Positions 1 to 33,084 of a DNA stretch of 33,084 bases are shown one piece after another. This DNA comes from Acidobacteriota bacterium. Its GTDB lineage: Bacteria; Actinomycetota; Acidimicrobiia; Acidimicrobiales; RAAP-2. Location: NCBI GenBank assembly GCA_018971385.1, contig JAGXAY010000015.1:1-33084 (forward strand), read 5' to 3'. The translations under genes were made by a program, and so were the position numbers. The notes below the pieces were generated by a model. The model was not told where the DNA came from, did no database searches, and saw nothing but the letters and a program-made list of their open reading frames with translations. How positions within the stretch are numbered: position 1 is the stretch's first letter; the number at the start of each line of letters is the position of its first letter.

Positions 1-1633
1 AGCACTCCACCATGACCGTCACATCATTTCCGACACTTCGTTCGAGCAGGGGCATCACGGCCTCCAGTGCGCTACACACATCCAGTAGTCCACTCTCCGT
101 ATCCTGCTGTCGCGCGAACGTCATCAGCTGGCGCACCATCTCCGCGCCCCGTTCCGCCGCTCGACGAATCTGCGTGAGTTCCTCGGCGACGCGAGCGGGA
201 ATTGGGTAGGACTCCGCTGTTCCCACGCACATCAGGACCACCCCGAGCAGGTTGTTGAAATCGTGAGCCACGCCACTCGCCAGGCGTCCGAGACTGTCGA
301 GCCGATCTTCCCGTTCTCGCTCCTGTTGGACGGCGAGCTCGCGACGCTCCCGTTCGAGTGAGATTCGTTCGCTGACGTCACGAATGGAACACACCACCGT
401 GTACCCCCACCGGGGGTCGAGAGCGCGAAGACGAACCTCGACGGGAAAAATCGTGCCATCTCGGCGTCGACCCTCCACTTGGTGAGTGGCCACCAGGGAG
501 GCCTCGGGAGACTCCGGATCAAACGGAACGTGGGGTCCTAAGTCCCCCGAGAGAAGGAGGTCGGTCAGCGATAACCGCGCCGCCTCGACAGCGCTGACCC
601 CGAAAAGTCGGCAGAACTCCTCATTGACGAGAGCCAGTCGATGTTCCTGGTCGAGGGCCACGATACCGTCGGGTGCGGTGGACAACAGTTCGGCCACGCG
701 TTCGGACGTACGCCTCTCCACCTCGCTGTCGCGAAGTGCCGCCTCCGTCTCGAGTGCTTCCCACCCGTAAGAGAGACTGGCCGCGACACGCTCGACGAGA
801 TCACGCTCTTCCTCGTTGAAGTAGTGCGGCTCACGGGCGTAGACGGAGAGAAGTCCGCGCACCCGATGGTCCACCACGAGGGGAAAACCACCCGAGGAGC
901 GGAAGCTGACTCGCGCGGCGGCGGCGCGCCACGGGGCCATATTCGGTTCCACCAAGATGTCGTCGGAGTACTGAGTCTTCCCCGTACGCAACGCCACACC
1001 CCCCACACCACGCCCGCCAGTGTCGTCACGAATCGATAAGCGGACGTCGGACAAATAGTCTCCCGCTCCCTCGCCCGCCGACGCCACGATGGGGACCTCT
1101 CCGGTCTCCTCGTCGACGACACCTACCCAACTCATCACGAATCCACCCACCTCGACGGCGAGTCGGGTCACGTCGCGAAAGAGGGAGGTGAGGTCAGTCG
1201 TACGAAAGACCGCCTCGTTGGTGTCGGCGAGAACGTTGGCGAGTCGTTGGTGTCGTTGAACTTGCTGGAGAAGGTTATGAATCATCTCGTCGCGACGATG
1301 CTCGTCGGTGGTATCAGCGAGAAAGACGGTCAGGCCTTCGGGTATCGGAAACAAGCGAACTTTGAACCACCGGCCGAAGGGCTCGAACTGCTCCTCGAAC
1401 GTGGATACTTCTCGAGAACCCATCGCCTCGCGGTAGCGTTGCTCAAAGGGTGTTCCGAGCAGTCGAGGGAAGGCCTCCCACAGGACTCGCCCCTCCATCT
1501 CGTTGAGGGGGCGTCGCATCATCGCCAACGCCGCTTGATTCGCGAAGAGAATCGTCCACGTCGAGTCAAGGGTAAAGATGCCCTCACTGAAGTCATCAAA
1601 GACCGATGGATTCGGGTAGTGAACGTCCTTCAT
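1..1633 (-). CDS. PAS-GAF-PAS sensor histidine kinase, 3' end cut by window edge
   Basis: An open frame runs from an ATG at 1633 to the left edge, giving 544 residues without the ATPase domain. Read in order it has a PAS-like domain (about 10-105), a GAF-like domain (about 140-285), a second PAS domain (about 300-425) and a HisKA dimerisation segment. The phospho-acceptor is His457 in GVAHDFNNLLGVV, a form typical of PAS-rich and hybrid kinases. No membrane segment is visible, so it should be a cytosolic sensor. A G-rich stretch (AAGG and a run of G) lies directly before the ATG; the GTG one codon upstream could also serve. The GHKL ATPase domain and any receiver domain lie outside the window. 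The signal sensed and the partner regulator are unknown. Confidence 0.88.
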   Translation of the reverse strand, partial: MKDVHYPNPSVFDDFSEGIFTLDSTWTILFANQAALAMMRRPLNEMEGRVLWEAFPRLLGTPFEQRYREAMGSREVSTFEEQFEPFGRWFKVRLFPIPEGLTVFLADTTDEHRRDEMIHNLLQQVQRHQRLANVLADTNEAVFRTTDLTSLFRDVTRLAVEVGGFVMSWVGVVDEETGEVPIVASAGEGAGDYLSDVRLSIRDDTGGRGVGGVALRTGKTQYSDDILVEPNMAPWRAAAARVSFRSSGGFPLVVDHRVRGLLSVYAREPHYFNEEERDLVERVAASLSYGWEALETEAALRDSEVERRTSERVAELLSTAPDGIVALDQEHRLALVNEEFCRLFGVSAVEAARLSLTDLLLSGDLGPHVPFDPESPEASLVATHQVEGRRRDGTIFPVEVRLRALDPRWGYTVVCSIRDVSERISLERERRELAVQQEREREDRLDSLGRLASGVAHDFNNLLGVVLMCVGTAESYPIPARVAEELTQIRRAAERGAEMVRQLMTFARQQDTESGLLDVCSALEAVMPLLERSVGNDVTVMVEC

Positions 1634-2122
1634 CACCCCCCCTTGCGCGTGTCCCTACTCGACAGTAGCGACGAAATGACCGACACACGAAATAAATTTC
1701 AATAAAGGCAGGGGGCCGCGATGGTACCCAGTTGGACGTCACTACCGACAACCGACAGTTCGCGTTCGAGGTTCCTTCGGTAGAGCAGTCCTCGCCGCGA
1801 CAAGGCAGTTTTGTTAGCGGTGCACAGACCATGAACAAGTTCATCTTCATCTCGATACGGAGACCCCCCTGAAATGATCGACTGGACCATTCACTGGGGG
1901 CCCCGCACCGGACCCGCACCGTTGAGTCGAACTCGACCATCTTGAAAAGTACGAGAGCCGGATTTCGAACTTGGAGGTGCGCTCACTCAGGGATGAGGGG
2001 CACGAACGTCGCGTCGCCCCCAACGCCCACTCGAGGAGTTGACCATGGGGTGTACTCGGGGCACAACTCGTAAACCCAGCCAGCTCACTGAGCGCGGTCC
2101 GACGCCACTGGAGCGATTCTCA
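1634..2122. other. Intergenic region without a convincing gene
   Basis: About 490 bases lie between the histidine kinase start and the RidA stop, both on the minus strand. Short open frames occur on both strands, but none has a convincing start signal or family resemblance. The region must hold the kinase promoter and the end of the RidA operon. One hairpin candidate at 1997-2020 is listed separately. Confidence 0.6.
1997..2020 (-). terminator. Possible terminator hairpin after the RidA operon
   Basis: GGGGCACG at 1997-2004 pairs with CGT-C-GCCCC at 2012-2020, an eight-pair stem with a single bulge. It lies about 100 bases past the RidA stop in the direction of transcription. No U-tract follows, so it would be a weak or factor-assisted terminator at best. 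Confidence 0.25.
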
Positions 2123-2509
2123 TCAATCTCGTACTCGGACCACCATCTCAATTTCGACGAGAGCTTGTCGAGGAAGGGCACTCACTTCCACCAGCAATCG
2201 GGCCGGTCGGTGTTCGCCCATCACGGAAAGGTAGCTCTCGTTGATAGATGACGACTCGTCAAGCTTGGTGGTGAAAATACCCACCTTGACCACGTCGTGC
2301 ACTCCGGCGCCGTGTGCCTCGGCGATAGCCAGCGCATTGTTCATGGCCACCTTGGTCTGCCCGCCCACCGAGGTTGATTCAATCTCGCCACTACCGTGGT
2401 TGAGAGGAAGCTGACCCGACACAAAGAGCAGTGCGTCCTTCGAATCCACCCTGATAGCGGGTGAGTAGGGCGCACCCTTTGAATTGTTTTTCCCTACCGC
2501 ATCATTCAT
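2123..2509 (-). CDS. RidA family enamine/imine deaminase
   Basis: This 128-residue protein belongs to the RidA/YjgF/UK114 family, small trimeric proteins that hydrolyse reactive 2-aminoacrylate-type enamines and imines released by PLP enzymes. The family core is visible: a VSGQLPLN strand, the Q-x(5)-N-N-x-L helix, and PARLLVEVSALP with the arginine that binds the substrate carboxylate, followed by VEIEMVV. The ATG at 2509 is chosen because AGGAG sits just before it and the protein then has normal family length. The frame is open to an ATG at 2587, which would overlap the regulator gene. It is last in the operon with a class V PLP enzyme, so its likely job is to clear that enzyme's products. 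Confidence 0.92.
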   Translation of the reverse strand: MNDAVGKNNSKGAPYSPAIRVDSKDALLFVSGQLPLNHGSGEIESTSVGGQTKVAMNNALAIAEAHGAGVHDVVKVGIFTTKLDESSSINESYLSVMGEHRPARLLVEVSALPRQALVEIEMVVRVRD

Positions 2510-2552
2510 TACTCCTACCCTTTCGCCGAGATCTACCGCGGCCGCCTTCAGC

Positions 2553-3365
2553 TCACGCCTTCTCAACTTCCTGACCTCGTAGTTCATTGAGGTAGTTGTA
2601 AATGGTGAACCGAGACACCCCTAACTCGCGCGCAACATAGTCCACAGCGTCACGAACTAGAAACAGACCGCGCTCTTCCAGTAACCGAACGGCGTGAACT
2701 TTGTGCCGCTTATGCATGAGCTCCGGTTCGACACCAACCTCGCGGATGGCTTCCGACACTGCCTCCGCCATGACTTCGTCCACCGTCTTCGGGAATGTCT
2801 CATTCACCCGCAATTCGGACTCGGAGTGGAGCTGATCATCAACCCCGAGGAGCCTCGCGACCGAGGACACCGCGTCACGTAGTTTCACGACGTGGCTCAT
2901 ATCCAAGTTGATACAAATACAGCCAACGGCCACCCCTCGGTCGTCGCGGACGAAGATAGTTGACGATTGCAGCGCACGTCCGTCGCTCAATTCCACGCGA
3001 TAGTTGATGAGGTCTTCGTTGGCCCCCGCACGAATCTTCTCCAACGCGAAGGTGTTGATGGGGTCCCCTACCTCGCGTTGGGTGAGTCCTCCACCAATGG
3101 CCACGATCGAATTCGGCAATCGAGAAAAATCATGAAGCACAATCTCGCAATGCGATCCAATGACGCGAGCTAAGAGAGGGACAATCTCGCACAGTCCGTT
3201 CATAAGAGTGACCGACTGTCCCGTTGGACGGACGGAAAGAGAGTCGCGCGACTCATCCTTTGGCTTCGTCGCAGATTTCTTCCTTGTCGCAACTTCCAAC
3301 GACGCCACGTCCGCGTCAGCTCCCGGTCCAGACACGTGGTGGATTGATTGTGTTTTGGGGGTCAC
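2553..3365 (-). CDS. YheO/DauR-type PAS and helix-turn-helix transcription regulator
   Basis: The protein has 270 residues. Residues about 56-165 match the YheO-like PAS domain (family PAS_6). Residues about 222-262 form the DauR-type helix-turn-helix, with LLEERGLFLVRDAV followed by VARELGVSRFTIYNYL. DauR in Pseudomonas represses D-arginine catabolism, and relatives often sit beside amino-acid transport and PLP-enzyme genes, as here. The GTG start overlaps the upstream stop as GTGA, implying translational coupling. The first 50 or so residues are polar, unlike the usual family start, so a later start is possible. Inference: it senses the transported amino acid or a product and controls the promoter near 7.3 kb. 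Confidence 0.88.
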   Translation of the reverse strand: MTPKTQSIHHVSGPGADADVASLEVATRKKSATKPKDESRDSLSVRPTGQSVTLMNGLCEIVPLLARVIGSHCEIVLHDFSRLPNSIVAIGGGLTQREVGDPINTFALEKIRAGANEDLINYRVELSDGRALQSSTIFVRDDRGVAVGCICINLDMSHVVKLRDAVSSVARLLGVDDQLHSESELRVNETFPKTVDEVMAEAVSEAIREVGVEPELMHKRHKVHAVRLLEERGLFLVRDAVDYVARELGVSRFTIYNYLNELRGQEVEKA

Positions 3366-4492
3366 AACGCCAGCCCCTTCATGCTTCGACCGACCTCGTC
3401 GAGGATGGATATCGGAGTGGTCGCGTGAACGGAGAGGCGCACGTAAGAATCATGACAGGTCACAAGAATCCCGTCAGTCTTCAAACGTTCGTGGAGTTGC
3501 TGGGGTGAAGCTCCCGGAAGATGAAACGACGTAATTCCGGAGTAACTCTCAACAGCAACATTGCTCAACAACACCCCCCCAGCACGTGAGACGACGCTTC
3601 GAACGTACGTAGTTCGCTCCGTAATAGCCGAGTTCATCTCCGCGATACCAAGATCAGAGAGCAGATCAAGAGCGCTACTCAGGCGAGCAACGGCCACCAA
3701 ATCCGGCGTGGTGATCATCATCCGTTGGCCGTCTCGCCTCGTCGGGTGAACTGTTCCGTCGTAGTCAAAGGGAGATTCCACCGCGAGCCATCCCGCCAAG
3801 CCGTCCCCCAATCGTTCGACCGCCCGATCAGACAGGGAGATGAATCCGGTACCCCAACCAGCCCGCAACCACTTTTGACCGCCGACCATCAGGGCATCGG
3901 CGAGATGCCAAGGTGCGTCCACTGCTCCAAAGCCCTGTATCGCGTCGACGAGAAGCAGTCGGTCTCCCACGACCTCTCGTAACGCCGCCAGATCGGCGCG
4001 GTATCCCGTTCGAAAGTCCACGGCACTCACCACGACGCCAACGGTGGCAGGCGTGAGTTGGCGAGCGACGGACTCGGGAGTCACAAGCCCATTGTCAGTC
4101 TCTAGCCATCTCACCGCGGGCCCACCAAAGGCATTGGCCCTAATCCAGGGATAGACGTTCGCCGGAAACTCCCGTGGTGACAACACGATCTCGCTCCTTG
4201 GATCAGCCGGAAGGGCCATAGCCACCATGGTGTTCGCGACACTGGTCGAGGACGCGAACGTCACCGCGTCCTCACTCGGCCTCCCCGTAAGGGATGCAAT
4301 CTGGGCGCGAACCCGCTTGTGCACCTCTTGAAGGTCATCGATGGGAGCAAAACCTCGAGACACGCTCGAAAGACACTTCGAACTAACCGTGTTGACGTCG
4401 TGAGACGGCGGACCGAATCGGGCAAAGTCTAAGTACCCCGGCTCGGCAGAAAAGTGCGCGGAGTACGCGTCCAGAGAGAGGTGAGACATCAC
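3362..4492 (-). CDS. Class V aminotransferase-fold PLP enzyme
   Basis: This 376-residue protein has the cysteine desulfurase/class V aminotransferase fold, type I PLP. The probable Schiff-base lysine is Lys207 in [15 protein letters not shown]. The cofactor-ring aspartate is Asp183 in [10 protein letters not shown], and the phosphate-binding turn is near [10 protein letters not shown]. The substrate cannot be read from sequence. The family includes transaminases, desulfurases, epimerases and kynureninase-like lyases. The start is GTG at 4492 or ATG at 4489, both overlapping the upstream ATPase stop. Its place between an amino-acid transporter and RidA suggests it degrades the imported compound through an imine or enamine intermediate. 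Confidence 0.88.
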
Positions 4493-5253
4493 AACACCTT
4501 TGACAAAAACTGCTGAGTACGTTCATGACGGGGATTGGAGAAAACCTCAGCAGGTGCGCCTTCCTCCACGAGGGTGCCATCAAACATGAAGACGGCTTTA
4601 TCCGCGACCTCTCGCGCGAAACCGACTTCGTGGGTCACCACAATCATTGTCATTCCCCCTTGGGCGAGATCCCTCATCACTGACAACACCTCACCCACGA
4701 GTTCAGGGTCCAAAGCACTTGTCGGTTCGTCAAAGAGAATCAACTTGGGATTCATAGCGAGAGATCTCGCGATAGCCACCCGTTGCTGCTGGCCACCGGA
4801 CAATTGGGCGGGATACCGATCAGCCCAGTTCATCATCCCCACTTGAGTAAGCAGTCGTTCCGCCGTCTCGCGCGCCGCCGACGCACTTTGACGCAGAACG
4901 TAAACCGGCCCTTCCATCACGTTCTCAATGGCCGTTCGATTGGCGAAAAGATTAAATCGTTGAAAAACCATGCCAATGTGCGTCCGCTGCAGGGCAACGT
5001 CGCGTTCACGTATCTCGTGGAACTTTCCACCGTCCAGGCGGTATCCCACGGGAACTCCGTCAACCCAGATGGACCCGGCATCAATTTTCTCGAGATGGTT
5101 AAGGCATCGCAGAAACGTGCTCTTTCCGCCTCCCGATGGCCCGAGGAGACACACAACCTGTCCGGCCTCCACGTCGAGGTTGATACCTTTAAGAACTTCG
5201 AGACGCCCAAATCGCTTATGAACATTGAGGGCGCGAACGAGTGGCGAGCTCAC
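4489..5253 (-). CDS. Polar amino acid ABC transporter ATPase (GlnQ/HisP type)
   Basis: This 254-residue ATPase energises the importer made with the two genes upstream in the operon. All nucleotide-binding motifs are intact: Walker [10 protein letters not shown] (38-46), Q-loop Gln98, signature LSGGQ (151-155), Walker B with DEPTSALDP (175-183) and switch His208. The length and the insert after the first strands match the GlnQ/HisP/ArtP class of polar amino-acid importers. The GTG start overlaps the permease stop as GTGA. The exact amino acid cannot be assigned. Confidence 0.95.
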
Positions 5254-6182
5254 AGCGCCACCCCCGGGTTCCTCTCGGACAGGTGAAACACCCCGCGCAT
5301 GCTGAGAGATCGTCGTACCGTTTTACCCATCGACATCGACGACGGATCAGAACGGTCAGTGGCGAACTTCTTTTCAATGAAGTACTGACCAATGCTCGCC
5401 AGCGAAACGAGAACCATGTACCAGAGGGCGGCAGCCATCAGAGTCTCCATAATGCGGAAGTTCGCCGAGTAGATATCGGTCGACGACAAGATCAATTCGT
5501 GAAAACCGACGACTGACGCGAGTGACGTCCCCTTCAGCATGTTGATGAAGTCGTTACCAGTCGGAGGAATAATGACGCGCATTGCCTGAGGGAGAATCAC
5601 GCGCCGCATCGCTTGCGAGGGTTTCATTCCGATAGAACTCGCCGCCTCAATCTGACCGTGATCAACGCTATTAAAGCCCGCCCTCACGATTTCGGCGTAA
5701 TAGGCGCTTTCGTTAAGTCCGAGACCCAGCACTCCCACAACGAAAGCCGTCATCACGGAGTTAGTGGACACGCTAAAGAGATGCGGGATGCCGAGCGTCT
5801 TGAAAGCGAGAGCGAGGTTGTACCAAATGTAGAGCTGGAGCAGGGCCGGTAGGCCGCGAAATATGTAGATGTAGAACCACGCACTCCACTTGATCACGGG
5901 ATTGGACGAGCGTCTCATGATGGCGACAATGACACCGAGAACAATTCCGAGGGCTTGACACACCACGGCGAGCAGCACCGTCATGTACATGCCCACAATC
6001 ATCGTGTGGTACGTGAAGAACTTCGGAATATCGCCCCACGCGATTTGAGCGTGCCTCATGCTCATGACAAACACGATGACCAGAAGGAGAATGATTCCCG
6101 CGGAGACCCATCGTCCCCACTTTCTCATGGGGACGATGGGAATTTCTCCGTCAGGAATCCGTGGGCCGAGAACGTCAGTCAT
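5250..6182 (-). CDS. Polar amino acid ABC transporter permease (HisM/GlnP family)
   Basis: This is a 310-residue inner-membrane permease of the His/Glu/Gln/Arg/opine family. It has a first hydrophobic segment near residues 28-42 and then a core of five or so membrane spans. The EAA coupling loop is clear: [20 protein letters not shown], then [16 protein letters not shown]. It is longer than the usual 215-230 residues because of an N-terminal segment carrying an extra span and a polar C-terminal tail. Only one permease gene is present, so a homodimer is likely. The ATG start is 48 bases downstream of the binding-protein stop. Confidence 0.94.
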
Positions 6183-6230
6183 CGGTAGCGCAAGTCCTTT
6201 CGCGGGCTGATACTCGACCCTAATTCTGAC

Positions 6231-7199
6231 CTAGCAGACCTTCTTGTAAATGGTCTTACACCCATTGATAGCCGGGTTGGTAATGCCCACAGAGGCGACA
6301 TTCCACGCCGTCAATATCTCGTGATAGACGCTCTTGTTGCCACCCTTCATGAGCAACTGGAGGGCTCCGTGAACGGCGTTCATCAGTTTTGTGTCGCTCT
6401 TAGGGAAGCCAATTCCGTAGGGACTCGACTCAATAGGTGGGTAGTTGACCGACTGGACGGTGGACATCGTCTGCTGGTCGTAGGCGTCAGTGATGTTGTC
6501 GTTCAAAACGGCGTCCGCACGTCCCGTGGCCAGGTTCGCCAACTCCTGGGCAGTACTTGACGCCACCACTTCGGTAATCGGCTTTTTCGCACAGAGTCCA
6601 CCCGCAGCGTTCAGCGACTTCAAATACGCCTCCTGGGTTGTTCCGGTGGTGTCCGTCACGTTTTTCCCACAGAGGCCCGACGGTCCCGTGATGTGCTCCG
6701 GATTGCCCGCCTTGACGAGTATCCCAATACCGTCCACGAGATAATCCACAAAATTGATGAGGCCCTCCCGGGTCGTCGTGTCGTTCATTGCCGTCATCGA
6801 CATGTCCACCCGCCCGGTTTGGACCGCCGGCACAATGGAACTCCATACTGGCAACTGTTGGTACTTCACCGATACCCCGAGAACTCGACCAATGGCCTGA
6901 GCAAGATTCACCTCAAATCCGACTGCGTATTGCGAATTGCCGGCAAAGAAGTCATCCGGCGCATTCTCCATCTGAGCGCCAATCAGAATGGATCCCTTCT
7001 TGAGAATCGCAGCGGGCAGAGCCTTATGGAGAGCCATGTCTTCCTTGACCGTCGCCACGTAGGTCTTCGATATCTTGTTGGCCTGCCCCGGATTGTTTAC
7101 CGCACCCGCGGACGCACCGGCCAAAGGCGCCACAACGAGACCCACCAGTCCCGCGACGAGTGCCGTTCCCCCAACTCGACGGATTCCCTTGTCGAACAT
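6231..7199 (-). CDS. Secreted substrate-binding protein of the amino acid ABC importer
   Basis: This 322-residue protein belongs to the family 3 extracellular solute-binding proteins. It begins with a signal peptide: a basic start, a hydrophobic core near GLVGLVVAPLAG and small residues resembling a signal peptidase I site (ASA). No lipobox cysteine is present, which is unusual for a Gram-positive-type binding protein, so anchoring may come from elsewhere. Family segments include DFFAGNSQYAVGFEVNLA, the GRVDMSMTAMNDT loop and GRADAVLNDN. Two later cysteine pairs could form disulfides. The ATG at 7199 is preferred over a TTG at 7214 because GAGGGGG lies seven bases before it. It is the first gene of the operon. 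Confidence 0.92.
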   Translation of the reverse strand: MFDKGIRRVGGTALVAGLVGLVVAPLAGASAGAVNNPGQANKISKTYVATVKEDMALHKALPAAILKKGSILIGAQMENAPDDFFAGNSQYAVGFEVNLAQAIGRVLGVSVKYQQLPVWSSIVPAVQTGRVDMSMTAMNDTTTREGLINFVDYLVDGIGILVKAGNPEHITGPSGLCGKNVTDTTGTTQEAYLKSLNAAGGLCAKKPITEVVASSTAQELANLATGRADAVLNDNITDAYDQQTMSTVQSVNYPPIESSPYGIGFPKSDTKLMNAVHGALQLLMKGGNKSVYHEILTAWNVASVGITNPAINGCKTIYKKVC

Positions 7200-7280
7200 C
7201 ACGTTCCCCCTCAATACTCACCACGTACCGCCCCTCTTCTCGAGTTCGGCGCATGATCGAGAACTTCTCCCGATGTGGTG

Positions 7281-7309
7281 AACATAACACTGTTGGTTGA
7301 AGAACTCAA
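7281..7309 (-). promoter_or_regulatory. Predicted promoter of the amino acid transport operon
   Basis: On the minus strand there is TTGAGT (7309-7304), a 17-base spacer and TATGTT (7286-7281), a good match to a housekeeping sigma promoter. It lies about 80 bases upstream of the binding-protein ATG in an AT-rich divergent region. The -35 box overlaps the inverted repeat listed next. Confidence 0.5.
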
Positions 7310-7310
7310 C
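7296..7310. promoter_or_regulatory. Candidate operator palindrome GTTGA-N5-TCAAC
   Basis: GTTGA at 7296-7300 and TCAAC at 7306-7310 form a perfect inverted repeat with a five-base spacer, overlapping the predicted -35 box. A further TTGTTGAA follows at about 7314-7321, echoing one arm. The operon's own YheO/DauR-type regulator is the natural candidate to bind. The assignment is inference. Confidence 0.4.
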
Positions 7311-7420
7311 TATTTGTTGAAATTTCCTTTATTTGATTATGGCGCTTTATCAGGTTTTATGTCGGTGGCGGAAGAATTCCTAGTCGATGAGATTGTCATA
7401 CTGCCGTTATCATCAGCACC

Positions 7421-8071
7421 GTGAGCCGCGAACGAGATGACCTCATCCGCACGATATGGAATGACCTGTACACCCAGTCGAGTGACTTACGAACGTGCGA
7501 GGCATCGATCTCTAAAGTCTTCGCCCTGTTGCGCAACTGCTTCGAGTCGGGTGGTTCCGTGTTTATTTGCGGAAACGGTGGGAGCGCTTCTGACGCCGAG
7601 CACATTGCGGGTGAACTTGTTAAGCCCTGCGCGTTATCACGACCGGTGACCGACGACTTCGCGGCAGAGCTTCGTCTCCGCGGTGACGACGGGTATCTCG
7701 CCACCCACCTCGCCAGAGGACTCTCCATCACACCACTCGTGAGTCAGGCCGCGTTGCTGACCGCTATCGCCAACGATCAGGGGGGTGACCTCATCTTCGC
7801 CCAACAGGTCATGGCGTATGTAGGCCCCCCCGATATTCTCTGGGCCCTGAGTACATCGGGCTCTTCACGAAACGTTGTTCTCGCAGCGCGAACGGCCCGA
7901 GCCAAAGGGGCGGGTGTTGTCTCGTTCACCGGGCCAGTTAGTGGTCCACTGGGTGAACTCTCAGACGAAGTCGTTGCGACACCCGGTTCCGATACACCTC
8001 ACATTCAGCACTACCACCAGAGGGTGTACCACGCTGTGTGTCTCGCCTTAGAAGCCCACTTTTACGCATGA
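7421..8071 (+). CDS. SIS-domain sugar-phosphate isomerase (GmhA-like)
   Basis: This 216-residue SIS-domain protein resembles sedoheptulose-7-phosphate isomerase GmhA. The phosphate-binding segment ICGNGGSASDAEH (49-61) and a second SIS motif STSGSSRNV (from 144) are clear. Glu65 and His199, in a HIQ-x-x-H segment, appear to match the catalytic Glu and His of GmhA; that alignment is by eye. The GTG start has no Shine-Dalgarno sequence, but TATCAT ends seven bases before it, which would fit a leaderless transcript. It is transcribed away from the amino-acid operon and its stop overlaps the ROK kinase start as ATGA, so the two probably act in one sugar pathway. Confidence 0.85.
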   Translation: MSRERDDLIRTIWNDLYTQSSDLRTCEASISKVFALLRNCFESGGSVFICGNGGSASDAEHIAGELVKPCALSRPVTDDFAAELRLRGDDGYLATHLARGLSITPLVSQAALLTAIANDQGGDLIFAQQVMAYVGPPDILWALSTSGSSRNVVLAARTARAKGAGVVSFTGPVSGPLGELSDEVVATPGSDTPHIQHYHQRVYHAVCLALEAHFYA

Positions 8072-9057
8072 CTCTCCTTGGCGGAATCGCCATCGGTGGC
8101 ACGAACTCCATCCTGACGTTGGCCAACAGCGATCCCACGCCCGCGATTATTTTCCGCGAGACAATACCGACGGAAGGAGCTGCATCCGTACTTCTTCCCA
8201 CGCTGGCCGCACGGTTACGCACCGTGAGTTCCGAGATAGGTTCGCGACTCACTTCGGTCGGAGTAACCTGCGGCGGTCCTCTCGACGAAGTCGCCGGACT
8301 CGTCTTGTCTCCCCCGAACCTGCCCGGTTGGGATTGTGTCCCTCTCGTGAGTCTGGTCAGTAACGAAGTCGGAGTCCCCACACGCCTCATGAATGACGCT
8401 AACGCTGGCGCGCTCGCCGAGTGGGTGTGGGGCGCCGGTCGAGGTGCGTCCACTCTGGTCTTCCTCACCATGGGCACTGGAATCGGAGCGGGGCTAATTC
8501 TCAGCGGTCGCCTCCATCGTGGGGCGAGCGGGATGGCGGGCGAGCTGGGCCATTGGCGTCTACGAGACCACGGTCCCGTGGGCTACGCCAAGGCTGGTTC
8601 AGTGGAGGGATTCTGTAGTGGGGGTGGCATCGCCCAGTGGGCACACTTGAGGCGCGTAGAACTTCTTGGTGACTCACACTCTCCGTCGTCGGGCACGTTG
8701 CGCTATTCCGCCCTCGATCTCGCCGTCATGGCGGACAAGGGGGACCCCTTCGCCACTCAGCTGTGGTCGGACGTGGGGGACGCGCTCGGGGCGACCCTGG
8801 CACTCGTCATTGACTTTTTAAATCCTGACGCGATTGTGATTGGCGGAATCTTTCCTCGGCAAGAGTTTCGACTCCGTCCTTCCATGGAAAGAACACTTCA
8901 CCGAGAAGCGCTTCCCGAGAACCTCGAATGTTGCACCATTAGAGGTTCGGAATTAGGCGAACGGATTAGCGATTATTCCGCACTGGCCGTGGCGATGGTA
9001 GGTCAGCAACTCCACGACGTTGCGGCTCAATTAACGAATGCCGTCGAGGGTCAATGA
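8068..9057 (+). CDS. ROK-family sugar kinase
   Basis: This 329-residue protein has the ROK fold. It has an N-terminal phosphate loop GGIAIGGTN (5-13), a catalytic-type NDAN (Asp110), the ROK signature TLVFLTMGTGIGAGL and GELGH (158-162). The usual zinc-binding cysteines (C-x-C-G-x-x-G-C) are absent. In their place is GPVGYAKAGSVEGFCSGGG, a zinc-less form that as I recall also occurs in other ROK proteins. The start is set at the ATG overlapping the isomerase stop as ATGA; an upstream in-frame start would lie inside that gene. No DNA-binding domain is present, so it is a kinase rather than a repressor. The substrate is probably a hexose, amino sugar or heptose linked to the SIS partner. Confidence 0.88.
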   Translation: MTLLGGIAIGGTNSILTLANSDPTPAIIFRETIPTEGAASVLLPTLAARLRTVSSEIGSRLTSVGVTCGGPLDEVAGLVLSPPNLPGWDCVPLVSLVSNEVGVPTRLMNDANAGALAEWVWGAGRGASTLVFLTMGTGIGAGLILSGRLHRGASGMAGELGHWRLRDHGPVGYAKAGSVEGFCSGGGIAQWAHLRRVELLGDSHSPSSGTLRYSALDLAVMADKGDPFATQLWSDVGDALGATLALVIDFLNPDAIVIGGIFPRQEFRLRPSMERTLHREALPENLECCTIRGSELGERISDYSALAVAMVGQQLHDVAAQLTNAVEGQ

Positions 9058-9192
9058 TCCAATTCAGGATGAACGCTGCAACGATCACGAACGGGTCCAT
9101 GCACTCACGGTGTCGTTCGAGGAATAGGTAGTGCGGGCGCACTTCACGAGAGTGCGGAGACCGTGGTTCTCGCTTCGCCCACCGCGCTTCCG

Positions 9193-9206
9193 CCGTCCTG
9201 GGACGG
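9193..9206. terminator. Possible terminator stem between convergent genes
   Basis: CCGTCC (9193-9198) and GGACGG (9201-9206) form a short GC-rich stem between the ROK kinase stop and the helicase stop. The loop would be four bases once the inner pair opens. There is no T-tract on either side, so this is only a weak candidate. The 170-base gap holds no believable gene. Confidence 0.22.
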
Positions 9207-9227
9207 GCCGGTAGGACCCGGGACCGC

Positions 9228-12026
9228 CTACAACTCAAACTTGGCTGTGTGGGTGCACGCGGGGTAGCTGCTGCACCCGATGAAGGATCCGTAAGGTCCT
9301 GTTCGACGAACGAGAGTTCCGGTACCGCAGTCCGGACACGCCACCTTGCTCGAATAGCGGCAGGAAGGAAAGGCGGTGCATCCCAGAAACGGGTCGTAGG
9401 GTCCGTGGCGTTCTACGAGCGTTCCGTGCCCGCACGAAGGGCACACGAAGATGGAACTGCCGCTGGGCGATTCCACAACCACATTCGAATCTGAAAGGAT
9501 CTCGACCACGAATGGAGACGGCTGCGCCAGCGAGGCAAGAACGAAGACTCCTCGTCGAGCGCGGGTGAGCGCCACGTAGAACAGCCGACGCTCTTCGGCG
9601 TGAGGGTAGGTGTCGGGTGTGGGCATGGCCAAGTCGAGAACGGGATCATCGGTGATGTTGGAAGGAAAACCGAAGGCGCCAGCCGACATGCCCAAAATGA
9701 TGACGTAGTCAGCTTCCAGTCCTTTGGATCCGTGCACGGTCCTGAACGTGACGTCCAAGCCCTCCCACGTCCGTTTCGGCACTACTTCGTGCTGGAACCG
9801 ATAGCGACCGAGGACGTTCACGGTCGTTGCCTCAGAGTGCGCGTCCCGGCGAGGACCGGCGAGGACCTCCCCGGACAGTCGGCGGAGAATCTGTTCGACT
9901 CCACTTCGCTCGTCGTCGGTCGAGACTACCGTCACCGGACGACCCGGCGAGGTCGCCGCCGACTTCATAGGCTTGTCGAATTGGATCGGATTCTTCGAGA
10001 TGAACCTCCGGGCCACGTCACAGATCTCTTGAGTACATCGATACGTAGTGGTCAAGTTGAGTTGCGGACCACGACCGTACCACTCAAAGAATTGATTCAT
10101 GACGGACACGTCCGCGCCAGCGAATCGATTGATTGACTGCCAATCATCGCCGACTGCCAACAGGTAGCGACCCGGTTCTTTGAGAAGTCCCTTGACAAAC
10201 CGGGCGCGAGCCTGGCTGGAGTCCTGGAACTCGTCAACCAGGACGAGATCATAGGGCGAACGAACAGCCCCAACGTCCAAGAGATCCGCCGCATTCACGA
10301 GCATGGCCTCGAAGTCGACACTTTCCTCTGCCCTCAGACGCCGTTGCCACTCTTCGTGTATCGGCCAGTAGCACGACAGAAAGAGTCGAGTGCGGAAGCC
10401 GTCGAGTCCCTTCATCTCCCCGCCGAGTCGACGTTCGAGGTCCTGATCCGACCACGAGTTGGATTTCACGTGGCACATGAAGGTCCGAATGAGGCGTGCC
10501 AAATCCTCGTGCGGTAGCGGCACGGCCCACGCATCGGCGATGGGCCTGTCAGGGTTCCAGTCGAACACGAGACCACGATCAGTCAGCTCGCCCTTCAGGC
10601 GCTTCAGCCCATCCTCGAATATCACTTGGGCCCACGTCGTCTCAATCAGCGTGGTGCCGAACTGAGAATGGAGGTTCCGCTTCCACTCCATGTCCTGCGC
10701 GTAGCCGGTGAAGTCCTTCGGAGGTTGCCCGTCTCGATCGAGAGCCCAGTGCTCGTGCCACACGTCGATACCCGGGTAGTAGAAATCGGGATGGTACTGC
10801 GAGTGCGTTGCATCGGCGACATCGTGAGGGAATCGTCGCTCGTACTCGAAGTCAATACCATTGAGAAAGAGGAAGTCCGCAATCACGCGCTCCCCGTAGC
10901 TCTTGACGAGGGTTCCAGAAAATGTACGAAAACCGGTCGTGCGCGAGACATTGTCATAGCCGTCCGGTGAACCATCGTCTACACGAGTCGGAGCGTTAGC
11001 GAAGAGAAGACGATAGAGATCCCAGTTATATCGAAAGGTCGCTGAACTGTCTCGAAGGTGGTCGGCGATCTCAACGATCATCGCCACGTCATCCCCCTGT
11101 TCGAGCCAACGCGCCAGACGAGGTTTCTTGCCGGTAGCACCACCAATAACCTCAAGGCCGTAGGCGTGAAATGTTGATGCCTTGATGCCTTTCGAGGAGA
11201 TGCCCGCCGCGGCAAAACGAGAGTCGATGCGTTCCTGAAGTTCATTCGCCGCCGCCCGATTGAAAGCGAGTAACAGGACTCGGTCGGGCGGCACGATGCC
11301 TCGAGCTACCGCGTACGCCGCCCTAGCCACCATGACCGACGTCTTTCCGGAACCCGCGGCCGCAAGAACCTGTACCCGATTATCGAAACTAACAACCGCG
11401 CGGGCCTGTTCCTCCGAAAGAGGTGTCCGCTCGATACTGTCAAAGAAAGCCCGTCGCTCAAGTATTTCGCTCTCCGCCACTTGGTCGTTCGCGACCCTGA
11501 CTCTCGCCTCGAGATCGGCCGCCACGAAGGCGACCGCTTCGAGCTGCTCGGCCGTCAGGAGGTGCTCGCAGCCTTGTGACTGACTCTGGTCACGAAGGTC
11601 TTGTGCGGGACGACGAGAGACCAATTGAGCGACCACTTCCGACGAAATCCACCGTCGATGTTCCAGCTCCCTATCGACGAGGTTCTTAACCTCCTCCCTC
11701 CAGCGCACTGATTCATCGATCTGAGGAAGCAACTCCCAGTAACCGAACCACGCGGACAGTCCGAGTGCATCAACCTTCGGGCAACCAGGGAGAACCGTGG
11801 GGGTCATACCTGCACGAAGAAGGAAATAACGAAACCGCCGCCGCACGACACTCATCTTTGGAGCGTCACTACGTTCGTGCCGGACGGCATGTCCGTCAAC
11901 GACGATTTCGATGGCGTCGGCGTCTAACGCAATCCGCCAATTCTTGCCAGACCACTCACGACGTTCCACAAGTCGACTCAAAGACCTACTGTCACGATGG
12001 ACCACGCTACAGGTCTCGCTAGACAT
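9228..12026 (-). CDS. UvrD/helicase IV-like superfamily 1 helicase with nuclease-like insert and two zinc ribbons
   Basis: This protein has 932 residues. Residues 1-190 resemble the N-terminal region of helicase IV-like proteins. The SF1A motor follows: Walker A AAAGSGKT (222-229), DEFQD (598-602), GDDWQSI (626-632), TYR (661-663), HGSKGLEAD (765-773) and YVALTRAR (817-824). Between motor parts, about 379-465, is a segment shaped like a PD-(D/E)XK nuclease: Glu379, Asp414 in HPDFYYP and Glu425 in VWHEHWA. The usual lysine is replaced by tryptophan or histidine, so activity is uncertain. The C-terminus carries two topoisomerase-type zinc ribbons (Cys862/865/883/889 and 897/900/918/924). It likely works in DNA repair or recombination. 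The ATG start has a weak ribosome site. Confidence 0.92.
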   Translation of the reverse strand: MSSETCSVVHRDSRSLSRLVERREWSGKNWRIALDADAIEIVVDGHAVRHERSDAPKMSVVRRRFRYFLLRAGMTPTVLPGCPKVDALGLSAWFGYWELLPQIDESVRWREEVKNLVDRELEHRRWISSEVVAQLVSRRPAQDLRDQSQSQGCEHLLTAEQLEAVAFVAADLEARVRVANDQVAESEILERRAFFDSIERTPLSEEQARAVVSFDNRVQVLAAAGSGKTSVMVARAAYAVARGIVPPDRVLLLAFNRAAANELQERIDSRFAAAGISSKGIKASTFHAYGLEVIGGATGKKPRLARWLEQGDDVAMIVEIADHLRDSSATFRYNWDLYRLLFANAPTRVDDGSPDGYDNVSRTTGFRTFSGTLVKSYGERVIADFLFLNGIDFEYERRFPHDVADATHSQYHPDFYYPGIDVWHEHWALDRDGQPPKDFTGYAQDMEWKRNLHSQFGTTLIETTWAQVIFEDGLKRLKGELTDRGLVFDWNPDRPIADAWAVPLPHEDLARLIRTFMCHVKSNSWSDQDLERRLGGEMKGLDGFRTRLFLSCYWPIHEEWQRRLRAEESVDFEAMLVNAADLLDVGAVRSPYDLVLVDEFQDSSQARARFVKGLLKEPGRYLLAVGDDWQSINRFAGADVSVMNQFFEWYGRGPQLNLTTTYRCTQEICDVARRFISKNPIQFDKPMKSAATSPGRPVTVVSTDDERSGVEQILRRLSGEVLAGPRRDAHSEATTVNVLGRYRFQHEVVPKRTWEGLDVTFRTVHGSKGLEADYVIILGMSAGAFGFPSNITDDPVLDLAMPTPDTYPHAEERRLFYVALTRARRGVFVLASLAQPSPFVVEILSDSNVVVESPSGSSIFVCPSCGHGTLVERHGPYDPFLGCTAFPSCRYSSKVACPDCGTGTLVRRTGPYGSFIGCSSYPACTHTAKFEL

Positions 12027-12202
12027 TGACCGTAATCAGTCCCTCGCGGAGTACCCACACTCACTGAGCATTCAGCCTGGAAATCGAGTTAAAGCACACG
12101 AGAACATCGTGGGCCATGTTGGAGGTGGGAGTAACTAGGGAGAGCCGACACTCAGGAGCGGGTCCGCAGATGTCAGTCGGGGGCCCGAGAACGACCACGT
12201 CA

Positions 12203-13453
12203 TCAACTGTTCGACGGTCGTCGAGCGTGGGGGTGATGGTGTCGGGAGGCGAAAACAGCCAGTCCGGCAGCCGCGGCGCAGGAGAGTGCCCCCACCCCGA
12301 GACCCCAGCGGGCGTTCGTCGCGTTGGTGATCCACCCGACGAGTGGGCCCCCGATAGGAGTAGATCCCAGGAATGCCACGGCCCACAGCGACATCACCCG
12401 TCCCCGCATCTGGGGATCGGCCGCGAGTTGGAGTGTGGAATTTGCGGTCGCGAGAAAGGCGACGCTGGCGTATCCGACGGCGACGAAGGCCACGTCCTCG
12501 AACAGCATTGAGGGCATGAGAGCGGCCGCCGCCATCGAGAGTGCGAAGAGCACGGCTCCGCGTTGCAGTGCTCTCGTTCCGGTCGACCCGCGAGCGGCCG
12601 TCATCAGTCCACCGATTACCGCGCCAATACCCATCGCGGAGGTCAACTCCCCGAACCCCACCGAGTTGTGGTGGAAGACCCGCTCGGCGAGGACCGGCAT
12701 CGTGACCTGAAACTCGTAAGCGAAGGTTCCGACCAGGGCCATCATGACGAGGGGGATGGCGAGCGTGGGGGTCCGTCGGACGTAGGCGAGCCCTTCTCGA
12801 AGTTGCCCTTTAGCGCGCGGTGTGGGCTCGGCTCGATGCAACAACGTCTCGTCCATCGCCCACAGTGATCCGACAACGGCGACGAAGGAGACGGCGTTCA
12901 GAGCAAAACACCACCCCTCCCCCACGGTGGCGATGAGGACACCGGCGAGAGCGGGGCCGACAGCCCGAGCCACGTTCACCATGGTCGAGTTCAGACTGAC
13001 CGCGTTTCGTAAGTCGCTCGGTCCGACCATCTCCAAGACGAAGGTCTGGCGGATCGGGTTCTCGAAGGCGTTGTTCACGCCGAGGACCACCGCGAGGAGG
13101 CCCACGTCGGCGAAGGTCGCCACGTGGGCGAAGGTGACGAGGGCGAGCAGGGCGGCCTGCACCCCCATGAGCGACTGGAGGACCATCATCAGACGGCGCT
13201 TGTTGACCCGATCGGCCACGACGCCGGCGTAGGGACCGAGGAGAAGAGTCGGCAGGGTCTGGAGCGCGATGACGATGCCGATGTCGGTCGCCGAGTGGGT
13301 CAGGACGAGAACGAGCCAGGACTGAGCGATGGCCTGCATCCACGTGCCCACGAGCGAGACGCCCTGGCCGAGGACGTACTTGCGATAGTTGGGATTAGCG
13401 AGTGACGCGAAGGTGGTTCGCGCCGCGTCCCGGGCCGTCTCCCGAACACTCAC
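12203..13453 (-). CDS. MFS exporter (EntS/MFS_3-like), coupled to MarR
   Basis: This 416-residue membrane protein has about 12 hydrophobic spans and the features of the EntS-like MFS_3 group. These are NPNYRKYVLGQGVSLVGTWMQ at the start, the loop motif GVVADRVNKRRLM and FENPIRQTFVLEMV. A His-rich tail follows the last span. The GTG start overlaps the MarR stop as GTGA, so the regulator and exporter are co-translated. By family and context it probably exports a toxic or antimicrobial compound that the MarR protein senses. It is the first gene with the high-GC composition of the right-hand part. Confidence 0.9.
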   Translation of the reverse strand: MSVRETARDAARTTFASLANPNYRKYVLGQGVSLVGTWMQAIAQSWLVLVLTHSATDIGIVIALQTLPTLLLGPYAGVVADRVNKRRLMMVLQSLMGVQAALLALVTFAHVATFADVGLLAVVLGVNNAFENPIRQTFVLEMVGPSDLRNAVSLNSTMVNVARAVGPALAGVLIATVGEGWCFALNAVSFVAVVGSLWAMDETLLHRAEPTPRAKGQLREGLAYVRRTPTLAIPLVMMALVGTFAYEFQVTMPVLAERVFHHNSVGFGELTSAMGIGAVIGGLMTAARGSTGTRALQRGAVLFALSMAAAALMPSMLFEDVAFVAVGYASVAFLATANSTLQLAADPQMRGRVMSLWAVAFLGSTPIGGPLVGWITNATNARWGLGVGALSCAAAAGLAVFASRHHHPHARRPSNS

Positions 13454-13944
13454 TCGAGACCACCCCGCAGCCGCTGAACCAGGCCGTCCAACGCATCGAG
13501 GGCGTCGTCGATTCGTCGGCGCTCCTCGGGGTCTAACTGCTCGAGGGCGGCGCGCAGAAGGTCACGACGTTCGCTACGAATGGACTCCACCAACTCCTCG
13601 GCGGCCCTCGTCGGGCCGAGAAGAGCGACGCGGGCGTCGTTGTCGTCGACGCGGCGCTCGGCGAGCCCGGACTCCTCCAACTTCGCCGCCACCCGCGACA
13701 GCATGGTCGGATTAATACCGACGTCCTCGGCGAGGTCAGCCATGCGACGGGGACCCCGTCGAGCGAGCACGATCACCACTTCGAGCTGGGACGGGGTGAG
13801 ATCGTGATCCGGACGCGACAAGCGCAGGGCCCGCTGAATTCGTGCGACCGCGATGCGGAGCCGTTCGGCCGACTCGTCCACGCTGGCGGGGACTTCCGAG
13901 GTCGTTAGTTCACTCACACCACCAGGGTAGCGTTTAGTTGCCAT
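13450..13944 (-). CDS. MarR-family transcription regulator
   Basis: This 164-residue winged-helix protein has the MarR pattern: LTPSQLEVVIVLARRGPRRM, then LAEDVGINPTMLSRVAAKLEESGL (recognition helix) and the wing ERRVDDNDARVALL. MarR proteins repress exporters until a ligand binds. The ATG at 13944 is listed, but a GTG at 13917 is equally possible. With the later start, the palindrome at 13935-13961 lies fully upstream of the gene; with the ATG it covers the start codon. Either position suits autorepression. The same palindrome recurs at 21240-21266. Confidence 0.9.
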   Translation of the reverse strand: MATKRYPGGVSELTTSEVPASVDESAERLRIAVARIQRALRLSRPDHDLTPSQLEVVIVLARRGPRRMADLAEDVGINPTMLSRVAAKLEESGLAERRVDDNDARVALLGPTRAAEELVESIRSERRDLLRAALEQLDPEERRRIDDALDALDGLVQRLRGGLE

Positions 13945-13961
13945 TCGGCAAGCAATTTACC
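13935..13961. promoter_or_regulatory. Candidate MarR operator, copy 1
   Basis: The site reads TAGTTGC, three variable bases, TCGGCAAGCAATT, one variable base and ACC. Its outer arms TTGC (13938-13941) and GCAA (13952-13955) are inverted. It begins right at the DUF2017 stop and covers the upstream MarR start. A near-identical copy lies at 21240-21266; only four of the 27 aligned positions differ. Confidence 0.65.
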
Positions 13962-14392
13962 TACAGGACGTCGGCGAGGCTCCACAGGAGAGCCTGGATT
14001 CCCTGCAGCGTCTCGCGAATGACCGGTTCCAGGGACTCAATCTCCGTCTCCTTGCGCACACCGGCGCCGAGGTGAAGGGCGCGCAGTCCCACCTGGAGAG
14101 TGCACAACCACGCCCAGGCCTCGTCGTCGTTCAGGAACTCCTCCTCGAGAGTGCTGAGAACCAACTCGGCGTGACTGGTGACCTCGGACTGGCGAGCCAG
14201 GACGACGAGGGGGTCGTCGGCGTCGTCGACCGGCGTGATGGGAGAGGTGAGCGACGCCCACCACTGGTGGTCGGGGTCCGTCTCGGCCGCCAACGTCTCC
14301 GCCGCGACGTATTTCACCAGGTCCCGTCCGGGTTGGTTCAGTCGCACTTCGATCCGACCATCCCGGCGACGCACGAAGATCCGGGGAGCCAC
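13961..14392 (-). CDS. DUF2017 family protein, ClpS neighbour
   Basis: This 143-residue protein of the actinobacterial DUF2017 family is almost always found just downstream of clpS. Visible traits are an N-terminal strand region, a RDLVKYVAAETL helix, LEEEFLNDDEAWAWLCTLQVGLRALHLG and a hydrophobic C-terminal helix. No catalytic motif is known. The GTG start shares its first base with the ClpS stop (TAGTG), so the two are co-translated. A role in ClpS/ClpC-dependent proteolysis is suggested only by this conserved pairing. Confidence 0.85.
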   Translation of the reverse strand: MAPRIFVRRRDGRIEVRLNQPGRDLVKYVAAETLAAETDPDHQWWASLTSPITPVDDADDPLVVLARQSEVTSHAELVLSTLEEEFLNDDEAWAWLCTLQVGLRALHLGAGVRKETEIESLEPVIRETLQGIQALLWSLADVL

Positions 14393-14691
14393 TAGGTGCC
14401 CTCCTCGACGCTCGCGAGGAGCCCCGCCGCCTGCAACTGGGCGCAGTAGCGCTCGGCCCGCGAGCGCGTGCCGGACCAGACGACGGCCCGGCCCCGGTGG
14501 TGTACCTCCATCATGAGCTGAGTGGACTTGTTATCGGAGTAGCCGAACACGCGCTTGAAGATGACGACGACCACCTTCATGGGCGTCACGGGGTCGTCCC
14601 AGACCACGACGTCCCACGTTCTCTCCTTGAGAGTGGTCGTCGATCCGGCGAGCTCACTCTCGGTCGATGAAGCGCGTCGTACGGCGGGCAC
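14392..14691 (-). CDS. clpS: ATP-dependent Clp protease adaptor ClpS
   Basis: This 99-residue adaptor delivers N-degron substrates to the ClpA/ClpC chaperone. The core is clear: VVVWDDPVTPMKVVVVIFKRVFGYS, followed by MMEVHHRGRAVVWSG. A flexible N-terminal tail of about 25 residues precedes it, as in the family. The start is GTG at 14691, 18 bases downstream of the aldose epimerase stop, so the three genes 14710, clpS and DUF2017 may share a transcript. Confidence 0.94.
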   Translation of the reverse strand: MPAVRRASSTESELAGSTTTLKERTWDVVVWDDPVTPMKVVVVIFKRVFGYSDNKSTQLMMEVHHRGRAVVWSGTRSRAERYCAQLQAAGLLASVEEGT

Positions 14692-14709
14692 GGCTCCAGT
14701 CTGGCAGTT

Positions 14710-15675
14710 CTACTCGGGGGACGAAAGGGTCTCCTCGTCGCCGCTACTCAGTCGTCGCAGTCGCCACGACCCGGCCCAGAGCTGACCCGGTTCGAGGACG
14801 ATGAGGTCCTTGCCGCTGCGCAGACCCTCCGGCGGGCAGGTCATCGGCTCCACGGCGATCGAGGTGCGTCGCCTCCCCCTCGCCAACTCGTCTCCGGTGT
14901 AAAGCTGGACGTAGGCCCAGGTCCGGTCCATCTGGAGCTCGATCAGCCCGCCGCGGGCGTCGCGCACGCGCACCGTCGCCCACCCGGAGTCGTCGCGCAC
15001 GAGTTCGGTGTAGGTCACGTTCAGTTCGTGACCGGAGATGGATTTGGACTCCGTGAAGTCCCGCTCGTTGCCGGCGACGGGCAAGATGGCGCCCGTGGGG
15101 AGTAGCCGGGAGTCGGTCGCCACGAAGGCCCGCGCCGGTACCTCGAGGGTGGCGCCCTCGATCGTGTCGGTCGTCACCGCCAGGTAGGGGTGAAAGCCCA
15201 CCCCGACCGGAATCGGGACTTCGTCGAGATTAGTGACGTGGGTGGTCACGGTGAGACCCTGGGATCCGAGATGGTAGGCCACGTTGAGAGCGGCGGCGAA
15301 GGGGTAGTCGGGCGTGGGCAGTACCGTCAGCGACAGCAACGCCCGATTCTGGTTCACCTGCTCCACCCGAAACGGGCGCCAGCGCACGTTCCCGTGAATC
15401 GCCGTCCCCGTCGCCAGGTCGTCAATGGTCGGGAAAGCCCGTCGACCGGAGAACTCCCAGGGCTCTTCGCTCAACCGGTTGGGCCAGGGGAACATGATCT
15501 GCCCCCGGGCCCCGTCGGGGAGGTCCTCGGCGGCGAACCCCTCGATCACGGGGGCTCCTCCGCGCACGTACGTACGAAGAGTCGCGCCGACTTCCGAGAT
15601 GACGGCCCGTTGGTCTCCGTGGGCAATCGCAATCTGTTCACCGGTGGGCAGCACGGTCCATCCTTCCGTTTTCAC
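14710..15675 (-). CDS. Aldose 1-epimerase family protein
   Basis: The protein has 321 residues if started at GTG 15675. It matches the aldose 1-epimerase (mutarotase)/GalM-like family, which interconverts alpha and beta anomers of sugars. Family features are RAVISEVGATLRTYVRGG, MFPWPNRL, AIHGNVRWRPF, the VGFHPYL motif with the conserved histidine, TWAYVQLYTGD and IAVEPMTCPPEG with the catalytic-type glutamate. The frame is open further upstream but would then overlap surE on the other strand, so the GTG is preferred. It is divergent from surE with only 34 bases between them. Confidence 0.9.
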   Translation of the reverse strand: MKTEGWTVLPTGEQIAIAHGDQRAVISEVGATLRTYVRGGAPVIEGFAAEDLPDGARGQIMFPWPNRLSEEPWEFSGRRAFPTIDDLATGTAIHGNVRWRPFRVEQVNQNRALLSLTVLPTPDYPFAAALNVAYHLGSQGLTVTTHVTNLDEVPIPVGVGFHPYLAVTTDTIEGATLEVPARAFVATDSRLLPTGAILPVAGNERDFTESKSISGHELNVTYTELVRDDSGWATVRVRDARGGLIELQMDRTWAYVQLYTGDELARGRRRTSIAVEPMTCPPEGLRSGKDLIVLEPGQLWAGSWRLRRLSSGDEETLSSPE

Positions 15676-15676
15676 T

Positions 15677-15700
15677 GCTAGGTAACTTACGACAACTAGC
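15677..15700. promoter_or_regulatory. Nested palindromes in the aldose epimerase/surE divergent region
   Basis: GCTAG (15677-15681) and CTAGC (15696-15700) are perfect inverted arms. Between them, GTAA-C-TTAC (15682-15690) is itself palindromic. TAAGTT on the minus strand ends eight bases before the epimerase GTG, so it could be a -10 box for a leaderless transcript. A shared operator is possible. Confidence 0.35.
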
Positions 15701-15709
15701 GTCGAGCTC

Positions 15710-16552
15710 ATGAATATCATCGTCACCAACGACGACGGCATCGACGCGCCGGGCATGGCGGCCCTGGTCGGAGCCCTCGCGCCGTGGGCGCAGCGCGGCG
15801 GTCACGAGATCGTCGTGGTCGCCCCCGCCCAGAACTACTCCGGCATGTCGGCGGCCGTCTCCGACGTCTTCGGCCACCCCGAGGTCGCCTACCGGCGCGC
15901 TCGCGTCACGAGCGCCCTCGACGTCCTCGCCTACGCCCTGGACGCGCCCCCCGCCCTCTGCGCAATCCTCGGGGCGCTCGGCACCTTCGGAACCCGTCCC
16001 GACCTCGTCGTCTCGGGCATCAACGAGGGGGCGAACGTGGGCCGATCGATCCTGCACTCCGGCACCGTCGGCGCGGTGCTGAGCGCCGCCCAACTCGGTC
16101 TCTCCGGTCTCGCCGTCTCGGTGCAGTGGGGCGAGGACATCCACTACGACACCGCCGCCGCCGTCGCGGTCCAGGTCCTCGACGAACTGGTCACCGCCCC
16201 GGCGCGCACCGTTCTCAACCTCAACGTTCCGAACGTACGTCCCCGTGACGTCAAGGGAGTGCGACGGGCCCGGATCTCGATGGCCGAAGTCGTCGCGGCC
16301 GCCGGGCCGGACGCGGGAGGTCCCGCGCTCACCGACGAGGGAGTCCTCCCGCTCGCCATGGGCACCGCGACGCCGATGATCGGGGACGTCTCGGGGGAGG
16401 ACTCCGACGAAGACGCCTACCTCGTCGAGGCCGGCTACGCCGCCCTCACGCCCCTCCTCGGACCGCACGAGAACTCCGACCCCGCCCTCGACACGGTGAT
16501 CCACCGGGCCCTCGAGGTCATCGGCCAGCACCTAGCGGCCGAACGCTCCTAG
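15710..16552 (+). CDS. surE: 5'/3'-nucleotidase SurE
   Basis: This 280-residue protein has the SurE fold. The metal site is visible: TNDDGIDAPG (Asp8, Asp9), APAQNYSGMS (Ser44) and VSGINEGANVG (Asn105), followed by HSGTVGAVLSA. SurE hydrolyses nucleoside monophosphates and is a stress-survival phosphatase. The C-terminal part is longer and more acidic than in short homologues. The ATG start has only a weak GAG ahead of it. Its stop TAG overlaps the stop of the convergent arfB-like gene in one CTAG. Confidence 0.93.
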   Translation: MNIIVTNDDGIDAPGMAALVGALAPWAQRGGHEIVVVAPAQNYSGMSAAVSDVFGHPEVAYRRARVTSALDVLAYALDAPPALCAILGALGTFGTRPDLVVSGINEGANVGRSILHSGTVGAVLSAAQLGLSGLAVSVQWGEDIHYDTAAAVAVQVLDELVTAPARTVLNLNVPNVRPRDVKGVRRARISMAEVVAAAGPDAGGPALTDEGVLPLAMGTATPMIGDVSGEDSDEDAYLVEAGYAALTPLLGPHENSDPALDTVIHRALEVIGQHLAAERS

Positions 16553-16956
16553 TCCTCGCCCACCGGAGGACGTCGAGTGGCCTTCGTGGAGGAGCGCCGG
16601 GCCTTCTCCGCGACGCGTCGCTCGACCGAGGCCCGGGTCGGTCGGGTGGGACGCCGGGGGCGTTCGGGACGCGCCGCGTCCCGTATTCTCTCGGAGAGCA
16701 CCTCGAGAGCGGCGCGCCGGTTCTGCCACTGACTCCGATGCCGCGTGGAGCTGGCCCGCAGGGTGGTGCCCCCGCGAGCCTCGACGCGAGCCCGCCAGGT
16801 CGGGGTGCCCGCCCGGGACTCACCGACCACCCAGATCACGTCCACCGCCGTCGCGTTCCGGTTGGCGTGTTGACCCCCCGGTCCGCCCGCGGGACGCACC
16901 CGCACCAGTATCTCGTCGAGGGGGACGATCACGCCGTCGATGTCGAGGCCCTCCAT
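16549..16956 (-). CDS. arfB: ArfB/YaeJ-type peptidyl-tRNA hydrolase (GGQ domain)
   Basis: This 135-residue protein is a codon-independent class I release-factor domain that rescues stalled ribosomes. The catalytic GGQ is at 27-29 within AGGPGGQHANRNATAVDV. The start VPLDEILVRVRPA and SSTRHRSQWQNRRAALEVL are typical. The basic C-terminal tail (about 95-135) fits the ArfB tail that enters the mRNA channel. The ATG at 16956 overlaps the thioesterase stop (TGATG). The frame is open 140 codons further upstream, but that part lies inside the thioesterase gene and looks like shadow sequence. Confidence 0.9.
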   Translation of the reverse strand: MEGLDIDGVIVPLDEILVRVRPAGGPGGQHANRNATAVDVIWVVGESRAGTPTWRARVEARGGTTLRASSTRHRSQWQNRRAALEVLSERIRDAARPERPRRPTRPTRASVERRVAEKARRSSTKATRRPPVGED

Positions 16957-17768
16957 CACGAGGACTCGCCGTCGGGGAATCTCACGAGCGCGAGCTGCTG
17001 GGAGACCGCGACGAGAACGCCCCGTTCGTCGAAGAGTTCGCAGCGCTCGTCCACGCTCTCTCCCACCACCACCTCGCAGCGCTGACGGGCCCGGAGCCAC
17101 TGACCCCGGGGGCGCTGACGGAGGTACGTGGTGAGTTGAAGCGTGGGGACCCACCCACTCGAGCCGAGCGGCACCGTCGCCGGCCAGAGACAGTCGGCGG
17201 CGAAGAAGAGGGAGAGGGTATCCCACTCCTGCGCCCCGTCTCGGCGCGCGAGCCAGGTGTCGTGGAACCCCTTCGTCGGGTCGGCCTCCTCCCACCACCG
17301 GCCCTGACTCGGATCGACCCGCAGATCCAGCGCGTCGTGCAGGGTCATACCCTCGGCGCGAGGGGCCGGGGGGCACGACTCGGGCGGGCTGAGGGCGGGT
17401 GGAGCGCTGTACTGGTACCGGGCCGGGACCTCGTCGAGGGTTCCCCAGGTGACGAGAGAGTCGGTGACGACTCGCCCGTCCACTCGCAGACGAACCCGGA
17501 GGAAACTCACCCGTCGACCCTGCTTCACGACCTCGACCTCCGCCTCCCCCACGCCGAGCGAGGGCGCACTGATGAAGTTCGTCGAGAGAGCGAGCACGTC
17601 GCCGTCACGACCGAGGTGGTGGCGCACCACCTGGACGATGACGCACTGCAGGTAGCCCCCGTTCGGCACGCCGTAGACCGTGTAGTCGGGGTGCAGAGTG
17701 ACGAGTAGTGTCCCGTTCTTCTCCTCTACTCGACTGGCGAGCTCCAGTCGTTCGGCTCCGTGACTCAC
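16956..17768 (-). CDS. TesB-like double-hotdog acyl-CoA thioesterase
   Basis: This 270-residue protein has the two-hotdog layout of the TesB/4HBT_3 thioesterase family. The first hotdog has GVPNGGYLQCVIVQVVRHHLG and STNFISAPSLGVGEAEVEVVKQGRRVSFLRVRL. The second has SLFFAADCLWPATVPLG, then PTLQLTTYLRQRPRGQWLRARQRCEVV. Catalytic residues are not certain by eye. Acyl-CoA is the likely substrate, as in mycobacterial and other actinobacterial members. The gene is coupled to arfB by a TGATG overlap and is divergent from the NUDIX gene. Confidence 0.85.
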   Translation of the reverse strand: MSHGAERLELASRVEEKNGTLLVTLHPDYTVYGVPNGGYLQCVIVQVVRHHLGRDGDVLALSTNFISAPSLGVGEAEVEVVKQGRRVSFLRVRLRVDGRVVTDSLVTWGTLDEVPARYQYSAPPALSPPESCPPAPRAEGMTLHDALDLRVDPSQGRWWEEADPTKGFHDTWLARRDGAQEWDTLSLFFAADCLWPATVPLGSSGWVPTLQLTTYLRQRPRGQWLRARQRCEVVVGESVDERCELFDERGVLVAVSQQLALVRFPDGESS

Positions 17769-17780
17769 GTCTCCAGGCTA

Positions 17781-17867
17781 GAGCCCTCCCTTCGCCTCGG
17801 CGGGCTCAGTACTCTGGAGATGAGCCACCCGGGCACACGACGGGTGGCGTACTGAGGAGGGCCCGTG
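17781..17867 (+). promoter_or_regulatory. Structured leader overlapping the NUDIX ribosome site
   Basis: Three perfect complementary pairs lie within 80 bases. GCCACCCG (17824-17831) pairs with CGGGTGGC (17841-17848). CTCAGTAC (17805-17812) pairs with GTACTGAG (17849-17856). GCCCTCC (17783-17789) pairs with GGAGGGC (17856-17862), which contains the ribosome site. A fourth pair, GAGCCC (17781-17786) with GGGCTC (17802-17807), competes with the second and third. The layout resembles a switch on translation start. Confidence 0.45.
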
Positions 17868-18284
17868 ACAAAGCGACACTCGAGTGTGAGGGCCTACGGC
17901 ATTCTGGTTCACGACAACCGCATCGCCCTGGTACGTTCCTCCAACCCCAAGCACGACCCGCCTCTCTGGTGGTTGCCCGGCGGTGGGTTGGACTTCGGCG
18001 AGACCCCCGAGGAGGCGCTGATGAGGGAGTTCATGGAGGAGACGGGACTGCGCGTCGAGCAACCCCGACTTTTTCGAGTCGCCTCCGATCTACGCTCCCG
18101 GGAGAACGGCGACCAGGTCCACACCGTGCGCCTCGTCTACTCGGTGAGCTACCACAGCGGAGACCTCGAGAGTGAGGTCCACGGGACCACCGACCACGCG
18201 GCGTGGTTCAGCCAGGATGAACTCGACGAGATCAACGTCGCCGACTACGCCCGAGACATCCTCGACGCCTGGTTTCAGAAGTAG
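17865..18284 (+). CDS. NUDIX hydrolase
   Basis: This 139-residue protein carries a complete NUDIX box at residues 40-62: Gly40, Glu46, Arg54-Glu55, Glu58-Glu59 and Gly61 within GLDFGETPEEALMREFMEET. NUDIX enzymes cleave nucleoside diphosphates linked to another moiety; the substrate here is not readable. The GTG start has a strong GAGGAGGG (17854-17861) ahead of it, and this ribosome site overlaps the arms of a large inverted repeat. The stop overlaps the convergent acyl-CoA synthetase by 10 bases. Confidence 0.92.
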   Translation: MTKRHSSVRAYGILVHDNRIALVRSSNPKHDPPLWWLPGGGLDFGETPEEALMREFMEETGLRVEQPRLFRVASDLRSRENGDQVHTVRLVYSVSYHSGDLESEVHGTTDHAAWFSQDELDEINVADYARDILDAWFQK

Positions 18285-19927
18285 CGTTCGCGCACGAGGT
18301 CCTTGTGGACCTTGCCGGTCGCCGTCGTGGGGGGGTCGTCACTCGTTAGCACGAACTGACTCGGCACCTGGTAGTGAGCGAGATGGCTGACGGCGAACTC
18401 CCGCAGGTCCTCTTCACGAAGCGAGTCAGCCGCTCTGGTCACGATGAGCGCCCCCACCCGCTGACCGAGCCGTTCGTCGGCCAGCCCCACCACGACGGCC
18501 CGGTCGACGAGAGGGTGGGTTTCGAGGGCGTTCTCGACCTCGACGCAGTAGATGTTCTCACCGGCTCGGATGATCATGTCCTTCACCCGGTCCACGACGT
18601 AGAGGAAACCCTCCTCGTCCCGGTAGCCGAGGTCGCCGGTGCGAAACCAGCCCCCCACGAAGGACTCCCGCGTGGCCTCCTCGTTCTCCCAGTAGCCGAG
18701 GGACAACGTGGGTCCGTTCACCCAGATCTCCCCCACCCGCGTCGGGGGGACGACCTCTCCTCGCTCGTCCCGAATCTCCACGTCCATCACGATGGTGGGG
18801 GTTTGTCCCGTCGAGGACGGTCGAGCCACGTAGTCGTCGCCGTAGTTCTGGGGACCGTAGGCGTTGGTCTCGGTCAGTCCGTAACCGAGGAAGGGCCGGC
18901 CGTGCTCGAGTCGTCGCTCGACGGACTGGACGAGAGACGCCGGAGCCGGGGCCCCACCACCGCCGAGACGAGCGACCGAGGAGAGGTCCGTCGTGTCCAG
19001 AGTCGAGGAGTGCAGCAGATCGAAGGTCTGGGTCGGTACACCCACGACGTGAGTCACTCGGTGGCGCTCGATGAGTTCGAGGACCTCCTCGGGGTGCCAG
19101 CCCCGGGTCATGACCAGTCGAAACTTCCAGGCAAGACTCGAGAGGAGAACGGGGACGAGGCCGGTGACGTGAAAGAGGGGCAGCAGAAGGATGGGCGTCG
19201 TGGGTAGACCCGTCGGTCGGTCGTTCTCCGACGTGCGCAGGGACTCGATGACGAGGCCGGCGGAGAACGCCATGAGGGACTGGCCAATGGCGCCGTGGGT
19301 CGAGATCGCCCCCTTCGGCCGTCCCGTCGTGCCCGAGGTGAAGAGCATGGTGGCGAGGTCGCTTCGAGCGGGGCGGTACTCGGGCGGAGGCGCCGAGTGC
19401 GCCACGACGTCGCGGTAGGGGGTGACACCGACGGAACGGGGGGCGTCCTCCCCCACCACGATCAGGTGATGGGGGTACGTGGCGGTGGCTCGTTGAGCGA
19501 GGTCGAGGAGGTCCTTCGAGACGATGAGGACGTCGGGACGCGCGTCGCTCAGGGCGGACGCCCACTCCTCCTCGCTCCACCACGGATTGAGAGCGACGAG
19601 GACCAGCCCCGCTCCGGTGACGGCGACGAAACTCACCACCCACTCCGGACAGTTCCTCATCGCGATCCCCACCCGGTCCCCCGGGACCAGGTGTCTCTCG
19701 TCGACGAGAAACCTCGAGAGACCGTCCGCCTGTCTCATCACGCGGTCGAAACTCCAGACCTCGTCGCCGACGAGAAGAAAGGGGCTGTCGTCGCCCCGAG
19801 CGGCGTCGTAGAGTTCGCGCAGACTGTTCGGGGCGTGGGAGAACTCCCGGCCCGCTCCCGCCTCGCGGGTCTCGAACAACTCCCCGGGTGCGCTCACCCG
19901 GGAGATGGCCTCACGCAAACTCAGCAC
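18275..19927 (-). CDS. AMP-dependent acyl-CoA synthetase
   Basis: This 550-residue protein of the ANL superfamily activates carboxylic acids as acyl-AMP and then acyl-CoA. It shows the P-loop FTSGTTGRPKGA (196-207), LLLPLFHVTGL, GYGLTETNAYG, the hinge region YVVDRVKDMIIRAGENIY and the catalytic lysine Lys539 in TATGKVHK. The GTG at 19927 is chosen because GGGAGGGGG lies just before it. The frame is open about 90 codons upstream but would then run antisense through the DUF167 gene. The acid used cannot be stated; a medium- or long-chain fatty acid is plausible. Confidence 0.92.
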   Translation of the reverse strand: MLSLREAISRVSAPGELFETREAGAGREFSHAPNSLRELYDAARGDDSPFLLVGDEVWSFDRVMRQADGLSRFLVDERHLVPGDRVGIAMRNCPEWVVSFVAVTGAGLVLVALNPWWSEEEWASALSDARPDVLIVSKDLLDLAQRATATYPHHLIVVGEDAPRSVGVTPYRDVVAHSAPPPEYRPARSDLATMLFTSGTTGRPKGAISTHGAIGQSLMAFSAGLVIESLRTSENDRPTGLPTTPILLLPLFHVTGLVPVLLSSLAWKFRLVMTRGWHPEEVLELIERHRVTHVVGVPTQTFDLLHSSTLDTTDLSSVARLGGGGAPAPASLVQSVERRLEHGRPFLGYGLTETNAYGPQNYGDDYVARPSSTGQTPTIVMDVEIRDERGEVVPPTRVGEIWVNGPTLSLGYWENEEATRESFVGGWFRTGDLGYRDEEGFLYVVDRVKDMIIRAGENIYCVEVENALETHPLVDRAVVVGLADERLGQRVGALIVTRAADSLREEDLREFAVSHLAHYQVPSQFVLTSDDPPTTATGKVHKDLVRERYF

Positions 19928-19966
19928 GGCTACCCCCTCCCGACTGTAGAGCGTTAGGGTGAGCCG

Positions 19967-20245
19967 GTGGACGACCTCCTCGTCGATATCTGGGTGCACC
20001 CCGGGTCCCGGGTCACGCGAGTGGGGGGACGTCGGGAGGGGGCCCTCGTCGTCAAGGTCCGGGCCCGGGCCGTCGACGGCGCGGCGAACGACGCCCTGCT
20101 CGAGGCGGTGGCCGACGCCTTCGAGCGACCCCCGAGAGACGTCGCCCTGGAGCGCGGTCGGCGTTCCCGCCACAAAGTCGTTCGCGTCAGTGGCCCCGCC
20201 CACCTCCTGCGGGAACGTTTAGAGGAGCTACGGGCGAGGGACTAG
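19967..20245 (+). CDS. DUF167 (YggU-like) family protein
   Basis: This 92-residue protein matches the DUF167/YggU family of unknown function. The family core is present: VHPGSRVTRVGG, LVVKVRARAVDGAANDALLEAVADAF, then VALERGRRSRHKVVRVSG. The GTG start lacks a clear ribosome site and lies 39 bases from the divergent acyl-CoA synthetase start. Its stop shares CTAG with the stop of the convergent desaturase gene. Confidence 0.9.
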   Translation: MDDLLVDIWVHPGSRVTRVGGRREGALVVKVRARAVDGAANDALLEAVADAFERPPRDVALERGRRSRHKVVRVSGPAHLLRERLEELRARD

Positions 20246-21171
20246 GCCGGGGCTCCGGCCACCCCCGCGGCCCGCTCGGCCGCGCGCGCGACGCTCGCCC
20301 GCAAGGTGTCGAGGGAGGCGAACAGGCGCTCGCGGGCCTTCTCGGCCTCACCGTTCAGCCCCTCGAGCGCCGAGATCTTCCACGAGTCCACCATCGGCTC
20401 CACGACGTCCTCCAAAAACTGCTGGAGCCCGTAGATGCCCTCGCGAGCGATGCGCACGGCGTGGCGGGTGAAGCGCGGAATCCCCGTTCCCGGCATCGCG
20501 AATCGTTCGATCTGTCGTTCGAGGGACTGCACGATCGTCGAGGGGTCGATGAGCAGGGCCGCCCCCACGAGGTCCCGGTAGAACATGTAGTGCTTGGTCT
20601 CGTCTCCGGCGACGAGGCCGAGGACGTTACGACCGACCCGGTCCTCCTTCGGGAGTTTCGAGGCGGTGTTGCGGTGCGCAATCTGGGTGGCGCGCTCCTG
20701 GAAGGCGACGTAGGAGATGAGGTCGGAGAAGGTCTCGGGTTCGGGGTACTCCCCGCTCGTCATCTGGATTCTCCGGCCGTCCTCGAGAACCACCGGGTCG
20801 ATGCAGCGCGAGATGTTCACCCAGTCGCGCATCACCATGGCGTGGCGATTCTCCTCCGCCGTCCACTGGTAGGACCACTCCCGAATGGGGTGGTCCTTCG
20901 GGGCGTGGCCAAGAATGGTTGTTGTGTAGTACGGCAGGTTGTCCTCGGTGAGCAGATTCACGTAAATCGAGGACCGAACCCCCTCGCTCGTCACGTACTG
21001 GTCGGGTGACCAGGGGCTCGTCTGAAAGTCCTCCCCCTCACCCCAGGGGATCTGCTCGTGGGGGTACCACAGGCGCGGCGCGTCCATGTGGCGATTGAAG
21101 AGGCGCTCTACGTCGGCTCGAATGTCGAAGAGGATCTCGCGATCGGGTACGTCGTGTGACTCCACCGTCAT
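20242..21171 (-). CDS. Acyl-ACP desaturase, soluble diiron
   Basis: This 309-residue protein belongs to the stearoyl-ACP desaturase family, ferritin-like diiron enzymes that put a double bond in acyl-ACP chains. All six expected ligands are seen: Glu76, Glu107 and His110 in EENRH, Glu159 in FQERATQ, and Glu191 and His194 in DETKH. The lead-in RLWYPHEQIPWGEGEDF is typical of actinobacterial members. The start could be ATG 21171, ATG 21195 (eight residues more) or GTG 21165, and no ribosome site decides it. It is divergent from an MFS exporter, with a candidate MarR operator between them. Confidence 0.92.
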   Translation of the reverse strand: MTVESHDVPDREILFDIRADVERLFNRHMDAPRLWYPHEQIPWGEGEDFQTSPWSPDQYVTSEGVRSSIYVNLLTEDNLPYYTTTILGHAPKDHPIREWSYQWTAEENRHAMVMRDWVNISRCIDPVVLEDGRRIQMTSGEYPEPETFSDLISYVAFQERATQIAHRNTASKLPKEDRVGRNVLGLVAGDETKHYMFYRDLVGAALLIDPSTIVQSLERQIERFAMPGTGIPRFTRHAVRIAREGIYGLQQFLEDVVEPMVDSWKISALEGLNGEAEKARERLFASLDTLRASVARAAERAAGVAGAPA

Positions 21172-21239
21172 CCTTAGAAATACTGAGGTTCCCATCGTAC
21201 TCGCGCACCACGGCGCCGCCCGTTAAGAATCCCTCTATC

Positions 21240-21266
21240 TAGTTGCTTATCGGCAAGCAATTAACC
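21240..21266. promoter_or_regulatory. Candidate MarR operator, copy 2
   Basis: This copy of the site at 13935-13961 has longer perfect arms: TTGCTT (21243-21248) and AAGCAA (21255-21260), with six bases between. It ends 16 bases before the GTG of the DHA2 exporter and lies about 45-70 bases upstream of the desaturase starts, so one bound regulator could control both genes. Confidence 0.62.
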
Positions 21267-21282
21267 GCTATCCTTCCCCGTA

Positions 21283-23019
21283 GTGGCGTCACTCTCCTTC
21301 CTTCGACCGACCCCCCCGTCCACCCTCGAGACCTCCTCGCGTTACAAGTGGGTGGCCCTCGCCATCGTCACGACGGGGATGTTGATGGCCACCATCGACT
21401 CCTCCATCGTTCTCATCGCGATGCCGGCGATTTTCCGGGGCATCGGGATGGACCCCCTGCAGCCGGGCAACTCCTTCTACCTGCTGTGGATGATGCTCGG
21501 ATTCCTGATCGTGACCTCCGTCTTGGTCGTGAGCCTCGGGCGTCTCGGGGACATGTACGGACGGGTGCGGATCTACAACGCCGGCTTCGCCCTCTTCACC
21601 CTCTTCTCGGCCGCCCTCTCGGTGACCTGGATGCACGGGCGCGCCGCCGGGTGGTGGCTCGTGATTATGCGCCTCTTTCAAGCCCTCGGCGCCGCCATGT
21701 TGATGTCCAACTCCTCGGCGATTCTGACCGACGCCTTCCCTGCCCACCAACGGGGTCTCGCCATGGGCGCCAATCAGGCGGCCGCGTTCTCGGGCTCCTT
21801 CATCGGCCTCATCGTGGGTGGACTGCTCGCCCCCTTCGATTGGCACCTCATCTTCCTCGTCTCGGTGCCGGTGGGTATCGCCGGCACCTACTTCGGCTAC
21901 CGGTCCCTCCGAGAACTGGGGGAACGCCACCGCGCCCGCATCGACTGGTGGGGCAATCTCACCTTCGCGCTCGGGCTCGTCTCTCTCATGGTGGGTCTCA
22001 CCTACGGCATTCAGTCCTACGGGGGACACCCCATGGGCTGGACCTCACCCCTCGTGCGGGGCGGAATCGTCCTCGGCGTGACGCTCCTCGCGGTATTCGT
22101 CGTCATGGAACGGCGCATCGCCGAACCCATGTTCCGCCTCCCCCTCCTCAAGATCCGGGCCTTCACCTCGGGGGTCGCCGCGTCCTTTCTCGCCGCCCTC
22201 TCGCGAGGGGGACTCATGTTCCTTCTCGTGATCTGGCTGCAGGGCATCTGGCTGCCCGAGCACGGCTACGACTTCGCGCGCACGCCCCTGTGGGCCGGGG
22301 TCGCCATGATTCCCCTCACCGTCGGGATGCTCATCTCCGGACCGCTCTCGGGGTACCTCTCCGACCGCTTCGGGCCCCGGCCCTTCGCGACGGGGGGCAT
22401 GATCGGCACGGCCGGGTGCTTCCTCGCCCTCCAGCTCATCCCGGTCGACTTCTCCTACCCCGTCTTCGGCCTCGTCCTCTTTCTCACCGGACTCTGCATG
22501 GCGGCCTTCGGGTCACCCAATCGCGCCGGCGTGATGAACGCCCTGCCCCCGCGCGAGCGCGGCGTCGGGTCGGGGATGTACACCACGTTCCAGAACTCGG
22601 CCCAGGTCTTCTCCATCGGCCTCTTCTTCACCCTGCTCATCGTGGGTCTCTCGGCGAGTCTCTCCACCCAGCTCGACGCCGGGCTGCTCGCTCACGGGGT
22701 CTCCCCCCTCGACGCGGCGCGCGCGAGTCACCTCCCGCCCATCGCCACCCTCTTCGCGGCCTTTCTCGGGGTGAACCCCGTCGCCCACCTCCTCGGGGCC
22801 CACGGGCTCGCGTCCCTCACGGCTGCTCAGCGCGCCACGTTGACGGGACACTCCTTCTTCCCCCACCTCATCCAGAACAGTTTTCACACCGGCCTGCGCT
22901 GGGCCCTCGACTTCGCCATCGGGGCCAGTCTCCTCGCGGCCCTCGCGAGTTGGGTTCGCGGTGAGCGCGTGCCGCTCGAGGAGCTCTCCCTCCCGGGCGA
23001 GGTCCTCGTCACCGACTAG
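21283..23019 (+). CDS. DHA2/EmrB-type MFS multidrug exporter
   Basis: This 578-residue protein has about 14 membrane spans, the DHA2 (EmrB/QacA) layout. Diagnostic parts are MATIDSSIVLIAMPAI in the first span, the loop motif GRLGDMYGRVR, and the long exterior region near HGVSPLDAARASHLPP before the last span. Such proteins expel drugs, dyes or lipophilic compounds with proton antiport. The GTG start at 21283 follows the candidate MarR operator. It converges on the precorrin-2 dehydrogenase gene, whose open frame continues into it on the other strand. Confidence 0.9.
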   Translation: MASLSFLRPTPPSTLETSSRYKWVALAIVTTGMLMATIDSSIVLIAMPAIFRGIGMDPLQPGNSFYLLWMMLGFLIVTSVLVVSLGRLGDMYGRVRIYNAGFALFTLFSAALSVTWMHGRAAGWWLVIMRLFQALGAAMLMSNSSAILTDAFPAHQRGLAMGANQAAAFSGSFIGLIVGGLLAPFDWHLIFLVSVPVGIAGTYFGYRSLRELGERHRARIDWWGNLTFALGLVSLMVGLTYGIQSYGGHPMGWTSPLVRGGIVLGVTLLAVFVVMERRIAEPMFRLPLLKIRAFTSGVAASFLAALSRGGLMFLLVIWLQGIWLPEHGYDFARTPLWAGVAMIPLTVGMLISGPLSGYLSDRFGPRPFATGGMIGTAGCFLALQLIPVDFSYPVFGLVLFLTGLCMAAFGSPNRAGVMNALPPRERGVGSGMYTTFQNSAQVFSIGLFFTLLIVGLSASLSTQLDAGLLAHGVSPLDAARASHLPPIATLFAAFLGVNPVAHLLGAHGLASLTAAQRATLTGHSFFPHLIQNSFHTGLRWALDFAIGASLLAALASWVRGERVPLEELSLPGEVLVTD

Positions 23020-23559
23020 TTCCTCGATCCGGTCCCGCCAGTCGAACTCCGTACTGACCCCCCGCTCGTGAAGAACTCGTCGCTCCTCTCGCAGCTGATC
23101 GGCGACCCGTCCGAGTCCCCGCGGGAGGGCGTTGGCGATCCGGTCGCGGATCCATCCAGCGAGTCCCGGTGAGGCTCCGGACGTCGAGACCGCGACGACC
23201 ACGTCGCCTTCTCGGTGCAGAGCGGTGAAGAACACGTCACTTCGTCGGGGGTCGTCTACGGCGGTGACGAAGCAGTGACGACGGCGGGCTTCGGCGAACA
23301 CGCGGTCGTTGACCTCGCCGTCCCCCGTCGCCGAGACGACCCAGTCCACGCCCTCGAGGTCCCCGTCGCGGTAGGGGCGAATCTGCAGTGAGGCGAGCCA
23401 CTCCGGAGGGGTCTCTCGACACTCGAGGGTCACGACGTGGACTCGCGCACCGGCCTCGTGAAGCTGGCGAGCCTTGCCCGCTCCGACTGCGCCAAAACCG
23501 ATGACCAGAACGTCCCGGTCCTCGAGCCGTAGGGCCACCGGGAAGACGGAGCTACTCAC
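22513..23559 (-). CDS. Precorrin-2 dehydrogenase/sirohydrochlorin synthase with long antisense-overlapping tail
   Basis: The first 180 or so residues match the Met8/SirC and CysG N-terminal family. They show the NAD-binding GFGAVGAGK (21-29), FVTAVDDPRRSDVFF with the catalytic-type aspartate, and VSTSGASPGLAGWIRDRI. This enzyme oxidises precorrin-2 to sirohydrochlorin for siroheme. The GTG at 23559 has GAGGGGG ahead and overlaps the methyltransferase stop by eight bases. No in-frame stop occurs at the end of the domain. The frame runs on for about 168 charged residues antisense to the MFS exporter and stops at 22513. That tail resembles shadow sequence, so either the protein really has it or a frameshift hides the true end. 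Confidence 0.78.
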   Translation of the reverse strand: MSSSVFPVALRLEDRDVLVIGFGAVGAGKARQLHEAGARVHVVTLECRETPPEWLASLQIRPYRDGDLEGVDWVVSATGDGEVNDRVFAEARRRHCFVTAVDDPRRSDVFFTALHREGDVVVAVSTSGASPGLAGWIRDRIANALPRGLGRVADQLREERRVLHERGVSTEFDWRDRIEELVGDEDLAREGELLERHALTANPTREGREETGPDGEVEGPAQAGVKTVLDEVGEEGVSRQRGALSSREGREPVGPEEVGDGVHPEKGREEGGDGREVTRARRVEGGDPVSEQPGVELGGETRRETHDEQGEEEADGEDLGRVLERGVHPRPDAALARGQGVHHAGAIG

Positions 23560-24259
23560 GAGCCCCCTCGACTCCTCGCGCGACGTCACCCACGACGAGA
23601 ACGGCCGGCGCGCGCCCGGTCCAGTCGCCCAGTTCCTCGAGGGTGCCCCAGCGGACCCGCTGATCGGGCCAGGAGGCCCACTCCACCGACGCGACCGGAG
23701 TCTCTAACTCGAGGCCGGCCGCCCGCAACTCCTCGGCGATCTCTCGTCGTCGGCCACTGCCCATCGCGACGACCAGGGTGTCCACGTGGGTCGCGAGGTC
23801 GCCGACCGGCGTGGGCTCTCCCCCCTCGCCGACCGCACTCACGAGGGCGACCCGACGGGACACTCCCCGGGTCGTCAGAGCGATGCCGGCGAGGGCGGGC
23901 GCACTGAGCAGGGAACTGAGACCGGGCACGATCTCCACCTCCACGCCCCGAGCCCGCAGGACCTCGACCTCTTCGGCCCCCCGGCCGAAGATGAAGGGGT
24001 CGCCCCCCTTAAGGCGCACGACTCGCTCGTGGCGCGCGCTCAGCTCCACCAGGAGCTCGTTGATGAACGCCTGGCGGTGGGAGTCACCGGGACCCTTGCC
24101 GACGTCGAATCGTTCCGCCGACGCCGGGGCGAGGGCGATGACCTCGGGGGCGACGAGGCGGTCGTAGACGACGGCGTCGGCTTCGAGCAGACGGTCCCTC
24201 GCCCGAAGCGTCAGGAGGTCGAGGGCCCCCGGCCCGGCCCCCACGAGAGAGACCCTCAC
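23552..24259 (-). CDS. cobA: Uroporphyrinogen-III C-methyltransferase
   Basis: This 235-residue SAM-dependent enzyme makes precorrin-2 from uroporphyrinogen III. The family signs are SLVGAGPGALDLLTLRA at the start, VVYDRLV, VVRLKGGDPFIFGRGAEE and the PGLSSLLSAPALAGIALTTRG segment. The GTG at 24259 overlaps the sulfite reductase stop as GTGA. The frame is open upstream but only within that gene. It forms a siroheme supply operon with the reductase before it and the dehydrogenase after it. Confidence 0.94.
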   Translation of the reverse strand: MRVSLVGAGPGALDLLTLRARDRLLEADAVVYDRLVAPEVIALAPASAERFDVGKGPGDSHRQAFINELLVELSARHERVVRLKGGDPFIFGRGAEEVEVLRARGVEVEIVPGLSSLLSAPALAGIALTTRGVSRRVALVSAVGEGGEPTPVGDLATHVDTLVVAMGSGRRREIAEELRAAGLELETPVASVEWASWPDQRVRWGTLEELGDWTGRAPAVLVVGDVARGVEGARE

Positions 24260-25908
24260 GCCTGGTCCGTTCGCGCCACGAAGTCTCCGAAGGACTCCCC
24301 GGGCGCCCCCTCCTGCGCCCATCGGGTCAACCAGGGGGCGAGGGTGGCGTCGAGATGGTCGAGCGACACCTTTTCGGCGACGAGTCGCGCTAACCGGTCA
24401 CCCCGAGGACTCGCCCCGAGGTAGAGGTCGTAGGTCGTCTTCGTCCGGCCGACGAGAGCGACCTCGGCGAGCGCGGCGCGTGAGCACCCGTTCGGGCACC
24501 CCGAGACTCGCACCTCGAGGGGGTGGTTCGAGCGGCCCACCCGAGTGAGCGCACCGTCGACGATGGCGAGGACCTCGGGAAGAACTCTCTCGGACTCCGC
24601 GAGGGCCTTCGAGCAGGTGGGCAGGGCCACGCACGCGATGGCTCGCCTCGCCACGGGAGAGAGGTCCTCGGCGCTCGTCACGCCGGCTCCGCTCACTCGT
24701 CGATCGATCTCGGCGCAGAGCTCCGGGGCGACGCCGACCCGCAGGTCCTGGCGGGGTGTGACGACGAACTGGACGTCCAGGGTCTCGGCGATCTGACGAA
24801 GAGCCCCCCGCAGGGAGGAGCTCTCGGCGTCGCGGACTCGACCACGGGGGACGGGCAGACCGAGCCAGGAACGACCGTCCGAGCCCGGACGCCACCCGAG
24901 GTGGTCGTCACCGGGAGCGAGGAGGGGCGCCGGGGCGTCCACGACGACCCGTCCACTCCGCCGAACGACCTCCTCCCGGATCTGGTCGACGCCCCGTTCG
25001 GCCACGACGTACTTGAAGCGGGCCTGGCGACGATCTACTCGACCGCCCTCGTCGCGGTAGATCTCGACGAGGGACTGAATCACGGGAACGAGGTCCTCCT
25101 CTCGCACGAAGCCGAGGGACTCGGCCAGACGGGCGTAGGTGCCGGGGTGCTGGTAGCTGCGCCCGAGACCCCCGCCAATGAGGACGTGAGCGCCCCGACC
25201 CTCGGTGGGGTGCTCCGTCGGAATGATGCCGACGTCGTGCGCGAAGACGTCGACGCAGTTCTCCTCGGGGTGGGCGACGGCGATCTTGAACTTGCGGGGC
25301 AGGTAGGTCACTCCGTAAAAGTCGTGCTCACTCTCGTCCTCCACGCTCACGGCGATTTCTCCGTTGACGAACACCTCCAGGTAGGCGTTGGTCCGAGCCC
25401 GAAAGTGGGAGGCGATCGTCGTGACGAGACGGGCGTAGTAGGGGTCCTCACCGAGGCGGGGGCAGAGGACGGTGTTTCTCACGACGTCGCCGCAGCCCCC
25501 GAAGGAACTTAAGGTCGCCTCGTGCAGTCGTCGGGCGAGGTCGCGCAGCGACCCCTTCCACACTCCGTGAATCTGCACCGTCTGACGGGTGGTGAGGCGT
25601 AGGGTGCCGTTGCCGAAGCGCTCCGCCACGTCGTCGAGGGCCAGCCACTGGGCGCTCGTGAGTCGTCCCCCGGGCACCACCACCCGGACCATGAAGATGT
25701 ACTCGAGTTCTTCCTTCGCGAGAGTCCGTTCCCGGCGAACGTCCCGGTCGTCCTGGGCGTAGATGCCGTGGAACTTGATGAGGTGCTCGGAGTCGGGGTG
25801 ACTGAGCGCCCGGGCCCCGTCGGCGAGGTCCTCCCCCAGGTGTCCGCGCAACAAGTGACTCGCGGCTTTGACGCCTTCTTCGTGGGTCAGGGCTGTCTCG
25901 AGGGACAC
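24256..25908 (-). CDS. Sulfite reductase hemoprotein (siroheme/4Fe-4S), nitrite reductase alternative
   Basis: This 550-residue enzyme has the duplicated sulfite/nitrite reductase layout. The four cluster and siroheme cysteines are Cys426, Cys432, Cys471 and Cys475. Siroheme contacts lie in TLRLTTRQTVQIHG. The N-terminal KFHGIYAQDDRD favours assimilatory sulfite reductase of the CysI/SirA type over nitrite reductase, though this is not certain. It reduces sulfite to sulfide with six electrons. The GTG start has AGGAG six bases upstream. The two genes after it make siroheme, which fits their co-regulation, possibly through the palindrome at 25935-25949. Confidence 0.92.
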   Translation of the reverse strand: MSLETALTHEEGVKAASHLLRGHLGEDLADGARALSHPDSEHLIKFHGIYAQDDRDVRRERTLAKEELEYIFMVRVVVPGGRLTSAQWLALDDVAERFGNGTLRLTTRQTVQIHGVWKGSLRDLARRLHEATLSSFGGCGDVVRNTVLCPRLGEDPYYARLVTTIASHFRARTNAYLEVFVNGEIAVSVEDESEHDFYGVTYLPRKFKIAVAHPEENCVDVFAHDVGIIPTEHPTEGRGAHVLIGGGLGRSYQHPGTYARLAESLGFVREEDLVPVIQSLVEIYRDEGGRVDRRQARFKYVVAERGVDQIREEVVRRSGRVVVDAPAPLLAPGDDHLGWRPGSDGRSWLGLPVPRGRVRDAESSSLRGALRQIAETLDVQFVVTPRQDLRVGVAPELCAEIDRRVSGAGVTSAEDLSPVARRAIACVALPTCSKALAESERVLPEVLAIVDGALTRVGRSNHPLEVRVSGCPNGCSRAALAEVALVGRTKTTYDLYLGASPRGDRLARLVAEKVSLDHLDATLAPWLTRWAQEGAPGESFGDFVARTDQA

Positions 25909-25934
25909 GTCACTCTCCTAATTCTCATCCTTTC

Positions 25935-25949
25935 CACTAAATATTAGTG
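25935..25949. promoter_or_regulatory. Candidate operator CACTAA-N3-TTAGTG before the sulfite reductase
   Basis: A perfect 15-base inverted repeat in an AT-rich island sits 27 bases upstream of the sulfite reductase GTG. A further ACTAAT half-site lies just upstream on the minus strand. It may be bound by a sulfur-responsive or Rrf2-type regulator, but no such gene is in the window. Confidence 0.42.
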
Positions 25950-25955
25950 AATTAG

Positions 25956-27176
25956 TCAGGATTTGTCGACACGGCTTTCTCGAGCAAGGACGGCCGCCCC
26001 CGCGAGGGCGAGGAGACAGGAGAGGGCGAAGGCGTTCGCCGGAACGAAGGTCAGGGCGTTTTCCCGTAGATCGAAGGGGGCGCCGTGGGGTACCCACCAC
26101 ACGGGTGCGGCAACGGTAATGACCCCGAGGAGGACCCCGGCGATACGCACTCGCCTCTCCGGTCGAAAGATCAGTCCCACGGCCGCTACCCAGAGCCACA
26201 CGAAGTGGTGGACCCAACTCACCGGTGAGACGAGCAGGCCGGTCACCGCCACCGTCCACACCGCCATCGCCACCTCGCCCCGGGCGTGAAGGCGACGAGC
26301 GACGACAAGTCCGAACCCCAGCACCACGAGAGCCACCGCGTCCACGAAGGAGCTCGCGAGAGTGCGGTGGACCAATCGATCGAGAACTCCCTGGAGGCTC
26401 TGGTTGGAGACGAAACTCACGACCCCGATACGGGACTGGGCGACGACGTCGTGAAACCAGTACTGGCGTGACGCCGTCGGGTTCGCCACGAAGGCGACGA
26501 CCACGACCACGACGAAGGAGAGCGTGGCGTTCCTCGCTCGCCGCCACTGACCGGTCACGAGGTAGTAGCCAATCCAGATCAGGGGCACGAGTTTGAGGGC
26601 CCCGGCGAGACCGACGAGGACCCCCCGCGGCAGGTGACGTCCCCGCCAGCTCCACGTCCCGCCGAGATCGAGCAGGACGAGCGCCATGACGAGCAGATTG
26701 ATCTGCCCGAAGGCGAAGGTTTGCAGAACCGGGTTCGCCACCACCCCGAGTCCCGCGAGCAGGAGCGCCCACCACCGGCGAGAGCGCCCGGGGACGGCGA
26801 CCCACTGCAGACTCACCCGGACGCTCACGACGAGACAGAGGGCTCCGAGGAGAGCCCAGAGAACGCCGACCACTCCCGTGGGTCCCCACCGGAGCGGCCA
26901 GAGGAGCAGGGCGGCGGTGGGTGGGTACGTGAAGGGTAAGGGTGGACCACCGGTGACGACCAACCCGAGGTGATAGAGGGAGGGCGAGAACGCGTGGACG
27001 GCCCCTAGTCGATAGACCTCGAGGTCCACCTGGCGGCGATAAACGGTCCAGCCGAGGCTTCCGACGACCAGGGCCACCAGTGCGAGGGCCCCGAGGAGAC
27101 GGTCTCTCGGGGGGAGGCGAGCGGGGGGCGCAGCGGACGGGGCGAGGGGTGGATCGAGGTGATACCCCGACGTCAC
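25956..27176 (-). CDS. GT87/DUF2029-type polyprenol-phosphate mannosyltransferase
   Basis: This 406-residue integral membrane protein has about 10 spans and the GT87 (DUF2029) signs: VDLEVYRLGA with Asp51 after the first span, PFTYPPTAALLLWPL (YPP at 84-86) and GALKLVPLIWIGYYL. Family members such as PimE add alpha-1,2-mannose from polyprenol-phosphate-mannose on the outer membrane face. The GTG start overlaps the upstream PIG-V-like gene as GTGA. The frame is open much further upstream, but that stretch is antisense-like shadow inside the neighbour. Target glycan unknown; a lipid or cell-wall glycan is likely. Confidence 0.88.
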   Translation of the reverse strand: MTSGYHLDPPLAPSAAPPARLPPRDRLLGALALVALVVGSLGWTVYRRQVDLEVYRLGAVHAFSPSLYHLGLVVTGGPPLPFTYPPTAALLLWPLRWGPTGVVGVLWALLGALCLVVSVRVSLQWVAVPGRSRRWWALLLAGLGVVANPVLQTFAFGQINLLVMALVLLDLGGTWSWRGRHLPRGVLVGLAGALKLVPLIWIGYYLVTGQWRRARNATLSFVVVVVVAFVANPTASRQYWFHDVVAQSRIGVVSFVSNQSLQGVLDRLVHRTLASSFVDAVALVVLGFGLVVARRLHARGEVAMAVWTVAVTGLLVSPVSWVHHFVWLWVAAVGLIFRPERRVRIAGVLLGVITVAAPVWWVPHGAPFDLRENALTFVPANAFALSCLLALAGAAVLARESRVDKS

Positions 27177-28309
27177 GGAGTCCACGCGAGGGTGGTCGAC
27201 AGCATGGTGAGAAGCACCATCACCAGAGCCGACACCATGAGAACTCGTTCGAAGTACCGGCGCGGGATGAGCTCGGCCGACCCGGCGAAGAGCGCGAAGC
27301 CCCGCAGAACGAGACGGGGCGACAGCGACACGATGGGCGACAGGGCCCCGAAGAGCACCGTCGCCGCCGCCTGGGTCGTCCAGTCGGCCGGTATCGCGCG
27401 CCGACGACGCCACCACTCGACCGCCAGCATCACGACGACCAGTGTGCTGAGCGACTTCACCGCGGAGTTCACGTCGGAGAATCCCGAGGTCACGAAGCGG
27501 AACATGGAGTAGAAGACACCCGTCCCGAGAGGACCGGACTGCCAACCGGCCCTCTGAGCGTCGAACCAGGCGAAGGGGGTGTGGGCGTGAACCCATAGGT
27601 ACGAGAAGAAGAGGACGAGACCGCTCGGGGCGATGAGGGCGGCCCACCAGGCCTGGTAGTCCCGCTCGTACCGTGACGCCCGGTACGCCGCCACGACGCA
27701 GACGATGATGATGGCCGAGCTCACCGGGTCACTCAAGCTCGCGAGGGCCGCCAGTCCTCCCGCCAGGTGCCACCGGTGCCGCGAGAGCGCCCACAGGGTG
27801 AGGGCCCCGAAGGTAATCGTCAGCCCCTCCGAGTACACCAGGGAGAGAACGACCGCCGCCGGAGAGAAGACCATGAGCGCGACGGCCCGAGTGGCGGCCT
27901 CACCATCGAGCCGCTCCTTCACCATGAACCAGAGGGCGAGACTCGCGCTCAGACCGGTGAGAAAGGTGGCGGCGATTCCCGAGGCCACGAAACTGAGGCC
28001 CGTGAGCGCGTGAACGATGCGGATCACGACTGGGAGAAGTGGGAAGAAACCGAGGTCGGTTTGGCGCGTCACCGTGAGGAGGTGGGGGCCCACGTGAGGA
28101 ATATGGGTGGCGTAGCCGTGTTGGGCGATATCGAGGTACCACCGGGAGTCCCACGTCGAAAAGAGGGACTGGAGAGACCGGTGAGTCATGCGCGCGAGCG
28201 CCGCCAAGGTGGCGAAAATCACCAGTCGGCTACTCAGGTACCACCCCACCGGAGCCCACCAGGTGCGCGTCCGAACTCGCGTCTGTACCTGAGTTAAGGA
28301 CTCCTCCAC
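27173..28309 (-). CDS. PIG-V-like GT-C mannosyltransferase, paralogue 1
   Basis: This 378-residue membrane protein has the PIG-V/GT76 pattern: STWDSRWYLDIAQHGY (Asp54 being the catalytic-type aspartate), DLGFFPLLPVVIR, FSPAAVVLSLVYSEGL and the late motif LSPIVSLSPRLVLRGF. Such enzymes move mannose from a polyprenol carrier. It is coupled by GTGA to the GT87 gene downstream, so the two likely act in sequence on one glycan. The GTG start at 28309 has no clear ribosome site. A paralogue lies at 30294-31430. Confidence 0.87.
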   Translation of the reverse strand: MEESLTQVQTRVRTRTWWAPVGWYLSSRLVIFATLAALARMTHRSLQSLFSTWDSRWYLDIAQHGYATHIPHVGPHLLTVTRQTDLGFFPLLPVVIRIVHALTGLSFVASGIAATFLTGLSASLALWFMVKERLDGEAATRAVALMVFSPAAVVLSLVYSEGLTITFGALTLWALSRHRWHLAGGLAALASLSDPVSSAIIIVCVVAAYRASRYERDYQAWWAALIAPSGLVLFFSYLWVHAHTPFAWFDAQRAGWQSGPLGTGVFYSMFRFVTSGFSDVNSAVKSLSTLVVVMLAVEWWRRRRAIPADWTTQAAATVLFGALSPIVSLSPRLVLRGFALFAGSAELIPRRYFERVLMVSALVMVLLTMLSTTLAWTP

Positions 28310-28455
28310 CGACCAAGACTAACGGTAAGGGGCCGTGACCTGGGTGGACGTCACTTCATTGTCATACGGATTCCGTCCCCGACCGTGCCTAAGTCCCTGT
28401 AAGGATGGTCGATAGTCCGACAGAATCAGATAGAACGCCACTGTCAGGAGGCCCC

Positions 28456-28989
28456 GTGCGACGCTTAACCACCGCTTTGGCGATGACCCTCGCTCTCTCC
28501 CCCGTCATTCTCCCGAGCACCCTCGCCGGAGCCGCGACCCTCCACCTGGCGCCTTCCTGTAAGCCGGCGCAGATGAAGGTCTCCCTCGGTGTCTCCCAGG
28601 GTGCGGCCGGGACCTTCTACTACCCCATTGTTTTCACCAACGAGGGTGCGACCTGCACCATCTTCGGCGTGCCGAGTATTCGGGCGGGCCTTCGTCCCGT
28701 CGCCAAAAAGCCCCCGACCTACGTGGGACTGTGGGCCCGCAACCTGTCCATGGGGTACTTCCCGGCCCTCCACCGCATCGGCCACCACCAGAGCGTGTCG
28801 GTGGCCTTCGCGGTCTCCGACCCCTATAACTACACCGCCTCCCAGTGTCGACCCAAGGGCGCGGCCGGAGTGTACGTCACCCTCGGGAGTTTCGCCCGGG
28901 CCTTCGTTCCCATCCCTCACCTCATCGTGTGTTCGGCCCTCCCCGATCTCGTCACCCGCCTCATCGTGCCCGGCACGAGCGGGGTCTAG
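28456..28989 (+). CDS. Secreted DUF4232 domain protein
   Basis: This 177-residue protein starts at GTG 28456 with AGGAGG five bases upstream. A signal peptide is clear: MRRL, then a hydrophobic run TTALAMTLALSPVILPSTL and a small-residue site near AGAATL. The mature part resembles DUF4232, common in secreted actinobacterial proteins, with FTNEGATCTIFGVPSI and four cysteines that could form two disulfides. The function is unknown. It is divergent from the PIG-V-like gene and converges on the SQR-like gene. Confidence 0.82.
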   Translation: MRRLTTALAMTLALSPVILPSTLAGAATLHLAPSCKPAQMKVSLGVSQGAAGTFYYPIVFTNEGATCTIFGVPSIRAGLRPVAKKPPTYVGLWARNLSMGYFPALHRIGHHQSVSVAFAVSDPYNYTASQCRPKGAAGVYVTLGSFARAFVPIPHLIVCSALPDLVTRLIVPGTSGV

Positions 28990-29000
28990 GAACTCACCCG

Positions 29001-29029
29001 ACCTTCCCCTCGAGGAACCTAGGGGAGGT
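29001..29029. terminator. Candidate bidirectional terminator hairpin
   Basis: ACCT-T-CCCCT (29001-29010) pairs with AGGGG-AGGT (29021-29029), a nine-pair stem with one bulge and a ten-base loop. It lies 11 bases past the DUF4232 stop and covers the last codons of the convergent SQR-like gene. T-runs are short, so strength is uncertain. Confidence 0.42.
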
Positions 29030-30221
29030 TGACGTAGCCGTTGCGGGACTTCCAGAGGAAGTACTTCTCGAAGGCCAACTTCATCAGGTGGGCTTGGGGT
29101 CCCGGGATAAGGAGGCCGTGACGCCGGGGTGGCAACATCTTGTCGGCGAGGATGATCACGCCGTTGTTGCCGGCGTCCATGACGCACACGGCCTTGATGT
29201 CCTTGAACTCGTGCTCCTCACTCGGTGTCTCGCCCCGAATTTGGGCCGCCACGTTCTTCGCCGCTACGTGGGCCATGACTTCAGTGGGGAAACCGGTCTT
29301 CGGAACCCCCACCGGGGTGGGCGTGTGCCAGGGGGCCTGAACCGCCGCCGCGATACCCACGGCGTAGACGTCGTCGAACGCCGTGCTCTGGTAGGTCGGC
29401 CGCACCGCGACGTAGCCCTTGGCGTCTCCGAGTCCACTCTCGGCAATCAGTCGACGACCCACGAAGGGCGGAATGAGCATCGAGAACGCGAAGGGCAGAT
29501 CACGTCCGTCGGTGAGACGAATGGCGACGGAATCCACGTACTCGACGGAGGCGTTGGTGATCGCCTCGATGCCCTTCTGCTTCAGGAACATTCCGAGCAG
29601 GGTTTCCCCGTGCGGGAGCCCTCCAATACCGAAGTGTCCCAGTTCGGGTTCCGAGGTGAGGTAGGTCAACTTCACGCGATCGGCCAGACCGTGCTTCTTC
29701 AACTGGTACGCCGTGTTGAAGAGGAACTCGTAGGCCGCCCCGAAGCAACTCGCCCCCTGGGTGGCGCCGATGACCACGTCACCGGGCTTTTCCAGGAACT
29801 TCCTCCACCGCTCCCCGGCCTCGGTGGCGTCGTCGAGGGAGGTGATGGTCACGGCGTTTCCCCCGCGTCCGAGACCCGGGGCGACGGAGAAGTCGTTCTC
29901 GTACCCCGTGGCGATAATCAGGTAGTCGTAGGGATACTCCGTCGTCCCGACCCGTACCACTTTGGCTCCCGGATCAATCGAGGTCGCCGAGGCGTGGACG
30001 AACTCGATGTGGTGATCCCCGAGCACGGGGGCGACCGGAAAGGAGAGGTCCTCTTCGGAGCGAACTCCGAAGGGCAGCCAGATGAGTGACGGGTTGAAGA
30101 CGAAGCGATCGCTCGGCGAGATGACCGTCACGTCGACGTCGCCGTGGAGCTCACTGCGTACCGCCAGGGCGGCCGTGAGACCACCGAAGTTACTTCCGAG
30201 AACGAGGACCTTGCGTGCCAT
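29019..30221 (-). CDS. Sulfide:quinone oxidoreductase-like FAD protein
   Basis: This 400-residue flavoprotein has the SQR layout: FAD site VLVLGSNFGGLTAAL (5-19), a second nucleotide-contact strand YDYLIIATGYE, GATQGASCFGAAYEF with Cys159 and AVCVMDAGNNGVIILAD with Cys346. It also has the late KTGFPTEVMAHVAAKNV helix and a C-terminal hydrophobic helix for membrane contact. SQR oxidises sulfide to polysulfide and passes electrons to quinone. The two cysteines that flank FAD are kept, but the third conserved one (Cys128 of Acidithiobacillus SQR) appears to be replaced. The ATG has GGGAGG five bases upstream. Confidence 0.85.
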   Translation of the reverse strand: MARKVLVLGSNFGGLTAALAVRSELHGDVDVTVISPSDRFVFNPSLIWLPFGVRSEEDLSFPVAPVLGDHHIEFVHASATSIDPGAKVVRVGTTEYPYDYLIIATGYENDFSVAPGLGRGGNAVTITSLDDATEAGERWRKFLEKPGDVVIGATQGASCFGAAYEFLFNTAYQLKKHGLADRVKLTYLTSEPELGHFGIGGLPHGETLLGMFLKQKGIEAITNASVEYVDSVAIRLTDGRDLPFAFSMLIPPFVGRRLIAESGLGDAKGYVAVRPTYQSTAFDDVYAVGIAAAVQAPWHTPTPVGVPKTGFPTEVMAHVAAKNVAAQIRGETPSEEHEFKDIKAVCVMDAGNNGVIILADKMLPPRRHGLLIPGPQAHLMKLAFEKYFLWKSRNGYVNLP

Positions 30222-30293
30222 CTCAACCTCCCGACACCTTGAGAGTACGCCCCGCAGTATCGATGGGGAGAGGGCCGAAAGACCCCTTTTTCA

Positions 30294-31430
30294 CTAGGGG
30301 AAGTAGCGTGGCCAACTCGTGGCGTAGGCGAGGAACACCATGCACGTCCCACTCGCCACGAGGATCACCGTGAAGAGGCGACCCTTGAGGGCGACTCCGG
30401 TGAGGGCGAGGAGGGGGAACGCGCGTAGGAGCAGGCGTGGTGTAATCACGACGATGGGAGAAAGTAACCCCAGGAAGAGCGCCATGAGGGACCACGTCCA
30501 CCAGGTGCCCGGCGCTCCGAGGCGGCGGGGAACCAGAAAGACGAGCAGGGCCACGGCCACCACCATGCCCCCCACTTTGGTGACGGCCACCAGATTCGAC
30601 GCTCCGTGATGAGCGACAATCTCGATCACGCGTGAGATGCCCGAGAAGTAGGGCTCGTGCTGGAAGGTGAGACGTTGCGCGTGGTAGTAGGCGAAGAAGG
30701 AGCCGACCGTCACGTAGAGGTAGGTGAAAAACGCGAGGACTCCCAGTGGGGCGAGAAGAGGGGCGAGAAGGGCCCGCCACTCACGACGATCCCTGATGGC
30801 CTCCCACGCGGCCCAGGCGCACGCGACGGCGGCCACGATACCGACCGGATCGCAGGCCGTGACGAGAGCAGCGAATAGTCCGCCGCGGACCCACTGTCGT
30901 CGCTGCAACGCGAGCAGACTGAGCGACCCGAAGAGAAGAATGAGTGGTTCGGAGTACGACATCGAGAGGACGTACCCGGCCGGGGAGAAGTACACCAGCC
31001 AGGTGGCTCGCGTCGCCCCGACGTCCCCGTAGCGCTCCCGCACGAGGTACCAGAGAGCCACGGCCGCCCCGAGAGAAGCGAGGTGCATTTCGACGGTCGG
31101 CACCCAGAAGAGAGGGAGCCCCAGATGAATGGGGCCCGCCTCGAGCAGGGGAACCAAGGGAAAGAACCCGTCGTTGACCGACTTTCGAAACTGGGGCAGG
31201 GGTGAGTAGCCGAACCGGGCGATCGACCGGTACCACCCGGCGTCCCAGTTGTTCATCAGGTGCAAAAGAGTGGTGTGTTTCAGGTGGGCCGTGATCAACC
31301 AGACCAGGGTGACAACGAGGGTGCTGAGGGCCCAAATGAGAATCGGCGTGAGGTACGAAGGGCGAGATCTCGACGATGGTGCCAGGTGCCGGGCTCTAGC
31401 GGGGGACTGATATGTCGCCCGCGCGCTCAT
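30294..31430 (-). CDS. PIG-V-like GT-C mannosyltransferase, paralogue 2
   Basis: This 378-residue membrane protein is a clear paralogue of 27173-28309. It shares the motif NNWDAGWYRSIARFGY (Asp63), GFFPLVPLLEA, YFSPAGYVLSMSYSEPL and LSPIVVITPRLLLRAF. It should use a polyprenol-linked mannose donor on the outer face of the membrane. The ATG at 31430 is preferred over a TTG one codon upstream; neither has a ribosome site. It may be co-transcribed with the SQR-like gene, which starts 72 bases past its stop. Confidence 0.86.
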   Translation of the reverse strand: MSARATYQSPARARHLAPSSRSRPSYLTPILIWALSTLVVTLVWLITAHLKHTTLLHLMNNWDAGWYRSIARFGYSPLPQFRKSVNDGFFPLVPLLEAGPIHLGLPLFWVPTVEMHLASLGAAVALWYLVRERYGDVGATRATWLVYFSPAGYVLSMSYSEPLILLFGSLSLLALQRRQWVRGGLFAALVTACDPVGIVAAVACAWAAWEAIRDRREWRALLAPLLAPLGVLAFFTYLYVTVGSFFAYYHAQRLTFQHEPYFSGISRVIEIVAHHGASNLVAVTKVGGMVVAVALLVFLVPRRLGAPGTWWTWSLMALFLGLLSPIVVITPRLLLRAFPLLALTGVALKGRLFTVILVASGTCMVFLAYATSWPRYFP

Positions 31431-31437
31431 CAAAAAT

Positions 31438-31500
31438 CCAGTCTAGGTGGTGAGATTCGCCCCCTCCCTCGATACCCCCGGACGGTAGACTGGTCAGTCT
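31438..31500. promoter_or_regulatory. TetR-like operator region before the MFS gene
   Basis: AGACTG-GT-CAGTCT at 31487-31500 is a near-perfect palindrome of the size TetR-family repressors bind. A second half-site, CCAGTCTA (31438-31445), is the exact inverse of TAGACTGG (31486-31493). The region lies between the divergent PIG-V-like and MFS genes. No TetR gene is in the window. Confidence 0.42.
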
Positions 31501-31591
31501 CAGTTCGCCCGACGCTCGAACTCCGAACCCCGACGTTGTTCTCCCCTCGCCCGGTGCGGCCCCGCACCCCCCGTTCTCACCAGGAGTGTTC

Positions 31592-32848
31592 GTGCCGTTC
31601 CTCGACCGCCTCGCCCCCGCCGACTTTCGCGCCGAAGTGCGCGGCCCGGTGCGTCGGCTCTACCAGGTCACCCTGATCAACACCTTCGGAAACGGCATGG
31701 CCTTCGCCATGTTCGTCGTCTACCTGCACAACGTCCGGGGCTTCTCCACGACCTTCGCGACTCTCCTCCTCACCGCGACGGCCCTCGTCGGTCTCGTCAC
31801 CGGTCCGCTGTGGGGAACGCTCATCGACCGCATCGGACCGGCCAAGGTCGGACTCGCCTCCATGGTGCTCTCCGCCTTCGGACTCGCCCTCTGGACTCGG
31901 GTTCGAACTCACGAGGAAGCCATCGTGATCGCCCTCATCATTACCGTGTTCGAGGGAGCCGGGTGGGGGCCGGGCCTCGTCATGCTCACCCGCCTGGTCT
32001 CCGAAGAACACCGCCAACGCGCCTACGGCGTGAACTTCATGTTCGTGAACCTGGGCATCGGTTCGGGGCTACTCGTCTCGGCGGCCATCGTGAGCCTTCG
32101 TCACCCCGTGACGTTCACGTGGCTCTACCTCTTCGACGCCGCGATGACGATGGTCGCCGCCTCCCTGTTCGCCACTCTCGCCCCCTACGGGCGTCCCGTT
32201 CACGAGGAGCACGAGCACGGGGACTCACGACAGGGCTGGGGCGTCGTCCTACGGGACCGGCGCCTTCGCCACTACGTCTTCGCGAGCCTCGTGCTCATTC
32301 TCGGCGGCTACGGTTCGGTCGACGCGGGGCTCAGCCTCTTCATCGTGAACAATCTCCACGTCTCCATCCACGTCATCGGCATCACCTTCTTCTTCAACAC
32401 CGTGACGGTGGTGCTCGCCCAGCTCTGGGTCCTTAACCGGATGGAGGGCCACTCGCGGACCCGCATGATGGCGCTCGTCTCGGTCCTGTGGTTCGTCTTC
32501 TGGGCGGCGCTCGAGTTCTCCCTCGCCCTCCCGCTCGTCGCCATCGTCGTACTCCTCTGCGCGGCCCAGGTGGTCTTCGCGATCGGGGAGACCATGTTGC
32601 AACCCTCGGGGTCGGCCATCATCAACCACATCGCCCCCGAACACCTGCGGGGACGTTACAACTCCGCCGCGGGAGCCGCGTGGGGAGTCTCCAATACTCT
32701 GGCTCCCGCCATCACCGGCCTCTACTACTCCCTCCACGCGGGTAACTGGTGGCCGATCGGAACGGGTCTGACCGTCCTCGTCGGTGGTCTCATGATGCTG
32801 CGCCTACGCCACGAACTGAGCGCCGAGGAGGACGGGCGCCGAGCCTAG
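31592..32848 (+). CDS. MFS transporter
   Basis: This 418-residue protein has about 12 hydrophobic spans of the MFS_1 type, with the loop motif GPLWGTLIDRIGPAKVG after the second span and a His/Glu-rich central loop (VHEEHEHGD). The GTG at 31592 is chosen because AGGAG ends five bases before it; a GTG at 31586 overlaps that ribosome site. The substrate is unknown. A TetR-like palindrome lies about 90 bases upstream. The stop shares CTAG with the stop of the convergent F420-type gene. Confidence 0.88.
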   Translation: MPFLDRLAPADFRAEVRGPVRRLYQVTLINTFGNGMAFAMFVVYLHNVRGFSTTFATLLLTATALVGLVTGPLWGTLIDRIGPAKVGLASMVLSAFGLALWTRVRTHEEAIVIALIITVFEGAGWGPGLVMLTRLVSEEHRQRAYGVNFMFVNLGIGSGLLVSAAIVSLRHPVTFTWLYLFDAAMTMVAASLFATLAPYGRPVHEEHEHGDSRQGWGVVLRDRRLRHYVFASLVLILGGYGSVDAGLSLFIVNNLHVSIHVIGITFFFNTVTVVLAQLWVLNRMEGHSRTRMMALVSVLWFVFWAALEFSLALPLVAIVVLLCAAQVVFAIGETMLQPSGSAIINHIAPEHLRGRYNSAAGAAWGVSNTLAPAITGLYYSLHAGNWWPIGTGLTVLVGGLMMLRLRHELSAEEDGRRA

Positions 32849-33084
32849 CCCCGCAGATCACTCACGATACGCCGGCGCGTCTCGTCGTCGAGGAGGTAGG
32901 GCGTGTAGAGACCGAGTCGGGTGACGAGGCCCCCGTAACGCTGGAGGAGCCGACGACCCACCTCGTCGGGTTCGGCGACCACCGCGAACGCCTCGAGCAT
33001 CTCGTCGTCGATCAGGTCCCCCATCTCCTCCCAGGCGCCCCTCGTCGAGAGATCGTGGAGCCTCTCGGAGAGGCCCGACCAGCC
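32845..33084 (-). CDS. F420-dependent luciferase-like (LLM) oxidoreductase, C-terminal fragment
   Basis: Only the last 79 residues are inside the window; the 5' part lies beyond the right edge. The fragment reads like the C-terminus of luciferase-like monooxygenase/F420-dependent proteins: an LSTRGAWEEMGDLIDDEML helix, then FAVVAEPDEVGRRLLQRYGGLVTRLGLYTPY. The substrate is not knowable from this part. The stop overlaps the MFS stop in CTAG. Confidence 0.75.
   Translation of the reverse strand, partial: GWSGLSERLHDLSTRGAWEEMGDLIDDEMLEAFAVVAEPDEVGRRLLQRYGGLVTRLGLYTPYLLDDETRRRIVSDLRG

Follow-up and report, generated by a model that had tools for sequence, protein, structure and literature searches.

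A MarR-family regulator with predicted operators at its own marR-MFS_3 operon and at a separate DHA2-like exporter gene

Introduction

In Neisseria, the gene of the regulator FarR is unlinked to the efflux pump genes farAB, and FarB is of the DHA2 type. FarR/NadR belongs to the MarR family and is described in PMC3568044 as a repressor of farAB with additional targets, which also binds the promoter of its own gene. MalR of Corynebacterium glutamicum, an actinobacterial MarR protein, is described in PMC6536590 as having palindromic sites at several promoters and roles in the cell envelope.

Here we analyse a stretch of 33,084 nucleotides (the window) in which a marR gene is followed by an MFS_3-type exporter gene and a DHA2-like exporter gene lies some distance away. 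As far as sequence can tell, the locus has the layout of a FarR-type regulon, with an operator at the regulator's own promoter and another at a separate pump gene, and it shows the MarR-family trait of a dyad-symmetric operator at its own promoter. The scheme of own promoter plus efflux pump is that given for FarR in PMC3568044; the operator and the phylum, however, are different, and the MarR of the window has its own MFS_3 exporter in the operon. MalR, with the very AT-rich motif and the more than 60 bound promoter regions ascribed to it in PMC6536590, differs from the MarR of the window with its two sites. The matches listed in a literature search for TTGCTTGC together with MarR were on unrelated subjects, and a description of the operator was not found among the matches listed in this and other searches.

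The MarR winged-helix domain is recognized in the protein by PF01047 (43.6 bits, cut-off 24.6) and PF12802 (40.2 bits, cut-off 27), and the best PDB matches of its predicted model (pLDDT 87.4) are MarR proteins, NadR (5aip) being among the fold matches. The solved proteins most similar to it, in sequence as well as in predicted fold, are Rv0880, Rv1404 and Rv0042c of Mycobacterium tuberculosis (4yif, 2nyx, 9u7b), with ~24-31% identity. The protein reaches the cut-off of no NCBIfam model, the score against the Rv0880 family model NF052438 being 59.7 bits with a cut-off of 220.

Results

Two copies of an imperfect dyad

The element TAGTTGCnnnTCGGCAAGCAATT was found at 13935 and 21240 of the window; a scan of the 33 kb with up to 3 mismatches allowed gave these 2 matches and no other, and 100 dinucleotide shuffles of the window gave 0 matches at the same threshold. 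The same 2 matches are the only ones at up to 3 mismatches in the whole genome (2,098,020 bases in 221 contigs, 96% complete; labelled G000), where a reversed-pattern control gave 0. The whole-genome check suggested in an earlier note on this DNA thus finds a motif that is neither common nor scattered in genes. That note had recorded both copies correctly, and its hand count of 23 identical positions out of 27 is reproduced by an ungapped comparison. What it called a palindrome is indeed a dyad, albeit an imperfect one of 24 bp, with 9 of 13 paired positions at 21240 and 7 of 13 at 13935; in the 24-bp form, the symmetry of the 13935 copy (dyad 1) is poor, with 6 of 12 pairs in G000.

A more general pattern for the dyad, RTTGCYTN6ARGCAAY, is matched genome-wide at up to 1 mismatch by the copies at 13935 and 21240 (dyad 2) only. 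At up to 2 mismatches it has 23 places, compared with 62 for the reversed control, and the 21 places beyond the two copies are therefore noise. Both copies also fit the longer pattern TTGCTTN8GCAAYTAANCGCTAYCCT, read toward marR on the minus strand and toward the exporter on the plus strand, which likewise occurs just twice at up to 3 mismatches. Accordingly, each dyad is followed by a -10-like box, TACCCT or TATCCT, with a GTG 6 or 8 bases further on. No clear -35 box could be made out for the dyad promoters, and the window holds no tRNA and no Rfam match. The features are collected in Table 1.

Table 1. Features of the two dyad promoters and their genes, with positions in the window, and the loci of the sister operator type
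Feature	Position	Strand	Basis and remarks
MFS_3-type exporter, overlaps marR end	12203..13453	-	PF05977 9.2e-59
marR, 155 aa from GTG	13450..13917	-	PF01047 2.8e-11 on longer ORF; start revised
-10-like box TACCCT of marR (inferred)	13924..13929	-	dyad spacing equal to that of the exporter promoter; TANNNT in most of 29 marR rows
Dyad 1, predicted operator of marR-MFS_3 operon	13935..13958	-	toward marR reads AAATTGCTTGCCGAATGGCAACTA; PWM 21.8 bits
Acyl-ACP desaturase family gene	20242..21171	-	PF03405 4e-54; ATG 21171 likelier start (conserved AAGGATGACGGTG), longest ORF from 21195
-10-like box TACGAT of desaturase (inferred)	21194..21199	-	42 bp from dyad
Dyad 2, predicted operator of DHA2-like exporter	21240..21263	+	genome scan, conservation, model R1; PWM 36.5 bits
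-10-like box TATCCT of exporter (inferred)	21269..21274	+	
DHA2-like exporter, 578 aa, GTG start	21283..23019	+	PF07690 6.2e-37
Sister-operator loci	L097-L099, L101-L105, L110, L111, L113, L114, L127		

The two promoters

The earlier note had placed the 13935 copy over the start of MarR. In the longest marR ORF, this copy overlaps just the initial ATG (13944), and in both close relatives, the loci L005 (Acidimicrobiaceae MAG, JABEUS010000048.1) and L006 (MAG ZJ3.bin40, JAKBAZ010000049.1), which belong to two genomes of the genus, G083 and G100, in-frame stops lie between the position of that ATG and the GTG. The marR start is therefore most likely GTG 13917, and dyad 1 sits in the marR promoter rather than on the start of the gene. 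GTG 13917 begins 6 bases past the -10-like box, a geometry from which we infer a leaderless start of marR.

Directly upstream of marR, a 143-aa protein is encoded (13961-14392, minus strand), which occupies the same place in both close relatives with 73% and 83% identity; it has no Pfam or NCBIfam match.

For the exporter at 21283, the best model is TIGR00711 (3.4e-45), and the protein belongs to MFS_1; since its 154.7 bits fall below the TIGR00711 cut-off of 230.2, we name it DHA2-like. In an alignment of the region between desaturase and exporter, 30 of the 33 columns of dyad and -10 box are invariant, compared with 6 of 37 in the spacer.

Conservation in relatives and in the genus

G083 and G100 each carry one dyad before marR-MFS_3, that of G083 being 4 mismatches off, and one between desaturase and exporter; the pair with both contexts was seen in three genomes only, namely G000, G083 and G100. 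Exporters 73-78% identical in five relatives (G024, G030, G009, G005, G023) have no dyad within 260 bases upstream, hence the exporter site is specific to the clade of the window, having been gained there or lost elsewhere.

Protein similarity identified 17 marR-MFS_3 orthologs in the genus, that of the window included, and all 17 have a dyad just upstream of marR. With 12 more rows from motif searches, which are biased by their origin, there are 29 marR genes with an MFS_3 neighbour, in which 1-7 of the 24 dyad positions differ from the consensus; in most of them, a TANNNT box precedes a GTG or ATG. A further six marR-MFS_3 pairs, more distantly related and from other families (L024, L025, L027, L029, L032, L033), stand outside this set of 29, and no match was found in them even with 5 mismatches allowed.

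A scan of the genus found 42 dyad places in 30 of 99 genomes. Of these, 23 precede marR-MFS_3 (two of them placed by coordinates), 9 precede DHA2 exporters of a different type (52-56% identical), and 3 are the sites in the desaturase-exporter intergenic region; in the remaining 7 cases, none of the five genes used as queries lies close by. At L125, L131 and L249, in three genomes and likewise away from the query genes, a motif-like string, CAGTGGCATATCGGCAAGC(A/G)(A/G)TT, was seen in nearly identical form; it is possibly a conserved coding stretch.

Motif models built from other species

A position weight matrix (PWM) was built from 26 operators outside the clade of the window. Applied to the window, it gives 36.5 bits for dyad 2, 21.8 for dyad 1 and -2.9 for the next position; dyad 1 thus falls below the leave-one-out range of the PWM, 24.1-42.3 bits. 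Scores of 21.8 and 36.5 bits were attained by 1 and 0, respectively, of 100 order-2 Markov sequences with a length of 33 kb. Dyad 1 of G083 scores 17.2 bits and fits better to the other operator type of the genus (23.2 bits), which is taken up below.

Model R1 was made from 22 distinct operators of marR promoters of other species, the three clade genomes being left out. With 150 first-look candidates scored per genome and with rough E-values, its top match is the exporter site in G000, G083 and G100 (E 1.6e-4, 1.4e-4 and 1.3e-3). Dyad 1 is reported among these candidates in G100 only (E 0.5), and in G000 and G083 it is absent up to an E-value of 10.

Which MarR protein owns the dyads

A PF12802 search of the three genomes gave 38 MarR-like hits, and the 30 with a locus were scanned, including all 21 over the Pfam cut-off; the other 8 are weak hits. 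The dyad stands at 3 of these 30 loci, which are the three orthologs of the MarR of the window (17.2-25.2 bits; next -0.1). In a quick tree, the marR-MFS_3 genes fall on one side of a branch with an SH-aLRT of 96, and across 14 aligned orthologs the recognition-helix residues N, T, M, S and R do not vary.

Other genus members have a sister operator type with a different centre, TTGCTTG(A/T)NNNCAAGCAA-like, in front of DHA2 exporters, of which several adjoin a different MarR. In G000 itself, contig C164 (L068) carries a marR-DHA2 pair with a diverged dyad, GTTGCGTGCATACACGCACGTA, in which one base is changed in the relatives (L211, L212).

Weighing the readings of the two sites

Could the likeness of the two copies be accidental, or stem from a dispersed repeat or from a promoter piece that was recently duplicated nearby and has no regulatory role? 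The copies are just 7.3 kb apart, as such a duplication would have them, but the clean shuffles, the two copies genome-wide, the outcome of the generic-dyad scan and the contexts kept in two other genomes make this reading hardly credible, and chance or a dispersed repeat is rejected. Greater weight belongs to the proposal that dyad 2 serves a different MarR as operator, such as the C164 paralog, whose gene accompanies that of a related DHA2 exporter, and that the likeness of dyad 2 to dyad 1 reflects half-sites common to MarR paralogs. The genus indeed has its second operator type, TTGCTTG(A/T)NN..CAAGCAA, before DHA2 exporters of another type, and the PWM of this marR-DHA2 type gives dyad 2 34.8 bits. 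With 36.5 as against 34.8 bits on dyad 2, the PWM is too weak to separate the two operator types; given this resemblance, the assignment to a MarR rests on the MarR set of the genomes and not on the motif alone. In that set, the C164-type MarR has a different dyad of its own, GTTGCGTGCATACA(C/T)GCACGTA, in all three genomes with one base varying, which disfavours it as the owner of dyad 2, and none of the other MarR-like loci scanned (27 of the 30) has a TTGCTTG dyad. We accordingly regard ownership by another MarR as improbable.

A further proposal leaves the exporter under the MarR of the window and adds the desaturase: the 21240 site would serve both divergent genes, and the regulon would link export to membrane lipid desaturation. 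Between the two genes, conserved blocks are limited to the dyad and to the -10 box and start of the desaturase itself, and the ancestral palindrome of the desaturase promoter, described below, is missing in the clade of the window. However, in all three genomes 40-42 bp separate the end of the dyad from the -10-like box of the desaturase downstream of it (42, 40 and 42 bp in G000, G083 and G100), which is too far for simple blocking, and the exporter promoter suffices to explain the conservation of dyad 2. Control of the desaturase by this MarR is thus possible but unlikely; the gene is kept outside the core regulon, as a neighbour, with proximity as the point in favour of membership.

The desaturase promoter in relatives

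By eye, a palindrome CTTGTGN8CACAAG is present at the desaturase promoter in 9 of 10 other genus members compared (G005 being unclear). At up to 2 mismatches it occurs in 32 of 61 genomes, and a desaturase adjoins 15 of 30 fetched loci (the palindrome loci include L223, L225, L226, L228, L232 and L233); G000 has 0 matches at this threshold. This suggests an unnamed regulator of fatty-acid desaturation in genus members. In five relatives (G023, G024, G030, G005, G009), the desaturase has an MFS gene beside it; the homolog of this MFS gene in the window, 52% identical, lies ~10 kb from the desaturase (31592-32839, plus strand). With another palindrome and another MFS neighbour in the relatives, the control of the desaturase has changed in the clade of the window. 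That the MarR took over this control is speculation. The fuller scenario, a regulatory capture in which the exporter replaced another MFS gene beside the desaturase, CTTGTGN8CACAAG was lost and the operator of marR-MFS_3 came in its place, so that one MarR governs two pumps and desaturation, is one that we hold only tentatively and think rather doubtful.

Discussion

We propose that both dyads are operators of the MarR encoded at 13450-13917, which would repress the marR-MFS_3 operon that encodes it and also the distant DHA2-like exporter gene; to this explanation as a whole we give a probability of about 0.82. Control by one MarR of the operon that it belongs to and of an unlinked DHA2-like exporter is a well-supported prediction, because a model from other species ranks the 21240 site first, both sites are kept in context in two relatives, and the dyad lies upstream of all the orthologs found by protein similarity. 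The earlier note had proposed one MarR regulon of two exporters and a lipid-modifying enzyme: its two exporters are borne out by the contexts in G083 and G100, by the tie between dyad and MarR subfamily and by the 3 of 30 loci, and the desaturase, for which proximity alone speaks, is a less likely third target.

As to the mechanism, a MarR dimer would bind each 24-bp dyad. The dyad would occupy the -35 region, beside the TANNNT -10 box and the presumed leaderless start, and RNA polymerase would thereby be blocked at the promoter of the marR-MFS_3 operon and at that of the exporter at 21283. A small molecule, probably a substrate of the pumps, may then release both operators.

This is a known kind of system, FarR-like, and a case of well-conserved but ordinary gene control. 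What it offers is a small, clean predicted regulon in an actinobacterial genus seen through draft genomes, in which operator, -10 box and presumed leaderless start are arranged alike at two promoters, and a correction of the start of marR. It also illustrates the way in which a repressor already present can be extended to an exporter that lacks a regulator. If the regulatory capture were true, one MarR would govern two pumps and membrane desaturation together.
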